DNA from: Pelagibius sp. Alg239-R121
GTDB lineage: Bacteria; Pseudomonadota; Alphaproteobacteria; Kiloniellales; Kiloniellaceae
NCBI RefSeq assembly: GCF_947331435.1
Contig: NZ_CAMZOF010000006.1
Location: 496,001-560,000, forward strand
DNA length: 64,000 nt
Reading direction: 5' to 3'
Shown: one piece after another, positions 1 to 64,000 of the stretch
Numbering within the stretch: position 1 is the first letter of the stretch
How the letters are laid out: the number at the start of each line of letters is the position of its first letter
Program-made: the position numbers and the translations under genes
Notes under the pieces: generated by a model
Told to the model about the DNA's origin: nothing
The model's input: only the letters and a program-made list of their open reading frames with translations
The model's database searches: none

Positions 1-1653
1 CAGCCTTGTGATGCCTGCGGCGGACATCGCCTGAAGCCGGAAACACTGGCCGTTAAAATCGCAGGGCTGCATATCGGTGAAGCTTCCAAGTTTTCCGTGG
101 CTGAGGCCGAGCGCTGGTTTGCTGGTCTCAACGAGAAATTGACGACGAAACAGCAGGAAATTGCCGGCCGTATTCTGAAGGAAATCAACGAGCGCCTCCG
201 GTTTCTGGTGGATGTCGGCCTGGAATACCTGACCCTCAGCCGCGGCTCGGCAACTCTGTCCGGTGGCGAGAGCCAGCGGATCAGACTGGCTTCCCAGATT
301 GGCTCCGGATTGACAGGCGTTCTCTATGTTCTGGACGAACCTTCCATCGGATTGCACCAGCGCGACAATGCGCGGCTTCTTGAAACCCTGAAACGCCTGC
401 GCGACCTGGGCAACACGGTTATTGTGGTTGAGCACGACGAGGACGCCATCCGCACTGCCGATTATCTTGTCGATATGGGACCCAAGGCGGGCACGCACGG
501 TGGCGAAGTGGTGGCGCATGGCTTGCCGGATGAGGTGATGGCGGTGCACGGCAGCTTGACCGCTGACTATCTGACCGGAAGGCGAATGATCGAGGTGCCG
601 GAAACCCGTCGTCGGGGTCGCAAACGCCAAGTGTTGAGCGTGAAATCCGCGACAGCCAACAATCTGCAGGATGTCAGTGTCAGTATTCCCCTGGGAACCT
701 TTTCCTGTGTGACCGGTGTATCGGGCAGCGGTAAGTCAACGCTGATCATTGAAACGCTGTTTAAGGCCGTCGCACGCCGCCTGCACAACACCAAGGACAC
801 GCCGAGCAAACACGAATCCATCGAGGGACTGCAATTCCTCGACAAGGTCATCGATATCGATCAATCGCCCATCGGCCGCACGCCGCGTTCCAATCCTGCA
901 ACCTATACCGGCTGCTTTACGCCGATCCGCGAGTGGTTCTCCGGCCTGCCCGAGTCCAATGCCCGCGGATACAAGCCCGGACGTTTCTCGTTCAACGTCA
1001 AGGGCGGACGCTGTGAAGCCTGTCAGGGTGACGGCATGATCAAGATTGAGATGCACTTCCTGCCGGACGTTTACGTTCAATGCGATGTCTGCAAGGGAAA
1101 ACGCTATAACCGGGAAACACTGGAGATCGTTTTCAAAGGCAAGAGCATCTCGGACGTTCTGGATATGACCGTGGACGAGGGCGTCGAGTTTTTCAAGGCG
1201 GTCCCGGCGATCCGTAACAAGCTCGAAACGCTTGCACGGGTCGGCCTTGGGTACATTCACGTGGGTCAGGCCGCCACCACTCTTTCAGGCGGTGAGGCAC
1301 AGCGGGTGAAGCTGGCCAAGGAATTGTCGCGCAAGGCGACAGGCCGGACCCTCTATATTCTCGACGAGCCGACAACCGGTTTGCACTTTGAAGACGTCCG
1401 CAAACTGCTCGAGGTTCTGCAGGCTCTGGTGGACCAAGGCAATACGGTTCTCGTGATCGAACATAATCTTGAAGTCATCAAGGTGGCCGACTGGATCGTC
1501 GATCTCGGGCCTGAAGGCGGCGACAAGGGAGGCCGCATCGTTGCCAGCGGTACACCCGAAGACGTCGCCGGGGTCCCGGAAAGCTTTACCGGACAGTATC
1601 TGGCGCCTTATTTGAACGGAGTCGCTTCGCAAACGCGAAAAAAGAGCGCCTGA
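1..1653 (+). CDS. uvrA: UvrABC excinuclease subunit A, C-terminal part (5' cut by window edge)
   Basis: UvrA is the DNA-damage recognition ATPase of nucleotide excision repair; it loads UvrB at lesions. The reading frame is open from base 1, so the gene begins upstream of the window. The visible part starts in a CxxCxGxR zinc-finger half, followed by the first ABC signature (LSGGESQR) and Walker B. It then has the second Walker A (GVSGSGKST), the C-terminal zinc finger (CEACQGDG then CDVCKGKR), a second LSGGEAQR signature and Walker B (LDEPTTGL). All the motifs expected in this half of UvrA are intact, so I see no sign of decay. No SOS box can be judged because the promoter is outside the window. 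Confidence 0.97.
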
Positions 1654-1773
1654 ACGTCAGCTTCTATTGAAAAGCCCGTCGTTCGGCTGCTTAAAATTCT
1701 AGATTGAATCTTATCTGCTGCTAAGCTCCCCGTCGTGCTTGTGACTGTACAAGTCGTTGAAGGGGACCTTTGT

Positions 1774-2781
1774 ATGCGGCGTTCGTCAATCCTGTTCGTG
1801 CTAGCCAGCCTGGCATTGAGTGCCTGTGCACAAATTCAGCAGCAACCGCAACCGCAGCCGATAGTCAAACAGCCTGATCTGGGAACGGGGCCGTTCTTGA
1901 TTGGGACCGGAAGTACTGCAGGCGTTTATCATGCGCTCGGGCAGGAGATCTGCCGCAGCTACGAGAAAGCCTACGTTGTCGAAGCTTCCTCCTGCGACAT
2001 TCTGGTTCAGCGCTGGTCCGAAGCGAAGCTGAAATCTTTACAGAGCCAGATTCTCGATATGGCTATTGTCCATTCGGATTGGGCACGCTCTGCCACCAAC
2101 GGAACAGGCCCCTTTACCAATTCTGGCCCTATGAACCGGCTTCGTTCGGTCGCGTCGTTCTATTCGCAACCCCTATCCGTCATTGTTAAACGCAACTCAG
2201 GCATTACTGAATTGGACGAATTGCCTGAGGCACGGCTCGTCGCCGCATCGAATTCCTCTGCTGACGTGATGTTCCAAATCGTTTTGAGATCGAAAGGCTG
2301 GACGGAAGAGAGTTTTGCGTCATTAGTGAAGGTCGATTCGACACGGGCGGCACTCGATGCCTTCTGCGAAGGCAGTGCGGATGCCATGCTGGTAAATGCC
2401 GGGCATCCCAGCGGATTTGTACAAAAAGCGACGACTGAATGCGGCGGTCGGCTTCTGCCCGTGGAAATTCCGGGGATTGCCGAAGAGATTGCAGACAATC
2501 CCGCGCTTGCCGAAGCATCAATTCCGGCTGGGATGTATCGGGGACAGTCCGACAGCATCCCGACTTTCGGGTACCGCGCTGTACTGGTGGCACGAAGCGA
2601 TACGCCCGACGTCGTGGTCGCGGCTGTCGTCAACGCCGTTTTGAATGATTTCGACGCTTTTAAAAGACGGCATCCGGCGTTTGCAGAGCTTGAGCCAGGC
2701 GAGATGGCAATTGCCGGATTGGCTGCTCCCTTGCATCCCGCTGCCGAAGCCGCGTACCGGCTAAAAGGTTTGGTACCCTGA
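1774..2781 (+). CDS. TAXI-family TRAP-type solute-binding lipoprotein
   Basis: The product is a periplasmic binding protein of the TAXI (TRAP-associated extracytoplasmic immunogenic) type. It starts with a lipoprotein signal (MRRSSILFVLASLALSACAQ, lipobox LSAC), so it is probably anchored to a membrane by lipidation. The mature part has the GTGSTAGVYHALG motif typical of TAXI proteins, which bind small anionic solutes. I chose the ATG at 1774 because an AGGGGA ribosome site lies just upstream and the signal peptide begins there; the longer frame from 1735 adds a stretch that does not look like signal peptide. No TRAP membrane components are adjacent, so the partner transporter, if there is one, is elsewhere. 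The ligand is unknown. Confidence 0.8.
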   Translation: MRRSSILFVLASLALSACAQIQQQPQPQPIVKQPDLGTGPFLIGTGSTAGVYHALGQEICRSYEKAYVVEASSCDILVQRWSEAKLKSLQSQILDMAIVHSDWARSATNGTGPFTNSGPMNRLRSVASFYSQPLSVIVKRNSGITELDELPEARLVAASNSSADVMFQIVLRSKGWTEESFASLVKVDSTRAALDAFCEGSADAMLVNAGHPSGFVQKATTECGGRLLPVEIPGIAEEIADNPALAEASIPAGMYRGQSDSIPTFGYRAVLVARSDTPDVVVAAVVNAVLNDFDAFKRRHPAFAELEPGEMAIAGLAAPLHPAAEAAYRLKGLVP

Positions 2782-2841
2782 AGGGTCAAAAGACGACATT
2801 GAGGGCTGTCGGGCGCCGTTTCCTTGGAGTATGGTCCGGCT

Positions 2842-4215
2842 ATGACAACAGCTGATATCAAACCCGTCCATGTGGTGGGCGGCGGCATGGCCGGCAGCGA
2901 GGCGGCCTGGCAGATTGCCGAGATGGGCGTACCAGTGGTTCTGCATGAGATGCGGCCGGTGCGCAAAACCGACGCACATGCGACCGAGGGACTGGCCGAG
3001 CTGGTTTGTTCAAACTCGTTCCGTTCCGACGATGCAATGAACAATGCGGTCGGCCTGCTGCACGAAGAGATGCGGCGGCTGGGGTCGATTATTATGTCCG
3101 CGGGCGATGCGCACAAGCTGCCGGCTGGCGGCGCGCTCGCTGTCGACCGGGACGCTTTTTCCGACGAAGTTACCCGACGTCTGGAAGCCCATGCCCTCGT
3201 CGAAATCCGCCGTGAGGAGATTGATGGTTTACCGCCTGAGGACTGGGATTCGGTGATCCTTGCCACAGGTCCCCTCACCTCTCCTGCATTGACTGAGGCG
3301 ATCGGCAGGGTGACCGGCGAGGAATACCTCGCCTTCTTCGATGCCATTGCCCCGATTGTCTACAAAGACTCGATCGATTTCGAGAAAGCCTGGTTTCAAT
3401 CACGCTACGACAAAGTCGGTCCTGAAGGCGACGGCGCCGACTACATCAACTGTGCCCTGACCAAGGATGGCTACGAGGCCTTCATCACAGACCTGATCGA
3501 AGGTGAAAAAACCGACTTCAAGGAATGGGAATCTTCGACTCCCTACTTCGAAGGCTGTCTGCCGATTGAGGTCATGGCCGAGCGCGGCCCGGAAACACTT
3601 CGATTTGGCCCGATGAAGCCGGTCGGACTACAGGATCCCCGCAGCGAAACGCGTCCGCATGCGGTTGTTCAGCTGCGGCAGGATAATGCACTGGGCACGC
3701 TCTACAATATCGTCGGCTTTCAGACCAAAATGAAATACGCCGAACAGGTCCGCGTGTTCCGAAAGATACCCGGACTCGAGAACGCCGAGTTCGCGCGGCT
3801 GGGCGGTCTGCATCGCAATACCTTCATCAACTCCCCGCGCCTGCTGGATGGCAGCATGCGCATGACTTCGGCGACTCGGTTGCGTTTCGCCGGGCAGATT
3901 ACCGGCGTCGAAGGTTATGTCGAAAGTGCCGCGACGGGATTGCTTGCCGGGCGCTTCGCGGCTGCCGAACGCCTTGGGACGGCAGTTGTTCCACCACCAG
4001 CCACGACGGCTCATGGTGCGCTGCTCAGCCACATCACTGGCGGTGCCGATGCCAAGACCTTTCAGCCCATGAACGTAAACTTCGGGCTGTTTCCGCCGTT
4101 GGAAAAGGTTGAGGGCAAAAAGATCAAGAAAAAGGAGCGTAAGCCGGCCATGGCTCAACGCGCGCTCGATGATCTTGCCAGATGGATTGGTGACAGTGCG
4201 GCGGCGGCGGCCTGA
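2842..4215 (+). CDS. trmFO: Methylenetetrahydrofolate-tRNA-(uracil-5-)-methyltransferase TrmFO
   Basis: TrmFO is a folate- and FAD-dependent enzyme that makes ribothymidine at position 54 in the T-loop of tRNAs. The N terminus has a Rossmann FAD-binding motif ([12 protein letters not shown]), followed by the family block around CSNSFRSD and the C-terminal NFGLFPP segment. The length of about 457 residues matches the family. The frame is open from a TTG at 2824, but the ATG at 2842 puts the Rossmann motif at the usual distance from the N terminus. The gene converges on the phytoene-synthase-like gene on the other strand with a gap of under 50 bp. Confidence 0.95.
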
Positions 4216-4263
4216 ACAGAGGTTCCCGCGCCGACGCTGACTTTACTGCGATGCCGCAGCACG

Positions 4264-5109
4264 TCAGAACCGAACGAAAAGATAACCGAGGAAAAGCCGC
4301 CAGGCCTGCCCATGGCTGTTGTCCTGGACGGCAGGATCGAGCGGATTCCAACCAGCCCGTTCGAGGGATTTTAGGTGTCGTCTGGCGATGATGGCGGGAA
4401 GCACGGCGGCCACTGTGGCTCGTCGATAACTTTTCCCATGTTTTCCGGCTTCGTTCAGGTGCCAGCTCGCCCGCTGTGCAATATCCTTTGTTACCGCTGC
4501 CAAGGCATCACTTGGCCGGAGTTCAAAGAGATCCCCCAGCCGAAGAGTATGCCGGTCTGAGAGGTCAGCAGGCAGGAAGTTTCGTTTGCGCGCAGCGTGA
4601 AACGGTACGGCCCTTAACAGCCCGATCATCGCCCAGGCAATGCCAACGTGATTGGCGGATTGCAGCGCCGTTTTGTCCTCTGTCCCCAAAACCATAGCCG
4701 CAAGCTGTGTTAGAGCACCGGATGTTGAAGCCGCATAGGCCTCCAACGCGGCCAGGTCAGACGGCGGCTCTTCTTCCAGGTCCAATTCGCGGCCATCCAC
4801 GATCACGTCAAAGCGATCCCTTGGCAAGCGATGGCGGGACACGACTGAAGCCAGGGGTTCGACGACCGCATGCTTGCGGGGGGCACCGTCATAAATGCCA
4901 TCCAGGCTTTCACGCCACCACTGCAGCCTGATCCGCCCGAGCATCGCTTCGCTGACGACCTCGGCGGTCTTGGCGACTTCCAGGTTGAAGGCATAGAGCG
5001 TGAAGAGATCGTCGCGCAGATGAGAAGGCGCAAAGAGGCAGGTCAGAAAGCGGTCGTGATCCTGTGCGCGAAGCTCTTTCCCGCAATAGGACAGCGAGGG
5101 TGTCGTCAT
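4264..5109 (-). CDS. Squalene/phytoene synthase-fold protein, NDUFAF6-like
   Basis: This 281-residue protein has the all-helical trans-isoprenyl-diphosphate-synthase fold of the squalene/phytoene synthase family, for example LYAFNLEVAKTAE followed by RLQWWRESLD. The usual catalytic DxxxD motifs of true squalene or phytoene synthases are not seen in the first conserved block. This is the pattern of the mitochondrial complex I assembly factor NDUFAF6 and its alphaproteobacterial homologues. The role is therefore more likely in respiratory-complex assembly than in hopanoid or carotenoid synthesis. A homologue of a second assembly factor (NDUFAF3, the Mth938-like gene at 7578-7952) lies 2.5 kb away on the same strand. 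Function by homology only. Confidence 0.75.
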   Translation of the reverse strand: MTTPSLSYCGKELRAQDHDRFLTCLFAPSHLRDDLFTLYAFNLEVAKTAEVVSEAMLGRIRLQWWRESLDGIYDGAPRKHAVVEPLASVVSRHRLPRDRFDVIVDGRELDLEEEPPSDLAALEAYAASTSGALTQLAAMVLGTEDKTALQSANHVGIAWAMIGLLRAVPFHAARKRNFLPADLSDRHTLRLGDLFELRPSDALAAVTKDIAQRASWHLNEAGKHGKSYRRATVAAVLPAIIARRHLKSLERAGWNPLDPAVQDNSHGQAWRLFLGYLFVRF

Positions 5110-5327
5110 GGCGTGATTCGCTTCGCTGAAAACATTGCGCGACTATAGGCAAAGTCACGCCCCACGCAACGTTCGACCAATGCCGGACGCCGTTTTAGAA
5201 TTATTACCATTAACAATTGACGACTACGGCATGAACGCTATGTTCCTAGCGAGATTTCTCTCCGGTGGAAGCGCTAGCCTCTATCGCCAATAAACCAGCA
5301 AACGACCTAAGACAAGGAGTGCACCGC

Positions 5328-5927
5328 ATGGCCTTCGAGCTTCCTTCCCTCCCCTATGCCGACAACGCCTTGGAGCCGCATTACTCCGCCAACACCTTCA
5401 GCTTTCACCACGCCAAACATCATAACGCCTACGTGGTCAACCTGAACAAGCTGATCGACGGCACCGATCTGGCAGGCAAGTCATTGGAAGAGATCATCAT
5501 GGCGACTGCCAAGGATGACTCCAAAGCCGGTGTTTTCAACAATTCCGCTCAGGTTTGGAACCATACCTTTTTCTGGAACTCCATGGCGCCGAACGGTGGC
5601 GGCCGCCCCAGCGGTGCACTCGCAGCCAAGATCGATGAAGATTTCGGCAGCTTCGATGCTTTCGCCGAAAAGTTCAAAGCATCTGCAGTGGGACGTTTCG
5701 GCAGTGGCTGGACCTTCCTCGTTGTCGAAGGCGGCACGCTGAAGATCGTCAACACCCTGAACGCTGGCACGCCGATGACTGACGGCCAGACCGCTCTGCT
5801 GACCATCGACGTATGGGAGCATGCCTACTATTTGGATTACCAGAACCGGCGTCCGGATTACGTTCAGACCTTCCTCGACAAGCTGGCGAACTGGGATTTT
5901 GCGTCGGCAAATTTCGACGCTGCCTGA
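5328..5927 (+). CDS. sodB: Iron superoxide dismutase
   Basis: The product converts superoxide to hydrogen peroxide and oxygen in the cytoplasm. Four metal ligands are in place: His27, His79 (in QVWNHTFFW), Asp161 and His165 (in DVWEHAYYLD). The Gln in NNSAQVWNH sits at the position typical of iron-type enzymes. There is no signal peptide. I chose the ATG at 5328 because AAGGAG precedes it by about nine bases and the N terminus MAFELPSLPY matches the family start. A strong intrinsic terminator lies about 130 bp downstream. The gene is divergent from the phytoene-synthase-fold gene. Confidence 0.95.
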   Translation: MAFELPSLPYADNALEPHYSANTFSFHHAKHHNAYVVNLNKLIDGTDLAGKSLEEIIMATAKDDSKAGVFNNSAQVWNHTFFWNSMAPNGGGRPSGALAAKIDEDFGSFDAFAEKFKASAVGRFGSGWTFLVVEGGTLKIVNTLNAGTPMTDGQTALLTIDVWEHAYYLDYQNRRPDYVQTFLDKLANWDFASANFDAA

Positions 5928-6060
5928 GGAATTGCCGCTTTTGACGGCGGTTGTACGGAGTGTGAAATGATTTCTCGTAAGTAAGATGAAGCCTGGTGCT
6001 TCTCAATCGATCTAAACGAGAGTAATCAGGGTCCGGACAACCGATACAGCGTTAGAATCA

Positions 6061-6087
6061 AAGGGGGGTTATGCCCCCCTTTTTTTG
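6061..6087 (+). terminator. Rho-independent terminator after sodB
   Basis: The stem AAGGGGGG pairs with CCCCCCTT across a 5-base loop, followed by a run of T. It lies about 130 bp after the sodB stop. The intervening sequence (5928-6060) has no convincing ORF, so a small RNA ending at this terminator is possible but not shown. Confidence 0.85.
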
Positions 6088-6233
6088 TCTTTGACGTTGA
6101 AGCATCTGATTCTATTGTACTCTTTGCGACGGAAAAACTGGACCTCCTGCCGATTTGATCGTACAGGTGGAAATTATTAGTCTTAATTTATCAATCGGCG
6201 GACCGAAAATGACGAAAACATGAGGGCTTCACC

Positions 6234-6743
6234 GTGAGATTTATCGGAACGATATTTGTATGTCTTGCCACGCTCGGGCTGGCGGGCTGTGCGTCGAAAG
6301 AACCAACCACCAACGAAGTGATCGAAGACCAGCTGAGCGGACCTGAATTTCGGACCGTGGAAACCGATCAGGGCGTTGTCGTCATGTTGGTCAATCCGCT
6401 CTTATTTGCCTTCGACAGCGATGAACTGACCGAAGAATCCCGGAATCCCATCGCCTATATCGCACGTGTGCTGAATACGCCGGGTGTCCAGTCGCGGCAG
6501 GTTCACGTCAACGGCTATTCCGACAGTGTCGGCAACGAAGACTATAATTTGGATCTTTCCCGGCGGCGCGCCGAGGCCGTTGCAAAGGAATTGGTCTACA
6601 ACCAGGTAGCGGCCGAGCGGGTTCTCTACAACAGCTTCGGAGAAGCCAATCCGATTGCCCCGAACGTCACCGATGACGGCAGCGACAATCCGGAAGGACG
6701 CACGCTGAACCGGCGGGTTGAGATCGTAATCCTGAACCCATGA
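6234..6743 (+). CDS. OmpA/Pal-type peptidoglycan-associated lipoprotein
   Basis: A 169-residue lipoprotein with signal MRFIGTIFVCLATLGLAGCAS (lipobox LAGC) and a C-terminal OmpA-like domain. The domain shows the family core, including VNGYSDSVGNEDYNLDLSRRR and a final NRRVEIVIL. OmpA-like domains bind the diaminopimelate of peptidoglycan, so the protein probably tethers the outer membrane to the wall. Translation appears to start at GTG 6234, because the signal peptide begins exactly there. It stands alone between sodB and a small membrane protein and is not the tol-pal gene by context. Confidence 0.85.
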   Translation: MRFIGTIFVCLATLGLAGCASKEPTTNEVIEDQLSGPEFRTVETDQGVVVMLVNPLLFAFDSDELTEESRNPIAYIARVLNTPGVQSRQVHVNGYSDSVGNEDYNLDLSRRRAEAVAKELVYNQVAAERVLYNSFGEANPIAPNVTDDGSDNPEGRTLNRRVEIVILNP

Positions 6744-6988
6744 TGTAAGAATCAGTCTCTAGGTGACCTGACTTGTCGGCGAACCGAGGTTTTTCTCCCG
6801 GTAATGTTGCTTAGTTTGCGTGAGGACGCGGCTATGGACTTGCGATGCTTGTAGCCGTTCTTTCGCATTCGGTTGCCACCTGATCTCTACCGTCATTTAC
6901 AAACCATAGCAGGGGTTCGTGAAAGATCGTAAATCTGGCCCTTGTCCTGAAACTCGATTCTGCTGCCATTTTGTATTTTATTCTGGCA

Positions 6989-7351
6989 ATGCAGGTCCGT
7001 ATGGGTTTTCCACCGTTCTACCGGCGTTTTATGTCCGCGCCTATTCTTCCAGACCCAACCGCGGGCGACTCGGCAGAACTCGAGAGAGTAATCAAATTAC
7101 TTCTGCCTGTTGGCTTTGGAATGATTGGGGTTGCAGCCCCCTCCATTTTCCTTGAGTGGCCAGGTTCCTTTCTGATTATTGGCTGTATTGCGATATGGGG
7201 AGGCGTAAGGTTGAGACAGGATTTGCGCAGAACTATTGGCGGTCCCCTTCCGTGGATTGAGAACAGATGGACTTTGAAATGGCCCATGCTTGTGTTTGAC
7301 GTCTGGACTCTGACTTTCAGTTTAGCCGTTGTACTAATTCCGATGCTTTGA
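6989..7351 (+). CDS. Small predicted membrane protein of unknown function
   Basis: I do not recognise the family. The protein of about 120 residues has two or three hydrophobic segments: roughly one at LLLPVGFGMIGVAAPSIF, one at FLIIGCIAIWGG, and a C-terminal one at LTFSLAVVLIPML. Between them lies a basic loop (RLRQDLRR). Several starts are possible: TTG at 6971 and ATG at 6989, 7001 or 7031. I give 6989 as a compromise, and none has a strong ribosome site. About 225 bp downstream (7352-7577) show no gene. It could be a poorly conserved lineage-specific gene. Confidence 0.45.
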   Translation: MQVRMGFPPFYRRFMSAPILPDPTAGDSAELERVIKLLLPVGFGMIGVAAPSIFLEWPGSFLIIGCIAIWGGVRLRQDLRRTIGGPLPWIENRWTLKWPMLVFDVWTLTFSLAVVLIPML

Positions 7352-7577
7352 ACATCCAGCCTAGAATGATAGCGCGCGAGAATGCTCTGCAAGCTCTTGG
7401 CAGTGTTCTTTCTTTAGACAACTGATATCACCGACCGCATCCAGAGATACACTGCGAATCAGGAGGTCTCGCACATCACTGCTCGCCCTCCGCTTGTTAA
7501 CAGCGCCTGGTGATTCGATTGCGTTTAAGTATCTGGATGTCTTCTTGAAGACCTTTGGCCCAGCCTAGTCAGGGAGA

Positions 7578-7952
7578 TCACTCGATCGCGATCAAGGCAG
7601 CCGCGACGGCACGCCCCTCAGCAAGCAGAACATTGTAGGTCCGGCAGGCCGCCCCGGTATCCATGGGTTCGATCGAGACGCCGTGTTTACGCATTTCACC
7701 GCGAAGTTCCGGCGTGATCATCTGCATGCGGGTGCCGCAACCGACAAGCAACACTTCGATCTGTCCCGATGCCGTTACCGGCATTAGCGACTGGGCGGTC
7801 AGTTCCTCAAAGCCTGAGATTGGCCAGGCTTCGCTTCTGTCGGGGAAAACGATCACTGAGCCCTGAAACTGATGACCGCTGACCTTGAACTGCCAGTCGC
7901 CATAACTTTCCACGACCTGCCGGTCTTTTGGGACTGCGAGCGAGATTTCCAT
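7578..7952 (-). CDS. Mth938-like (DUF498) domain protein, NDUFAF3 homologue
   Basis: A 124-residue protein with the Mth938/DUF498 fold; the middle carries LLVGCGTRMQ and the C-terminal half has GVSIEPMDTGAACRTYNVLL. The mitochondrial member NDUFAF3 is a complex I assembly factor. In alphaproteobacteria the gene is commonly found just downstream of secF, as here, where 53 bp separate it from secF on the same strand. It is probably co-transcribed with yajC-secD-secF. The bacterial function is inferred only from the mitochondrial homologue. Confidence 0.85.
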   Translation of the reverse strand: MEISLAVPKDRQVVESYGDWQFKVSGHQFQGSVIVFPDRSEAWPISGFEELTAQSLMPVTASGQIEVLLVGCGTRMQMITPELRGEMRKHGVSIEPMDTGAACRTYNVLLAEGRAVAAALIAIE

Positions 7953-8005
7953 AGATCTCTCCCGATTCTCAGGTGTTTTCAGGCGTGACCGCTACGGCTC
8001 TTTTT

Positions 8006-8950
8006 TTACGAAGCTGCTGGAGCCGCCTGTTCGGCCTTGTCCGGGCCGTCGCTTACACCGACGCGAATGTTCATGTACGACAGGATCGGCACGGCCAGCG
8101 CGACGGAAGAATAAGTCCCGATGATGACACCCCAGATCAGCCCCATGCTGAATCCGCGAATCACCTCGCCGCCGAAAATGAACAGCGAAAACAGTGCCAA
8201 AAGGGTCGTGACCGAGGTTAGGACCGTTCGCGACAGTGTTCGGTTGATGGACATGTTCAGCACTTCGGTGATTGCCAGCTTTTTGTATTTACGAAGCTCG
8301 TCGCGGACGCGGTCGAAAATCACGACCGTATCGTTGATCGAATAACCTGCAATCGTCAGAACCGCCGCGAGAGTCGAAAGATTGAATTCGACCTGGGTCA
8401 GCGAGAAAAAGCCCACCGTCGCAATCACGTCGTGCAACAACGCAACCAGGGCGGCTGCAGAAAAGTGCCATTCGAAACGGAACCAGATATAAAGACCGAT
8501 AGCGCCCAGGGCGAGAACGGTTGCCAGGATACCGGCCTCCTTGAGTTCTCCACCCACTTTCGGGCCGACAAACTCTGTCCGGCGGTACTCCACCACATCG
8601 CTGCCAAGTGCTTCCTTGACCAGCTGAATCGCGGCTTCCTGCGCGCCTTCTCCACCGTCCTGCTTTTGAATATTGATAAGCACGTCGGTTGGCGCGCCAA
8701 ACTCCTGCAGGGTGACCTCGCCGACATCCAGGGCTGACAGGCGGCTGCGCAGATTACCGAGGTCGGCGGGACCGTCGGTGCGCACCTCAAGCAGGATACC
8801 GCCGCGAAAATCGACACCGAAATTCAGGCCGAGTGTCGCGAACGAGATCACCGACCCCAGCATCAACAGCGCAGAAAAAGCCAGGAACAGCTTGCGCTTC
8901 GACATGAAATTCAGCTTCGGCGCGACGGGAAAGAGTTTAATGATAGCCAT
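8006..8950 (-). CDS. secF: Protein translocase subunit SecF
   Basis: SecF pairs with SecD to use proton motive force to pull exported proteins through SecYEG. The 314-residue product has the N-terminal membrane helix with FGVDFRGG, a periplasmic P1 domain, and five more membrane helices containing LTIAGYSINDTVVIFDRVRDE, the SecDF/RND signature. It follows secD by 10 bp and belongs to the yajC-secD-secF operon. Length and motifs are complete. Confidence 0.97.
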   Translation of the reverse strand: MAIIKLFPVAPKLNFMSKRKLFLAFSALLMLGSVISFATLGLNFGVDFRGGILLEVRTDGPADLGNLRSRLSALDVGEVTLQEFGAPTDVLINIQKQDGGEGAQEAAIQLVKEALGSDVVEYRRTEFVGPKVGGELKEAGILATVLALGAIGLYIWFRFEWHFSAAALVALLHDVIATVGFFSLTQVEFNLSTLAAVLTIAGYSINDTVVIFDRVRDELRKYKKLAITEVLNMSINRTLSRTVLTSVTTLLALFSLFIFGGEVIRGFSMGLIWGVIIGTYSSVALAVPILSYMNIRVGVSDGPDKAEQAAPAAS

Positions 8951-8960
8951 GGTGCGCCTC

Positions 8961-10529
8961 CTATATGCCGAGTGCTTGCGGCCGGCGGCGGCGCAGCCAG
9001 GTCACAACGAGTAGACGCGTAAGCATGATTGCCGTGAACATGGAGGTCACAAGGCCTATCGCCAGGGTGACAGCGAAGCCCTTGATCGGTCCGGTTCCGA
9101 ACTGAAGCAGCAATAGGGCCGCGATCAATGTCGTAAGGTTAGAGTCGACAATTGTGGTCAAGGCCCGGCGGTAACCCGCATCAATCGCAGAAATCGGACT
9201 TCGCCCGTTCCCCGCTTCTTCACGGATGCGTTCAAAAATCAGGACGTTGGCATCAACGGCCATACCGATGGTCAGCACGATACCGGCAATTCCGGGCAGC
9301 GTCAGGGTCGCGCCCAGGCCGGATAGCGCCGCAAGGATCAGGACCAGGTTCATGACGAGAGCGACATTCGCCATGAGCCCAAACAGTCCGTACGTCACTG
9401 CCATGAAGATGATCACCAGGATAAGGCCGAGAACACTGGCAAATTCGCCCGCTCGGATTTGGTCAGCCCCCAAGCCCGGGCCCACGGAACGCTCTTCGAG
9501 AAACGCGATCGATGCCGGCAATGCGCCGGCCCGCAGCAGCAGAGCCAGCTCCTGGGTCTGGTCCAGGGTGAAACTGCCCGAGATGATGCCCCGGCCGTCT
9601 AAAATCGGTGACCGGATGACCGGCGCTGAGACAACCTTGTCATCCAGAACAATGGCAAATGGCCGTCCGACGTTGTTCTTCGTCGCGTCGCCAAAGCGTT
9701 TTGCGCCCGAGGAATCGAACGCGAAACTGACCACGGGCTGCCCATCCTGAAAGGTGGCCTGTGCGTCGACCAGGGTCTCGCCGCCGACGATAACGCGCTT
9801 CTTGATCACGTAACGCTGGGTTCCGCCCGAAACATCGGATTCATCGGCGAGCAGAAACTCCGACCCGGGAGGCGCGCTGCGGGCACCGGGATTGGCGTTT
9901 TCGTCGACAAATCGGAAGGTCAACTTCGCGGTTTTTTCGATTTTCCGCTTGGCATCTTCGGTATTCTGAACCCCTGGTAACTGGATCAGAATTCGGTCTT
10001 CACCCTGGCTTTGTATCGAGAGTTCAACCGTGCCGTTGGGATTGAGTCGGCGGCCGATGACTTCAATCGCCTGTTCAAGCACACTGCCGCGCCTGCGTTG
10101 CTTTACGGCATCGGAGTCGGTGATGTCGAAGATGCCATCGCTTTGAGTGATCAGCGATTCCGGGGCAAGATTGCGTAGGAGTTCACGTGCTCGCGCAATG
10201 TTTTCGTCGCTTGGATCGGTCAGTTGAAAGGTGACGTCATCGCCCTTCGTGCCGAGTTCGACGTAACCCAGTTTCTCGCGCCGAAGGTCCGGGCGAAGCG
10301 AATCGACCAGGTTTTCGGCCTGTTCCGCGAAAACCGAATTTACGTCAACCTCCAGCAGCAAATAGGACCCGCCCTGAAGATCAAGACCCAGATTGATCTG
10401 ATCCTTGGGAACCCAGCCCGGCACCTCCTGGAGCGTCTCGTGTTTAAAGAGATTCGGCGAGGCGAAGAAAATACCGCCGATCAACACCAGAAGCGTGAGA
10501 ATGACCTGCCAGCGTGGAATGTGAACCAT
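8961..10529 (-). CDS. secD: Protein translocase subunit SecD
   Basis: SecD forms the large periplasmic-domain half of the SecDF translocation motor. The 522-residue product has an N-terminal membrane helix, LGLDLQGGSYLLLEVD after it, a long periplasmic P1 domain, and a C-terminal bundle of membrane helices with LTIGMAVDANVLIFERIREE, the signature of the family. The start ATG at 10529 lies 27 bp after the yajC stop. Motifs and length fit an intact gene. Confidence 0.97.
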   Translation of the reverse strand: MVHIPRWQVILTLLVLIGGIFFASPNLFKHETLQEVPGWVPKDQINLGLDLQGGSYLLLEVDVNSVFAEQAENLVDSLRPDLRREKLGYVELGTKGDDVTFQLTDPSDENIARARELLRNLAPESLITQSDGIFDITDSDAVKQRRRGSVLEQAIEVIGRRLNPNGTVELSIQSQGEDRILIQLPGVQNTEDAKRKIEKTAKLTFRFVDENANPGARSAPPGSEFLLADESDVSGGTQRYVIKKRVIVGGETLVDAQATFQDGQPVVSFAFDSSGAKRFGDATKNNVGRPFAIVLDDKVVSAPVIRSPILDGRGIISGSFTLDQTQELALLLRAGALPASIAFLEERSVGPGLGADQIRAGEFASVLGLILVIIFMAVTYGLFGLMANVALVMNLVLILAALSGLGATLTLPGIAGIVLTIGMAVDANVLIFERIREEAGNGRSPISAIDAGYRRALTTIVDSNLTTLIAALLLLQFGTGPIKGFAVTLAIGLVTSMFTAIMLTRLLVVTWLRRRRPQALGI

Positions 10530-10556
10530 TGCGCGGAAAACCCGGAGTTATTTTGC

Positions 10557-10976
10557 TTAGCTTTTGGAGTCGGCCGAATCGCCGTCATCGGCGACCTCGG
10601 CGTCTTTGTCCTTCGACCCTTTTTTGCCGCCTTTTGCTTTGCCGGCTGGGGCTTTATCGGACACAGGTTCGGTCTTGGACAGAACCTCCTGGACCATACT
10701 CCGCACGATCCGTACCCGTACGCCCTCGGAGATTTCCACCTGGACCTCCGTGTCGTTGATTACCTTGGACACGGTGCCAATCATGCCACCGCCGGTAACG
10801 ACCCGGTCACCTCGTCGCAGAGCTTCAACCATCGCCTTGTGTTGTTTGACTTTTTTCTGCTGCGGACGAATGAGCAAAAAGTAAAAAACGACGAAAATCA
10901 GAACCAGCGGCAGAATGCTCGTTAAAGCCGAAGCGCCGCCGCCTGCGGCCTGTGCAAATACCGGCACAATGTTCAT
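10557..10976 (-). CDS. yajC: Preprotein translocase accessory subunit YajC
   Basis: YajC is a small single-pass inner-membrane protein bound to SecDF. The product begins MNIVPVFAQAAGGG, has one hydrophobic helix (LPLVLIFVVFYFLLIRPQQKK, in which IRPQQKK is characteristic), then a small cytoplasmic domain with LRRGDRVVTGGGMIG. The C terminus is a charged Lys/Asp/Ser-rich tail of about 35 residues. I chose the ATG at 10976 because YajC normally begins close to its membrane helix. It is the first gene of the sec operon, with 467 bp of non-coding DNA upstream. Confidence 0.93.
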   Translation of the reverse strand: MNIVPVFAQAAGGGASALTSILPLVLIFVVFYFLLIRPQQKKVKQHKAMVEALRRGDRVVTGGGMIGTVSKVINDTEVQVEISEGVRVRIVRSMVQEVLSKTEPVSDKAPAGKAKGGKKGSKDKDAEVADDGDSADSKS

Positions 10977-11168
10977 ATAGAAAACTCCCCTAACTCTCCG
11001 GCCCCGGTCTCGAAGCCGTAACACTCTCGCACCAACGCGTACACAGGGGGCGCCGATACGCCAGTAACCCTGAAAAATGGCAGCCGGACTATAGCCATAC
11101 CTTGACGAATTGCAACGTCCGTCAATCCTTCAGAGTACGATCGTTCTTGGCGGAACCCGTCCTGACGG

Positions 11169-11247
11169 CGAATCGTCCTCAAACTACGTGATGGAGAGAC
11201 TGATTCACGTTTTTCACTGATCCAGTGAAAAACGATCGGACTCTCAC
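11169..11247. repeat. Dispersed palindromic intergenic repeat, copy A
   Basis: A segment of about 79 bp that is clearly similar to 27942-28020. It begins GAATCGTCCTC, contains CTGATTCACGTTT and ends in AAACGATCGGACTC. Its core is a perfect hairpin: CGTTTTTCACTG (11208-11219), ATC, CAGTGAAAAACG (11223-11234). The rest of the 467-bp space between yajC and the DUF815 gene (10977-11443) has no gene that I can support. It must hold the sec operon promoter. Confidence 0.75.
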
Positions 11248-11443
11248 GCTCGTAACATCGGTGCTTTGTAACAATTGACCTCACCAGCGCCCATAGCTAG
11301 GGTCGCGACGACCTTGAAACATCAGTTATGCACCCGTTGCCGCCTGCGGTCAGAGACCCGATAAAGCGTTGGCGGCATGCGGCCTGATTCCGAAGGGCTC
11401 AGCCCGGGTTCCTCTCCATATTGGCTTTCTTTACGGCATTACC

Positions 11444-12331
11444 ATGAGCGACAGCAAAATTGATGACCTTGCCCCTCTTCTGAACCGCATTGCGGTCGCT
11501 CTTGAGCGTCTTGCGCCGCCCGAACCCCTGTCGGCTTCACTGTCCGATGCGGATGCTTTTGTCTGGCTGGCAGAGCATGACTCGCTTGAGGCCATCGACA
11601 AGGTCAGCCGGGTGGATTTTGAGCTGTTGCAGGGCATTGACCGGCAGAGCGATATCCTGCTCGACAATACCCGGCGCTTTGCGCAGGGATTCCCGGCCAA
11701 CAACGCTCTGCTGTGGGGGGCGCGCGGTATGGGCAAGAGTTCCCTGGTCAAGGCGGTTCATGCGACGGTAAATCGTGAAATCGAACGGGATCCGGGAGCC
11801 CAAGCAGAGGCGCTCGCTTTGGTGGAGATCCACCGGGAGGATATTCCCTCCCTGCCCCGTTTGCTGCAGCGCCTGCGGACGTCAGGCCGTCCTTGCATCC
11901 TCTTTTGCGACGACCTCAGCTTCGATGGCGATGATTCGACCTATAAGTCGCTTAAAGGCGTGCTGGAAGGCGGAATCGAGGGCCGTCCGGCGAACGTCAT
12001 CTTCTACGCCACTTCCAACCGGCGCCACCTCATGGCCCGGGACATGATTGAAAACGAGCGCTCGACGGCGATCCACACCTCTGAAGCGGTTGAGGAAAAG
12101 GTCAGCCTGTCGGATCGATTCGGCTTGTGGCTCGGCTTCCACAACTGCGATCAGGATACCTACTTCGCCATGATCGAAGGTTACGCCAAGCGCCACGGCC
12201 TCTCGCTTCCGATCGATCAGCTTCGGGCAGAATCCAAGGAATGGTCTATCACCCGGGGCAGCCGCTCAGGCCGGGTCGCCTGGCAGTACATACAGGATCT
12301 AGCGGGCCGCCTGGGCAAACACCTGGATTGA
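11444..12331 (+). CDS. DUF815 family AAA+ ATPase
   Basis: The product is a P-loop ATPase of the DUF815 family. Walker A is GARGMGKSS near residue 91, Walker B is in CILFCDDLSF, and a sensor-like segment VIFYATSNRRHL follows. The family resembles bacterial AAA+ loaders, but its role is unknown. The frame is open from 11369, but the ATG at 11444 (MSDSKIDDLAPLL) gives the normal family N terminus. It converges with the LysM/M23 gene with a gap of about 38 bp. It often lies next to yajC-secDF in alphaproteobacteria. Confidence 0.85.
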   Translation: MSDSKIDDLAPLLNRIAVALERLAPPEPLSASLSDADAFVWLAEHDSLEAIDKVSRVDFELLQGIDRQSDILLDNTRRFAQGFPANNALLWGARGMGKSSLVKAVHATVNREIERDPGAQAEALALVEIHREDIPSLPRLLQRLRTSGRPCILFCDDLSFDGDDSTYKSLKGVLEGGIEGRPANVIFYATSNRRHLMARDMIENERSTAIHTSEAVEEKVSLSDRFGLWLGFHNCDQDTYFAMIEGYAKRHGLSLPIDQLRAESKEWSITRGSRSGRVAWQYIQDLAGRLGKHLD

Positions 12332-12369
12332 GCCCTCTTCTGCCCCAACTTGGACAAAAGACTCGGTAC

Positions 12370-13815
12370 CTATAGTTTCGCCTGCTGTTTTCCGAGCAGT
12401 TTTCGGGGATCGACGGCACGGGTACCCTGGCGGATCTCGAAGTGGAGTTGTGGCTTCGAGACATTGCCGGTCCGGCCTACTTTGGCGATTTCCTGCCCGC
12501 GTTTTACGGTTTGCCCGCGTTTGACCAGTACCTCGCCGAGGTGGGCGTAGGCCGTCACCCAGCCGTCTGCATGCCTGATCAGAAGCAAACGCCCGAAACC
12601 GCGCAACTCGTTGCCGGAGTAGGCAATGACGCCATTTTCGGCGGCGCGAACGATGGTGCCCGACGCGGCTTCTATGTTGATACCGTCGTTGTGGACTCCG
12701 CCTCCTTTGCTGCCGAATGGGGACAGAACCTTACCGCGCAGCGGCCAACGGAACTTGCTGCTCGAACGCGGCGGCGGCTTGGGAACACCGGCGGGCGGGC
12801 GGCGCGTGGGTTCTGGAGGTTTTACGCGTGCCGTCTGAGGTTTCGCGGCCTGCGGCGTTGCAGCGGGCTTGGGCGCCGTTTTGGGTTGAGATTCCGCGCT
12901 TGTTCGTGGTTTGGACGCAGGTACGGGTACGGCGGGCTTTGTCTGAACCGACGCGGTCTGTTCGGGGCGTGACTCTACGGCTCCGCTTGCAGGTTGCGGC
13001 GTTGCAACGCTTTGAGGCGCTGTCACGGCCGGAGTTGGCGCCTGAGGAGTCGCGGCTGCAAAGGCATTGTTGGAGCCCGGCAGGTTCAGTACCTGTCCAA
13101 CCGAGATACGATAAGGTGGCGGAATTCGGTTTTGCTGAACCAGACTGCGAATATCAATACGGTAACGCCTTGAAATGGCATAAACCGTCTCGCCGCGTGT
13201 GACGATATGGCGGGTTGGGATCGGAACAACCAGGCGCTGTCCCTTTGAGAGCTTGTAGGGCGGCCCAAGGCGATTGGATTCCAGGAGCGAGCGAATTGGC
13301 ACGTTGAGCTTCCGTGCGATTGAAAAGACGTTTTCGCCCTGCTGCACGATGTAGGATCCTGCCGCCGGGGTTGGGACCGGAGCCGGGCGTGGTACGGGGC
13401 TGGCTGCTTGCTGGAGCGGCGCGCTCGGTGGGTCGGTTACCCGTTGTGAAGGAACGCCTGGTTTCGGTGTCGGCCTGGGCGCTGTTTGCGCTACCGCACC
13501 GCTGTTCTGCGGCACGGTCTCTACGGTCTGCTGAATCTTGGCAGGCCGCGGATTCCGCCGCGGCAACGGCAAAGCCGCGACAGCCACCGTTTTAGGCGTG
13601 CTTACCACGCTGCTTGGCACGCTTGCCGGGTTTCGCTTTAGGGCAAATTCGAAGGGTACGGCCGGTTTGCGCTTTGGAATCGGGGCAGGTTCCGGTGGAG
13701 TCGGCAGAGTCGAAACTCTTGTGCCCCCGGCGCAGGAGGCCACGAGCATCGCCGCCGCGGCGACCGCAGCGATTTTGACCCACGGGCGGGATCTGCGCCT
13801 AGCAGGTCGCGTCAT
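12370..13815 (-). CDS. NlpD-like lipoprotein: two LysM domains plus M23 peptidase domain
   Basis: The protein of 481 residues starts with a basic, hydrophobic signal and a lipobox (LVASCAGG), so it is probably an envelope lipoprotein. Two LysM peptidoglycan-binding repeats follow (YIVQQGENVFSIARKLNV and HIVTRGETVYAISRRYRI). A long Pro/Ala/Thr/Lys-rich linker comes next, and then an M23 (LytM) domain with GVHNDGINIEAASGT and HADGWVTAYAHLGEV. The first metal-binding motif reads HNDGINIE instead of the usual HxGxD, and the final HxH is LHFEIR. The domain may therefore be a non-catalytic NlpD/EnvC-type amidase activator. It overlaps pcm by 4 bp. Confidence 0.88.
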   Translation of the reverse strand: MTRPARRRSRPWVKIAAVAAAAMLVASCAGGTRVSTLPTPPEPAPIPKRKPAVPFEFALKRNPASVPSSVVSTPKTVAVAALPLPRRNPRPAKIQQTVETVPQNSGAVAQTAPRPTPKPGVPSQRVTDPPSAPLQQAASPVPRPAPVPTPAAGSYIVQQGENVFSIARKLNVPIRSLLESNRLGPPYKLSKGQRLVVPIPTRHIVTRGETVYAISRRYRIDIRSLVQQNRIPPPYRISVGQVLNLPGSNNAFAAATPQAPTPAVTAPQSVATPQPASGAVESRPEQTASVQTKPAVPVPASKPRTSAESQPKTAPKPAATPQAAKPQTARVKPPEPTRRPPAGVPKPPPRSSSKFRWPLRGKVLSPFGSKGGGVHNDGINIEAASGTIVRAAENGVIAYSGNELRGFGRLLLIRHADGWVTAYAHLGEVLVKRGQTVKRGQEIAKVGRTGNVSKPQLHFEIRQGTRAVDPRKLLGKQQAKL

Positions 13816-14489
13816 GTGCCGGACTGGGCCGCTTTCTGCGGTTCCGCGGCCGCCTCCGGTAACTGGCCTTCGATCAGCGGGACGAATTTAACATCTCCCA
13901 GGCTTTCTTCGAACACGCCGTCTTCCGTTCGGGTTAAACGTACCAATTCTTGCGTGCGACTGGAACGGGAGATCGGAAGGATCAGAATTCCGTTGATCGC
14001 CAACTGGTCCACCAGGTCGCTCGGGATCGTATCGGCGGCTGCCGTCACAATAATGCGCTCAAACGGCGCTTGTGCCGGCCAGCCACGCGAACCATCGCCG
14101 ACATGTGTGGTGATATTATGGAGACGCAAGTCCGAGAAGCGGCTTTCCGCGCTGCGCATCAGCTCTCGATAGCGCTCGATGGTATAGAGACGCCGGCAAA
14201 GCCGCGACAGTATTGCGGCCTGATAGCCTGAGCCGGTCCCGATTTCCAGCACCTTCATACGCCGGGTGACCTGGAGGGATTGGGTCATCAGTGCGACCAC
14301 CTGCGGCTGACTGAGGGTCTGGCCGTGGCCGATCGGCAGCGTCCGGTTATCGTAGGACTGGTGCTGAAAAGGTGGTGGGACAAAATCCTCGCGCGGAATC
14401 CGCTCGATCGCAGACAGCACATTAGTGTCCGCGATTCCGCCGCGGCGCAATTCCATGATCAGACGGATTTTGCGGGCAGCGATGGTCAC
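13812..14489 (-). CDS. pcm: Protein-L-isoaspartate O-methyltransferase
   Basis: Pcm methylates L-isoaspartyl residues that form by damage in ageing proteins, starting their repair; it uses S-adenosylmethionine. The 225-residue product has the substrate motif PIGHGQTLSQPQVVA, including the conserved Ser, and the SAM-binding VLEIGTGSGYQAAIL. The start is a GTG at 14489 that overlaps the surE stop by 4 bp. The gene stop overlaps the NlpD-like gene. The order surE-pcm-nlpD is a classic stationary-phase stress cluster. A divergent paralogue lies at 40050-40706. Confidence 0.95.
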   Translation of the reverse strand: MTIAARKIRLIMELRRGGIADTNVLSAIERIPREDFVPPPFQHQSYDNRTLPIGHGQTLSQPQVVALMTQSLQVTRRMKVLEIGTGSGYQAAILSRLCRRLYTIERYRELMRSAESRFSDLRLHNITTHVGDGSRGWPAQAPFERIIVTAAADTIPSDLVDQLAINGILILPISRSSRTQELVRLTRTEDGVFEESLGDVKFVPLIEGQLPEAAAEPQKAAQSGT

Positions 14490-15268
14490 GCAAAAAGATC
14501 CGTTAAGGTTTGCATGCTTTGGGTATGGGTCAGATCAAGATGAAGGGGCGTCACAGAAATGGCGCCCTCTTCTATCGCCGTCAGGTCAGCGTTCTCATCC
14601 GAGCTTGAATGGCTGAGGAATTGTCCGACCCAAACGTATGGGCGCCCGCTGGGATCCACACCGTCCACCAGATCCGTTCCCAGGTCCCGGCGGCCTTGAC
14701 GGCAGATCCGCACGCCATTGACCGCGTCGGGCGAAACTGCCGGAAAATTGACGTTGACCAGGAGCTCCGACGACCAGGTCATGCTCGAGAGACGCCGGAC
14801 AATATCAGGACCGAACCGGGCGGGAACGTCCCAGGAGATCTTTTCATCCTTGCTCCGGACCTGACTGAAGGCAATCGCGCGGCTGCCCAGCAATGCCGCC
14901 TCCATTGCTGCCGCCACAGTGCCTGAATAGGTCACATCCTCGCCCAAATTGGCGCCATGATTGATCCCGGAAAGTACCAGATCTGCGGGCCGGTCCTTGA
15001 GCAACTTCTTCATTGCCACCAGCACGCAGTCGGTCGGCGTCCCGTCGATGGAGTAGCGCTTATCGGACAGCCGGCGGCTGCGCAACGGCCGGCGCAGGGT
15101 CAGCGAGTGGCTGGTGGCCGATTGTTCGCTCTCGGGTGCAACCACCCAGACATCGTCAGTAAGTTCCCGCGCAATGCTTTCCAGGGCCGACAGACCCGGG
15201 GCGTGAATGCCGTCGTCATTGGTTACGAGGATCCGCGCTCCCGCGAGGTCTAAGCTGCCATTAGCCAT
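14486..15268 (-). CDS. surE: 5'/3'-nucleotidase SurE
   Basis: SurE is a metal-dependent phosphatase acting on nucleoside monophosphates and short polyphosphates, linked to stationary-phase survival. The 260-residue product has the N-terminal [14 protein letters not shown] motif with the metal-binding Asp pair, the conserved SATSHSLTL segment and [18 protein letters not shown]. It overlaps serS by 8 bp at its start and pcm by 4 bp at its end, which implies translational coupling in a serS-surE-pcm-nlpD operon. Confidence 0.96.
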
Positions 15269-16538
15269 CTGCGCGCAGAACCTCCATGCCGCCGGTATAG
15301 GGACGCAGGGCTTCCGGTATGATTACGGAGCCATCCGCCTGCTGATAATTTTCCACTACAGCGATCAGGCAGCGTCCGACTGCCACGCCCGAACCGTTAA
15401 GTGTATGGACAAAGGAAGTGCCTTTTTCCCCGGCTTTGCGGAAGCGCGCTTTCATCCGGCGGGCCTGGAAATCACCACAGGTCGAACAGCTCGAGATCTC
15501 ACGGTAGGCATTTTGGCCGGGCAGCCATACTTCGATATCGTGGGTCCGGCGTGCGCCAAAGCCCATATCGCCGGTCGAAAGCACCATCACCCGATATGGA
15601 AGTCCAAGATGTTTAAGTACCTCTTCGGCGCAGCCGGTCATGCGCTCCAACTCGGCATCGGAGTCGTCGGGATGAACCACTGACACCAGTTCGGTCTTTT
15701 CAAACTGATGCTGGCGCAGCATGCCCCGAGTGTCCTTACCGGCAGCACCCGCTTCCGAGCGGAAGCACGGCGTGAGGGCCGTCACCCGGACCGGTAGCTC
15801 TTCCGCATCCATGATGCTGTCGGCCGCCAGATTGGTCAGCGGGACCTCCGCCGTCGGGATCAGCCACAGGCCGTCCTCAGTCCGGAAGGAATCCTCTCCG
15901 AACTTGGGAAGCTGTCCAGTGCCGTAAAGTACGTGATCACGGACTAAAAGCGGCGGAATCACCTCGGTGTAGCCATGTTCGCGCGTGTGCAGATCGAGCA
16001 TGAACTGCCCGAGGGCGCGATGCAGCCGCGCCATTGCGCTGCGCATGACAACAAAACGCGAACCCGAAAGTCTTGCCGCGGCTTCGAAATCCATCAAGCC
16101 AAGTGCTTCACCGATCTCGAAATGCTGTTTCGGCTCGAAATCGAAATTTCTAAGCTCACCTTCCGTACGCAGGCAGACATTGGCCGCCTCGTCCGGTCCA
16201 TCGGGGATATCGTCCCTGGGCAGATTTGGAAGACCCGAGAGGATGCCATCAAGCTCCTCCCCGCCCGCCTTTTCGGTGTCCTCGAGCGAAGCCATGCGGG
16301 ACTTGATGTCTGCGACCTCGGCAATCAGCGTATCGGCGGATTCGCCGTTCTTTTTTGCCATGCCGATGGATTTGGAAGCTTCGTTCCGCCGCGTTTGCAG
16401 TTCCTGCAGTTGCGTTTGCGTCTCTCGACGCTTGGCATCCAGCGCGATGATGCGTTCCGCCATCGGGGCGACGTCCCGTCTGGCCAGGCCGGCATCGAAT
16501 GCGTCCGGATGTTCGCGGATCCATCTCAGGTCGAACAT
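15261..16538 (-). CDS. serS: Seryl-tRNA synthetase
   Basis: SerS charges tRNA-Ser with serine. The 425-residue product has an N-terminal long antiparallel coiled coil (about residues 25-105), which in this family contacts the tRNA variable arm. The class II catalytic core follows, with motif 2 in [24 protein letters not shown] and motif 3 [16 protein letters not shown]. Length and motifs are normal. It leads into surE by an 8-bp overlap; about 140 bp separate it from tatC upstream. Confidence 0.97.
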
Positions 16539-16679
16539 GGGTTTCTAATCGCTCGTTAAGGGTTGTAAACCATATCGTTGCCTGACTTATACGGCCTCGA
16601 ATGAGTCACGTCCATGCCCTTGCAGGCACTTTATCAAGCGGTTATGTCGCGGGGGCTATGAATGGGCGGCAGCCTGCTT

Positions 16680-17495
16680 TTAGGCTGTTCCGGAGCCGTC
16701 TCCATCTTCGGCAGCCTGCTCAGCTTCGCGCTTCTTCTCGACCATGCGAGCCAGGAGAATCGAAACCTCGTAGAGCAGAATGATGGGAATAGCCAAGAGC
16801 AGCTGGCTGATCGGATCCGGCGGCGTAAAGATCGCTGCAACGATGAACACGCCGACAATAGCGTATTTGCGTTTTGCGGCCATACCGGCGGAGGTCGCAA
16901 TCCCCACCCTTGCCATGAGGGTCATCAAGACGGGAAGTTCGAAGCAGATACCAAAAGCGAAAATCAGCTTCATCAACAAGGCGAGGTATTGATCAACCTT
17001 GGTTTCCAGCTCAATCGCCAGCGACCCCGACGTTGCCGTCTTTTCGTAGCCGACGAAAAACTCGAGGGCGACCGGGAAGATCACGTAGTAAACCAGCGCG
17101 CCGCCGATGAAAAACAGGATTGGCGTAGCGATCAGAAAAGGTGCAATGGCGCTCTTTTCGTTATTGTACAGTCCCGGTGCCACGAACAGCCAGATCTGCG
17201 TCAGAAACACAGGCACGCAGACAAAAGCGGCGCCAAAGAAGGCCACTTTGACATAAGTGAAGAAAACTTCAGTCGGATCGGTGAAGATTAGGCGTCGTTC
17301 CTGCCCTGTGGTCTCCCGTTGGAGGAGGACATCGGCCAGCGGTTGCGTGAGGAACTCGAAGATCGGTTCCGATACGGCAAAACACGCGACAAAGGCGACC
17401 AGCAGTATCACGACGCATATCAACAGCCGCTTGCGTAACTCGATCAGATGATCGAGAAGCGGCATCTTGCTGGCGTCTATCGAGTTTTCAACCAC
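16680..17495 (-). CDS. tatC: Twin-arginine translocase subunit TatC
   Basis: TatC is the multi-spanning receptor of the Tat system for folded proteins. The 271-residue product has six hydrophobic segments and the family motifs MPLLDHLIELRKRLL near the N terminus and FAFGICFELPV in the middle. A charged C-terminal tail follows the last helix. Translation begins at a GTG at 17495, a few bases after the tatB stop. The order tatA-tatB-tatC is intact. Confidence 0.97.
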   Translation of the reverse strand: MVENSIDASKMPLLDHLIELRKRLLICVVILLVAFVACFAVSEPIFEFLTQPLADVLLQRETTGQERRLIFTDPTEVFFTYVKVAFFGAAFVCVPVFLTQIWLFVAPGLYNNEKSAIAPFLIATPILFFIGGALVYYVIFPVALEFFVGYEKTATSGSLAIELETKVDQYLALLMKLIFAFGICFELPVLMTLMARVGIATSAGMAAKRKYAIVGVFIVAAIFTPPDPISQLLLAIPIILLYEVSILLARMVEKKREAEQAAEDGDGSGTA

Positions 17496-17498
17496 GCT

Positions 17499-18023
17499 TT
17501 AGGCACTCTGCTTTGACGAATCGCTGCCCGGATCCGGGACTTTGGCAGCGGATACGGGCTCTACCACAGCTTCAGTAGCAGTATCGGCCACGGATTCCTC
17601 TGGTGGCGTCACTGAATGAGCCGGCGCGACTTGAGCAGGTTGTTTGACAATCGTTGCCTTTGGCCCATCGTTCTGAGACGCGCCGTCTTGAGCCGTGCCG
17701 CCGGCATCGCTGCCGGCATCCGACTTGGCGGTCTTTTCGACGTCCTTGATCTCATCCGTCATGCTTCCCGTGGGATCGACCGTATCGGCAATGATCTTAT
17801 TGGGGCTGAAATCGCGCGTTGCGTTAAGCGCTGTACGCGCATCGTCCAGATCCGCTTCGCGAACGATATCGTCCAGACCCGACTGGAACTCGCGCGCAAG
17901 GCCACGCGCCTTGCCAAACCAATGCGCGACCGTGCGCATGGTCCTTGGAAGTTCCTTGGGGCCGATAACGAGGAGGGCGATCACGGCCACAACCCCCATT
18001 TCGGCCCAGCCGATATCAAACAT
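17499..18023 (-). CDS. tatB: Sec-independent translocase subunit TatB
   Basis: TatB forms the substrate-receptor complex with TatC. The N terminus MFDIGWAEMGVVAVIALLVIGPKELP has the membrane helix and Gly-Pro hinge typical of TatB, with Glu8 in the helix. An amphipathic helix follows (LPRTMRTVAHWFGKARGLAREFQ). The C-terminal half is a low-complexity Ala/Asp/Pro/Val-rich tail that varies between species. It lies between tatA and tatC on the same strand. Confidence 0.94.
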   Translation of the reverse strand: MFDIGWAEMGVVAVIALLVIGPKELPRTMRTVAHWFGKARGLAREFQSGLDDIVREADLDDARTALNATRDFSPNKIIADTVDPTGSMTDEIKDVEKTAKSDAGSDAGGTAQDGASQNDGPKATIVKQPAQVAPAHSVTPPEESVADTATEAVVEPVSAAKVPDPGSDSSKQSA

Positions 18024-18082
18024 AGCTCTCTGCCGCGGATAGCTGTCGGATCGTTATGTGGTCTATGACGGGCTTCGCCGTA

Positions 18083-18325
18083 TCAACCGTTCGCCGCCTT
18101 GTCTTTTTCGGCGGTATTGCTGGCGACATCAGTTGCGCCATCTTCAATCGCCTTCTCAGCGGCGGTTTCGGTGTCTTTCTGACCTTCTTCCTTCAAGCCT
18201 TTTTTGAAGGCCTTGATGCCGGAGCCCGCGTCACCCATCAGCTTGCTCAGCTTTCCGCCGCCGCCAAAGAGGACGAGAACAACGACCAGCACGATAAGCC
18301 AATGCCAGATACTAAACGCACCCAT
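18083..18325 (-). CDS. tatA: Sec-independent translocase subunit TatA
   Basis: TatA polymerises to form the Tat protein-conducting pore. The 80-residue product has the short membrane helix [20 protein letters not shown] and the amphipathic helix [22 protein letters not shown], followed by a charged tail. The FGGGGKL hinge is a variant of the usual FG hinge. It is the first gene of tatABC, with about 95 bp to the ABC ATPase gene upstream. Confidence 0.95.
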
Positions 18326-18420
18326 TCGGAGCTCTCCTCAGAGTTCAATCACTATTGTTGTTTCCTGGGCGGACTATCGCAAAATCGTTCGCCTGCCGCA
18401 ACGCTTCTTGCGCCTGCCCA

Positions 18421-19539
18421 CTAATTGGTGATGTTTCTCGGAAAAACAAACGCTTGGCTGCGATCAAGGTAAACGTCGAGTGCTTCACCCTCCGCGGGAA
18501 GATATCTTCCGGGTATACGCGCATGCCAATGAAGCGGATGCCCCTGATACTGAACTTCGTGCGGTGTCACGCCGGATTGGGCCGTTGAGTCCTGGTGATC
18601 GCCCAATTGCAGATGCACCAGACTGCTGCGTCCAAGCATGCGGGCGGCCAGCACTGTGGCCGTATTGTCGGCGGGCTCTTCGCTGCTTCCCGGGGTCTTC
18701 AGGCGAAGCGCCTCGGGGCGGACCAGCACGCTCACCTCCGTACCGTCCGCCATATCGCTGGTTGGGATCGAGCCGAAAGGCGTTGAAACCTGCCCAGAAA
18801 CGCAGATTCCTTCCAGTTCGTTTGTTTCACCGAAAAAAGTCGCCACAAAGGCATTTCGAGGCGCGAAGTAGAGATCGCTGGGTCTGCCCTGCTGTTCGAC
18901 CCTTCCCGCCCGCATCAGGGCGATCCGATCCGCCATGAACATGGCTTCTTCGGGATCATGGGTCACCATCAGGGTCGCAGTCCCGCTTTCTTTCAGGACA
19001 TGCAGGGTTTCGTCGCGCACCTGATGCCGCAGCCGCGAGTCCAGACCTGAAAAAGGCTCGTCCAGCAGCATAATCTTGGGTTGCGGTGCCAAGGCCCTGG
19101 CCAGCGCGACCCGTTGCTGCTGGCCGCCGGAGAGCATGTGTGGAAAGGCGTCGCGGTAGCTTTCCATGCCAACCTGGGTCAGCGCCGTGGTCACCCGCTC
19201 CGCACGTAAAGAAGCGGAGGCACGAGAAAGACCAAAGGCCACATTGTCGGCGATGGAGAGGTGAGGAAACAGAGCAAAGTCCTGGAAAACCAGGCCGATA
19301 CCCCGCTCCTCAGGCGCCAGATTCCGGTTGGGTTCGCCAACGGTCTTACCAGACATGGCGATACGGCCCTGCTGCAACGGCTCCAGTCCGGCGGCAATGC
19401 GCAAAGCCGTGGTTTTCCCGCACCCCGAGGGGCCCAGAAGGCATACGAGTTCACCCGACTTCACCGAAAGTTCGAGATCATCGACCGCCTGCACCTGGCC
19501 AAAGGAATGACTGACATGCTCGAACTTGAGCGCGTCCAT
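18421..19539 (-). CDS. ABC transporter ATP-binding protein of the FbpC/PotA (CUT1-like) type
   Basis: The product is the ATPase subunit of an importer, most like ferric-iron (FbpC) or spermidine/putrescine (PotA) types. Motifs are Walker A GPSGCGKTT, signature LSGGQQQR, Walker B IMLLDEPFSGLDSR and the switch His in MVTHDPEEA. A C-terminal TOBE-like domain fills the last 120 residues. The frame is open upstream to 19644, but the ATG at 19539 (MDALKFEHVSHSFG) is the right family start. No permease or binding-protein gene is next to it, so the ATPase is an orphan in this window and its substrate cannot be assigned. Confidence 0.88.
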   Translation of the reverse strand: MDALKFEHVSHSFGQVQAVDDLELSVKSGELVCLLGPSGCGKTTALRIAAGLEPLQQGRIAMSGKTVGEPNRNLAPEERGIGLVFQDFALFPHLSIADNVAFGLSRASASLRAERVTTALTQVGMESYRDAFPHMLSGGQQQRVALARALAPQPKIMLLDEPFSGLDSRLRHQVRDETLHVLKESGTATLMVTHDPEEAMFMADRIALMRAGRVEQQGRPSDLYFAPRNAFVATFFGETNELEGICVSGQVSTPFGSIPTSDMADGTEVSVLVRPEALRLKTPGSSEEPADNTATVLAARMLGRSSLVHLQLGDHQDSTAQSGVTPHEVQYQGHPLHWHARIPGRYLPAEGEALDVYLDRSQAFVFPRNITN

Positions 19540-19689
19540 AGACCCACTTTCATCGAATTCTGGTTTTAGGCCGACACAGCGCCGCTGTCCGCCTGTACCT
19601 GCGGCTCCAGAGCAACCGCCTGCGCCGAGCAGAGGTAATGCCACTGCGATTAAAAATCAATCTCTGAGATGAAAAGGCTGTTGAGGCGG

Positions 19690-20481
19690 TTACGTCACCG
19701 GTTCTACGTCCTGCGCCTCATCTTCCGATTCCAACTCCGACTCAGATACGCCCAGATCGCCACCTTCTTGATCAGGCTCATTCGTATCCGCTGCTTCGGA
19801 GGTTTCCACGGCCGACAAGGGTTCGCCGAAATCTTCCGGCAAAAGCTCTTCTTCCTCGTCCGCCTCCTCGTCCTCTTCTTCAGGCGCGATGTCTTCGCCG
19901 TCATCGCCCGAAGCAAGCAGAACACCGCGGCCTCCGAGTGCCGTGATGGCCGGGCGGCTATCCAGTAAACCGGCGGCCTTCAGTTCCTCGATGCCCGGCA
20001 GGGAATCGACTGTGTCCAGGCCGAAATGATCCAGGAATGAATCTGTGGTGCCCCAGGTAACCGGTCGTCCGGGCGTTTTGCGCCGGCCTTTTAACTTGAT
20101 CCAACCGGCTTCCAGAAGCGTGTCCAGAGTCCCTTTAGAGAGAGCGACACCACGGATTTCTTCGATTTCGCCCCGCGTGACTGGTTGGTGATAGGCAACG
20201 ATCGCAAGGGTCTCCACCGCTGCGCGGGTCAACTTTTTAACCGCAGTGGTTTCGATCTTCATATAGGGTGCCAGGTCGGCCGCTGTCCGAAAGGCCCAGC
20301 AGTCCGCGATCTGAACCAGATTTACACCGCGGTTTGCATAAAGAGCCTGAAGTTCGATGATCAAGCCATTGATATCTGCGCCTTCTGGGAGGTGGCGCTT
20401 CAGATGATCCGGCTTGATCGGCTTTGGTGACCCAAAGAAGATTGCCTCCAGCAGGCGAAGTTGATCGAAGCGTTCGTTCAT
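19690..20481 (-). CDS. scpB: Segregation and condensation protein B
   Basis: ScpB is a winged-helix partner of SMC and ScpA in the bacterial condensin that compacts and segregates the chromosome. The N-terminal 180 residues contain the two winged-helix domains, with AVETLAIVAYHQPVTRGEIEEIRG as the clearest family signature. The last 80 residues are an acidic Glu/Asp-rich tail that is longer than in many ScpBs. The start overlaps the scpA stop by 4 bp. Confidence 0.95.
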   Translation of the reverse strand: MNERFDQLRLLEAIFFGSPKPIKPDHLKRHLPEGADINGLIIELQALYANRGVNLVQIADCWAFRTAADLAPYMKIETTAVKKLTRAAVETLAIVAYHQPVTRGEIEEIRGVALSKGTLDTLLEAGWIKLKGRRKTPGRPVTWGTTDSFLDHFGLDTVDSLPGIEELKAAGLLDSRPAITALGGRGVLLASGDDGEDIAPEEEDEEADEEEELLPEDFGEPLSAVETSEAADTNEPDQEGGDLGVSESELESEDEAQDVEPVT

Positions 20482-21296
20482 GACCGGTCCCGGGTATCTT
20501 CATCGACGCCACGGAAATAGATCGTTCCGAACATTCCGTCTTGTCTTATCTGCAGTTTACCCTCGCGACAGAGTTCAAGCGAGGCAACAAAGGTGGTTGC
20601 CACGGCGGACCGGCGGACCAGCGGGTCCAGCAGATCGCTGGGCAGGAAGGAACTGAGTGTTTTCCAGTTAGGCGACGCCCCTAACAGCGATGTCAGACGT
20701 TGCAGTGCGTCATCGACCGTATAGAGTTCGGTCGCTTGTATATGCAAGCTGGAGACTTCGTTGCGGACGCGGTTTTTGGCGTAGGCGCGCAGCAACTCCA
20801 GCAGAGACACATCGAAGGTCGTCGTGGTCTCGACCCGCAGCTGCTCCGGTTCGCCGCGGACGAAAATCCCCTGCCCAAGGCGCGGCCGTTCGACCAGCAG
20901 TTTCCCGGCTTTCTGCATAGACTCAAGGCGTTGCAGCTGGAACTTCAAGGCCGCCGCCATCTCGGCGCCGCTCGGTTCCTCGTCGCCCGCCGGCTCCGGC
21001 AGCATCAGACGGGACTTCAGATAAGCCAGCCAGGCGGCCATCACCAGATAGTCCGCTGCCAATTCCAGGCGCACCTTGCGCGCTTCGCGAACGAACTCGA
21101 GATATTGATCGGCGAGCGCAAGGATGGAGATACCGGTCAGATCGACCTTTTGGTCGCGGGCCAGCTGCAAGAGCACATCGATCGGACCTTCATAGCCCTC
21201 GAGATCGAGAATCAGCCCATCAGTGCGCTTGGACTGGAGGCCGGAATCCTCCTCGAAGGCGTCGTCGCCGATAGTTTGTTCCTGCTCCGTGGACAC
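20478..21296 (-). CDS. scpA: Segregation and condensation protein A (kleisin)
   Basis: ScpA is the kleisin subunit that bridges the heads of the SMC dimer. The 272-residue product has the N-terminal family block LEGYEGPIDVLLQLARDQKVDL and the C-terminal winged-helix block with TFVASLELCREGKLQIRQ. The start appears to be GTG at 21296. It is coupled to scpB by a 4-bp overlap. A site-2-type protease gene is placed just upstream on the same strand. Confidence 0.95.
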   Translation of the reverse strand: MSTEQEQTIGDDAFEEDSGLQSKRTDGLILDLEGYEGPIDVLLQLARDQKVDLTGISILALADQYLEFVREARKVRLELAADYLVMAAWLAYLKSRLMLPEPAGDEEPSGAEMAAALKFQLQRLESMQKAGKLLVERPRLGQGIFVRGEPEQLRVETTTTFDVSLLELLRAYAKNRVRNEVSSLHIQATELYTVDDALQRLTSLLGASPNWKTLSSFLPSDLLDPLVRRSAVATTFVASLELCREGKLQIRQDGMFGTIYFRGVDEDTRDRS

Positions 21297-21347
21297 CCCT
21301 GCCCCGCTAAATGTCGTATGTACGTACGGTTCGAGTCACAATATGCA

Positions 21348-22028
21348 CTAAAAACTGGTCAGCGATACAAAGAATGATATCAGCGCTTCTACAGGTGGCC
21401 CGATAATCCATCTGATGATATGGAGATCAAGGCCGTAATCCGCCAAAAAACTCGGAATAAGGATGGCGGCGATAAGGATCAAAAAGCCATATCGTTCCAG
21501 CCGCGCAAAACGGACCGCAAGAGGATACGGAAGCAAGCCCACCGCCACGCGCCCGCCATCCAGTGGCGGCAGGGGAATCATGTTAAAAACCGCTAACAAC
21601 ACATTGATAACAATAGAGTTGATGAGGTTTTGCCCTGCCCAGGAGGCTACGTCGGCTGGTAGAAAGACGACAAAATGCAACAGCAGCGCCGAAATCGTCG
21701 CAAGCAACAGGTTTGCGCCGGGGCCGGCGACGGCAACCAATACCATGTCCCGCCTGGGGTGGCGCAGCCGATCGAAACGCACCGGCACGGGCTTTGCCCA
21801 TCCGAAGAGAAAGCTTGAGCCGCTGATCAACAGCATCGCGGGCAGCAGGATCGTGCCGAATGGATCAATGTGCCGCAATGGATTGAAATTAACGCGCCCG
21901 AGACGGTAGGCCGTATCGTCACCAAGCTTCCATGCGATATAACCATGCGCGGCTTCGTGAATTGTAACGGCTAGCAGGATGGGTAAAGCCCAAACGGTAA
22001 TTTCCTGCAATATTGCGGAAAAATCCAA
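21348..22028 (-). CDS. Site-2 protease family (M50) integral membrane metalloprotease
   Basis: A 226-residue polytopic membrane protein of the compact M50 family. The zinc motif HEAAH lies in the first helix (His24, Glu25, His28), and the third ligand region is in NMIPLPPLDGGRV. There is no PDZ domain, unlike RseP. Such short forms may cleave membrane-bound regulators, but no substrate is known. It sits between nagZ and scpA on the same strand, within a likely operon that runs from argS to scpB. Confidence 0.9.
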   Translation of the reverse strand: MDFSAILQEITVWALPILLAVTIHEAAHGYIAWKLGDDTAYRLGRVNFNPLRHIDPFGTILLPAMLLISGSSFLFGWAKPVPVRFDRLRHPRRDMVLVAVAGPGANLLLATISALLLHFVVFLPADVASWAGQNLINSIVINVLLAVFNMIPLPPLDGGRVAVGLLPYPLAVRFARLERYGFLILIAAILIPSFLADYGLDLHIIRWIIGPPVEALISFFVSLTSF

Positions 22029-22073
22029 ACTCTATTCCTCGCTGAGTCCCAAAGCCTGAGAGACTGCGTGTCT

Positions 22074-23102
22074 CTACTCTGTGCCCAGTAACTCGTCCAA
22101 GCGCTCGACCGCGTCCTGATAGGCCAGGTCATCGGGTGTTCCGAGGCGTTTAGCTGCAGTGGCAGCACGATCGCGGGCTTCCTGGCTCATGATCTGCGAA
22201 TTGGCCGCGACAGCCTGCATTTCGTCCGGTTTTCCATTGCAATGCAATGCGATATCGCATCCTGCCGCCAAGGCGGCAGCCGCACGCTGCCCCAGATTTC
22301 CCTCCAGGGCTTCCATGGAGAGATCGTCAGACAGAAGAAGGCCGTTAAAGCCGATATAGTCTCTGATGACCTCTTGCACCACCTTTTGCGACGCAGTCGC
22401 AGGCCGATCCGAATCGACGGCTGTATAGACAACATGTCCCGTCATGGCCCAAGGCGCCTCTGCACGCAGTCGGAAGGCCTCAAAGTCTTCTGCCTTGAGT
22501 TCGTCGAGAGAGGCCGTGACCACAGGCAGCGTGAGGTGACTGTCGACCATGGCCCGCCCGTGTCCCGGAATATGCTTGATAACCGGCATGACACCACCTG
22601 ACAGGCAGGCATCCATGCAAACCTTGCCCAGTTGCGCCGCGATCACGGGGTCCGCAGCGAAAGCGCGATCCCCAATGACATCGTGTGCGCCTGGAAGAGC
22701 CAGATCCAGAGACGGAATGCAGTTGACGTTCAAGCCGACATCCCTGAGTTCGGCGGCCATCAGTTCCGTGTTGAGCCGGACCGCCTCTTCGGCCGTTGCT
22801 GGATCGCGCGCCACGAGCGCACCAAGCCGTCCCGGTGCCGGCACCGCCCGCCAGTTGGGCGGCTTAAGCCGTGTGACCCGTCCGCCTTCCTGGTCGACCA
22901 GTATCGGCGCATCTTCCCGCCCGATCGCTTCGCGCAGGTCGTAGGTCAGGTGACGCAGCTGCTCCGGAGATTCGCAGTTTCGTTTGAAGAGAATGAAACC
23001 GAAGGGATTAGCCTCGGCGAAAAACGCACGTTCCCAATCCGTTAAAACAGTACCTTCACAGCCGAATATAATGGCCGAGGTGTTTTCGGGTAGAGTTTTC
23101 AT
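22074..23102 (-). CDS. nagZ: Beta-N-acetylhexosaminidase NagZ
   Basis: NagZ is a cytoplasmic glycoside hydrolase family 3 enzyme that removes N-acetylglucosamine from anhydro-muropeptides during peptidoglycan recycling. The 342-residue product has the family motifs LVDQEGGRVTRL, the KHIPGHGRAMVDSH catalytic-loop segment and the nucleophile region LLSDDLSMEAL. The ATG at 23102 (MKTLPENTSAII) is chosen over a longer frame from 23159 because it gives the normal N terminus and lies only 5 bp after the SPOR gene stop. No signal peptide is present. Confidence 0.95.
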   Translation of the reverse strand: MKTLPENTSAIIFGCEGTVLTDWERAFFAEANPFGFILFKRNCESPEQLRHLTYDLREAIGREDAPILVDQEGGRVTRLKPPNWRAVPAPGRLGALVARDPATAEEAVRLNTELMAAELRDVGLNVNCIPSLDLALPGAHDVIGDRAFAADPVIAAQLGKVCMDACLSGGVMPVIKHIPGHGRAMVDSHLTLPVVTASLDELKAEDFEAFRLRAEAPWAMTGHVVYTAVDSDRPATASQKVVQEVIRDYIGFNGLLLSDDLSMEALEGNLGQRAAAALAAGCDIALHCNGKPDEMQAVAANSQIMSQEARDRAATAAKRLGTPDDLAYQDAVERLDELLGTE

Positions 23103-23107
23103 AGCGA

Positions 23108-24304
23108 TCAACGACGCTTGACCAGGCAGTCCTGTTTGGCTGCCTTGAGTTGTGCACAAAGATCCTGCGCAGTGGCCTTGGTTGGAAAAGGCCCAGTCTG
23201 CAGGCGGTATCGAGTACCGATGCCCTCGATATCGGCTTTTTCGACAATCGGTTTCATGCGGGACAGCAAGTTCTTGTTTTCACCTTGAATTCGGCCCCAT
23301 TCCTGTAGTGCATCCTTTTCCGAGCGCAGGGATGCGAGCTGCAGGATGTAGCCGCTGTCGGTCGGCACCTTGGCGGTTTGTGTAACGGGCTTTGCCGTTT
23401 CCACCTTTGGAGCCACGACTTTCGGGGCCACAGGTTTCGGCGTCACGGCGGCAGCCTCTGCGACCTTGGGCAGAGGCTTGGGCTCGGCAGGTTTTGGTGC
23501 GACCCGCTCTTTCGCCGCCTTCTCCGCCTTCGGCTGTACTTTTGCCACAGTCTGTGAGGCAGAGTCCTGCGTCTTTTCGGCGAGCTGCGCGGCTGACGCG
23601 CCTGCTTGTTCAATCGCAGTTTTTGCAGTGTCAGTGGCTTTTGCGACGCTGTTTTCACCATCTTCCTGCAGCGATGCCGAGCCAGCTTCCGCGGATTCGG
23701 TAACCACCACCGGGCTGTCAGTGACATCTTCGCGGTCAGCAGGCGCACCTTCTGCAGTCTCTGCGCTGGCGCTTGCCTCAGGAACAGGAAGCGGGGCTTC
23801 AGGGGGCGGCAACAGACGTTCGACTTGCGGCTTTTCCGGATCCGGATTGAGAATTAGCTTGTCCTGATGCTGAACTTTCATTCCGCCTGGATCTTCCGGT
23901 TTTGATTTTACCGGTTCCGGATCTGCCTGGATCAACTCAACCGTTTGCTGCCCATCAGGTGCAGCGCTCGGATCGGCAAAGGCGAACCAGACGACTGCGC
24001 CGAAAGCCGAGAGCAGCATCAATGCGATACCGATCGGCAACAGCCGTGAACGGCGCCGCAGGTCGCGTTCCATATCGGCGGTGTCTTGAACAAAATCGTC
24101 CATTTGTATTCCCTGGTCTTGGCCCTGTGACAGGCCCGGATCCAATCTCTGTTCCGCCGTCAAACCCGGCGGACTCTGCCTTGCCGAGGTGTTCTGTCCG
24201 GCTGCAGCGGTACTCGAGGGGGCCTGAAGTCCCGGACCGGCCCGCAATCCTTCCAAAGCACGCTCGAACCTCTGATAGCTGTCCGAACCACCGTCTGCGG
24301 GCAC
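23108..24304 (-). CDS. SPOR-domain membrane protein
   Basis: The product has a cytoplasmic N-terminal part of about 85 residues and a single membrane helix (LLPIGIALMLLSAFGAVVWFAF, about residues 85-107). A long periplasmic linker rich in Pro, Ala, Lys and Val follows, and then a C-terminal SPOR domain (GYILQLASLRSEKDALQEW to CLVKRR). SPOR domains bind denuded glycan strands at division septa, so it probably acts in cell division or wall remodelling. Translation starts at a GTG overlapping the argS stop by one base. Confidence 0.9.
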   Translation of the reverse strand: MPADGGSDSYQRFERALEGLRAGPGLQAPSSTAAAGQNTSARQSPPGLTAEQRLDPGLSQGQDQGIQMDDFVQDTADMERDLRRRSRLLPIGIALMLLSAFGAVVWFAFADPSAAPDGQQTVELIQADPEPVKSKPEDPGGMKVQHQDKLILNPDPEKPQVERLLPPPEAPLPVPEASASAETAEGAPADREDVTDSPVVVTESAEAGSASLQEDGENSVAKATDTAKTAIEQAGASAAQLAEKTQDSASQTVAKVQPKAEKAAKERVAPKPAEPKPLPKVAEAAAVTPKPVAPKVVAPKVETAKPVTQTAKVPTDSGYILQLASLRSEKDALQEWGRIQGENKNLLSRMKPIVEKADIEGIGTRYRLQTGPFPTKATAQDLCAQLKAAKQDCLVKRR

Positions 24305-26046
24305 TACCGCATCTCCTCAACCGGCTCGACGCCAAATACCTCCAGTCCCGAAGCGACCACGACCGCAACAGAGCGAACCAATGCCATACGCGCTTGCGTT
24401 AACTTCGGCTGGCCATGGACGATGAAACGTACATTGCCCTTGGTCCAAAGGCCGTGGAAGGCCGCAGCCAGATCGTAAAGATAAAACGCAACCCTGTGAG
24501 GTTCATGTGCCTCTGCCGCGCTCTCAACCAGTCTAGGCCACTCGGCAAGCAGCTTCATCACAGCAAGCTCGTCCGAGTCGGTCAACAAATTGAGTTCGCT
24601 GGCCCGCAAGGATACATCATCTAGGGGCAGATCCGGAAAGGCTTCGGCGCACATACGTGCAACGGAATGCGCGCGTGCATGCGCATAGTTAACGTAAAAT
24701 ACCGGATTGTCGCGGCTCTGTTCGAGAACCTTTTCCAGGTCGAAATCCAGGGGCGCATCGTTTTTTCGGGTCAGCATGATGAAACGCACGACGTCCTTAC
24801 CGACTTCGTCGATCACCTCTTGCAGTGTGACGAAATTGCCCGAGCGTTTGGACATCTTCACCATCTCGCCGCCACGCATGAGCTTGACGAGCTGGCAGAT
24901 TTTAACGTCGAGCTTTCCCTCACCACCGGTCAGGGCCGCGACCGCCGCCTGCATGCGCTTGACGTAGCCGCCATGATCCGCGCCCCAGACGTTGATCATG
25001 GTCTGGCCGCCGCGCCGGAACTTGTCCAGGTGGTAGGCGATGTCGTTGGCGAAGTAGGTCAGGCTGCCGTCTGATTTGAGCAGAGGACGATCCACATCGT
25101 CTCCAAAATCCGTCGCCTTGAATAGAGTCAGCGGCACGGGTTCCCAATCGTCCGGCTTCTTTCCCTTGGGCGGTTCCAGCACGCCGGTATAGACCAACCC
25201 CCGTTCCGTCAGGGTCTTGATCGCATCTTCGACGCCGCCGTTGTCGACCATGGCCCGTTCCGATGAAAAGACATCGTGCCTGACGCCCAAGCCAGCGAGA
25301 TTTTCGCGCACAAGGTCCATCATGGCATCAATTGCAAACTGGCGGACTTCAGGCAGCCAGACTTCTTCCGGTTGTTCGAGCCACTTGTCCCCGTCCCGGG
25401 CAACAAGGCTTTGCCCCACATTCTTGAGGTATCCCGCCGGATAGAGGCCCTCGGGAATCTTGCCGATATCCTCGCCGAGTGCTTCCCGATAGCGCAGATA
25501 GGCGGAGCGCGCCAGAACGTCCACCTGGGCGCCGGCGTCATTGATGTAGTACTCGCGGACAACCTTATAGCCCGCTTTGGCGATCAGGGATGCCAATACG
25601 TCGCCGACGACAGAACCCCGCGCATGCCCGACGGTCAGAGGCCCGGTTGGATTTGCCGAGACGAACTCAACGTTAACCATCTCGCCCCCGCCCAGATCGG
25701 AATCACCGTAGTGGGTCCCGGACTTCAGGATGTCGCGCAGACAATTACGCCAGAATTCGTCTTCCAGACTGACATTGATGAAGCCCGGACCGGCAATCTC
25801 GACCTGTTCCACCGACGCTATCCCTCGCAGGCGTGAAGCGAGTGTTTCCGCCAGATCGCGTGGCTTCTGTCCCGCCTGCTTGGCCAGTACCATCGCAGCG
25901 TTTGTGGCAATGTCACCATGCGTACGGTCGCGGGGCGGTTCAGCTGAAACCCGGCTTAGATCGAGGCCAGCGGGGAGTTGCCCGGCCTTCTCCATCTCTC
26001 CAAGTGCGGAGATGATGTTTTCCCTGAAGGATTTGAAAACGTTCAT
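24304..26046 (-). CDS. argS: Arginyl-tRNA synthetase
   Basis: ArgS attaches arginine to its tRNA. The 580-residue class I synthetase has the N-terminal tRNA-binding domain and the HIGH-like motif in [15 protein letters not shown]. The catalytic domain includes [17 protein letters not shown] and [10 protein letters not shown], and a C-terminal DALR anticodon-binding domain completes the protein. The ATG at 26046 is chosen because [11 protein letters not shown] matches family N termini; the frame extends seven codons upstream. It is directly downstream of dgt. Confidence 0.97.
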
Positions 26047-26059
26047 AGTTGTTGAATTT

Positions 26060-27244
26060 CTAGCCAATTAATTTGGCATGTTCCTGCATTGCAAATCTGT
26101 CGGTCATTCCAGCGATATAGTCCGCGATCAGGCGTGCTGCGCCTGTATCGTCAAGGCTTCCCGTTTCATCGCGCCATTGATCGGGCAATGCGGAAGGATT
26201 GGCCTGATAATGTCGGAATAGGTCTCTGGCAACCACTTTGACCTCTGAAGTCATTCGCATTACGCGCTCGTGACGATACATGCGCGAAAACAGAAACGAC
26301 CGGAGGACGCGCTCGTTTTCCCTCATCTCTTCAGAAAAGGCAACGATCGGATGGTCTAAAGCTCTTACATCGGCGGAGCACTGCGGCGCGGCGGATTCCA
26401 GACGTCTTCTGGTCTCCTCAAGCAGGTCATTGACCATCCGGTCTATCAGGCGCCGGACAGACTCATGGATCAGGCTGGTCTCGTCGATCCCGGGATAGGT
26501 TTCGGCGACGAACGCGAACATCGGGCCGACCAGCGGGATTTCGTGAAGATCCTCGATGGTAAAAAGACCCGCACGAAGACCATCATCGATATCGTGATTG
26601 TTGTACGCGATATCATCGGCCAGCGCCGCAACCTGGGCTTCGGCACCGGCGAAACTGTCGACTTCCAGATCGAAGCCTTTACAAAATTCCGTGATAAACC
26701 GCCCTGCCCCGCCTTTTGCACGTTCTTTTTCTCCAGCGTTGGGGCCCGACAGCGGTCCATTGTGCTTGACCACCCCTTCCAGAGTTTCCCACGTCAGATT
26801 CAGACCGCGAAAGCGGGCATACCGATGCTCAAGGTCGGCGATAATGCGAAAGGTCTGCTCGTTGTGATCGAACCCACCAAAGGGCGCCATCATTTCGCCC
26901 AGGACATCCTCACCGGCATGACCAAAGGGCGTGTGGCCCAGATCATGCGCTAAAGCGATGGCCTCCGCGAGATCTTCGTTCAGTCTCAAAGTACGGCTGA
27001 TACTGCGGGCAATCTGCGCGACTTCCAGGGAGTGAGTCAGGCGCGTGCGGAAATGATCGCCTTCGTGATAGACGAAAACCTGCGTTTTATACTGGAGCCG
27101 CCGAAAGGCGCCTGAATGGATAACCCGGTCACGATCACGCTGAAAGCACGAACGGGTCGGGCTTTCGGGCTCGTCAACCAGACGCCCGCGCGTTTTGCTG
27201 GGATCACAGGCGTAAGGCGCCAGATTCGCTGAAAGGTCCGACAT
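26060..27244 (-). CDS. dgt: Deoxyguanosinetriphosphate triphosphohydrolase-like protein (HD superfamily)
   Basis: The product belongs to the dNTP triphosphohydrolases, which split dNTPs to deoxynucleoside and triphosphate. HD-domain metal ligands appear in [14 protein letters not shown] (His), [16 protein letters not shown] (His-Asp) and [15 protein letters not shown]. The N terminus has [13 protein letters not shown]-like sequence ([19 protein letters not shown]), typical of the dgt type-2 subfamily. It is upstream of argS with a 13-bp gap and divergent from erpA. Confidence 0.93.
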
Positions 27245-27401
27245 GCGCGGACACTAACGTTTTGCAACGCGAAAACGCAACGCCCGAACAGCGAAAATCC
27301 TTGAATTTCACAACTTTGCCCGACTTTACTCATTGTTGGGCATTAAGAACTTGGTGAATTGACAGCGGCTAAATTTTTCCTAAATAAGGAAACAGTAGAT
27401 T

Positions 27402-27429
27402 TTGCTGTTATTGTGACAGTGGCTATAAT
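27402..27429 (+). promoter_or_regulatory. Likely sigma-70 promoter of erpA
   Basis: TTGCTG at 27402-27407 and a perfect TATAAT at 27424-27429 are separated by 16 bp, and lie 29 bp before the erpA ATG. A GGAGG ribosome site sits in between, just before the ATG. No activator or IscR-type site could be confirmed by eye. Confidence 0.6.
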
Positions 27430-27457
27430 GGCCTGAGATGGTTTTGGAGGAATCGGA

Positions 27458-27814
27458 ATGAGCGACGTCCTGGATGTCGTCAAAACGCCTGAAGTGACGC
27501 TGTCCGCATCGGCGGCAAAGCGCATTGCCTGGCTGATCGAGCAAGAAGATCAGTCCGATTTGATGATGCGTGTCTCCGTGTCGGGCGGTGGCTGTTCAGG
27601 CTTCCAGTATGGCTTCTCTTTCGATGATACCGTCAATCAAGAGGACCATCGCTTTCAGCGTGACGGCGTTTCGGTCGTCATCGACGAGACATCTCTCGAA
27701 CTCCTCGGCGGCGCCGAAATCGATTTCGTTGAAGATTTGATCGGTGCTTCGTTCCAGATCATCAATCCGAACGCGACCTCGTCCTGCGGATGTGGCTCGT
27801 CCTTTTCGATATAG
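27458..27814 (+). CDS. erpA: Iron-sulfur cluster insertion protein ErpA (A-type carrier)
   Basis: A-type carriers hold an Fe-S cluster and pass it to target enzymes. The 118-residue product has the three conserved cysteines: Cys46 in GGGCSGFQYGF, and Cys110 and Cys112 in SSCGCGSSFSI. Overall spacing is normal. The sequence fits ErpA better than IscA, because it stands alone and not in an isc/suf operon. It is divergent from dgt, with a convincing promoter in the gap and a terminator after it. Confidence 0.92.
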   Translation: MSDVLDVVKTPEVTLSASAAKRIAWLIEQEDQSDLMMRVSVSGGGCSGFQYGFSFDDTVNQEDHRFQRDGVSVVIDETSLELLGGAEIDFVEDLIGASFQIINPNATSSCGCGSSFSI

Positions 27815-27872
27815 TCGGCAAAGCAACATCGATCTTGAACGTGCCTCTCGAGAGACTGTTTGGTTACATAAC

Positions 27873-27902
27873 GGGCCGCTTGCGAGCGGCCCTCTGTTTT
27901 TC
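27873..27902 (+). terminator. Rho-independent terminator after erpA
   Basis: GGGCCGCT (27873-27880) pairs with AGCGGCCC (27885-27892) across a TGCG loop, followed by TCTGTTTTT. It ends the erpA transcript about 60 bp after the stop. Confidence 0.85.
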
Positions 27903-27941
27903 TAGAGCGCGGTCGTTACTGATCAATTCGATCGATAACGA

Positions 27942-28020
27942 GAATCGTCCTCTAATCTATTGAAGGAGAGGCTGATTCACGTTTGACTTTGATTCACAGT
28001 TAAACGATCAGACTCAAACG
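27942..28020. repeat. Dispersed palindromic intergenic repeat, copy B
   Basis: This 79-bp segment matches 11169-11247 at GAATCGTCCTC, CTGATTCACGTTT and AAACGATC-GACTC. The hairpin is less perfect here: CGTTTGAC and GTTAAACG arms with internal mismatches. It ends 7 bp before the xth ATG, so it probably forms part of the xth leader. Confidence 0.7.
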
Positions 28021-28027
28021 GGGGCTT

Positions 28028-28801
28028 ATGGTCAAGATAGCGACCTGGAACGTCAATTCGGTCAACAAACGGCTGCCGAATCTTCTCGAGTGGTTGGAAA
28101 GCGCTGCGCCCGATGTGGCACTGCTTCAGGAACTCAAGTGCGTTGAGGAGAAGTTTCCGCGCCTCGAGATCGAAGCAGCCGGGTATAACGTCGCGATCAC
28201 GTCGCAGAAGAGTTATAACGGCGTGGCAATGTTATCCCGCCAACCCATTGAAAACACTCTCATCGGCTTGCCTGGCGATGAGAGCGACGAGCAAGCGCGA
28301 TACGTCGAGGGAACCACCTTCGGTGTGCGAGTTGCTGCCTTGTATCTACCCAATGGGAACCCGGTCTCCAGTGAAAAATTTCCCTACAAACTTCGCTGGA
28401 TGGAACGTTTGCGCAAGCACGCGGAAGATCTGCTACGGACGGAAGCTCCGGTGGTTCTCGGTGGCGACTATAATGTTATCCCGAGCGACGATGATGCCTA
28501 TGACGCCATCAAATTTCAGGACGATGCCCTCAGCCGCCCGGAATCGCGTCGCGAATTCAGATCTTTGCTGAATCTTGGCTTCACCGAAGCCTGGAGTAGC
28601 CTGCACAGCGAACGTCACGTCTACAGTTATTGGGATTACTACGGGCAGGCTTTCGATCATGACAACGGGTTGCGGATCGACCATCTTTTGTTGTCGCCGC
28701 AGGCCGCCGACCGGTTGGTTCGCTGCGAGATCGACAAGGAGCCTCGCGGTAAGGAAAATCCGTCGGACCACACACCCGTCTGGTGCGAACTGACCGACTG
28801 A
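28028..28801 (+). CDS. xth: Exodeoxyribonuclease III
   Basis: The product is an AP endonuclease and 3'-5' exonuclease of the exonuclease/endonuclease/phosphatase fold, acting in base-excision repair. The family blocks are ATWNVNSVNKRLPNLLEW, the LQELKC metal-binding Glu, VVLGGDYNV with Asp and Asn, and LRIDHLLLS and NPSDHTPVW with the catalytic Asp-His. The length of 257 residues is normal. The repeat element at 27942-28020 ends just before its start codon. Confidence 0.95.
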   Translation: MVKIATWNVNSVNKRLPNLLEWLESAAPDVALLQELKCVEEKFPRLEIEAAGYNVAITSQKSYNGVAMLSRQPIENTLIGLPGDESDEQARYVEGTTFGVRVAALYLPNGNPVSSEKFPYKLRWMERLRKHAEDLLRTEAPVVLGGDYNVIPSDDDAYDAIKFQDDALSRPESRREFRSLLNLGFTEAWSSLHSERHVYSYWDYYGQAFDHDNGLRIDHLLLSPQAADRLVRCEIDKEPRGKENPSDHTPVWCELTD

Positions 28802-28855
28802 TGACATCGCTCCTGGGTTTCTTCCGCGCTCTATTGGTAAGGTGCTGAACCTTCA

Positions 28856-29629
28856 ATGCCGCTGTTTCTGCCTCTGGATGACGACAATCCGCGCCTCAGG
28901 TTACCTCACCCCTGGGTGAACTGGACGCTGATCGGGCTTTGCATCGGCATTTTTGCGATCCAGTTCATCGGCACGCCGGTGTTGGAGCAAAATCTGATCA
29001 GGACTTTTGCGGCCATTCCGCAGTGGCTGGTCGACAATCCCTTCCAGAGCCGGAGCGGCAGCGGTGTTCCCGCAATCATTACCCTGGTGTCATACACCTT
29101 TTTGCACGGCGGCTTCGTGCATCTCCTGCTCAACATGCTGGTGCTGTGGGTTTACGGCGACAATGTCGAAGATGCCATGGGGCATATCAACTACGCCCTA
29201 TTTTATACGATCTGCGGGATTCTCGCGGTATTGAGCCAGGTCCTTATTAATCCGGCCTCCCTGAGCCCGATCATAGGCGCCAGTGGCGCCATTGCTGGCG
29301 TCATGGGGGCATACTTCGTGCTGTACCCCAAGGCACGTCTCCTCGTGCCCATTCTAATTTTTCCGGTCTATCTCCCCGCCTATCTGGTGTTATCGGTCTG
29401 GATGCTGTTCCAGATTATCGCGGCCTTCCAATCTGGATCTGTGGTCTCCGGTGTTGCCTGGTGGGCGCATATTGGAGGATTTGTCGCCGGGCTTATTCTG
29501 GTGAAGTTCTTCCGCCACAAGTCTCATCTCCATATCGCACCGGCCGAACTTCCCAGTGGTATCGAAATTCACAGCTTTGCGCGCGACCACAACACCAAGC
29601 GTGCCCGCAGCCGCCGAGACGAGCGCTAA
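28856..29629 (+). CDS. Rhomboid family intramembrane serine protease
   Basis: A 257-residue polytopic membrane protein with about six helices. The rhomboid active site is complete: Ser143 in GASGAIAGVMGAY and His205 in AWWAHIGGFVAG, with the HxxxN helper motif at His89 to Asn93 (HLLLNMLVLW). Rhomboids cut membrane proteins within the bilayer; the substrate here is unknown. It lies 54 bp after xth on the same strand and may share its transcript. Confidence 0.92.
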   Translation: MPLFLPLDDDNPRLRLPHPWVNWTLIGLCIGIFAIQFIGTPVLEQNLIRTFAAIPQWLVDNPFQSRSGSGVPAIITLVSYTFLHGGFVHLLLNMLVLWVYGDNVEDAMGHINYALFYTICGILAVLSQVLINPASLSPIIGASGAIAGVMGAYFVLYPKARLLVPILIFPVYLPAYLVLSVWMLFQIIAAFQSGSVVSGVAWWAHIGGFVAGLILVKFFRHKSHLHIAPAELPSGIEIHSFARDHNTKRARSRRDER

Positions 29630-29652
29630 AAAATCGATTGTATCTGTACGAG

Positions 29653-31155
29653 TTAAGCTGTTTTTCGCGGCATGCGCCGGATGTCGGGCCGCAGCTTCTT
29701 GAACTCAAGCAGGTCATTATCGATGACGTTCGGACCGGGAGCCGCGACCACCAGAATTTCCTCGGCAATAGGTTCAAAGTCCGCCCGGAAGTGCACAGAA
29801 CTTTTGAGAATCAAGATAGACATTTCCCGCGGCTCGATACCAAGATGACGGAAGATCTCCTGGTCGGCTGCCTGCAACTGCCTGGATCCGACAACCACTT
29901 TGATGCCGCCGATCTGCAGCAACGCCATAGGGCCAAGTTCCATCCTCGCGCCGCGATAGAAGGGCCCCGTGCCCTCGAACTTGCCGTCGCCCAACTTCAA
30001 GACCTGCGCCAAGGTTTCCAGGGGTTCTTTTCCGGGCGATCCGTAGCGACAGCCCAAGCGCACGCGTATTTCCGTCCCTTCGCCCGCCAGGTGAGCTGCA
30101 GAAGCCGTTTCGGGGTCGAACAGCAGGGCCAACGCAGCCTGTTCCACGCCTTGTTTCAGGCATTCCTCCAATAGCTCGACGGCGTTTGAATCGGCTCCGC
30201 CGCCGGGATTATCCTGTGCATCCGCGAGAATGACGGGGCGGGACGCACCGCTAGAAAGGGATTTTGCCCGCGAAACGGCGGTTTCGGGCGCTAGAACATC
30301 CGGTGCGAACTCGGATTCATGTGCGACAGCGGCCGTTCGCAGTTCTTGTGCGACCCCGTCTGCGGTCTCCTGGTCATCGGCATAAGCCAATGCCGAAGGC
30401 CCGGCATGATGAAAATCGGCCGGATTGAAACCACAGGCAAAAGAGGCCGACCAGACCTTGCCGCCCTCTTCCGCCGCAACCTGCCGATAGAGGGATTTGG
30501 CTGGCTCTTGGAAAGTGCAGCCGCTGGTGAGAGGAATCATAAATGGCAATTGGCAGAAAGCCTTGGCAGGTTTTCTTCCCTCGATGATGATTCTCTCCAA
30601 CAGGCGTGCCGCCCGCGCGCCGGTAACCGCCATATCGACGTGAGGATATGTTCGATAGACGACCAGAGCATCCGCGTGCGTCATCATCTCCGGCGTAATG
30701 TTGGCGTGAAGGTCGAGCGAGACGACGACAGGCAGCTCCGGGCCCACCTGATTTCGCAACCGCTCCAGGAACGCTCCTTCTCCGTCATCGAGATGCTCGG
30801 TTACCATCGCGCCATGAAGATCGAGGTAGACGGCGTCGATTTCTGTCATCCCACTCAAATCCGCCAGCATCCCGCCGACGATCGTCTCGAAGGCTTCTTG
30901 CGTCACCTGGGCCGATGGCGAGGCTGCAGACCAGGAAAGAGGAGCGATCTCAAATCCAGATGCCTGAGCAGTCTCAATAAAGCCGGCAATGGGAATGTTG
31001 ACGCCGGCCACCGCCTCAAACATCTCTTGTCCCCGGGTCAGCCCTGGCCAGGCACTCGGGGTTTCGAAATCGACCAGTTGGGCCTTGGTTGGTGCAAAGG
31101 TGTTGGTTTCATGCTGGAAGCCGCCGACCGCAATCCGGCAGATTTCTGCTGTCAT
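29653..31155 (-). CDS. M81 family metallopeptidase (MlrC-like, DUF1485)
   Basis: The 500-residue product belongs to the M81 family, named after the MlrC protein that degrades linearised microcystin. The N-terminal domain carries GGFQHETNTFAP with the family His-Glu, then YLDLHGAMV and VVSLDLHANITPEM with probable metal-binding Asp-His pairs. The C-terminal domain follows ILADAQDNPGGGADSN. The natural substrate in non-cyanotoxin degraders is unknown. It is convergent with the rhomboid gene and divergent from cheZ. Confidence 0.88.
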   Translation of the reverse strand: MTAEICRIAVGGFQHETNTFAPTKAQLVDFETPSAWPGLTRGQEMFEAVAGVNIPIAGFIETAQASGFEIAPLSWSAASPSAQVTQEAFETIVGGMLADLSGMTEIDAVYLDLHGAMVTEHLDDGEGAFLERLRNQVGPELPVVVSLDLHANITPEMMTHADALVVYRTYPHVDMAVTGARAARLLERIIIEGRKPAKAFCQLPFMIPLTSGCTFQEPAKSLYRQVAAEEGGKVWSASFACGFNPADFHHAGPSALAYADDQETADGVAQELRTAAVAHESEFAPDVLAPETAVSRAKSLSSGASRPVILADAQDNPGGGADSNAVELLEECLKQGVEQAALALLFDPETASAAHLAGEGTEIRVRLGCRYGSPGKEPLETLAQVLKLGDGKFEGTGPFYRGARMELGPMALLQIGGIKVVVGSRQLQAADQEIFRHLGIEPREMSILILKSSVHFRADFEPIAEEILVVAAPGPNVIDNDLLEFKKLRPDIRRMPRKTA

Positions 31156-31351
31156 GGAAGAATTCGCCTCTATCCTGTTGGTGTTTCGGAGTTCCGGATG
31201 GCCTTTGCGAGACGGGTTGCTGCCACAGTCACTTCCCGGGCGATCGATAGATTCACTTGATCATAAATCCTTAAGGACTGTGGGCTTATACATCACTGGG
31301 CGCACTAGCGCAGCTGTATTGGTTTTGATCATAACGTAGGTGGTGGGGGTC

Positions 31352-32140
31352 ATGTCGCAGAGCCTTCCTGTTAAAGAGTTTTCCGCAGAACGTCAGCTTC
31401 GCTTGAAGCGGCTGGGACAATTGACAAATGGCAAGGACAGTGGCGAAGGCGTGGCTTTGCCGAGCTTCCTGGCAGCAGACGACGGTTCCGGTGTCTCGAA
31501 CGCCGAGGTTCTGGAAGCCATTCGTGAACTGGGCGAAAAGTTAGGTTCGGGCGGATTTGGCGGTGGCGGCGATGGTCTCACAAGCGATGACGAGCAGGCC
31601 GCATTGGAAGAAGCGCGCGACGTGCGCATCGAGATCGCGCAGATGGTTCGCTCCATCGGACGCGCCAAGGCTGAAATCGCCTCGATCAAGCACCCTCTCG
31701 CCAGCGAAAGCGACGATAAGGTGCACCGGGCTTCAAGTGAGCTCGATGCGATCGTTCTCGATACCGAAACCGCGACCAACAAGATTCTGGCCGGCAACGA
31801 AAAGATCGAAGCCGCCATCAACAAACTCAACACCACGCATCACGACGATCCCGACGTTCAGGCCATGACCGAAGACGTGGCCTTTAACGTGATCGAGATC
31901 CTGGAAGCCTGTAATTTCCAGGACATCACGGGGCAGCGGATCACCAAGGTCGTAAATACCCTGCGTTATATCGAAGACCGCATCCTGGCCATGATCTCGA
32001 TCTGGGGCGTTGATGCCTTTGCGGATCTGCCGGTCGAAGTCGGCGATGATGACCGCGAGGGCGATGATGCCCTGATGAACGGACCCGCGCTGCAGAACGA
32101 GGGTATCTCGCAGGACGATATCGACGCCCTCTTCGACTGA
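31352..32140 (+). CDS. cheZ: Chemotaxis protein phosphatase CheZ
   Basis: CheZ dephosphorylates CheY-P to reset the flagellar motor signal. The 262-residue helical protein has the active-site motif NFQDITGQRITK, in which Asp191 and Gln195 correspond to the catalytic pair of E. coli CheZ. The C-terminal tail SQDDIDALFD is the CheY-binding peptide. An RBS-like GGTGGGGG precedes the ATG at 31352. No other chemotaxis genes are adjacent. It is followed by a strong bidirectional terminator. Confidence 0.88.
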   Translation: MSQSLPVKEFSAERQLRLKRLGQLTNGKDSGEGVALPSFLAADDGSGVSNAEVLEAIRELGEKLGSGGFGGGGDGLTSDDEQAALEEARDVRIEIAQMVRSIGRAKAEIASIKHPLASESDDKVHRASSELDAIVLDTETATNKILAGNEKIEAAINKLNTTHHDDPDVQAMTEDVAFNVIEILEACNFQDITGQRITKVVNTLRYIEDRILAMISIWGVDAFADLPVEVGDDDREGDDALMNGPALQNEGISQDDIDALFD

Positions 32141-32160
32141 CTTCCAGGCAAAGAGATTAC

Positions 32161-32196
32161 AAAAAAGAAAGCGGAGGCCGAAGCCTCCGCTTTTTT
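32161..32196. terminator. Bidirectional terminator between cheZ and ilvD
   Basis: An A-rich tract, then GCGGAGGC (32171-32178), CGAA loop, GCCTCCGC (32183-32190) and TTTTTT. The A-run on one side and the T-run on the other let it serve both converging genes. Confidence 0.93.
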
Positions 32197-32222
32197 CGTT
32201 CTGGCGTCAGACTGTCCCGGGA

Positions 32223-33962
32223 TCAGATATCCGCGTAGACGTGGGTTTCTTCCTTGCCGCCGGGATGGGTCACCGCCCCGAGGTAAGCCGGACCAACCGT
32301 CTGTGCATAACGCCAGATAGCGCCCGATTGATAGTCATGCTTGCCCGGATTCCAGTCTTTGCGGCGGGTTTCAAGCTCCTCGTCGCTGAGATCGACACTC
32401 AATACGCCTTCTTCAGCATCGATGGTGATGCTGTCGCCGTTTTTCAGCAAACCGATTGGGCCGGCGACGGCTGCTTCCGGACCGACATGACCGATACAGA
32501 AGCCGCGGGTCGCACCTGAAAAACGTCCGTCTGTGATCAGCGCAACCTTATCGCCCATGCCCTGGCCGTAGATCGCGGCCGTTGTGGCCAGCATTTCACG
32601 CATCCCGGGGCCGCCTTTGGGGCCCTCGTTCCGGATCACAAGAACCTCGCCTTCCTGATAGTCGCGGCGTTCAACCGCATTGAAGGCATCTTCCTCGCAT
32701 TCGAAGACGCGGGCCGGGCCGGTGAACTTCAACCGCTCCATGCCGGCGACCTTCACGATGGCGCCTTCCGGGGCTAGATTGCCCTTCAGTCCAACCACAC
32801 CGCCGGTCGGCGAGAGAGGATTGGAAACCGGGCGGATTACGTCCTGATCTCCCGGGAACGTCACCTTTTCCATCTGCTCGGCAATGGTCTCACCGGTGAC
32901 AGTGATGCAGTCGCCGTGCAAATGACCGCCTTCGTACAGTGCCTTCATCATGACCTGCACGCCACCGATCTCGAAGAGATCCTTGGCGACATAGCGCCCG
33001 CCGGGCTTAAGGTCGGCAATGTATGGTGTCGATCGGAAGATGTCGGTGACGTCCTCCAGGTCGAAATCGATGCCGATTTCGTTGGCAATGGCCGGCAGAT
33101 GCAGGCCGGCATTGGTCGAACCACCGGAAGCGGCCACGATGCGGGCGGCATTTTCGAGCGACTTGCGGGTGACGATATCGCGCGGCCGGATGCCCTGAGC
33201 GATACACTTCATCACCGCTTCACCTGAAGCTTCGGCGTAAGCGTCACGGGATTCGTAGGGCGCTGGTGCGCCGGCGGAACCCGGAAGTGCCAGCCCCATG
33301 GCTTCGGAGACGCAGGCCATGGTGTTGGCGGTGAACTGCCCGCCGCAGGACCCCGCCGAGGGACAAGCGGCGCATTCGATGCCCCGGAGCTCCTCATCGG
33401 TGATTTTACCGGCAGAGTGCGCGCCAACGGCCTCAAAGACGTCCTGAACCGTAATGTCCTTGCCTTTAAGGCGCCCCGGCAGGATGGACCCGCCATACAT
33501 GAAGACCGAAGGAATGTTCAGACGCACCATGGACATCATCATGCCCGGCAGTGATTTGTCGCAGCCGGCAAGGCCGACAAGCGCGTCGTAGCAGTGGCCG
33601 CGCATGGTCAGTTCGACAGAGTCGGCGATCAGGTCGCGGCTGACCAGGGAGGCCTTCATGCCGGCGTGGCCCATTGCGATGCCGTCAGTGACTGTGATGG
33701 TGGTGAATTCCCGTGGCGTACCGGCAGCCGCCTTTACACCCTTTTTGACGGCCTGTGCCTGACGCGCGAGAGAAATATTGCAGGGTGCAGCTTCGTTCCA
33801 GCAGGTTGCGACGCCTACAAAAGGCTGCGCGATTTCCTCATCGGTCATGCCCATGGCATAATAGTAGGAACGATGCGGCGCTGATGCCGGTCCGACCGAA
33901 ACATGACGGCTTGGCAGTTTCGACTTGTCGAAGCTGGGGTTGGGGTTGCTATCGAGTGGCAT
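32223..33962 (-). CDS. ilvD: Dihydroxy-acid dehydratase
   Basis: IlvD makes the 2-keto acids of valine and isoleucine from dihydroxy acids, using an iron-sulfur cluster. The 579-residue product has cluster cysteines in [23 protein letters not shown] and [17 protein letters not shown], as well as the C-terminal [24 protein letters not shown] block. Length and motifs are normal. It converges on cheZ through the shared terminator. Confidence 0.96.
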
Positions 33963-34173
33963 GACACTCCCTCTGCTGGTTTTTTCGTTATCTCACCTCG
34001 GAACCCACCCTCCACAAGGGGGATTGCCCGAATATTGCGCGCAGAATAGCGATGCGTCCCGGCCCGTACCAACACAAATAACGCACAACACAGTCCCGTG
34101 GCCTGCATGAATGCATGACGGATCTAAGATGCCTTTTTACGGAGGCAGGACGGAACGCGGAGAGTGTCGTTAC

Positions 34174-34974
34174 TCAGCTATGCCAACGGAGCGACATGCA
34201 GGAGAGGCCGGCATCGACCTTCGCAATTTCCGAAGTGTTCAGTGGCACGAGGCTATAGCCAGCCCGTTCCAACAAGGCATTGGTGCCTAGAAAGCCGGTT
34301 CCGAGGAATACACGGTCGTTGACGCGTAAGGCGTTCGCAGCGCCCTCCTCGCCTTCGGGCACGATAATCTGCGCAAAATCCTTGAAGACGCCAGATGCCG
34401 ACAGCCTTTGTGTCGTTAAAACGGTCGTGTCGTCCATGAGGGAACAGTCGGATTTGAAATGCAGGACATTTTCAGGTGTCCTGACGACTTCGCCTTTGCG
34501 GCCTATTTTCTCCAGGCAGGCCATGAGCGCGTTCGCGCCTTCGAGATCTGTTCTTGCCGATAGCCCGATCATCACACTGTCGGGGGCGTTGAGAATATCA
34601 CCGCCATCGACGAACCCGCCGTCTAGTTCCAGAACGGTTTCGAAACGCTCCCGCAGGACCGGTGCGATCGCTGCAGTTTCAGCTTCCCGGCTTCCGATCC
34701 CCGGACGCAGTAAGATGGCGGCCTCTGGAAAGACGAGTGCCGGATCCTCGACAAAGATGGAGTCAGGAAATTCCTCCAAGGCATCAAGGGTCTGCACTGC
34801 GACACCCGCTTCTTGCAGGGCCGATACATAGGCAGTGTGTTCATCAACAACGACGTCGTAACGCGGATCATCCTGGCCGCCTGCGCGCAGACCTTTTGCA
34901 ACGGACCTGGATGGCTTGCGCACAATCGCCGAGTCGAACTCGTATACGCTGAATGCCGATGTCATCCTGCTCAT
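34174..34974 (-). CDS. Dimethylarginine dimethylaminohydrolase (DDAH)
   Basis: The enzyme hydrolyses N-omega-methylated arginines to citrulline and methylamine or dimethylamine. The 266-residue product has the amidinotransferase-fold motifs EFPDSIFVEDPALV, Asp123 in FVDGGDILN, His172 in NVLHFKSDCS and the catalytic Cys259 in DAGLSCMSLRW, which together form the active site. The second ATG at 34965 (MTSAFSVYEFD) is an alternative start and has better spacing from an AAGAGG site. It stands between ilvD and valS on the same strand; no arginine-pathway genes are nearby. Confidence 0.88.
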   Translation of the reverse strand: MSRMTSAFSVYEFDSAIVRKPSRSVAKGLRAGGQDDPRYDVVVDEHTAYVSALQEAGVAVQTLDALEEFPDSIFVEDPALVFPEAAILLRPGIGSREAETAAIAPVLRERFETVLELDGGFVDGGDILNAPDSVMIGLSARTDLEGANALMACLEKIGRKGEVVRTPENVLHFKSDCSLMDDTTVLTTQRLSASGVFKDFAQIIVPEGEEGAANALRVNDRVFLGTGFLGTNALLERAGYSLVPLNTSEIAKVDAGLSCMSLRWHS

Positions 34975-35002
34975 ACCTCTTTATCAAACGACGCCGGAGC
35001 GC

Positions 35003-37651
35003 TCAGGCGTTCCCCAAACGCTCCAGGGCAGCCACGAGCTTTTCACGAGCGCCGAGTGATTCTTCCTTGCGTGAGCGTTGCTCGGCGACGACTTCCGCAG
35101 GGGCACGGGCGACAAAGCTCTCGTTGGCCAGTTTTTTGTCGACTTTGGCGATTTCGCCGTCAACTTTTTCGATCTCACGATTCAGGCGGGCCCGTTCCTC
35201 ATCGAGATCGATCAGATCAGCCAGGGGCAATGCCAAGGTCGCTTCGTCGACGACGATCTGAACGGATCCCTTCGGCGCTTCACCCTGAAGCACTTCGAAC
35301 TGCTCCAGGCGGGCCAGACGTTTGATGATGTCGCCCTGCGCAAAAACACGGCCTTGGGTCGCTTCGCTCGCACCGCAAACCAGGACACTCGCTTTCGAGG
35401 ACGGCGGAACATTCATTTCTGCCCGGATCGCGCGGATCTCCGAGATGACCCGAATGACCCAATCGATCTCGGCGGCGACCTTGGCATCGATCATATCTTC
35501 GCCAAGATCCGGCCAGGCGGAAGAGATCAGCGGATCGCCTTCCTTTTCGCTCAAGGTTTCCCAAAGCTCTTCGCTGATGAAGGGCATGATGGGATGGAGC
35601 AGATGCAAAAGCTGCGACAGGGTCCAAGCGACGGCCGCGCGCGTCTCGGCGGCTGCTTCGGCATCTTCACCACCGATGATCGGCTTGGTGAACTCGAGAT
35701 ACCAATCGCAGAATTCATGCCAGGCGAAGTGGTAGAGCACGTTCGCCGCGTCATTGAAGCGATAGGCCTCGAAGGCTTTGTCCAGGTCCAACCGTGCCTG
35801 AGCCACCTTACCGACGATCCAGCGGTTGATCTGCAGCTTGCACGCCCGGGGATCGAAGGAAGGATCCAGTTTGGCGCCGTTCATGAGGCTGAAGCGGGCC
35901 GCATTCCAGAGTTTGGTGGCGAAATTCCGGTAACCTTCGACCCGGGACTCGGACATCTTAATATCCCGTCCGGGTGCTGCCATGGCTGCCAGGGTAAAGC
36001 GTAAAGAATCACAGCTGTAGCGTTCGACCAGATCAAGCGGGTCGATGACGTTGCCCTTGGACTTGGACATCTTCTGGCCCTGTTCGTCACGGACCAGCGC
36101 ATGGATGTAGACCGTGTGAAACGGTACGTCGTCCATGAAGTGGAGGCCCATCATCATCATCCGGGCGACCCAGAAGAAGATGATATCGAAACCGGTGACC
36201 AGGACGTCGCCCGGATAGTAACGCGCAAGTTCCGGCGTCTCTTCCGGCCAGCCAAGCGTGGAAAACGGCCAGAGTGCCGAGGAGAACCAGGTGTCCAGCA
36301 CGTCTTCGTCGCGGGTCAGCTCGACGGCTTTACCGTAGTGCGATTCTGCGGCAGCTTTGGCGGCCTCCTCAGTTTCTTCGACAAAGGTCGTGCCGTCCGG
36401 CCCGTACCAGGCAGGAATTTGATGCCCCCACCAGATCTGGCGCGAAATGCACCAGGGCTGAATGTTTCGCATCCACTCAAAATAGGTATTTTCCCACTGC
36501 TGAGGCACGAACCTGGTCCGCCCCTCCTCCACCGCCTTGATGGCGGGTTTGGCGAGAGTTTCAGCGTCGACATACCATTGGTCGGTCAGCCAGGGTTCGA
36601 TCGGCACGCCGCCGCGGTCACCGTGCGGGACCGTGTGGTGATGATCTTCGACTTTCTCCAACTGGCCGGCGGCTTCCATATCGGCGACCACCAGCTTGCG
36701 TGCCTCGAAGCGGTCCAGGCCGCGGTATTTTTCAGGCACTTCGTCGTTCAGCTTCGCATCCCGATCGAAGATGTTGATCATTTCCAAAGAGTGACGGCGG
36801 CCGACTTCAAAGTCGTTGAAGTCATGGGCCGGTGTCATTTTCACTGCGCCGCTGCCGGTTTCCGGGTCGGCATAGTCGTCGGCAACGATCGGGATGCGGC
36901 GGCCAACCAGCGGCAGGATCACGTGCTTACCGACGATCGCCTGATAGCGCTCGTCCTCAGGATGCACCGCGACACCGCTATCGCCCAGCATGGTTTCGGG
37001 CCGGGTGGTGGCCACCACGACGTGTTGATCAGTTCCCTCGATGGGATAACGGAAGTGCCAGAGATGACCGTTGGTCTCGGTCTGCAGGACTTCAAGATCC
37101 GAAATAGCGGTGTGCAGTTTCGGGTCCCAGTTAACCAGGCGCTTGTCTTTATAGATCAGGCCCTGTTTGTGAAGCGCAACGAAAACCTTGCTCACCGCTT
37201 TGGACAAACCCTCGTCCATGGTGAAGCGCTCGCGCTCCCAGTCCGGCGAAGCTCCGAGGCGGCGCAACTGGCGGACGATGGTGCCGCCCGATTCCGCCTT
37301 CCAGTCCCAGACCCGGTCGAGGAATTTCGCTCGGCCCAGGTCATGCCGGGTCATTCCCTGTTCCGCTAGCTGCCGCTCTACGACCATCTGAGTCGCGATG
37401 CCCGCGTGGTCGGAGCCTGGCTGCCAGAGGGCATCTGTTCCCGCCATACGCTTGTAGCGAATCAGGATATCCTGAAGCGTAAAAGTCAGGGCGTGCCCCA
37501 TGTGCAGGCTGCCAGTCACATTTGGCGGCGGCATCATGATTGTATAGGGCGCAGCGTTGGATTCGACGTCAGCCTTGAAAGCGTCAGATTCTACCCATTG
37601 CGCATAATGCTTCGCCTCGACCTCATCTGGCCGATAAGTTTTCTCCAGCAT
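35003..37651 (-). CDS. valS: Valyl-tRNA synthetase
   Basis: ValS charges tRNA-Val and edits misactivated threonine. The 882-residue class I synthetase has PPPNVTGSLHMGHAL (HIGH motif), a large editing domain, the LVTGFDIIFFWVARM block, MSKSKGNVIDP (KMSKS), an anticodon-binding domain and a C-terminal coiled coil (about residues 815-880). All parts are present. popZ and tolC lie upstream on the same strand, an order common in alphaproteobacteria. Confidence 0.97.
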   Translation of the reverse strand: MLEKTYRPDEVEAKHYAQWVESDAFKADVESNAAPYTIMMPPPNVTGSLHMGHALTFTLQDILIRYKRMAGTDALWQPGSDHAGIATQMVVERQLAEQGMTRHDLGRAKFLDRVWDWKAESGGTIVRQLRRLGASPDWERERFTMDEGLSKAVSKVFVALHKQGLIYKDKRLVNWDPKLHTAISDLEVLQTETNGHLWHFRYPIEGTDQHVVVATTRPETMLGDSGVAVHPEDERYQAIVGKHVILPLVGRRIPIVADDYADPETGSGAVKMTPAHDFNDFEVGRRHSLEMINIFDRDAKLNDEVPEKYRGLDRFEARKLVVADMEAAGQLEKVEDHHHTVPHGDRGGVPIEPWLTDQWYVDAETLAKPAIKAVEEGRTRFVPQQWENTYFEWMRNIQPWCISRQIWWGHQIPAWYGPDGTTFVEETEEAAKAAAESHYGKAVELTRDEDVLDTWFSSALWPFSTLGWPEETPELARYYPGDVLVTGFDIIFFWVARMMMMGLHFMDDVPFHTVYIHALVRDEQGQKMSKSKGNVIDPLDLVERYSCDSLRFTLAAMAAPGRDIKMSESRVEGYRNFATKLWNAARFSLMNGAKLDPSFDPRACKLQINRWIVGKVAQARLDLDKAFEAYRFNDAANVLYHFAWHEFCDWYLEFTKPIIGGEDAEAAAETRAAVAWTLSQLLHLLHPIMPFISEELWETLSEKEGDPLISSAWPDLGEDMIDAKVAAEIDWVIRVISEIRAIRAEMNVPPSSKASVLVCGASEATQGRVFAQGDIIKRLARLEQFEVLQGEAPKGSVQIVVDEATLALPLADLIDLDEERARLNREIEKVDGEIAKVDKKLANESFVARAPAEVVAEQRSRKEESLGAREKLVAALERLGNA

Positions 37652-37775
37652 CGCTGGGTCATCCTCTTTTACCGAGGCGGCCGTGCTTTCGCGAAGGCAT
37701 CGGCCACCGGATCGGGGAATTCGTGAGAGTTTGCCGGTTGTAGCCGGCTATCGCCTGAAGTGTTTACCGGCGGAG

Positions 37776-38465
37776 TTACTGATTCTCAACCCGGCGGACC
37801 ATTTTTTTAATTTCTTCGCGGACGATGCGTTCAACCATCGACGCCAGATGGGCATCCAGCCAGAGCTTGAGTTCCGGGCGCAAAGCCTCACGAACCAGGT
37901 CTTCAAGGGTCCGTCCATCGCCAATGGCAAGCGCTCGCTGGGTGAGTGCCGCTTTTGCGATTTCAGACAGTGCCGAGCTCGCCGCAACCTGCGTGGGCTC
38001 GGAGATCAGGCTCTCGCCACCGTCGCTCTTATTTTCTTCCAGGAGTTCGTCGTCCAACTCAAGCGCCACATTCGGCTCTTGTGCTTCGTCTTCGACCGCC
38101 TCCAGTTCTGCTTCTGCTTCTGGCTCTGCTTCAAGCTCGATTTCGGGCTCTGGAGCCGGCGCTTCTTCGGCATCCCCTTCGTCAAAAATCGGCTTCGGTT
38201 CAGGAATTTCCTCTTCCACCGCCTCGACTTCGACGTCTTCTTCTGGCGTAGCCGCCTCTTCGGCGGGAGCTTCGATTTCCACCTTTTCGGTCAGCTCCAA
38301 CTCATCTTCCTCGTCGTCTGCGCTTTCTTCGGCAGCCGCCTCAGGTTCCGCGGCCACTTCTTCCTCGCCCTGACCTTCTTCGGGATCGTCTTCAGAAATG
38401 ATCCGCCTGATGGAGGCGAGAATCTCCTCCATTGACGGTTCGTCTTGGTTCTGTTGATCACTCAT
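37776..38465 (-). CDS. popZ: PopZ-like polar organising protein (DUF2497)
   Basis: PopZ self-assembles at cell poles and tethers the centromere and cell-cycle proteins in Caulobacter. The 229-residue product has the N-terminal helix EPSMEEILASIRRIISED, which binds client proteins, a long acidic Glu/Ala/Pro-rich disordered middle (about residues 25-145) and the C-terminal helical oligomerisation region with LEDLVREALRPELKLWLD. This three-part layout is diagnostic. It sits between tolC and valS. Confidence 0.9.
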   Translation of the reverse strand: MSDQQNQDEPSMEEILASIRRIISEDDPEEGQGEEEVAAEPEAAAEESADDEEDELELTEKVEIEAPAEEAATPEEDVEVEAVEEEIPEPKPIFDEGDAEEAPAPEPEIELEAEPEAEAELEAVEDEAQEPNVALELDDELLEENKSDGGESLISEPTQVAASSALSEIAKAALTQRALAIGDGRTLEDLVREALRPELKLWLDAHLASMVERIVREEIKKMVRRVENQ

Positions 38466-38570
38466 CGATCAGGTATCCTGGCGTAAAAACGAAGTTAACA
38501 GTACATGAACAGCAAGATGCTTGGCCCTAGGGAATAGCACAAGCTGGTTAAAAACCGTTAAAGTGATGAA

Positions 38571-39977
38571 TTATTCGGTTCCGGGAGCACTCAAGCCGAA
38601 CCATTTATCCCGAACCGACCTATAATCGGCCTCAACATCGTAAACTTCGACCGGCAATCCGATGAAGCCGGCATTAAGCCGCCCGATCGCCGACAGCACC
38701 TGATATCCGGCAACAACTTCGTCCCTCTGAGCGCCGACCAGACTGACCTGGGAGTTCAGAAGCTCCTGTTCAGCATCAAGAATGTCCAGGATGGTCCGGG
38801 CGCCAACCTCGTTTTCCTGGCGTACGCCCTCAAGCGCAATTTCGGCCGAGGCAACGGCGGATTCGAAGGACCTGATCTGGGCTTGCGCCGTCATCAGAGC
38901 TTCCCAGGCCGACACTGCGACCTGTTCCGCACGACGGCGTTGTTCCTCGATCTGGACACGCCGCTGACTGGAGATCTGTTTGGCTGCACGCACCCGGCTC
39001 GAAACGCTGCCCTGCTGATAGATCGGGATCGAAACCTGAGCAATCAGGGACGCGGAATCCGTTTCCGTATCCGAACTGCTGACTTCATCCTGATGTGACA
39101 GGGAACCAACCAGGCTTACTTCTGGATATAGTTCACCGGTCACCTGACGCACGTTCTTCTGGGCGGCCAACTCGGTATAGACCGCTGAAGTGACATCCGG
39201 GTTGTTTTTCGTCGCCTGGGCAACAATCTCGTCCTGCGCCGTTGGCAAGTCTCCAGGCACAGGAGGTGCCGGCAACGTTCCGGGGAAAGATCCGATGACT
39301 TCTTGGTACACAGCTCGGCTCGACGTCAGATTACCCTCGGCGGCAATACGATCGGAAACCGCGGTCGCGTGGCGCGTTTCGGCCTGGGCGACGTCAGTAC
39401 GAGTCACTTCCCCGACTTCGAAGCGGTCTTCAGTCGCCTCAAGCTGCTGTGCAAGAACACCCTCGTTGCTGATATTCAGCTGCAACACTGCCTGATCGCG
39501 CCAGACATCCGTGTAGCTCGTGGCAGCGCTCAGCAAAACGCTTTGCTCGGTCGAGCGCAGGCTTTCGCGCTGCGCTTTAACTTCGTTTTCGGCCCGTTCC
39601 GTGCCTGCAATCGTGCGTCCGCCACGATAGAGCGGCTGTGTGACGTCGATGTTGGCGGTGAAAGGCGTGAGGGAATCTTCGCTGTCCGTTCCGTCTGAAT
39701 CCACTTCCGAGCGGCGTTTTCCCAGCGATGACCCCGCAGTGACGTTCGGGCGCCAATTGGAAAGCTCCTGCGGCACATTCTCGTTGACCGATCGCAATTC
39801 CGCGCGGGCGGCCCGCAGAGTGGGGTTTGAATCGTAGGCTTGCGACAATGCTTCAGGAAGCGTTTGCGCCTCAGCCGTCGACACCGCAAATACCTGCGAC
39901 ATCATAAGAGCGGCCGCCGTTAGGACGCTCAAGCCTCGCAGAGTTCCGGTGCTTTGTCGGACCGATTTCAATTTCAC
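38571..39977 (-). CDS. tolC: TolC family outer-membrane channel protein
   Basis: The product forms the outer-membrane tunnel for type I secretion and RND efflux. The 468-residue protein has a signal peptide ending near AVSTAEAQT, then two repeats of the outer membrane efflux protein domain: ALSQAYDSNPTLRAARAELRSVNENV at the start and the second domain from about residue 250. Start is GTG at 39977. No inner-membrane pump genes are adjacent, so it is probably the general TolC of the cell. Confidence 0.92.
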   Translation of the reverse strand: MKLKSVRQSTGTLRGLSVLTAAALMMSQVFAVSTAEAQTLPEALSQAYDSNPTLRAARAELRSVNENVPQELSNWRPNVTAGSSLGKRRSEVDSDGTDSEDSLTPFTANIDVTQPLYRGGRTIAGTERAENEVKAQRESLRSTEQSVLLSAATSYTDVWRDQAVLQLNISNEGVLAQQLEATEDRFEVGEVTRTDVAQAETRHATAVSDRIAAEGNLTSSRAVYQEVIGSFPGTLPAPPVPGDLPTAQDEIVAQATKNNPDVTSAVYTELAAQKNVRQVTGELYPEVSLVGSLSHQDEVSSSDTETDSASLIAQVSIPIYQQGSVSSRVRAAKQISSQRRVQIEEQRRRAEQVAVSAWEALMTAQAQIRSFESAVASAEIALEGVRQENEVGARTILDILDAEQELLNSQVSLVGAQRDEVVAGYQVLSAIGRLNAGFIGLPVEVYDVEADYRSVRDKWFGLSAPGTE

Positions 39978-40049
39978 TTTGCCGCTCCCAATAAGCTTTT
40001 ACGATGCAGGTCCGGCACAGCGTCCGGACGCGGGAAGTCTACCGGTTGA

Positions 40050-40706
40050 TTAAAACACAAATCCACTTACGCGTTCGAATCCGTTAAGAACAGGAGTCGA
40101 GGCATCAAACAACCGCCGTTGTGAGATAGTTTCGCCGTTACGCAGCATCAAGGTCGCCCGGCCTAAACCGGTCTCGTCCTGAATGACCGCAACAAGCCGT
40201 CCGCCGTCCGCAAGCTGCGCGGCCACGGCCTCGGGAACCTCGCCAATCGAACCGCTGAAGAGGATGACATCATAAGGTGCCTGTTTGGCATAGCCCTGAG
40301 TCATATCACCTGAAACAGCGACTGCGTTATCGATGCCCATCCCGTTCAAGGTTTCGTTCGCGGTCGCCACCAGTTCCTGGTCGCTGTCCAGCCCCACCAC
40401 TGTTGCGGCGATCTGGGCGAGGATGGCAGTGCCGTAGCCCAGTGCAGAACCGATCTCCAGAACCATATCGTTGGTTCCAGGAGCAGCGGCCTGTATCAGG
40501 CGCGCGAGAATCATCGGCTCCATAACATGGCGTCCGCCGCCAATCGCGAGATCTTCGTCCACATAGGCGACACCGCGAAGCGTGTCCGGCAGAAACGCTT
40601 CGCGCGGGATCGACTCGAAGCCGGCAATCACCTGTTGATCGGTGACCTTGTTGGTTCGGAGTTGGCTTTCCACCATATTCGCGCGGGCTGCAGTGAAATC
40701 GATCAT
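40050..40706 (-). CDS. Protein-L-isoaspartate methyltransferase family protein, divergent
   Basis: The 218-residue protein has the PIMT fold with the SAM motif MVLEIGSALGYGTAIL. The substrate motif that reads GQTLSQP in the pcm of this same window is GRHVMEP here, so the conserved Ser is Met. It may have lost isoaspartyl methyltransferase activity or changed substrate. The ATG at 40706 (MIDFTAARANMVESQLRTNKV) gives the standard family start. Its place upstream of tolC is common in alphaproteobacteria. Confidence 0.85.
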   Translation of the reverse strand: MIDFTAARANMVESQLRTNKVTDQQVIAGFESIPREAFLPDTLRGVAYVDEDLAIGGGRHVMEPMILARLIQAAAPGTNDMVLEIGSALGYGTAILAQIAATVVGLDSDQELVATANETLNGMGIDNAVAVSGDMTQGYAKQAPYDVILFSGSIGEVPEAVAAQLADGGRLVAVIQDETGLGRATLMLRNGETISQRRLFDASTPVLNGFERVSGFVF

Positions 40707-41104
40707 TTCTGTCTCGTCATTTCCTAGAGCGTTGTGCGTCAAAATCCGACGCCGCAAAGAGGCTCTAAATATATAAACCAGAGCAAACTATCGATACCTA
40801 TTCGATGCTGAACAGGTACCGTTTGCTCTCGAATTCGTTCGATCCTGTTTGACACAATAAAATGCCGGTATCGCCTTCCAACATTACAAATGAGAGCCCG
40901 ATACAGATTTTACCTCGAACCAAAGTAAACAATCAGGTTCTAGCCATAGAGGCAAGAAGCCGCGAATCCCTATACGCAACCCTCTGCGACGTTATATGAC
41001 GACGATCGGACGAAGACAATCGCTCAGACAGCATCCAGAGGTTACGAAACGACCGTAACGGCTAGGATTTATGCCAGAGAAATCCCGTATACGCGTGATG
41101 AAGC
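40707..41104. other. Non-coding gap between PIMT-like gene and xoxG/J-like gene
   Basis: No gene is supported in this 398-bp gap. It contains an inverted repeat, GAGCAAAC (40781-40788) and GTTTGCTC (40821-40828), with a 32-bp loop. The promoter of the PIMT-like and tolC genes should lie here. No clear terminator for the xox-like operon is visible. Confidence 0.5.
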
Positions 41105-42352
41105 TTATCGCGCAATTCGCCGCTCAGCGACGATATCAGAGAGGGTCAGCGCAGGCCGAATGAAGGGGGGACTTGGCGAAGCAACATGTGTCCGGCTGTT
41201 CTGCGTCGCAAGATCAATGGATCCGTCATCCAGCAAGGTCGAGAGCGCATTGTCGACACGCGTTAGCAGTTCACTGTTCCGGGCAAGCATGGCAACGCCG
41301 ATATTGAAGGAAATCGGATGGCGGTAGGTGCTGAGCCGGAGGCTCGTGATCGGATTCTGGCGGCGATGAAAATCATAGGCAGGAAGGGAGATCAAAGCGG
41401 CGTCGAATAAACCGTTCTCCATTTTCCACAGGAAGCCAGGGCCCGGCGGATAAGTCACTGCGGATGCCACAACAGGTCGTGGGGCCTGCTTGACCGTGAG
41501 AACGCCTGCGAGCGTTCCCTGTTCGATCCCCACTTTCAGGCCCTGCAGGTCATTCAGCTGGTTTATTTCCTTTTCGCCATGTTTGGCCGCCAGAACAACG
41601 CCCATTTCAATCCGGCCATAGGGACGAGAAGCCGAAATCGCCTGCAAGTCCACCTGATGCCCGGATGGCAGGTTTTTAGGCCTGTCGTGCCAACGCGGTA
41701 ACGCCGCCCTGGCGGATGGGGGATCTCCGAGAGCATTTTCATAGAGTGCGTAGCCGGGCGCGATGTCGCAGAGGCCATGGGCAAGGAGGGCATAGACATC
41801 CCGGACCGGATCGCTCTCCTCCTCGAGTTCACCTTCATACCACGTGGTCTCAAGCGACAGCCCGAGCTTGTCGGCCAAAAGGCGCGAGACGTCGTAATCG
41901 AAGCCTGTCCCGCCCTTGTGCCGTGCGCCTGACATGATCCCGCCATTTCGGGGGAGACAGACGGTCAGGGTGTCACTCACTATCAGTTCAGACGCCGTGG
42001 ATGTCTGCGGGGTCTCCAAGCGTGATTGCTTACCGGCCGGCGCAAGCTTTGTGCCGTTTTGCGTGATGACGTAATACCAGACCGCCTCGAGTTCTTCCGG
42101 ATAGAGAATGTCACCCCAGGCCGGCATGTCGCCCCTGCCCTTCATGACAGATTCGACGAAACGTTCCTTCTGATCGCCGGGAAACTTCCTGAGATCGTAT
42201 GAGCCGGTTCCCGGATTGACCATGTTGAGTCCATGGCAATGGGAACAGAACTGTTTATAGACCGACGCGCCTTTCTTGGCCGCCTCATCCGCGAAGGCAG
42301 CTGGCGATAAGAATATCGCCAGCCAGGCAAGAAACGGAACCGCAGCCTTCAT
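41105..42352 (-). CDS. Cytochrome c fused to a XoxJ/MxaJ-like periplasmic binding protein
   Basis: The 415-residue product has a signal peptide (cleavage near AFADEA) and a class I cytochrome c domain at about residues 25-100, with haem motif CSHCH (Cys36, Cys39, His40) and a likely axial Met76 in GDMPAWG. From about residue 126 it continues into a substrate-binding-protein domain of the type encoded beside PQQ methanol dehydrogenases (XoxJ/MxaJ), ending near residue 405. In known xox loci the cytochrome (XoxG) and XoxJ are separate proteins. The gene begins 6 bp after the dehydrogenase stop. It probably accepts electrons from that enzyme and helps its activation. Confidence 0.85.
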   Translation of the reverse strand: MKAAVPFLAWLAIFLSPAAFADEAAKKGASVYKQFCSHCHGLNMVNPGTGSYDLRKFPGDQKERFVESVMKGRGDMPAWGDILYPEELEAVWYYVITQNGTKLAPAGKQSRLETPQTSTASELIVSDTLTVCLPRNGGIMSGARHKGGTGFDYDVSRLLADKLGLSLETTWYEGELEEESDPVRDVYALLAHGLCDIAPGYALYENALGDPPSARAALPRWHDRPKNLPSGHQVDLQAISASRPYGRIEMGVVLAAKHGEKEINQLNDLQGLKVGIEQGTLAGVLTVKQAPRPVVASAVTYPPGPGFLWKMENGLFDAALISLPAYDFHRRQNPITSLRLSTYRHPISFNIGVAMLARNSELLTRVDNALSTLLDDGSIDLATQNSRTHVASPSPPFIRPALTLSDIVAERRIAR

Positions 42353-42358
42353 AGGTGC

Positions 42359-44035
42359 TCAATTCCCACCGAGTGCGAAGGTCCATACGGCACCGCCCGG
42401 AGGGAACTGGGCCAGGCGTTCGTCGCCGGAAAAGAGTACATAAACCGCGCCGCCGCCGTTCAGGACTGTGACGTACTGCTTGCCGTCCATCTCCCAGGTG
42501 ACAGGTTGACCGACGACTCCCGAGCCGGTCTGGAACTCCCAGAGCTTCTCTCCGCTTTCAGCGTTAAACACTTCGAATTCCCCGGACTGAGCACCGGTGA
42601 AGACAAGGCCGCCGTCAGTGGAGAGAACACCGGCAAATCTTGGGATTGCGGAACCGGCCGTCCACTTGGATTTTCCCGTCATCGGGTCGATCGCGCGCAG
42701 ATGACCGCGGTCTCCCTCCGGCCAGGACCAACTGAACTCAGCACCGAAGTAAAACACGCCGGCCCGGTATTGAGGCTCGACGGCCTTGTAGTTCATACCG
42801 ATATTCAGGGTATTTGCGTAAGCCAGACCCGTCGTCGGGTTGAAGGACATCGGCGACCAGTTCTTGCCGCCGAAGGCTGAAGGCCAAAACTCCACCTGCT
42901 CGCCGCTGCGCGCCTTCGCTGCCGTTTCCGTCTGGTTTGGTTTACCCGTGGTCAGATCAACGCTGGTCGCCCAATCGACCCGGTCCACGAAGTGGTTCGC
43001 CGCAATGAGATCGCCTTTCTCCCGGTCGAGCACATAGAAGAAACCATTGCGATTGGCCTGCATCACGACTTTTCGTCCGTCGATTTCGGTCAGGACCAGT
43101 TCATTCGTGCCGTCGTAGTCGAAGGGATCGTTCGGTGTGAACTGATAATGCCACTTTATGCTTCCAGACTTGGGATCCAGTGCCAGCATCGAACCGGTGT
43201 AGAGATTGTCACCCTGCCGGACACCCGCGTTCCATGGTCCAGCGTTTCCGACCCCCCAATAGACGGTGTTCAGTTCCGGATCGTAGGTCCCGGTCAGCCA
43301 AGCCGGCCCGCCGCCATTTTTCCAGGCATCGCCTTCCGGCCAGGTTTCGCCGCCCGGCATGCCGGGCTCGGGAATGGTGTAAGTCCGCCACAAGCGCTCG
43401 CCATTCTCAGGATTATACCCTTCGATATAGCCGCGGATGCCGTATTCGCCGCCGGAGATGCCAACGATCAACACGCCGTCCGCGATGAGCGGTGCGACAG
43501 TCATGGAATAACCGGTGCGGAAGTCGATGGACTGAGTCTTCCAGACCTCTTCACCGGTCTTCGCGTCCAGCGCCACCACATGGGCGTCGAGCGTGGTACG
43601 GAAGATTTTGCCGTTTAGGATGGCGGCACCACGGTTCACGATACCGCAACAGGCGACCCGGGGTGTTTCCGCCGGGTATTCCAGCATCGTTTTCCATAGC
43701 TGCCGGCCGGACTTTGCATCCAAGGCGACGGTCGCTTCATGGGTTGTAACGTACATCACGCCTTCATGAATGAGCGGATGGCTTTCCTGCCCCCGGTCGC
43801 TCACCAGCGAATAGCTCCAGATCGGTACAAGCTTGCCGACGGTTTCGGTATTGATTTGATCGAGCGGACTGTGCCGGTTCTGATCGTAACCCATGCCGTA
43901 GGTCAGGATATTGCCGGGCGTGGTCTTGTCCGCCGCGAGGTCATCAAGTGTCTGCGCAGCAGCGCCCTGAGCGATAAGCGCTGCGGCGGCAGCGCCTATT
44001 ATGCCGGTCGCAGTTTTCCCCCATCCGGATTTCAT
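42359..44035 (-). CDS. PQQ-dependent alcohol dehydrogenase with lanthanide-type active site (XoxF-like)
   Basis: A periplasmic quinoprotein with signal peptide (cleavage near GAAAQT) and the eight-bladed propeller of alcohol/methanol dehydrogenases. The vicinal Cys129-Cys130 pair is present (RVACCGIV). Metal and PQQ ligands appear as Glu197 (SGGEYGIRGY), Asn264 (GNAGPWN) and Asp306 (PFDYDG). Asp308, two residues after Asp306, is the extra acidic residue found in lanthanide-dependent enzymes; calcium-dependent MxaF has Ala there. At 558 residues it is slightly short for the family. The substrate could be methanol or another alcohol. No pqq biosynthesis gene is visible in the window. Confidence 0.88.
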   Translation of the reverse strand: MKSGWGKTATGIIGAAAAALIAQGAAAQTLDDLAADKTTPGNILTYGMGYDQNRHSPLDQINTETVGKLVPIWSYSLVSDRGQESHPLIHEGVMYVTTHEATVALDAKSGRQLWKTMLEYPAETPRVACCGIVNRGAAILNGKIFRTTLDAHVVALDAKTGEEVWKTQSIDFRTGYSMTVAPLIADGVLIVGISGGEYGIRGYIEGYNPENGERLWRTYTIPEPGMPGGETWPEGDAWKNGGGPAWLTGTYDPELNTVYWGVGNAGPWNAGVRQGDNLYTGSMLALDPKSGSIKWHYQFTPNDPFDYDGTNELVLTEIDGRKVVMQANRNGFFYVLDREKGDLIAANHFVDRVDWATSVDLTTGKPNQTETAAKARSGEQVEFWPSAFGGKNWSPMSFNPTTGLAYANTLNIGMNYKAVEPQYRAGVFYFGAEFSWSWPEGDRGHLRAIDPMTGKSKWTAGSAIPRFAGVLSTDGGLVFTGAQSGEFEVFNAESGEKLWEFQTGSGVVGQPVTWEMDGKQYVTVLNGGGAVYVLFSGDERLAQFPPGGAVWTFALGGN

Positions 44036-44233
44036 AGCTTGGTCCTCCCAACTCTTATTTTTTCTTTTTGGTATCTGGGACCTGTCGGCTTGGCCAGGTC
44101 CCGCTAGGATCGATCTTCTGATTTCACACGTTTTCCAAGGAAACAGACGAAGGCTATCATATCGAAATCACGTCGCGGCACAATCAAGCGAACGTACTAT
44201 CCGGTGAGCTCTGCAATCCCGACTGGCAACGAG

Positions 44234-44803
44234 TCAGCGGCCCTGATTGTGATAATCGGGGTTTGGAACCATACCGACAGCGCTTGCCAAGCGGTTCGAC
44301 ATATTGAAGAAAGAGGCGATTGCTGCGACATCCCAGATGTCTGGATCGCTTAGACCGGCATTGCGTAGATGCTGCCGGTCGGCCTCTTCAATCGCACCAC
44401 TCGAGAGGGTCATCTTAAGAGAAAAGTCCAATATTGCGCGCTCACGAGGCGTCAGATCGGCCATGCGGTAATTCATCACCAAAGCCTCACCCAATTCTGG
44501 CTTGTCTGAGAGCACCCGCACAGCCGCGCCATGAGCGACCTGGCAATACCAGCAGCTATTTTGGGCCGAGATAACGACGGCAATCATCTCTCGTTCAAGT
44601 TTCGAAAGATTCGAGGGGCCAAGCATCAGATCATTATACATCTGCCCGAATGCAGCCAGCTTTGCCGGGTTAAAGGCGTAGGCGACGAGCACATTGGGAA
44701 CCAGCCCAAGCTTTTCCTGGCATTTTTCAAACAGCTCCGACACTTCTTCGGGCAAGGGATCAGGCAAGGGCAGGTCGAGTGCCGTCGTTTTGGGGTGCTC
44801 CAT
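44234..44803 (-). CDS. AhpD/CMD-family peroxidase-related protein
   Basis: A 189-residue helical protein of the carboxymuconolactone decarboxylase/AhpD superfamily. The redox motif is SCWYCQVAHGAAVR (CxxC plus His), as in alkylhydroperoxidase-like proteins. The DPDIWDVAAIASFFNMSNRLA segment matches the uncharacterised peroxidase-related subfamily. It lies about 200 bp upstream of the xoxF-like gene on the same strand and could be co-regulated, but the spacing suggests its own transcript. Confidence 0.85.
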   Translation of the reverse strand: MEHPKTTALDLPLPDPLPEEVSELFEKCQEKLGLVPNVLVAYAFNPAKLAAFGQMYNDLMLGPSNLSKLEREMIAVVISAQNSCWYCQVAHGAAVRVLSDKPELGEALVMNYRMADLTPRERAILDFSLKMTLSSGAIEEADRQHLRNAGLSDPDIWDVAAIASFFNMSNRLASAVGMVPNPDYHNQGR

Positions 44804-45026
44804 CGTTTACCTCTGCTCCTGAACGAATAACCCTGTGTTCGCCGGTAAGTCTTGGCGGGCTGACTGCGTTATGTACAGGAAATTGGCCCGCTTTGTCTCA
44901 AACCTTCCTGCGGTCTCAAGACACGGGTGATTTTCGTGCCCTGCCCCTAACTTGACCGCTTGACCGCCATTATCGGTCTCTTTATACCTCCCGTCTCGGT
45001 CGGCACGCGCCTGTGTTGGCTGCTAA

Positions 45027-45100
45027 GGCCCGGTAGCAGAGTGGTTATGCAGAGGATTGCAAATCCTTTTACGTCGGTTCGATTCCGGCCCGGGCCTCCA
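45027..45100 (+). tRNA. tRNA-Cys (GCA)
   Basis: A 74-base cloverleaf with the acceptor stem GGCCCGG/CCGGGCC, anticodon GCA in GATTGCAAATC, T-arm GGTTCGATTCC and encoded CCA. The discriminator base is U73, an identity element of cysteine tRNAs. Confidence 0.97.
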
Positions 45101-45344
45101 TTCCCTTCTCAGCGCATTTGTCCGGTAGTCACCTCAAGCCTTTAAGGCTTGTTTCGACGCGTCTCGCCGCTCACCCCATTCGAAATTTTACACGGCTCCA
45201 CGCTAACGTGATCGCTCGATAGGGGTTGCACGCGGCCAGTGGCTATCGCAAAGCGCACTTCTTCGTTAAGCTCTTGCTAACCATGCGGCTGCCAAGATCG
45301 CTTGGTGACACAGCTTTTGTCGAAAACAATTACGGATTCCCGGG

Positions 45345-45527
45345 ATGTTGAGAGAAAGCATATTAGTCTGTCTGCCCGAACGGCTTCATCCCGTAAGCCG
45401 GATTTATCTCGACAACTGGCTGACAGGCGACCTTTCGACGGCCGAATTCCTACGCTGGTTCCACATGCCGAACTCCGATTACATTTCCGTCGCCAAGTGT
45501 ATTCTAACGGTCGCCTCAGGCGCTTGA
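45345..45527 (+). CDS. Possible small protein of unknown function
   Basis: A 60-residue frame between tRNA-Cys and tRNA-Asn, with no recognised family. The composition is protein-like and lacks the Ser/Arg bias of antisense frames. There is no clear ribosome site, so it may not be expressed. The rest of the 600-bp gap between the two tRNA genes (45101-45702) holds nothing else that I can support. Confidence 0.35.
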   Translation: MLRESILVCLPERLHPVSRIYLDNWLTGDLSTAEFLRWFHMPNSDYISVAKCILTVASGA

Positions 45528-45702
45528 GAAGGCCGTTCCGAATGACCTGTCAGGTCGGGAATTATGTCGCATCAATCTTGCGGTCATAAAAATCAGAAAA
45601 AAGGCTCCAAATGATTTGCAGCCCTCTGATGGGTTTGATATAACCCCGCCGCTCCCACATGGAGCCACGTTGGTCTTTCGGTGCCACACCGGAGTCCTTT
45701 GT

Positions 45703-45778
45703 TCCGCGGTAGCTCAGTTGGTAGAGCAGGTGGCTGTTAACCACCTTGTCGCAGGTTCGAGTCCTGCCCGCGGAGCCA
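45703..45778 (+). tRNA. tRNA-Asn (GUU)
   Basis: A 76-base cloverleaf with acceptor stem TCCGCGG/CCGCGGA, D-arm AGCTCAGTTGGTAGAGC, anticodon GTT in CTGTTAACC, T-arm AGGTTCGAGTCCT, discriminator G and encoded CCA. The DNA just after it changes from core genes to phage-like genes, so it is a likely integration site. Confidence 0.97.
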
Positions 45779-45825
45779 AATTTTTCAATAACTTAGCCGA
45801 ATCTTGCACCTCCCGTCCCTGCGGC

Positions 45826-45845
45826 GAGTACCCATTGAGTACCCA
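45826..45845 (+). repeat. Short direct repeats next to tRNA-Asn
   Basis: GAGTACCCA occurs at 45826-45834 and again at 45837-45845, an 11-bp period close to one helical turn, about 50 bp beyond the tRNA-Asn 3' end. Such repeats at a tRNA junction resemble integrase arm-type sites. They could equally be a chance duplication in a decayed gene. Confidence 0.45.
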
Positions 45846-45930
45846 CAAGCAGAAATTTCCAGGCCATTTTTCCGGAATATCGCGGGATCAGGCGGGACAA
45901 ACCGGGATGCTCTCCATTTCCTTCCCCTTA

Positions 45931-46048
45931 TGCAGTTAGTGCAGATAGTGCAGATAGCTTTTCAGCACCACAAGAACCGCAGTATTCTGCCGTTTAAAGT
46001 GCAGACCTAACTGCAATGCAGAAATTGCAGTTAGCTGCAGTTAGGTCT
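45931..46048. repeat. Iteron cluster, consensus TGCAGWTAG
   Basis: Three 9-mers lie in perfect tandem (TGCAGTTAG 45931-45939, TGCAGATAG 45940-45948 and 45949-45957). Two more follow in the same orientation (46026-46034 and 46036-46044) and one in reverse (46007-46015). A perfect 13-bp inverted repeat, AGACCTAACTGCA at 46003-46015 and TGCAGTTAGGTCT at 46036-46048, spans the last copies. Confidence 0.75.
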
Positions 46049-46503
46049 CCGGCCTCGCGTTGGCGCGCGTGTGGCCGCTGGGTGAAATGATCAAAACCCA
46101 GAAGGAGACGGTGGGGCTGAATACTGGCTCGCTTCTCCGTGGTGCCAACGAGGAACCACGGGACGAACGCCCCACGCTCGCTGAAGCTGGTATTGATAAG
46201 AAGCTGTCCAGCCTCGACAACAGCGGCGATCTTCTCAACCGTGCGGCCGGAAACGCCAGCAAAGGCGCCTATTTTGTCGCGCGTTTTGCCATCGGCGGAA
46301 GGTGTGGAAAGTTTCCCTACCTTGCCGCCCTCGCTCATCCGTTCTTTCGCCGCCTCTTTCTCCTTCGGCAGCATTGCCCGCCGGATCGCATCAACCTCGC
46401 TCGGCAGGAAGTCCTTGCGGATGGCGTTCTCTGCAAACTCGCCTTTTACGATGTCGTCCAGCGGCGCGATCGTGACAGGGATGATTAACCTGCTATTCGC
46501 CTG
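45994..46503 (-). pseudogene. Remnant of a ParB-like nuclease-domain gene
   Basis: Read on the minus strand from a stop near 46506, the frame gives PVTIAPLDDIVKGEFAENAI followed by a helical segment with LPKEKEAAKERMSEGGKVGK and TRDKIGAFAGVSGRTVEKIA. These are the middle and HTH parts of ParB/Srx-type nuclease-domain proteins found in alphaproteobacterial phages and islands. The N-terminal ParB domain is missing and a stop codon precedes the fragment. After about 46207 the frame changes to sequence unlike the family. An ATG at 46374 could start a short product, but decay is the simpler reading. Confidence 0.6.
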
Positions 46504-46572
46504 CTAGAACAGGTCACCTCACAGCATCGCCTTTAAGGACCCGCAAAACTCCTTTTTACGGAGTCCGAAAAC

Positions 46573-47055
46573 TCAGCCCCTCAGCGTTCGCTTAACATCA
46601 GCCAGTGTCTTACCAAGCTGCGCAGCTATGGCGGCATGAAGGCGATCAAAGCGGCGGCTCTCCTGACATGACCGGTAGGTGAGGTTATGAGCCTTACGAC
46701 TGGCGAACCGTGGCGGGCTCCCCGCGAAGTGAAGCTTACCGACACGCTCGAATGTGACCGGACAGATGAACCACCAGCGCTTGCCGCCGCTGGCCAAGGT
46801 TGTCTGTATGAGCTGGACCTCTTGGACCATGGGCTTGCCTCGACACGAGAAGTCCAGGCGGATGTGTGGATAGCCAGCGCTGTAGACCATCGCACTATAG
46901 CTGATACTGGATCCGCTCGGCCAGGAGAGGCTGCCCGCCGTGTGCGAATCCTTGCCTAAGACGCCAAGTCGCTTCAGATCGAATATCGATAGCGTGAGCG
47001 TATCTTCCACCGCAGTCTTCGGGCATCTGGTCGGCCCGCTGCCATATCCGCCCAT
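46573..47055 (-). CDS. Uncharacterised protein with N-terminal GGYGSG and degenerate zinc ribbon (paralogue 1)
   Basis: A 160-residue protein beginning MGGYGSGPTRCPKTAVEDTL. The second half has RWWFICP followed by FASRKAHNLTYRSCQES. In the better-known relatives this half is a zinc ribbon with paired Cys residues (CPxC and FACRxC). Here all but the first Cys of the pattern are replaced, so zinc binding is probably lost. It is clearly paralogous to 47847-48359, with the RWWFICP and FASRKAHNLTYRSCQ blocks shared. It is the last gene of the minus-strand cassette. Function unknown. Confidence 0.65.
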   Translation of the reverse strand: MGGYGSGPTRCPKTAVEDTLTLSIFDLKRLGVLGKDSHTAGSLSWPSGSSISYSAMVYSAGYPHIRLDFSCRGKPMVQEVQLIQTTLASGGKRWWFICPVTFERVGKLHFAGSPPRFASRKAHNLTYRSCQESRRFDRLHAAIAAQLGKTLADVKRTLRG

Positions 47056-47084
47056 TTCCAGATTTCCTAAATCATTAAGAAAAG

Positions 47085-47423
47085 TCAGTTCCAGTAGGTG
47101 GTCAATCCAGACCTCAAACCCTTGGGCTGCATGCGCTTGAATAGCGATATCGCCCGGTCTGCTGCGTGCCTGGCTCGTGGTGTCGTGAAAGCTCCGGGGC
47201 CGGCCTCGAGAAGGTCATCTACGAACAACTGTTCGCGGAGTTCGCAGACCTTGAGATAGCGCTCGCGGAACTCCGGGTATTGGTGGAACCATCTGGCGAT
47301 TGTCTTCGCCGACGGCATATTAGGTGCCTTGCAGATCTGGCTGATGCTCTTGAACTCCATCAGACCGTCAATCAGCCGCTCTTCCACAGCTTTGGAGAAT
47401 TTGCTTGGTCTTCCGCCCGGCAT
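47085..47423 (-). CDS. Phage terminase small subunit-like protein, short
   Basis: A 112-residue protein with N-terminal GGRPSKFSKAVEERLIDGL, an HTH segment (ISQICKAPNMPSAKTIARWF) and YPEFRERYLKVCELRE. This is the layout of phage terminase small subunits, which recognise packaging DNA. The C-terminal oligomerisation region is shorter than usual and ends soon after RAISLFKRMQPKG, so the gene may be truncated. No large terminase subunit follows. It is preceded by overlapping very small ORFs. Confidence 0.6.
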   Translation of the reverse strand: MPGGRPSKFSKAVEERLIDGLMEFKSISQICKAPNMPSAKTIARWFHQYPEFRERYLKVCELREQLFVDDLLEAGPGAFTTPRARHAADRAISLFKRMQPKGLRSGLTTYWN

Positions 47424-47498
47424 TTACCAGCCCTCACGCACAGAGTGCCCACCGCGCCCGCGCGCGTGAAATTGTCGCGAAACTCGCTGCAGTGTCAT
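47424..47498 (-). CDS. Possible 24-residue micro-ORF in cassette
   Basis: An ATG that overlaps the stop of the 39-residue gene upstream by 4 bp opens a 24-codon frame (MTLQRVSRQFHARGRGGHSV...) that ends immediately before the ATG of the terminase-like gene. It may only serve translational coupling. Confidence 0.3.
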   Translation of the reverse strand: MTLQRVSRQFHARGRGGHSVREGW

Positions 47499-47614
47499 GT
47501 GCCCCATGTCGGTGTTATATCGAAAGCAATCGCCAACAAGGCGCCCATGCTCAGGATCACAACGGCCGTAAACGCCGTGTCCCGCCAGAAATACGGTTTT
47601 CGTCGCCTGCTCAT
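47495..47614 (-). CDS. Small single-pass membrane protein, 39 residues
   Basis: The frame begins MSRRRKPYFWRDTAFTAVVI and has one membrane helix (about residues 12-32) after a basic N terminus, so the N terminus should face the cytoplasm. Its ATG overlaps the stop of the 78-residue gene by 4 bp (ATGA), and its own stop overlaps the next start. Overlaps on both sides support it being real. Function unknown. Confidence 0.5.
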   Translation of the reverse strand: MSRRRKPYFWRDTAFTAVVILSMGALLAIAFDITPTWGT

Positions 47615-47847
47615 GATTGTTGGCCCTCTGCTCTCTGTTCGATCTCCCGCTTGAGCTCGACAATGCGCCGCTCATACTCGGCAATAAGGTCCTCTGGTGA
47701 GGCCTCGACCGGCTGCAGGCCATTTGGCACCTTTGAAGGCGAGCAGCGCTCCATGGCCTCCTGGCCGCCTTTCTCGAAGTCCTCGACAACTGTTTTCTTG
47801 AAGAGCTTCATTAGACCCGCGCGATTGGTGCTGGGCTTTGCTTTCAT
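47611..47847 (-). CDS. Small phage-type protein with C-terminal coiled coil, 78 residues
   Basis: The product begins MKAKPSTNRAGLMKLFKKTV and ends in a predicted coiled coil (LIAEYERRIVELKREIEQR). I do not recognise a characterised family. The ATG at 47847 shares one base with the stop of the GGWGSG paralogue (TGATG), so the two are translationally coupled. A longer frame upstream on the same strand is only the shadow of the preceding gene. Confidence 0.55.
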   Translation of the reverse strand: MKAKPSTNRAGLMKLFKKTVVEDFEKGGQEAMERCSPSKVPNGLQPVEASPEDLIAEYERRIVELKREIEQRAEGQQS

Positions 47848-48359
47848 CAGACAAGTCCCTCTTGTTTCAGTGCCGCTTTGAGCATGGTTGGCTCGGCGTC
47901 GGATATCGACATAAACAGCTTCATGATTGGGCTGATTTTGCCGCTGTCCTGACAGGATCGGTATGTGAGGTTGTGGGCCTTGCGGCTGGCGAAGTATGGC
48001 GGGCTCCCGGCAAGGAACAGCTTCCCTGCCCGCTCTCCGGAGTCGGGACATATGAACCACCATCGGACTCCGCCGTAATGACAGGGCGTTGAATCCAGCA
48101 ACACGATATCCATCATAGATTGGCCGTTCAGTCCGTAGCGCAGGTAGATCTTGGAATTGCCCTCGCCGTACATGTGGGCTTCGAAGGCGATGCATTGCCC
48201 CCAGCCTATAGCCGCCTCTCCCTTGGTCGTGCCGAAGCGATCGAAGGCGCCGGCCTCGTTCAGGTTGAAGACAGATATCTCCGGCGTGTCGTCCACCGTC
48301 TGTTTTGGATGTAAGGTTGGTCCGCTACCCCAGCCGCCCAATGCCACAATCTCCTTCAT
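47847..48359 (-). CDS. Uncharacterised protein with N-terminal GGWGSG and degenerate zinc ribbon (paralogue 2)
   Basis: A 170-residue protein with MKEIVALGGWGSGPTLHPKQ at the start and GGVRWWFICP and FASRKAHNLTYRSCQDS later. It is the paralogue of 46573-47055, and both share the loss of most ribbon cysteines. The two copies bracket a block of four smaller genes, which suggests duplication of a module or a recurrent cassette. It is the first gene of the minus-strand cassette, about 230 bp from the divergent HAD gene. Function unknown. Confidence 0.65.
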   Translation of the reverse strand: MKEIVALGGWGSGPTLHPKQTVDDTPEISVFNLNEAGAFDRFGTTKGEAAIGWGQCIAFEAHMYGEGNSKIYLRYGLNGQSMMDIVLLDSTPCHYGGVRWWFICPDSGERAGKLFLAGSPPYFASRKAHNLTYRSCQDSGKISPIMKLFMSISDAEPTMLKAALKQEGLV

Positions 48360-48589
48360 AATCGTTCGTGGCTCATCGCTGCACCATCAAATCTCAATGC
48401 ACTTGCATGTACAGATTGTAGCATCTCAGCGATTCCGATACCAAGGCCGTCCGAAGACGACTGTTCATCACGGCAAGAGGCAACTTCGAAGGAAGATCCG
48501 AAGCGGGCCTTCGTTCTGGGGCATTAATCGTCGGCAGTGCGGACAAAGCTGCCCTTGCCGAAAACGCGCCAACATGATCTGCTTTGCTC

Positions 48590-49264
48590 ATGATAGCTGC
48601 TGTACTTTTTGATCTGGACGAAACTCTGTTTGCTCGCACTCTTTCTTTACAGCGGTTCTTAGAAGATCAGCTTGGCAAGCAATATCCGGACATATTCTCG
48701 AACCTCGAAAACACCGTTAGCCGTTTTTTGGAACTCGACAACCGAGGAATGAAGCCGAAGGATGAAGTGTATCAGGCACTACTTGCAGAGATCGGTAGAA
48801 ATGACCAAGAGCTAGTTGTCGAGCTTTTTGATCACTACGAACGCAACGCATGGCGATTTGCATCTGGATTCGATGGCGTTAGCGACGCACTCAATGAGAT
48901 CAGAGAGTTAGGAGCCAAGATCGGAATTGTCACCAATGGACAAACCCATATCCAACTCCGATCTTTGCTTGCCCTGAACTTGGACCGGATGGCAGACGAA
49001 TACGTGATTTCTGAGGCGGTTGGGCTGCGAAAGCCCGATCCAAAGATTTTTCATCTCGCTGCCGAAAGGTTATCAGTGCGCGTCGAGGACTGCGTATTCA
49101 TCGGAGATTCCCCAACGGCCGATATCGTTGGGGCTAAACAAGTCGGAATGAAAACAATTTGGTTTCCGAACGGCGCAGTCTGGCCGCACGACCTGTCTGT
49201 ACGTGCCGATTCAGAGATACGATCGTTGTCGGAACTGAGCGCAGCCTTGCATATACTCGCTTAG
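48590..49264 (+). CDS. HAD superfamily phosphatase
   Basis: The 224-residue product has the haloacid dehalogenase motifs: motif I VLFDLDET with nucleophile Asp8 and acid Asp10, motif II IGIVTNG, motif III Lys in GLRKPDP and motif IV FIGDSPTADIVGA. A helical cap lies between motifs I and II. It resembles phosphoglycolate-phosphatase or nucleotidase types, but the substrate is unknown. I chose ATG 48590 over TTG 48584, because it places motif I at the usual distance. It is the first gene of the cargo segment. Confidence 0.85.
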   Translation: MIAAVLFDLDETLFARTLSLQRFLEDQLGKQYPDIFSNLENTVSRFLELDNRGMKPKDEVYQALLAEIGRNDQELVVELFDHYERNAWRFASGFDGVSDALNEIRELGAKIGIVTNGQTHIQLRSLLALNLDRMADEYVISEAVGLRKPDPKIFHLAAERLSVRVEDCVFIGDSPTADIVGAKQVGMKTIWFPNGAVWPHDLSVRADSEIRSLSELSAALHILA

Positions 49265-49384
49265 TTAAAGTGGGCTCTTTCCGGACCTTCGCTGCAATCT
49301 GAATGAACGTCCGCTCTGGACCCAGCCGACCGGTTGTTCCACACCCTGAACCCTTCCCTGTTCCCTACACCCCCCTGTTCAAAG

Positions 49385-49511
49385 CGCAACAGTGCCACAA
49401 GCCAGGGATACTGCGGGTTACAGCGATTCTGAAAGTGCAACACAATCCGAGATGTTGCACTTAGGGAATGCCGAAAAGTCCAGCATTTCTGCGGGTTGTG
49501 GCACTGTTGCG
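49385..49511. repeat. Nested inverted repeats with iteron-like GTGCMACA motifs
   Basis: A perfect 16-bp inverted repeat (49385-49400 and 49496-49511; left arm CGCAACAGTGCCACAA) encloses a perfect 10-bp inverted repeat (AAGTGCAACA 49433-49442, TGTTGCACTT 49453-49462). Both are built from an 8-mer GTGC(A/C)ACA in each orientation. CTGCGGGTT also repeats directly (49411-49419, 49489-49497). It lies in a 405-bp gene-free space (49265-49669) that also holds the promoter of the lipoprotein gene. Confidence 0.75.
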
Positions 49512-49669
49512 GTTAGGATTCGTTGGTTCGGAGGAAAATGGCCATGTTTCAGTCCTTACACGACGGAACAGACGCTGGCCTGCGTTGATCTAACGGCCTT
49601 CCCCAACCACGTATGATTGTGCTTCAATACCGCCTGCGATGATAGGTAATTTCGTTGGGGAAGATTGAT

Positions 49670-50182
49670 ATGCGAGTTATTTCGCCGCTTGCCGCCTTAG
49701 GCATGGGACTGATTGTTTTGAGTGCGTGCGCCCAGAAACCGGCGCCGAACCAGCAGCCTGTTACGGCAAGCACCGCTACAGAATCCTCCGCCAAGACTGG
49801 CACAGACTGGCTCCATGAAGAGCTGATGGTAAAAATTTTAAAACAAAAAATTATCTCAGTTGGAATTGGATCGAATCACAAGAAAGGCGATCCAAATCCT
49901 TATCGCGAAGGTATGCGTGGCTCTGCCCACAAAGCGCTATCAGCTTGCTTGGTTTGGGACCTGGAGAATGTATCCGTGACATATAAGCGAGCGCACATGG
50001 GAGGAGGCTCGGATCAGTCCAATGCCGAGTTCGTGGCCTTGAGAAACTGTCGGAATAAGAAGCGACAATTTCAGTATGACTGTACTTGTCAGCTAATTGA
50101 CAGTGATGACGAGAACGTGCTCAAGGTGCCGGCCGACTTCCTTGCGAAGTATGAGAAGAAGTTCAGAGCTTCGACGGAATAG
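49670..50182 (+). CDS. Lipoprotein of unknown function
   Basis: The 170-residue product has a lipoprotein signal peptide (MRVISPLAALGMGLIVLSACAQ, lipobox LSAC). A Pro/Thr/Ser-rich spacer and a globular domain follow, the latter with four Cys (CLVWDL, LRNCRN, YDCTCQLI) that may form disulfides. I do not recognise the family. The ATG at 49670 is chosen because it starts the signal peptide. It is 14 bp upstream of the membrane-protein gene at 50197, so the two probably form an operon. Confidence 0.6.
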   Translation: MRVISPLAALGMGLIVLSACAQKPAPNQQPVTASTATESSAKTGTDWLHEELMVKILKQKIISVGIGSNHKKGDPNPYREGMRGSAHKALSACLVWDLENVSVTYKRAHMGGGSDQSNAEFVALRNCRNKKRQFQYDCTCQLIDSDDENVLKVPADFLAKYEKKFRASTE

Positions 50183-50196
50183 TGTTCTTGGACTGA

Positions 50197-51030
50197 ATGG
50201 CAAATTGGAGAGATGCGTTGGGGGACGCTAAGAAGTTTGCAAAAGAGATTCTATCGATAGCATTTGCGACTCCAGCAGCCTTAAGTTTACTAGCAAAGCT
50301 GGATAGTCGCTTAGAATTTACACCAGCAATCGAGAGAATCGTTCTTAATTTTGACGCATTGTCGAAATATTTATGGGAATATTTTTCGTTTTTGATTAAT
50401 TTTCCATTAACGCAATACATTGATCATTTATCACTATCGTTTTTATTGCTTCTAATAATGCCTATTTTGTTTCATTGTGTAAAAAACAGGCGATTTACTA
50501 TTAATATCAACCTTTTGTCCTATAAATTACACGATATAACGAGATGGCAAATAATAATTGTGGCACTTCCAGTAATATATTTTACGATTATTTTCGATGC
50601 TTATTTTATCGTTATTATGGTGATCCTAGCTTCTAGCACCTCGAGTGCACAATATTTAGCAGAAAAATATTTATCTCGAAAATACAATTTAGGAAATGAA
50701 ACTACAAAATTGATCGCGGCACTTATTGGCATTGCTCCCCTAGTCGTGACTTTTTTTGTGATTACGTATATCTTCGAAAAATACAAGTTGATAGACAAAG
50801 GGTTTTCTATTTTTCTAGGCCCGGCATTTTCTAATAATCCTGGTTTAAATACGATCGCAGATGTTCTTTATATATTGACGTTGATATTATTAATTTTGAT
50901 ATATGTAACCCGACAACTGAGATCTGTTGCCTACGCCTTCTTATGGGCCACCGGTGTGATTGCCGTCAATTTTGTCGCCGGAACATTGATCCCGGGGATA
51001 GACGCTTTTTTAACCAAAGCAGGTGCCTAG
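50197..51030 (+). CDS. AT-rich multi-pass membrane protein of unknown function
   Basis: The 277-residue product has about six hydrophobic segments, for example LSFLLLLIMPILFHCV, IIIVALPVIYFTIIF, LIAALIGIAPLVVTFFVITYIF and ILTLILLILIYV. The DNA is visibly richer in A+T than its surroundings and uses codons such as ATA and TTA that are rare in the core genes, which points to recent transfer. I cannot assign a family. It follows the lipoprotein gene by 14 bp. Confidence 0.6.
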   Translation: MANWRDALGDAKKFAKEILSIAFATPAALSLLAKLDSRLEFTPAIERIVLNFDALSKYLWEYFSFLINFPLTQYIDHLSLSFLLLLIMPILFHCVKNRRFTININLLSYKLHDITRWQIIIVALPVIYFTIIFDAYFIVIMVILASSTSSAQYLAEKYLSRKYNLGNETTKLIAALIGIAPLVVTFFVITYIFEKYKLIDKGFSIFLGPAFSNNPGLNTIADVLYILTLILLILIYVTRQLRSVAYAFLWATGVIAVNFVAGTLIPGIDAFLTKAGA

Positions 51031-51246
51031 GGCAATCTCACCGGCTTTTCGCTCTCTTCAGCCACTCCGCGAGATAGTCTATTTGAGTGCTGATCGAGAG
51101 TTACCGCCGGCAGGCTTGGCGGGCAGAAGTGGCTCTGCTAAATCAAGACGATGAAGAGATGAATGACTCGGGGCAAAACAAGAAGTCCGCTGCACAAAAA
51201 AGGAGGCGGAAGCGCAATAAAAACAGCCGGCTAATTCTCAAAACTC

Positions 51247-51894
51247 TTACGAAAGAATGTCTCGTCGTGATTTTCTAGTAAAAATAGCTGTTCGGATCTC
51301 ATTTAAGTATCTTCGCACGGCATCGTCATAGTCAAAAAATGCGCTGCTGAGTGCCGCCGTATTGAGATGAGACTGGGTAGGCGAAGTTTGGTCGATCGAG
51401 GTTATTAGATTGCCAACCTCTTCCATCAAGGCATCGTAGGCTTCATCGATCTTTTCTAGGCCTATATCGGAGATCGGTCTGGCAATACCTGATAAATTGA
51501 TACTCGGGAGCAAGTGACCGTATTCTCGATCTGCTCGTAACAGTGTTTGGCTGACATCGTACAAAGTTGGCCCTAGTTCAGTCTGCCGTATCCTATCGAG
51601 TTCTTTTTGGATTCCAGCCCAATCGTCCAGGCTTACAGCATGCATATCATAAGCTGCCTCCAATAGAGACAGCCGAATTTTCCTTACACGCGCGAGTCCT
51701 TCGTGCGACATCTCTCTAACGTCAAAATCGAAATGATCTCGAACTTCTGTTCTATCTCGACCTTGAGTATGCCACTTACGATTGAAATAAAGTGTCGATA
51801 CACTAATGCCGATCGCCAAAATAGAGATCGCGGTTCGGAAATCAATTGTCTCGAGCCAACCAATCGCGCCCAGATTTTGCGACAGCTCCCCCAA
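51247..51894 (-). CDS. Membrane-anchored helical protein, third gene of GHKL/STAS-like operon
   Basis: The 215-residue product has one N-terminal membrane helix (about residues 20-40, TAISILAIGISVSTLYF). A long, mostly helical soluble part follows, rich in Arg, Asp and Leu, with probable coiled coil. No enzyme motif is seen. It is the promoter-distal gene of a three-gene minus-strand set, 48 bp after the STAS-like gene. It may be the membrane output or sensor of that set. Family not recognised. Confidence 0.6.
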   Translation of the reverse strand: MGELSQNLGAIGWLETIDFRTAISILAIGISVSTLYFNRKWHTQGRDRTEVRDHFDFDVREMSHEGLARVRKIRLSLLEAAYDMHAVSLDDWAGIQKELDRIRQTELGPTLYDVSQTLLRADREYGHLLPSINLSGIARPISDIGLEKIDEAYDALMEEVGNLITSIDQTSPTQSHLNTAALSSAFFDYDDAVRRYLNEIRTAIFTRKSRRDILS

Positions 51895-51942
51895 CCGTTT
51901 TACCCTCTGTTCGCATTAGATTTTTCAATTGTGTCTCAAGAA

Positions 51943-52389
51943 TTACTTTTTCGTCTTCCAGGAGCTGAGAAACGAAAACTTCTTTTGCCGACTTTGGATG
52001 CTGTCAAATGGCGAACCGCGGCCTAGTATCGTTGATACCGCATGATCAAAATTTAGTTGTGTGGTGTCTGAAGCATTGGTCAGCGTGAATACTTCCTTTG
52101 CATCGTCGATGGACTCAAGCAAGCTTATGTCGCTGGCCAACAACCCTACAAAAAAAGAAGGCGTTATTACCCTGACATGCTCCGGAATACGAATTTCAAC
52201 CTGATCCGAGCCAGTAATTTGCTCTGACACGCCAAGCCGCTCACGCGTTGCCCTGCCGGTCTCCCTTCCTGAGATGGTATCGCGGCGACGATCTGTTGCA
52301 ATTTCACTCAAGTCGATAACGCTAGAAGCTGCATTCTGGTTCATGAGGCTACCATCAGTTGGAGCGCATTCTAATCCAATCGCCGCCAT
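51943..52389 (-). CDS. STAS-like (DUF4325-type) protein
   Basis: A 148-residue protein in which the first half is a Arg/Ser/Thr-rich region and the second half has HVRVITPSFFVGLLA and a following acidic segment. This resembles the STAS-like DUF4325 domain, often encoded next to GHKL ATPases. STAS domains commonly act as phosphorylation- or nucleotide-controlled protein switches. The ATG at 52389 lies 2 bp after the GHKL gene stop; a start at 52344 is also possible. Assignment rests on short motif similarity, so it is tentative. Confidence 0.5.
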   Translation of the reverse strand: MAAIGLECAPTDGSLMNQNAASSVIDLSEIATDRRRDTISGRETGRATRERLGVSEQITGSDQVEIRIPEHVRVITPSFFVGLLASDISLLESIDDAKEVFTLTNASDTTQLNFDHAVSTILGRGSPFDSIQSRQKKFSFLSSWKTKK

Positions 52390-52391
52390 CA

Positions 52392-53693
52392 CTATACCAC
52401 GCTCTCGCTGAGATTGTTGGGGTCAATTGTGAATCTCAAAGATATCACAGTTCCTGGAACTCTGTGTTTCAGCTTATATACATGGGCATCGCTTGGGGGC
52501 TGATTCAAGTCCTGCTCAACATTGAACGCTTGCAGATATGATTGATCCACCTGTTCCATCTGATTGTAAGGGGGCTTTAAGGCCAAACAGCTGTTTCCTG
52601 AGATTATCGCCATTTCAGGTTGTTCATCGCTTCGAGAGCTTTTGCCCAAACCGTTCATCATATTGATCAAACTCGACATACCACATCCCCCGATGTCTCT
52701 GTCTGCATACGTACCTTCACACGAAACTTTGTCCATGAGCGCGCAAGTAGTAATGAGTGCGTCATAATCGTACAGCTCAGAGGAGTTTTTATGTGCACTC
52801 GCATAGCTTCGAATATTCGATAAAATTTTAGGCTCCTCAGAGTTGAGCAGAGATTGTGCAAATGTCGCACCTAGCGTTACAATTCCAATATGACAAATAA
52901 ATCGTGGAGTGCCGTCCGCTCGCTCTCTAGCAACCATGAAACCAGCTACTGACCATCCTCCATCAGCGTCTGCAGGATTTGCGTGTCTAGAGTTATCAAG
53001 CACTTCTGCCAATAGCGATCTAACCCAATCAGATCCGTTGTTCGTCAGCATAAAGCGTAATGCCATCAACCAATTATTTATGCTTTCAGAAAAGCGCCTT
53101 GCAACCCTCTCTTTTGCAGATTCATGGCTTTCGAAACCTAGTCGGTTCTGACGAATTCCGGAGTGTGTTGTGAGCCGGACTGGCAACACATCATTCACTG
53201 CATTTATTGGAAACAATCCCATTTTCAGAAAGGTTCTCAAGCCTACCGCCTCGAGAACCTTCATAAGAGGTCGAGACATTTTGCCGCCGTCACATGTCTC
53301 TGCCATTTCCTGTTGCATCAACCCAAGCAACATATAAGGACCAACATCAAGGCAGTACTCGTCCTCAAAATCTATGGAATATTTAACACCTACCGCATCT
53401 ACCTCGGCGATTTCCACTAAACGCAGAATGGTTTCTTCTGGAGAATCCAAAAAAGAGAAGCAATCGAGAGATATTCGATTGTTTCTCTCGCTTAATTTTC
53501 TGAGCGTCGCTCGCTGAGTACTGTTTCTATCAGGGGCAAGTCCGTTAAGCAGGGCTTGTGATTGTTTTCGTCTAACAATCTCCCTTACTTGAAGTCTTCT
53601 TTTTCTCCGACGTTTACGATCAAAACGCCGTAGATTCAGCCTGTTTGCAGCCCCTTCTTTCGTTCTGTTAACAAAGTACCTGCGATTTGGCAT
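52392..53693 (-). CDS. GHKL-type ATPase with N-terminal STAS-like segment
   Basis: The 433-residue product begins with a very basic region (residues 10-45). A segment resembling STAS folds follows (VDAVGVKYSIDFEDEYCLDV, about 98-118), and then a histidine-kinase-like ATPase domain. N-box residues are Glu230, Asn234 and His237 in AEVLDNSRHA; G1-like is ICHIGIVTLG; the G2 glycines are in DRDIGGCGMSSL (331-342); the last strand is GTVISLRFTI. No dimerisation His or receiver domain is seen, so it is not a classical sensor kinase. It heads the three-gene operon. Confidence 0.65.
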   Translation of the reverse strand: MPNRRYFVNRTKEGAANRLNLRRFDRKRRRKRRLQVREIVRRKQSQALLNGLAPDRNSTQRATLRKLSERNNRISLDCFSFLDSPEETILRLVEIAEVDAVGVKYSIDFEDEYCLDVGPYMLLGLMQQEMAETCDGGKMSRPLMKVLEAVGLRTFLKMGLFPINAVNDVLPVRLTTHSGIRQNRLGFESHESAKERVARRFSESINNWLMALRFMLTNNGSDWVRSLLAEVLDNSRHANPADADGGWSVAGFMVARERADGTPRFICHIGIVTLGATFAQSLLNSEEPKILSNIRSYASAHKNSSELYDYDALITTCALMDKVSCEGTYADRDIGGCGMSSLINMMNGLGKSSRSDEQPEMAIISGNSCLALKPPYNQMEQVDQSYLQAFNVEQDLNQPPSDAHVYKLKHRVPGTVISLRFTIDPNNLSESVV

Positions 53694-54037
53694 TTACAGA
53701 TACACCGAAACTGAACTTGCGCACATACGTCCCTCGCTTCCTCGAGGCGGATAGCGAGCAATGCTGCCGGCTTCCTGCTTCCCCCTATGCGGGAAACACT
53801 GACACGGAATTCAATGTGGGGCAATTGTGTTGGAGGGCGGAATACGATGGTGTGTGGTCCCCATCGGCGGCGTAGCGACAAAATGCTGAACACAATCGTA
53901 TGTGGTGGACACGCACACTTTGAATTTCCGTGAGAAACCTTACTGTAACACGACTTAAACGGGAATGTATTGGTTGCAATGGATTCCAATTGATCCGTTC
54001 ACTGTTCCCTCACATTGTTCAAAGGAAAGGTTTCGGC
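53694..54037. other. Non-coding gap between divergent genes
   Basis: This 344-bp space separates the divergently oriented GHKL operon and the PEP-CTERM-like gene. No gene is supported. Two similar GTATGTGGTG-like stretches (near 53847 and 53898) occur but are not clearly a repeat. Promoters for both sides should lie here. Confidence 0.4.
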
Positions 54038-54853
54038 GTGAATATCAATTCTATTTTTTGCTCTCAGAACAAAATTGCTGCTGCTTGCATCGTTGTGGCC
54101 GGCATAGTCGCACAAGACGCTCAAGCAATGCCCTTGAGTTGGGATTTGCAGGTTAACTCACCCGTTCCTTGGGTGGAGCAGATTTACGTAACAAATAGCG
54201 AAGGTGCGACAATCACCGTAACGGGATACAGAACAAGCGGTCCAGACTTCGCAATTGAGCAAGCGCGTGTTACAGGTTTCGGCCCTCAAGCAGGCATTGG
54301 TGTTTGTGGTACTAACGAAATCAGGTCAATTTCGATATGCGAAGGAAGCTTTTTCATAAACCGCGAACTCCTTGTTGATCGATCCATATTTGATTTGGTT
54401 TTGATTCAATTTGACCGGCGGATGACAGGCCAGTTGAGCCTTTTAATCGGAAGTCCAGGATCTATTGTCAGTCGCAATAATTTCTGGTTTGGACAAGGAG
54501 ACTCGGCTGACATACTCGGTCTAACATTTGATGACCTGAACCAGCAGTTCGACCATATTTCAACCGGGTTTAACTTTTCCAATGGCTTCGGCTTCAATCA
54601 CCCGGTGCCAGAATCTGGCAACGACTACGATTGGATACTTATGAGCCCTGGCGGGCTGAACCAAAGATTTCTGCTAAGCGCAATCAATGGAACGGAAGCT
54701 GCTCCAGTCGATCCAAACGATCCAGTCCACGTATCAAGTCCGGCCACATATTCGTTGTTCGGACTTGGAGCAGCGCTATTGCTACTTGGCGCCCAACTGG
54801 GACATTCGCGAGAGCAGCACATTTCTGATGTTGAAAATACGATCCAAACTTAG
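54038..54853 (+). CDS. Exported protein with PEP-CTERM-like C-terminal anchor
   Basis: The 271-residue product has a signal peptide (about residues 1-30, cleavage near DAQA) and a beta-rich middle. Its C terminus reads VSSPATYSLFGLGAALLLLG and then a short His/Arg-containing tail. This resembles the PEP-CTERM sorting signal (PEP motif, helix, basic tail), though here the motif is SPAT and not PEPAT. Such proteins are processed by exosortase; no exosortase is in the window. I chose the GTG at 54038 because an AAGGAAAGG site precedes it and the signal peptide starts there. The frame is open from 53930. Confidence 0.6.
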   Translation: MNINSIFCSQNKIAAACIVVAGIVAQDAQAMPLSWDLQVNSPVPWVEQIYVTNSEGATITVTGYRTSGPDFAIEQARVTGFGPQAGIGVCGTNEIRSISICEGSFFINRELLVDRSIFDLVLIQFDRRMTGQLSLLIGSPGSIVSRNNFWFGQGDSADILGLTFDDLNQQFDHISTGFNFSNGFGFNHPVPESGNDYDWILMSPGGLNQRFLLSAINGTEAAPVDPNDPVHVSSPATYSLFGLGAALLLLGAQLGHSREQHISDVENTIQT

Positions 54854-54934
54854 AAGGACTCCAGCGCTTTGGCGGGGCGGTGATCAGGGAATTGCTCCTG
54901 CACCGCCCTCCCCAATCCCGCTGCGCTCATCCAG

Positions 54935-55123
54935 CTACAGCTCGATCGCCTTCAGATCGTAGCCGCGGAGAAGCTTGTCATATTCCGGGAAGCCGATAGT
55001 CAGCAGCTTGGGAATTCGAACCTTCAGGGTCATCTCTGAGCATCCTAGGTGGTGTGCAACCTTGGAGGCGCTGACAATGCGGGGCGGCAGGTAATCTTGA
55101 AGGCGCCGCTTGGCTCGGGTCAT
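54935..55123 (-). CDS. Small HTH protein, AlpA/excisionase-like
   Basis: The 62-residue product has an HTH core (RIVSASKVAHHLGCSEMTLK) and the motif GFPEYDKLLRGYDLKAIEL. This resembles phage small regulators whose usual motif is GFPxxDxLLGGWDxxAI. Such genes commonly sit beside integrase genes and control excision or expression. Here no integrase follows; a PEP-CTERM-like gene on the other strand lies downstream. Confidence 0.65.
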   Translation of the reverse strand: MTRAKRRLQDYLPPRIVSASKVAHHLGCSEMTLKVRIPKLLTIGFPEYDKLLRGYDLKAIEL

Positions 55124-55137
55124 TCGATTATGCAGGC

Positions 55138-55320
55138 TTAGTCATCGTCGTCAGGATCATCCCAAGGGTTGTGCTCTTCAACCTTATCTGAATGAGTTGT
55201 CAAAACCGAGAATCCGCCGTCAGGGTGGACTCGCACTTCCGCCACCTCTAGCCCTGCCTTTTGCACGGCCTGGATGGCGCGCACAACGTCAGGCTTACTG
55301 AAGCCCTTTGCTGAAGTCAT
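55138..55320 (-). CDS. Small prophage-type protein, acidic C terminus
   Basis: The 60-residue product starts with a helix of the pattern FSKPDVVRAIQAVQKAGLEV, followed by a short beta segment (VRVHPDGGFSVL), and ends NPWDDPDDDD. It matches a small protein family found beside integrases in alphaproteobacterial prophages. The protein at 56616-56825 appears to be a distant paralogue with the same helix pattern. Molecular role unknown. Confidence 0.6.
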   Translation of the reverse strand: MTSAKGFSKPDVVRAIQAVQKAGLEVAEVRVHPDGGFSVLTTHSDKVEEHNPWDDPDDDD

Positions 55321-55352
55321 GATTATCTACCAGGTACTTAATTGGAATCGGC

Positions 55353-55598
55353 TTAATCGAGTTTGCTCAGCCAGTACTCGTCCGAGCTCTCATCTTCTCC
55401 CAGCTTTAAGCCATCAATCCACTTGTCCAAATCCTGGATGTCGTAGCGGATCGCGTTTTGCGCCAACTGGATAGGCGCGTAGGGACACTCGCGCTTGAAC
55501 TTGGCCAGTGCCATGCCGCAATAGCGCGCTGCCTCCGATGCCTTCAGGAGACGGATAGGCTGGTATGTGACGTGGAAGGTTGCATGGGGCATGGTCAA
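55353..55598 (-). CDS. Excisionase-family HTH DNA-binding protein
   Basis: The 81-residue product has an HTH (LLKASEAARYCGMALAKFKR) and a wing with AIRYDIQDLDKWIDGL, as in excisionase-type proteins of alphaproteobacterial prophages. Its start overlaps the stop of the upstream HTH gene by 4 bp, so both are made from one transcript. Probably involved in excision control or regulation of the element. Confidence 0.65.
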   Translation of the reverse strand: MTMPHATFHVTYQPIRLLKASEAARYCGMALAKFKRECPYAPIQLAQNAIRYDIQDLDKWIDGLKLGEDESSDEYWLSKLD

Positions 55599-55951
55599 CC
55601 CTTCTCTGAACGTTGTCGCTCTATATCTAGCGCCGCTATTTCTCTCGAGATTTTAGACATTCCTTCGACTTCTTTTAACGGTCGACTGCGGCGTTTTTTG
55701 GCCATCTTTCCTTTGGAACTCCTGGAGTTCTTATCAATCAAATCGCGGGGATCACCAGTACTCCACGTCCGCTCAAGTTGCAGTTCCATGATTGCACGGC
55801 GTGTGACGGCCGGCGCGCGGCCAATCTTGATCTTAGTAAGCATCCCCTCCTCGACAAGGCGCCGAATTGTCCGCTTCGTGATCCCCAAGGCTCCGCTTGG
55901 GTCGAGAAACTTTGCAGCTTCTTCGTACGTCATCAGCTCAGGCTCGGTCAT
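55595..55951 (-). CDS. HTH_17-type DNA-binding protein
   Basis: The 118-residue product has an N-terminal HTH (LMTYEEAAKFLDPSGALGIT, then KRTIRRLVEEG and the wing IGRAPAVTRRAIME). A Lys/Arg-rich C-terminal tail follows. I chose ATG 55951 because the HTH begins right after it; the open frame upstream runs antiparallel into unrelated sequence. It overlaps the excisionase-like gene by 4 bp. Confidence 0.65.
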   Translation of the reverse strand: MTEPELMTYEEAAKFLDPSGALGITKRTIRRLVEEGMLTKIKIGRAPAVTRRAIMELQLERTWSTGDPRDLIDKNSRSSKGKMAKKRRSRPLKEVEGMSKISREIAALDIERQRSEKG

Positions 55952-56049
55952 TGCCGATGCTCTCCGGGTTTGTGGTCGCGACTGTCGAAGCGTAGTGCCG
56001 ATTTGTGAGTCGAGTAAAGGCGATCCACGAACAGGAGCCCATCGCCTGC

Positions 56050-56466
56050 CTATAAGTCTCCAGCGATCACCAAGCGATTGTGATGCGTATCGAAAATGCA
56101 CCAATTTTCTGTTTCATCGACTAGCAAATACTCGAAGAACCATTGCTCGCCAACAACGTGAAGAACATCGGAAAGCGGGCCTTTAAAAACCGGCCAAGGT
56201 TCTGGCTCGTCATCGGAAACGATCAAAGAGACTACGGGATTTGGCCCAGTTAATTTGACGATAGTGCCGAAAGCACCGCTGTCACCATAGTCGATCGTTC
56301 GGGCGGCAACCGCGAGGTTCTCCCACCACCAAATGCAACCACGGTCTCTGACATATTTCTGCGCAATGTTGTCGACTAGAGCTTGAGCCTTGGCACTTTC
56401 TAGTTCTTTTACCGCGGGCAATGTTTCGACCGTAGCCCTGAGATTGGCCAGTAAGTCAGTGTTCAT
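56050..56466 (-). CDS. Small protein of unknown function (DUF6756-like?)
   Basis: The 138-residue product has an acidic, aromatic-rich C-terminal part (FFEYLLVDETENWCIFDTHH, then RLVIAGDL). The pattern recalls a family of small uncharacterised or immunity-like proteins (DUF6756), but the resemblance is weak. It is on the minus strand between the HTH gene and the repressor operon. No partner toxin is apparent. Confidence 0.55.
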   Translation of the reverse strand: MNTDLLANLRATVETLPAVKELESAKAQALVDNIAQKYVRDRGCIWWWENLAVAARTIDYGDSGAFGTIVKLTGPNPVVSLIVSDDEPEPWPVFKGPLSDVLHVVGEQWFFEYLLVDETENWCIFDTHHNRLVIAGDL

Positions 56467-56615
56467 CCTGCCACCCCATTTTCGACGCAGCTCTGCAAAC
56501 TAAGAGTTATCTTGCAATGAAGTGGGCGCGCGTGGCATCAGCTTTGCAATATGTGAGGGAGCGGTCATTGGGCTCCTTAATTCACTCAATCGGTCAACGG
56601 TTTGAATCGTTCGCT

Positions 56616-56825
56616 TTACCCTGGCCAATCCGACCAATCCTTGAGTCTGGGATCTCGTTCGACGTTGGACTGTTCACCGTCTTTGGCGGCATCGCCGACC
56701 TCACCAAAGATCAGTCGCACCTCGGTCGGCCGCATGATGCACTCTCGAACTGTCAGGCCACAATCCGTTGCAGCTTTGATTGCGCGGCGCATATCAGCCT
56801 CGGTGACAGTGGCGCGACGCGGCAT
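56616..56825 (-). CDS. Small prophage-type protein, paralogue of 55138-55320
   Basis: The 69-residue product starts ATVTEADMRRAIKAATDCGL and has a beta segment and an acidic-aromatic C terminus (RLKDWSDWPG). The helix pattern (ADxxRAIKAAxxxGL) matches the protein at 55138-55320. Its ATG directly follows the repressor stop (TAG then ATG), so it is coupled to the Cro/CI-like gene. Function unknown. Confidence 0.55.
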   Translation of the reverse strand: MPRRATVTEADMRRAIKAATDCGLTVRECIMRPTEVRLIFGEVGDAAKDGEQSNVERDPRLKDWSDWPG

Positions 56826-57068
56826 CTACTCCTCCGCCCTTTCCTTGAACCTCACCCCAGCCCCGCCGCCGTTTTCCGCGATGAACTCGATGCCGGCAGT
56901 TTCGAGAGCGCGTCGGATGACATCGACGTTGACCGCTGTACTCGAGCCTGTGCCCCGGCTCTCCATGCGTTGAATGGTTGGTACGCTCACACCAGATCGC
57001 TCAGCCAGGTCTGCGATTGACCACTTCAACAGCGCTCTCGCTGCTCTCATTTGCCCATCATCGATCAT
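56826..57068 (-). CDS. XRE-family (Cro/CI-type) transcriptional repressor
   Basis: The 80-residue product is almost all HTH: MRAARALLKWSIADLAERSG, SVPTIQRMESRG and DVIRRALETAGIEFI. It is short, with no cleavable C-terminal domain, so it is more like a Cro or a small CI. It is divergent from the replication-type gene at 57164. Two 15-bp palindromes in the gap (57069-57083 and 57117-57131) are good candidate operators, and the first abuts its start codon. Confidence 0.75.
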   Translation of the reverse strand: MIDDGQMRAARALLKWSIADLAERSGVSVPTIQRMESRGTGSSTAVNVDVIRRALETAGIEFIAENGGGAGVRFKERAEE

Positions 57069-57131
57069 GATATAATTTATATCCTTTGATATTTTTATTT
57101 ACATCCAATTCGGAATGATATTAAATATATC
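57069..57131. promoter_or_regulatory. AT-rich divergent control region with two GATATN5ATATC palindromes
   Basis: The sites are at 57069-57083 (GATATAATTTATATC) and 57117-57131 (GATATTAAATATATC), 48 bp apart. They share the pattern GATAT-N5-ATATC and lie in a strongly AT-rich gap of about 95 bp between the repressor and the replication-type gene. Repressor binding there is inferred. Confidence 0.6.
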
Positions 57132-57163
57132 ACACGATAATTTTTCTACAAGGGTGTCTGACC

Positions 57164-57829
57164 ATGGCCAAGCCGAACAAGAAGGGCCGGAGTGATTACC
57201 AATCGTTTGTCAGGATCGATCGCTATCTGATCAACTCCGAGGCGTATCGCTCTCTGTCGCCCTGCGCCCGTGCTCTGCACATCGAAATCAAACATCGGTT
57301 CAATGGCCGCAACAACGGCGAGATTGCTCTCTCTGTGCGTGGCGCGGCTGATCGTGTTGGCGTCTCAGTCCCGACAGTCTGCAGAGCCTTTAGCGAGCTT
57401 GAGAGCAAGGGGTTTCTTCGCGCCACCCTCAAAGGCTCGTTTAACACCAAGCTGCCTCACGCGACGCTTTGGGCGCTGACCGAAGAACCAGCCGGCGCCG
57501 CATTAGCCACGAAGGAATTCATGCGCTGGACGGCACCAAAATTTAAAACCCGGTGCAAAATACTTTCACCGCTAGTGCAAAGATCTTTCACCGCTGCCGA
57601 ACTGAACACCGCTCAAAAGGCTCCGACGGTGCAACGTGCTTTCACCGCTAGCAGAAATTCAGCCGATCACGGTGAAAAATCCTTTCACACTTTTATTATA
57701 CCAGGTGGGGGTGTTTCTAAATCTCCCGTCCGAACAGTCGAATTAACCCCAAAACCAGTCGGGGCGAAAATTCGGCAAAACTTTTTCATGCACCATGTTC
57801 GCAGGCATCTCGAGGGTGCGCTGCTGTAA
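57164..57829 (+). CDS. Winged-helix replication-type protein with in-gene iterons
   Basis: The 221-residue product has an N-terminal winged helix: YRSLSPCARALHIEIKHRFN, LSVRGAADRVGVSVPTVCRA and a helix with FSELESKGFLRATLKG. This is the layout of helix-turn-helix proteins in alphaproteobacterial prophages that sit where replication initiators (such as lambda O) sit. The C-terminal part is low in structure and encodes DNA-level 22-bp repeats at 57553-57691. The gene is the first of the early plus-strand operon and divergent from the repressor. The replication role is inferred. Confidence 0.65.
   Translation: MAKPNKKGRSDYQSFVRIDRYLINSEAYRSLSPCARALHIEIKHRFNGRNNGEIALSVRGAADRVGVSVPTVCRAFSELESKGFLRATLKGSFNTKLPHATLWALTEEPAGAALATKEFMRWTAPKFKTRCKILSPLVQRSFTAAELNTAQKAPTVQRAFTASRNSADHGEKSFHTFIIPGGGVSKSPVRTVELTPKPVGAKIRQNFFMHHVRRHLEGALL
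57553..57691 (+). repeat. 22-bp iterons inside the winged-helix gene
   Basis: Two adjacent 22-mers of the form GTGCAA-N6-TTTCACCGCT (57553-57574 and 57575-57596), a third at 57629-57650 and a weaker related copy at about 57671-57691. The tandem 22-bp period is not a multiple of three, so the first two copies are read in different frames and encode different peptides. The repetition is therefore selected at the DNA level. Confidence 0.8.
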
Positions 57830-57906
57830 CTGCATGGCCATTACGGGGCAGCAGGAAGCAGCCCCTCACACTTGGCAGGAAGCCAGCAGCTAAGGAGACC
57901 GAAGCA

Positions 57907-58473
57907 GTGCCAACAGAGCCAAGACCACCGTTCAACACGGACGTAACCCAATCCATGGACAGAAGCGCACGCTGGAATGCCTGTAAGCACCTGCGAGACC
58001 TCGCCACCCGACTTCAGACCTCCGCCAACAACGCGATCCGGCGTGCGGCACAGCTTGAGTGTGAGGAAGCAAAGGAGCACCACAAAGCCCTGGGCGGCAT
58101 CCGCAAGGCGCGTCGCTGCAACGTTCCAGGGGCCGAAGATCTTCTCATGATCGAGTCCCGCCTTTCCGGCCTGTCGCTGGCCGAATGCCAGCTTGGCGAC
58201 AAGCAGTCACCCTCACATCTGCGGATAGATGGTGCCCGAATGACCGATGACGAATTCGAGCTTATCCGGCGGTATCGCGACAACTATCGGTTTGAGAGCG
58301 CCGTGCGGGAGATGGTCAAGAATGCACATTCGCTCGGATACGCAGGCAAACGCAATCCTGACTTTTGGGATCTGACGGGCAAACGCCCGCCCGGTGAGGA
58401 GCCAGCACGCCCTGCAGCACCGAAACCCCGCAATCTCGCCCCTTTTACCGTGATCGACGGCGGCGCGAGCTAG
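57907..58473 (+). CDS. Prophage early-region protein of unknown function
   Basis: The 188-residue product starts at GTG 57907, seven bases after AAGGAG. It is mainly helical, with RDLATRLQTSANNAIRRAAQ in the first half and SAVREMVKNAHSLGYAGKRN in the second, and a Pro-rich C terminus. No family is recognised. It is the second gene of the plus-strand early cluster. Confidence 0.6.
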   Translation: MPTEPRPPFNTDVTQSMDRSARWNACKHLRDLATRLQTSANNAIRRAAQLECEEAKEHHKALGGIRKARRCNVPGAEDLLMIESRLSGLSLAECQLGDKQSPSHLRIDGARMTDDEFELIRRYRDNYRFESAVREMVKNAHSLGYAGKRNPDFWDLTGKRPPGEEPARPAAPKPRNLAPFTVIDGGAS

Positions 58474-58542
58474 CAAATCACCACGAGCCGCAAGCAGTGG
58501 CTCTCAATTTCGGCAAGACGCCAAGTTCCAAGGAAACGAAGC

Positions 58543-58761
58543 ATGATCGAAGAGATCGACGAAAACCTAAGTCTTTGCGAGAGCCTTGTACGCCTTGTCA
58601 TCTGTGCTTGTGAGCGAGCTGACGAAAACGGCGGCAACCGTCGCGACAATACGGCGGTCATGACCGTCTGTGATCACCTGGAAAAGCTAATTGAACAGAC
58701 CCGTATCGCCCTCGACGAGGAGGCGGTGGCCGCAAGTAAGACCTCAACGGAAGCGGGCTGA
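58543..58761 (+). CDS. Small helical early protein, family member 1
   Basis: A 72-residue helical protein with LSLCESLVRLVICACERADE, then a GG-N turn (NGGNRRDN), then a second helix (VCDHLEKLIEQTRIALDEE). This helix-turn-helix-hairpin layout matches the N-terminal half of the 59173 product (LCE motif, GG turn, HL in helix 2). An AAGGAAAC site precedes the ATG. Function unknown. Confidence 0.6.
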   Translation: MIEEIDENLSLCESLVRLVICACERADENGGNRRDNTAVMTVCDHLEKLIEQTRIALDEEAVAASKTSTEAG

Positions 58762-58819
58762 CCGGCGCTGCAACGCCAAGCCAGCCCTATCTCGCAACTC
58801 ATTCTCATGGAGAGAAGCA

Positions 58820-59176
58820 GTGTCACAAGACGATATCAAGACTACCCGAAAGCCCCGCGACGAAACCAACGTTAAACGTTGCCGAGGCTGTGCGCGCGAA
58901 ATCACAACCAAGACGCAGAAGCCCATGGATATTGAAGAGGCCTTGGAAATTTGGGAACGGCTGGCGATCGTTGATCTTGCCATCCAAGGCATAGAGCAGA
59001 TGGCCGATGCCGAAAGCGAACTGGGCCTCGATCAGATGAAGGCGCTCCGCTATTTCTCGGGAAGTGCCGTCCGCGACATGGCCGAATTTCTCAGCCGACT
59101 GGATGACGCCGGCCTGTACTTCCAGGACTACCGCAAAGACGGCCTGGGACTTCGCCAAGAGGAGGCATCCTCATGA
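58820..59176 (+). CDS. Small helical early protein, family member 2
   Basis: The 118-residue product starts at GTG 58820 preceded by GGAGAG. The open frame upstream is longer but Arg-rich and unlike coding sequence. After a charged N terminus with a CRGCAREI motif, the rest is helical, with IWERLAIVDLAIQGIEQMAD and LRYFSGSAVRDMAEFLSRL. It resembles the other members in having two amphipathic helices around a short turn. It overlaps the next gene by 4 bp. Confidence 0.55.
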   Translation: MSQDDIKTTRKPRDETNVKRCRGCAREITTKTQKPMDIEEALEIWERLAIVDLAIQGIEQMADAESELGLDQMKALRYFSGSAVRDMAEFLSRLDDAGLYFQDYRKDGLGLRQEEASS

Positions 59177-59688
59177 CCGACGCAGCGTTCCTATCGAAAC
59201 TCGAAGACGAATTGTATCTCTGCGAGAAAATGGCCGTGGTCCTGTCAGAGGCCGGCGGGGCACACGATGACGGCGGAGACAATACCGGGCATTGCTTTCG
59301 GGCAATTGCGGAGGTGGGCAAACACCTGTCGAGCAAACTGCTGGATCTGCGTAGCGAGGCTCTAGAACTGAGCTTGAAGGCCTGCGACGACGCAAAGTCA
59401 GAAAACCGCACAGCGGCGCAGAATGCCTGCAAGCAAGCCCATGAAGCTGTACGGGAGATCGAGCCTCAAGTTGCTACGCTCGAAGCCCAGATGATCCTTC
59501 TGGATATGGCGATTGAATCGATGATGGGCAGCAGGAGCACCGAGACGGCAGGCGCCGGGCTGTCAAACCTGCAGGGAGCCATGAACAGCAGCATCAAAGG
59601 CATCAATCGCACTTGGACTGCGGCCCATGAGGCAACCAAGACGCTGAAAGAAAGCGCCCAGACCGCGAGGGAGACGGACCATGTCTGA
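59173..59688 (+). CDS. Helical early protein with two related halves, family member 3
   Basis: The 171-residue product has two similar helical units. Residues 8-60 (LEDELYLCEKMAVVLSEAGG onwards) match the 58543 product. Residues 95-165 (LEAQMILLDMAIESMMGSRS, then GAGLSNLQGAMNSSIKGINR, then TW) match the 59681 product. It overlaps both neighbours (ATGA at its start and 8 bp at its end). Function unknown. Confidence 0.6.
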   Translation: MTDAAFLSKLEDELYLCEKMAVVLSEAGGAHDDGGDNTGHCFRAIAEVGKHLSSKLLDLRSEALELSLKACDDAKSENRTAAQNACKQAHEAVREIEPQVATLEAQMILLDMAIESMMGSRSTETAGAGLSNLQGAMNSSIKGINRTWTAAHEATKTLKESAQTARETDHV

Positions 59689-59971
59689 ACAAGAGCAAGC
59701 CGCACAAAACGCCTGCGATGAAGTCGGTAGGCTGCTTATGGACATGGAGGTTCCACTCCGCGAGCTTCGCAACCTGTTGAACGTCGTCGCCATGACTGCC
59801 GAATATCTGTGCTCGAACTCCACAACGGAATTCGAAGGCAATGGACTGCACACGCTGTACTCGACCATGGACAGCAGGGCGAAGGTTGTGTCGCGTCTCT
59901 GGTGCGAGGCTTCTGATGCCTCTCGCCTAGAATACGTGCCAACAGTCGCGGGGGCTCAAGACGATGTCTGA
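59681..59971 (+). CDS. Small helical early protein, family member 4
   Basis: The 96-residue product has LRELRNLLNVVAMTAEYLCS, then EGNGLHTLYSTMDSRAKVVS and RLWCEASDASR. The G-GL-x-L...M-S...R-W pattern aligns with the C-terminal half of the 59173 product. It overlaps that gene by 8 bp and the next by 8 bp, so it is made by coupled translation. Function unknown. Confidence 0.6.
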   Translation: MSEQEQAAQNACDEVGRLLMDMEVPLRELRNLLNVVAMTAEYLCSNSTTEFEGNGLHTLYSTMDSRAKVVSRLWCEASDASRLEYVPTVAGAQDDV

Positions 59972-60212
59972 CAAACCCAAATCCACCGGTAACGTGCTGC
60001 TCTCGTTTGAGCCCGACATACACGACCTGCCGGGACTGGCCACATCGATGTACATGGCAGTCCAGGGCTTTAGCGGCGGCGATCCGAGACAGAAAGACGG
60101 ACTTGCTCGGCTTGCGCAGGTTCTTGAAGAGAAGACGCAGGCACTTCACGACCATTGGCGCGAAGAGCTGGAGGAAGTGCGACGGTGCAAATCGGAGCAG
60201 CCCAAACGGTAA
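59964..60212 (+). CDS. Small helical early protein, family member 5
   Basis: The 82-residue product has LPGLATSMYMAVQGFSGG, then RQKDGLARLAQVLEEKTQAL and HDHWREELEEV. The GL...L...L...HxxW pattern fits the second helix of the other members. It is the last gene before a Rho-independent terminator, so it ends the early operon. Function unknown. Confidence 0.6.
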   Translation: MSDKPKSTGNVLLSFEPDIHDLPGLATSMYMAVQGFSGGDPRQKDGLARLAQVLEEKTQALHDHWREELEEVRRCKSEQPKR

Positions 60213-60235
60213 TCGCAAGCCTGTCGGTCAACTCG

Positions 60236-60258
60236 GGGCGGGTTAAATCCCGCCTTTT
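60236..60258 (+). terminator. Rho-independent terminator of the early operon
   Basis: GGCGGG (60237-60242), loop TTAAAT, CCCGCC (60249-60254), followed by TTTT. It closes the plus-strand cluster from 57164 to 60212. Confidence 0.8.
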
Positions 60259-60404
60259 CTGTGCGGATACTTGTCGGGCGCTTCACAATGGTGGGGCGAT
60301 GTCGACGCGATCGGCGAGGTGGAATGCCAGTTGAAAAGCCTTGGAATCGGCCTGAAGTAGAAAATTGAGAAAGTTACTGCACAATCGGCTTGAGACATGT
60401 TCAG

Positions 60405-61079
60405 TTAGTTGACAGACGCAGTTGTGCGTTCGCCAGCTCTCCGAGCCTTGATCGCCTCTACCAAGGCTAGCGAGAATGCCTTCTGCAATGCCTCTTCAAC
60501 AGATCCACCCGCGGGAAACGACGAGAAACTTGTGCAAGAAAAACTCCGTTCCCTTCCTTCATGTCTGGTCGCTGTTTCTGCCCCACCGGCTGGTATATCC
60601 GTGACCAGAAGTCGCACTGTCACATCCGTTGCCCAGGGACTGCATTCTTTCCAACTATAGAGTTCGCTTAGCGTATCGACCGTCAGCACAATTTTGACGT
60701 ATTTTTTTGCCGTGGGATTGAGTTCAAACAAATATCCTGACGCCTCTCGAACCACGGACTCCATTTCTTCAGCAAGCAGATAGTCAGCTCCATTACTCCA
60801 AGTATCGCTACCGCTGCCCACACGAACCCTCACAGACAATATGCGATCGCCTTTGTTTGGCACGATAAGTTCTACGCGAGCAACCTTCTCTCGTGACACT
60901 TCAACTTGTTTAAGTTCTTCAACATCCTCAATCACTGGGGCGGAAATTTGATGCTTGCTGTATCGCACCAACCCTTTTTTGCGAGCCTCCTCAGAGACGC
61001 AGGCCGAAAGCGACAGCAAACCAAACACAAGAAACAAAAGCCTGAAGCCACTCGAATACCTAATTGCTTTCCAATTCAT
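60405..61079 (-). CDS. Lipoprotein of unknown function
   Basis: The 224-residue product has a lipoprotein signal (GFRLLFLVFGLLSLSACVSE, lipobox LSAC) and a mature beta-rich domain with YVKIVLTVDTLSEL and DVTVRLLVTDIPAG. Two Cys (KECSPW, FSCTSF) may form a disulfide. I do not recognise the family. It is a minus-strand gene within the island and could be a cargo (moron-type) gene. Confidence 0.65.
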   Translation of the reverse strand: MNWKAIRYSSGFRLLFLVFGLLSLSACVSEEARKKGLVRYSKHQISAPVIEDVEELKQVEVSREKVARVELIVPNKGDRILSVRVRVGSGSDTWSNGADYLLAEEMESVVREASGYLFELNPTAKKYVKIVLTVDTLSELYSWKECSPWATDVTVRLLVTDIPAGGAETATRHEGRERSFSCTSFSSFPAGGSVEEALQKAFSLALVEAIKARRAGERTTASVN

Positions 61080-61477
61080 AACGTCTTCCCAAAGTCCTTC
61101 ATCGCAACCGGTATGCTACCGCTCATAAATAGCCAAAATTTCTCAGATGACTCCCAGAGCCTAGCAATACGTTCACTCCCATGGCCACTGGAAACAACGA
61201 TGTGCACGGAGTTTGACTTGTGAACGCTCTGATTTCGACGAGGCCACAATTCGGCCTGTACCCCTTGTAAGCCAAGGGTTTCGGGCCGATTTCCTTTCCG
61301 CGGTGACTCGCTCTTTCTATTCGCGATAGGCTGTGCCAAGCCTGCAGCAAATTTTACAACTGCTTGCGACCTATCCACTTGATTAATATCAGCGGAGCAA
61401 CCCGCAATGATGAAAGACGATAAAGGTTTGCATGATCGCGGCCAACAGCGAGAGCACAGTGTAAACCACGGATTCAA
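61076..61477 (-). CDS. Doubtful minus-strand frame overlapping a small membrane protein gene
   Basis: This 133-residue frame ends with a 4-bp overlap into the lipoprotein gene at 61079, which would fit an operon. It has a lipobox-like IAGCS near residue 25 but a poor signal peptide (Cys- and Arg-rich before it). Its N-terminal part is antisense to the better supported small gene at 61407. At most one of the two overlapping frames is likely to be real at that end. Confidence 0.3.
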   Translation of the reverse strand: MNPWFTLCSRCWPRSCKPLSSFIIAGCSADINQVDRSQAVVKFAAGLAQPIANRKSESPRKGNRPETLGLQGVQAELWPRRNQSVHKSNSVHIVVSSGHGSERIARLWESSEKFWLFMSGSIPVAMKDFGKTL

Positions 61478-61550
61478 GCTAGGCCTCCTGATTGGAATCC
61501 CTGTAGGTATGCTTTTCTATGGGTGGGCGCAGGAACTTGGATTCTTTTAG
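61407..61550 (+). CDS. Small single-pass membrane protein, 47 residues
   Basis: The frame begins MMKDDKGLHDRGQQREHSVN and has one Gly-rich membrane helix (GLLIGIPVGMLFYGWA) near its C terminus. A GGAG site lies about nine bases before the first ATG; the second ATG is adjacent. The hydrophilic N terminus and single C-terminal helix suggest a tail-anchored or type II topology. Family unknown. Confidence 0.45.
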   Translation: MMKDDKGLHDRGQQREHSVNHGFKLGLLIGIPVGMLFYGWAQELGFF

Positions 61551-61633
61551 TACCCGATGCTGATCGATCAAATCATCTGGCAAAACGCCACCGAGTTGTT
61601 GCAGTGCCTGCCGACGAATGGTGGGGTCATCCA

Positions 61634-61837
61634 TTGATTGATGACCGTGAAATCTATCAATGTGCAAACCTCATGTGCAGGCAGCATGGTGCTGCAGCAC
61701 ATTCAGAAGCCCTCAATCGCGCAGATGTCCTTCTGCGTACAGGCGATGCCGACGGCCATGCCACGTGGAAACGGATTGCAACGGCGGTGCAGGATCTGCT
61801 CAGGCAGGCGCCTGAAGAGGGAGAGCAATCACACTAA
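61634..61837 (+). CDS. Small helical protein, paralogue of the next gene (DUF6961-like)
   Basis: The 67-residue product, read from TTG 61634 with GGTGGGG upstream, contains DREIYQCANLM and a second helix ending WKRIATAVQDLLRQAP. It aligns along its length with the product of 61964-62173. The REIWQCAN...RAD...GD..G...W.RI pattern resembles the DUF6961 family of small alphaproteobacterial proteins. The open frame upstream to 61523 is less conserved. Function unknown. Confidence 0.55.
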   Translation: MIDDREIYQCANLMCRQHGAAAHSEALNRADVLLRTGDADGHATWKRIATAVQDLLRQAPEEGEQSH

Positions 61838-61963
61838 AGGCCTATTCCCGACTCTGCGGCAAGCAACGGTGAGTCTGACAGGGCTGTAGAGTCCCTGAGG
61901 TCGGAAATAGCCTCTTGGCTCTCCTGAACGCTTACAGAGCATTTTAGAGACCAAACCTCAGAG

Positions 61964-62173
61964 ATGCCCATGACCGACGAACGAGAAATCTGGCAATGCG
62001 CAAACGAGATCGTCAAGCAGTACGGCGAGGATGCTCTGTTGGAGGCAGCTAAGCGCGCAGATGCAATGCTCGAGGCCGGCGACTTTGACGGGCAAGCGGT
62101 CTGGAAACGGATCTTGAGAGCTGCAGAAGAATTGCTGCGACAGGCGCCGCGAACTGACGAACGATTGCAGTAG
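61964..62173 (+). CDS. Small helical protein (DUF6961-like), second tandem copy
   Basis: The 69-residue product has DEREIWQCANEIVKQYGEDA and WKRILRAAEELLRQAP. It is clearly homologous to the preceding gene, which suggests a tandem duplication. The ATG lies at 61970 or the upstream in-frame ATG at 61964. Family relatives are common in prophages and islands. Function unknown. Confidence 0.6.
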   Translation: MPMTDEREIWQCANEIVKQYGEDALLEAAKRADAMLEAGDFDGQAVWKRILRAAEELLRQAPRTDERLQ

Positions 62174-62295
62174 ATCCCGCCCGGATCGAAGTTGGCAACG
62201 ACATCATGGGCTTCGAGAAGGTGGTGTCAGGGCGCTAAGCCGGTATCCGTGGCATCTCGTCTATCTCGTCTTCGGTGGGAAATTCGTCGAGTTCT

Positions 62296-62571
62296 TCAGC
62301 GCTCACAACGTGGAATGATTCGTAATGATTCGTTCGGCTCATCATGGACGACGACATCACGGGGCCTGATGCCGATAGTGCCCGCAGGGTCCGTAAGATT
62401 CATGTGCGGTACTCCAGCTTCGTCACAGTCCGCACTGACCATGTAAAGCTGACCTTTGCTCGTCATCTTTGCCGGCAGATGCGAATTCACCCAGTGCTTA
62501 ATCTCCAGTGCGTTCTCCTGGCTGCCATCCCACTGCATAGAGGTGACTTCGTTGTTCTCATCCATCTCCAT
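62296..62571 (-). CDS. Small phage-type protein of unknown function
   Basis: The 91-residue product contains EIKHWVNSHLPAKMTSKGQL and a C-terminal GIRPRDVVVHDEPNESLRII, similar in pattern to phage proteins with a GDWVI-type C terminus. Its start overlaps the stop of the 62558-62746 gene. It has no recognised function. Confidence 0.5.
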   Translation of the reverse strand: MEMDENNEVTSMQWDGSQENALEIKHWVNSHLPAKMTSKGQLYMVSADCDEAGVPHMNLTDPAGTIGIRPRDVVVHDEPNESLRIIPRCER

Positions 62572-62746
62572 CCCTCCTCGGTACCCGGAAGTGGCTCTTT
62601 GGCGCCTTCAGCCTCATCTCATAGCGTTCATCTAACGCCTTAGTCACATATCGAGCTGCAATTCGTATGTCGGTCTCGGTCGGCCTGAGAAGTGCCTTGG
62701 ATTGCTTGAGTGCGCGCTTGATAATCTTCTCTCTCAGGTCATCCAT
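62558..62746 (-). CDS. Small basic phage-type protein of unknown function
   Basis: The 62-residue product is basic and helical, with LREKIIKRALKQSKALLRPT and IRIAARYVTKALDERY. It overlaps the next gene by 14 bp and is divergent from the YedK-like gene. Function unknown. Confidence 0.5.
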   Translation of the reverse strand: MDDLREKIIKRALKQSKALLRPTETDIRIAARYVTKALDERYEMRLKAPKSHFRVPRRDGDG

Positions 62747-62826
62747 TGCTTGATGCTAACGTGAGAACAAAAAGAGAACAATAGGCGGTTATTCCCACAC
62801 CCGATGCAGCTGGATACACTGCCGCC

Positions 62827-63513
62827 ATGTGCGGACGCTATGCCACAGCCCGGCTCACTTGGGAGCAGATAGTCGCGATGTCGACGCTTACCACGCTCGG
62901 CATTCCGCCGGAGCCCCTGCGAGAGGCCTACAACGTCGCTCCCACCCAGATGGCGCCGATCATCGCCAGCGATCGGGAACAGCACCGCTGTACGCTCGCG
63001 CGCTTCGGGCTTGTGCCTCAGTGGTTCCGCAAGCCGCTTGAGGAGCTCAAGTTCGCTACATTCAACGCCAAATCCGAAGAAGTGACAGAGAAGGCCAGCT
63101 ACCGCGGCCCGGTGAAGTCTCAGCGCTGCCTGATACCGGTGCAGCACTTCTACGAGTGGAAAGGCAAGGGCAAGCCCTACGCGATCGGCAACAAGGACGA
63201 GACACCTATGTTCTTTGCTGGCCTCTGGACAAACTGGGCTGGGATGTCAAAGGGCGAGATCGTGGAGTTCGACAGCTTCACCATCATGACCACGGCCGCC
63301 AACGACTTCATGCAGCAGATTCACAAGCGCATGCCGGTGATTTTGCAGGCGGAAGACTACGAGACCTGGTTGACGGGTGAGACGGACGAGACACTGGCTG
63401 TTGCTGGCCAATATCCCAGCCAACTCATGCAGGCTTATCCTGTGGGGCCGGCGGTCGGGAATGTGAGAAACCAGGGTTCGGAACTAGCAGCGTCGGTGGG
63501 TGAAGCGATCTAG
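62827..63513 (+). CDS. SOS response-associated peptidase family protein (HMCES/YedK)
   Basis: YedK/HMCES proteins crosslink to abasic sites in single-stranded DNA through Cys2 and so shield them from error-prone repair. The 228-residue product begins MCGRYAT with Cys2 and has Asn80 in TFNAKSE, Glu110 in FYEWKG and His166 in QIHKRMP, the active-site residues of the family. Length is normal. Island-borne copies are common. It is followed by a convergent terminase fragment with a 4-bp overlap. Confidence 0.92.
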   Translation: MCGRYATARLTWEQIVAMSTLTTLGIPPEPLREAYNVAPTQMAPIIASDREQHRCTLARFGLVPQWFRKPLEELKFATFNAKSEEVTEKASYRGPVKSQRCLIPVQHFYEWKGKGKPYAIGNKDETPMFFAGLWTNWAGMSKGEIVEFDSFTIMTTAANDFMQQIHKRMPVILQAEDYETWLTGETDETLAVAGQYPSQLMQAYPVGPAVGNVRNQGSELAASVGEAI

Positions 63514-63641
63514 CGGAACTCATCAATGGCCGTCTTCTCACTGTACCCGGCGCGTATCGCAGCCTGGGTGGCGTTCAAATCAATCAGGTACTCTTCGACA
63601 AAGCGCGCTTGTTTTGGAGTAAGGCCACCGTTTCTGCTCAT
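63510..63641 (-). pseudogene. N-terminal fragment of a phage terminase small subunit
   Basis: The minus-strand frame reads LTPKQARFVEEYLIDLNATQ and then AAIRAGYSEKTA, the classic start of Terminase_2-type small subunits. It stops after 43 residues, where the intact protein has more than 130. It is therefore a truncated remnant. A different terminase-like gene lies at 47085-47423. Confidence 0.75.
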
Positions 63642-63738
63642 TTGTCGACCTGCCGCCTATCCTCGTGATGCATGTTGTTTTTCTCGTTTTGGAGTTGCTT
63701 TGATACCCTCTGTGCTATTCACAAGAGAGGTCGAAATC

Positions 63739-64000
63739 ATGGCACCCTACAGACAGCGAAAGTTGTTGCGGCGAAGAGCGAGGCCGCGGTCAACACCAAC
63801 CACTCAATCTAAGTGGGATCAGCGATTCAGGTATTTGGCGAGGCTTGAACTTCTAATCGGTCTCTTCGCTATTCCAGTTATCCTAATTGTGGGCTGGAAC
63901 GAGCTCGCAGCAATTGCAGAACAGCGACGCGTCAATGCGTGGCAGCTTTTAACAACAAACGCTAAGGGAAATGCGGGCAAGACTGCAGCCTTAGAATACC
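63739..64000 (+). CDS. N-terminal part of a pentapeptide-repeat-type membrane protein (cut by window end)
   Basis: The frame starts at ATG 63739 (GAGAGG about nine bases before) and runs off the end of the window. It has a basic N terminus (RQRKLLRRRARPR), a membrane helix (LELLIGLFAIPVILIVGW) and then RVNAWQLLTTNAKGNAGKTA, a segment that precedes pentapeptide repeats in a known family of membrane-anchored pentapeptide-repeat proteins. The repeats themselves would lie beyond base 64000, so the call is provisional. Confidence 0.55.
   Translation, partial: MAPYRQRKLLRRRARPRSTPTTQSKWDQRFRYLARLELLIGLFAIPVILIVGWNELAAIAEQRRVNAWQLLTTNAKGNAGKTAALEY

What the first reader, a model, noticed from the sequence alone, without database searches (positions are those of the whole stretch)
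41105..44035. Lanthanide-type PQQ dehydrogenase paired with a fused XoxG-XoxJ protein
The dehydrogenase carries Asp306-Tyr-Asp308 at the active site. The second Asp is the residue that separates lanthanide-dependent XoxF and related enzymes from calcium-dependent MxaF, which has Ala there. Six base pairs downstream is one gene whose product joins a cytochrome c domain (CSHCH, residues 36-40) to a XoxJ/MxaJ-like binding-protein domain (about 126-405). In described xox operons the cytochrome and XoxJ are separate. The fusion would hold the electron acceptor and the putative activation factor together.
Basis: partly seen in the sequence, partly recalled or inferred. Interest (0 to 1): 0.75.

Follow-up and report, generated by a model that had tools for sequence, protein, structure and literature searches.

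The report
Fused cytochrome–activator beside a lanthanide-type dehydrogenase
A bacterium carries an alcohol-oxidising enzyme of the rare-earth-metal kind next to one gene that joins its likely electron-accepting cytochrome to its presumed activation factor; such a fusion was already known from one group of methane eaters, but here it belongs to a different enzyme branch, which suggests that the two partners really work side by side.

Summary
The two genes are as described: a 558-aa PQQ dehydrogenase with Asp306-Tyr-Asp308, and, 6 bp downstream, a 415-aa protein joining a cytochrome c to a periplasmic binding-protein domain. Three corrections. (1) The enzyme is not XoxF: it lies in a 21-row clade sister to ExaA + PedH; all 21 rows keep the extra Asp. 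The same genome also has a canonical, separate xoxF-xoxG-xoxJ set. (2) XoxG-XoxJ fusions are already in print (cytochrome cGJ / XoxG:J of Methylacidiphilum). (3) The second domain is outside the XoxJ/MxaJ models; profile searches favour amino-acid-binding proteins, yet it shares a Cys pair with XoxJ-like proteins (18/18 and 12/12; 0/12 amino-acid binders), and 17 of 18 lack an Arg found in 12 of 12 amino-acid binders. The order dehydrogenase–cytochrome–J is old: cytochrome and J are separate in 12 of 12 outgroup genomes and 8 of 14 named relatives, fused in 6 of 14 plus the window. An opposite-order fusion (J–cytochrome) occurs in 3 of 385 genomes of the class beside another dehydrogenase clade. 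Repeated fusion suggests that acceptor and J act together. Lanthanide use and activation are inferred, not shown.

The parts
42359..44035 (-). PQQ-dependent alcohol dehydrogenase, 558 aa, signal-peptide-like start; D306-Y-D308, E197, N264, C129-C130
   Evidence: TIGR03075 655 bits; best solved relatives 6zcv 468 and 6zcw 462 bits; residues and tree
41105..42352 (-). fused cytochrome c / J-like periplasmic binding protein, 415 aa
   Evidence: one ATG frame; cytochrome and binding-protein matches; same fusion in 6 of 14 named relatives
42056..42295 (-). cytochrome c domain, about residues 20-99, haem motif CSHCH 36-40
   Evidence: PF13442 at 24-95, E 1.8e-12
41105..41986 (-). J-like binding-protein domain, residues 123-415; Cys132 and Cys195 are the Cys pair shared with XoxJ-like proteins
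42353..42358 (-). 6-bp gap between dehydrogenase stop and fusion start, consistent with one transcript
   Evidence: read

Best explanation
A two-gene periplasmic alcohol-oxidation module. The dehydrogenase, an ExaA/PedH-side enzyme with a lanthanide-type D-x-D site (shown by sequence; metal not tested), oxidises a small alcohol (ethanol-like more likely than methanol; inferred) and passes electrons to the cytochrome domain of the partner (inferred). The partner's J domain, an XoxJ/MxaJ-like binding protein without the Arg of amino-acid binders, most likely holds the apo- or partly loaded dehydrogenase while PQQ and metal go in, and, being tethered to the cytochrome, keeps the electron acceptor docked (inferred). 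The fusion is derived: dehydrogenase, cytochrome and J were adjacent separate genes, and cytochrome and J merged within one alphaproteobacterial line (outgroups shown; a single origin is not rejected but not proven). The window genome probably received the module horizontally (inferred from patchiness only).
For: Dehydrogenase clade of 21 rows at 100/100, sister to ExaA+PedH at 100/97, 21 of 21 with Asp at +2. 14 of 14 named relatives have the dehydrogenase directly upstream, L011 cut by the contig end. In 12 of 12 outgroup genomes cytochrome and J lie in different frames; in 11 of 12 the dehydrogenase is beside them. Representatives L010, L016 and L005 also carry TIGR03863/03864, TIGR03866 and TIGR04557, families named for PQQ alcohol dehydrogenase or quinoprotein systems. 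Cys pair in 18/18 J and 12/12 XoxJ-like, 0/12 own amino-acid binders; the binders' Arg in 12/12 binders, 0/12 XoxJ-like, 1/18 J. Dehydrogenase and MxaJ chains share PDB entry 9ism. pqqC is in the genome. A reverse-order J-cytochrome fusion stands beside another dehydrogenase clade.
Against: The J profile finds amino-acid-binding proteins first (AncQR 67.6 bits) and XoxJ 6onp 51st, 28.1 bits. Of 17 J members, 11 match the lysine/arginine/ornithine binding model TIGR01096 and 9 TIGR03871 at E 0.01; the window member scores 19.3 bits against a TIGR03871 cut-off of 212. One J (L108) has Arg at the binder position. D-x-D also occurs in a characterised membrane glucose dehydrogenase (passage of PMC11996626). 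No structure could be predicted. GC content gives no sign of recent transfer. Activation by XoxJ/MxaJ is itself a proposal in the passages seen.
Confidence: 0.66

Rival explanations
1. The second domain is an ordinary amino-acid or other ligand-binding protein that happens to be fused to the cytochrome, with no part in dehydrogenase maturation.
For: Profile search ranks amino-acid-binding proteins first; for the window domain the cystine model gives 31.2 bits, MoxJ_2 19.3; L108 keeps the binder Arg.
Against: 17 of 18 J proteins lack the Arg of 12/12 amino-acid binders, and 18/18 have the Cys pair of XoxJ-like proteins. The flanking genes scanned in the window are an AhpD-type, a PIMT-type and a TolC-type protein, not an importer. 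The gene follows the dehydrogenase in 14 of 14 named relatives.
Confidence: 0.13
2. The J half is only a docking arm that holds the cytochrome to the dehydrogenase, as speculated for the J part of Methylacidiphilum XoxG:J, while activation is done by another J protein (here the XoxJ of the separate xoxF operon).
For: A passage of PMC6688271 gives that idea for XoxG:J, where a full xoxJ lies beside it; this genome has a canonical XoxJ, 297.7 bits on TIGR03871.
Against: Here the J half is 293 aa long and no second J lies next to it; outgroup genomes have a free J of the same family at this place.
Confidence: 0.15
3. The dehydrogenase uses calcium despite the Asp.
For: It is sister to a clade holding ExaA (Ser at +2) as well as PedH; D-x-D is reported in a characterised glucose dehydrogenase (passage of PMC11996626).
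Against: Asp at +2 in 21 of 21 clade rows; ExaA has Ser and the two MxaF-type rows Ala there.
Confidence: 0.15

Closest known systems
Cytochrome cGJ / XoxG:J of Methylacidiphilum (SolV, Kam1, V4)
   Same: One protein joining an acceptor cytochrome c to a J part beside a PQQ dehydrogenase (passages; the primary paper, Versantvoort 2019, is not held).
   Different: There the enzyme is XoxF, a separate xoxJ is in the operon and the fused J is described as truncated; here the enzyme is on the ExaA/PedH side, J is 293 aa and no other J is next to it. I had no sequence of it, so common or separate origin was not tested.
ped cluster: PedH/PedE, PedF (c550), PedG of Pseudomonas putida
   Same: Closest solved enzyme is PedH (6zcw, so named in PMC11845868; scores); same trio of enzyme, cytochrome and binding protein (passages of PMC12997753).
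   Different: PedF and PedG are separate genes; the window enzyme is outside the PedH/ExaA clade. PedG itself was not compared.
xoxF-xoxG-xoxJ operon (present in this same genome)
   Same: Same functional set.
   Different: Three separate genes; XoxF 1023 bits to 6oc5, XoxJ 229 bits to 6onp.

Membership tests
XoxF methanol dehydrogenase | falls inside the XoxF clade | tested here: not met
   sister to ExaA/PedH; XoxF and MxaF on another branch. XoxF rows of known name: 4mae (XoxF2), 6oc5 and 6dam (XoxF5; for 6dam recalled); no named XoxF1, 3 or 4 row
Lanthanide-type PQQ dehydrogenases (D-x-D) | Glu, Asn, Asp and a second Asp at +2 | tested here: met
   E197, N264, D306, D308; Asp at +2 in 21 of 21 clade rows
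Lanthanide-type PQQ dehydrogenases (D-x-D) | activity with lanthanide | not testable with these tools
   needs protein
ExaF/PedH | falls inside the PedH clade | tested here: not met
   sister group, 100/97; ExaF itself was not among the rows
XoxJ/MxaJ (TIGR03870/TIGR03871) | curated score cut-off | tested here: not met
   19.3 bits against 212 for TIGR03871; TIGR03870 not matched by the window member at E 0.01, by 2 of 17 members
XoxJ/MxaJ (TIGR03870/TIGR03871) | clade with XoxJ/MxaJ apart from amino-acid binders | tested here: inconclusive
   three separate groups in an unrooted tree of 48 rows
XoxJ/MxaJ (TIGR03870/TIGR03871) | Cys pair present (my own criterion) | tested here: met
   18/18 J, 12/12 XoxJ-like, 0/12 binders
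Amino-acid-binding SBP (SBP_bac_3) | conserved Arg after the first lobe (its role in ligand binding is recalled) | tested here: not met
   Asp in the window; Arg in 1 of 18 J against 12 of 12 own binders
XoxG:J / cytochrome cGJ | cytochrome c joined to J in one frame next to a quinoprotein dehydrogenase | tested here: met
   but the dehydrogenase is not XoxF

The most novel reading that the evidence does not exclude
Cytochrome c and J were fused at least twice in alphaproteobacteria, in opposite orders, and probably a third time in Methylacidiphilum, because J is not just a one-time chaperone but a standing part of the electron-accepting complex: one protein that loads PQQ and lanthanide into the apo-enzyme and then takes its electrons, so that only correctly metallated enzyme is ever coupled to respiration.
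Probability: 0.25. Interest if true: 0.65.

Novelty: new variant of a known kind. Interest (0 to 1): 0.45.

Why it matters
What XoxJ/MxaJ proteins do is still a proposal in the passages seen. Fusions made more than once, in both orders, tie J to the electron acceptor, and this one gives a natural single-chain construct in which activation and electron transfer can be tested together. It also marks a dehydrogenase clade with the lanthanide signature outside XoxF and PedH.

Tried and rejected
Rejected: 'first XoxG-XoxJ fusion' (already in print); 'XoxF'; 'plain XoxJ'; 'plain amino-acid binder'; fusion by sequencing error (seven genomes in frame). On the concatenated tree of 16 genomes (L011, L015, L105, L106, L108 left out) the fused rows are not one clade (2 changes), but one clade is not rejected (p-AU 0.253): one fusion, or one fusion and one later split, both stand. 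In the J tree (48 rows) the groups are unrooted and cannot say whether J is nearer XoxJ or amino-acid binders; a further AU test there (p 0.079) left out the MxaJ rows by a naming slip and is not used. Own hhalign scores: J-XoxJ 126.6, J-binders 107.4, XoxJ-binders 136.7: not decisive. GC of the two genes (0.58-0.59) is like 34-39 kb (0.56-0.60), so composition does not support recent transfer. Promoter and terminator counts are not clearly above shuffles. The plasmid collection has no match to the fusion; its 332 records with a dehydrogenase match (60 listed, all under 60% identity) were not put in the tree. Paper searches; none of their listings, nor the passages I read, showed this fusion or the reverse one outside Methylacidiphilum, but the library lacks most subscription papers. 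I recall, from no call, that Methylomirabilis may also have a fused XoxGJ.

Full report
OBSERVATION. The dehydrogenase (42359-44035, minus) and the fusion (41105-42352, minus) are real frames with a 6-bp gap. The dehydrogenase scores 655 bits on TIGR03075. E197, N264, D306, D308 and C129-C130 line up with the same residues of solved enzymes. The fusion has a cytochrome c domain (PF13442, 24-95) and a weakly recognised binding-protein domain.

THE ENZYME. Best solved relatives: 6zcv 468 bits and 6zcw 462 (6zcw is PedH according to PMC11845868), ExaA 1flg 409, a type II enzyme 1kv9 386, XoxF 6dam 349. The tree has 78 rows: 51 of the 77 matches listed (window and own XoxF included), 4 from G200, G293 and G363, 14 named relatives and 9 PDB chains; from 84 distinct rows six partial ones were dropped (L027, L029, L073, L081, L082, L083), and fragments under about 380 aa were never entered. 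The window row sits in a 21-row clade (100/100) sister to ExaA+PedH (100/97); XoxF and MxaF are elsewhere. All 21 carry Asp at +2 (DYD in 20, DHD in L009). Many rows outside XoxF and PedH also carry D-x-D, and PMC11996626 (outline and abstract, section 17, passages) reports the motif in 61% of 6,328 ocean PQQ dehydrogenases and in a characterised glucose dehydrogenase; so the Asp is a good but not sufficient sign of lanthanide use. PMC11845868 (passages) lists the PedH metal residues as Glu199, Asn281, Asp323, Asp325.

THE SAME GENOME. Two full TIGR03075 matches are present; a third match is weak. The other full one is XoxF (1023 bits to 6oc5) with separate XoxG (191 aa), XoxJ (320 aa; 297.7 bits on TIGR03871) and a CXXCW protein; pqqC lies about 16 kb from it on the same contig. 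The window locus is a second, distinct system.

DISTRIBUTION. Genomes with a match to the fusion, the window's own counted: 1 of 4 of the genus, 1 of 23 of the family, 1 of 61 of the order, 7 of 385 of the class sample, 8 of 398 of the phylum sample. A scan of named genomes gave 14 relatives out of 37 pattern matches; by their titles and the ranks printed, 11 are Rhodobacteraceae/Roseobacteraceae types, 2 Notoacmeibacteraceae or Phyllobacteriaceae, 1 Geminicoccaceae. Several genus names suggest the sea; habitat was not checked. The scan was seeded with the fused sequence, so fused relatives may be over-represented.

FUSED OR SEPARATE. Of the 14 named loci, 6 are fused (L004-L009) and 8 separate (L010-L017); L010/L011 and L013/L015 are near-twins. 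L009 has an extra free cytochrome before its fusion. In 12 of 12 outgroup genomes (G068, G030, G085, G200, G293, G363, G535, G577, G744, G768, G786, G455) cytochrome and J lie in different frames (for G085 read from match coordinates). In 11 of 12 the dehydrogenase is beside them; in G030 they lie beside genes that I read as pqqB, C, D and E, and its clade enzyme is on another contig. The fusion is therefore derived. Between window and five of its six fused relatives the cytochrome half is 64-71% identical, the J half 46-50%; the dehydrogenase is 66-78% identical over the 14.

THE J DOMAIN. Against solved structures a 17-row profile finds amino-acid-binding proteins first (67.6 bits) and XoxJ 51st (28.1 bits), whereas the genome's true XoxJ finds XoxJ and MxaJ first (228, 92, 86 bits). 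Residue marks separate it from amino-acid binders: a Cys pair in 18 of 18 J and 12 of 12 XoxJ-like proteins and in none of 12 own binders; and an Arg in 12 of 12 binders, none of 12 XoxJ-like proteins and 1 of 18 J (L108; Asp in the window). The 18 J leave out L011, L015, L106 and the later L123-L128; the 12 XoxJ-like are the 12 TIGR03871 matches; the 12 binders are 12 of the 18 PF00497 matches of the genome. The Arg column lies next to a J-specific insertion, so its alignment is less sure than that of the Cys. The Cys pair is also visible in 6onp, 9ism chain B and 5sv6. The domain is best called XoxJ-like, not XoxJ.

A SECOND, REVERSED FUSION. L085 (G073) encodes a 411-aa protein with a TIGR03871 match at 49-266 (93 bits, cut-off 212) followed by a cytochrome at about 319-406, next to a dehydrogenase that branches beside the XoxF/MxaF group (99/90). 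Of 385 class genomes 6 matched this protein; in 3 (G073, G134, G319) both domains are in one frame, each beside that dehydrogenase type; G078 and G128 matched by the cytochrome alone, a separate gene beside it; G286 by J alone. flags one TGA in the G319 match; in my translation it lies before the J domain, and J and cytochrome share one frame. The reverse J groups with XoxJ/MxaJ (99/89), apart from the window's J, so the two fusions are separate events.

KNOWN WORK. Fused XoxG:J is described in Methylacidiphilum (passages: PMC8498564, PMC8170126, PMC6688271). PedG is compared with XoxJ/MxaJ, and binding of partly folded apo-enzyme to help PQQ and metal insertion is reported as a suggestion (passages of PMC12997753; one study cited there is not held). 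Hence the window case is a new variant, not a first.

MECHANISM. Shown: gene adjacency, fusion, metal-site residues, family positions. Inferred: lanthanide use, ethanol-like substrate, cytochrome as acceptor, J as maturation and docking aid, horizontal gain. Not shown: any activity.

Noticed in passing
L085:2452-3687 (+), L119 about 7600-8730 (+), L120 about 7130-8260 (-): Opposite-order fusion: XoxJ-like domain first, cytochrome c second, directly after a PQQ dehydrogenase of a clade beside XoxF/MxaF.
   Followed up: partly
L009:5944-6333 and 6390-7652: A free cytochrome gene followed by the fused cytochrome-J gene: two cytochromes beside one dehydrogenase.
   Followed up: no
L105:4493-9020 (-) and L104:2021-6540 (+): Cytochrome and J genes next to genes that I read as pqq genes from their translations (no family search done), which would fit a role in PQQ loading.
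   Followed up: no
window 46573-48359: Phage-type terminase small subunit (47085-47423, PF20901, phrog_1482) between two similar-looking ORFs without a family match, near tRNA-Asn 45703-45778: possible phage remnant.
   Followed up: partly
window 50000-50999: GC falls to 0.38 against 0.52 just before and 0.47 just after.
   Followed up: no
window 44234-44803 (-): Peroxidase-related (AhpD/CMD) protein, 208 bits on TIGR01926, upstream of the dehydrogenase on the same strand; no match in the stretches held of the 14 named relatives.
   Followed up: partly
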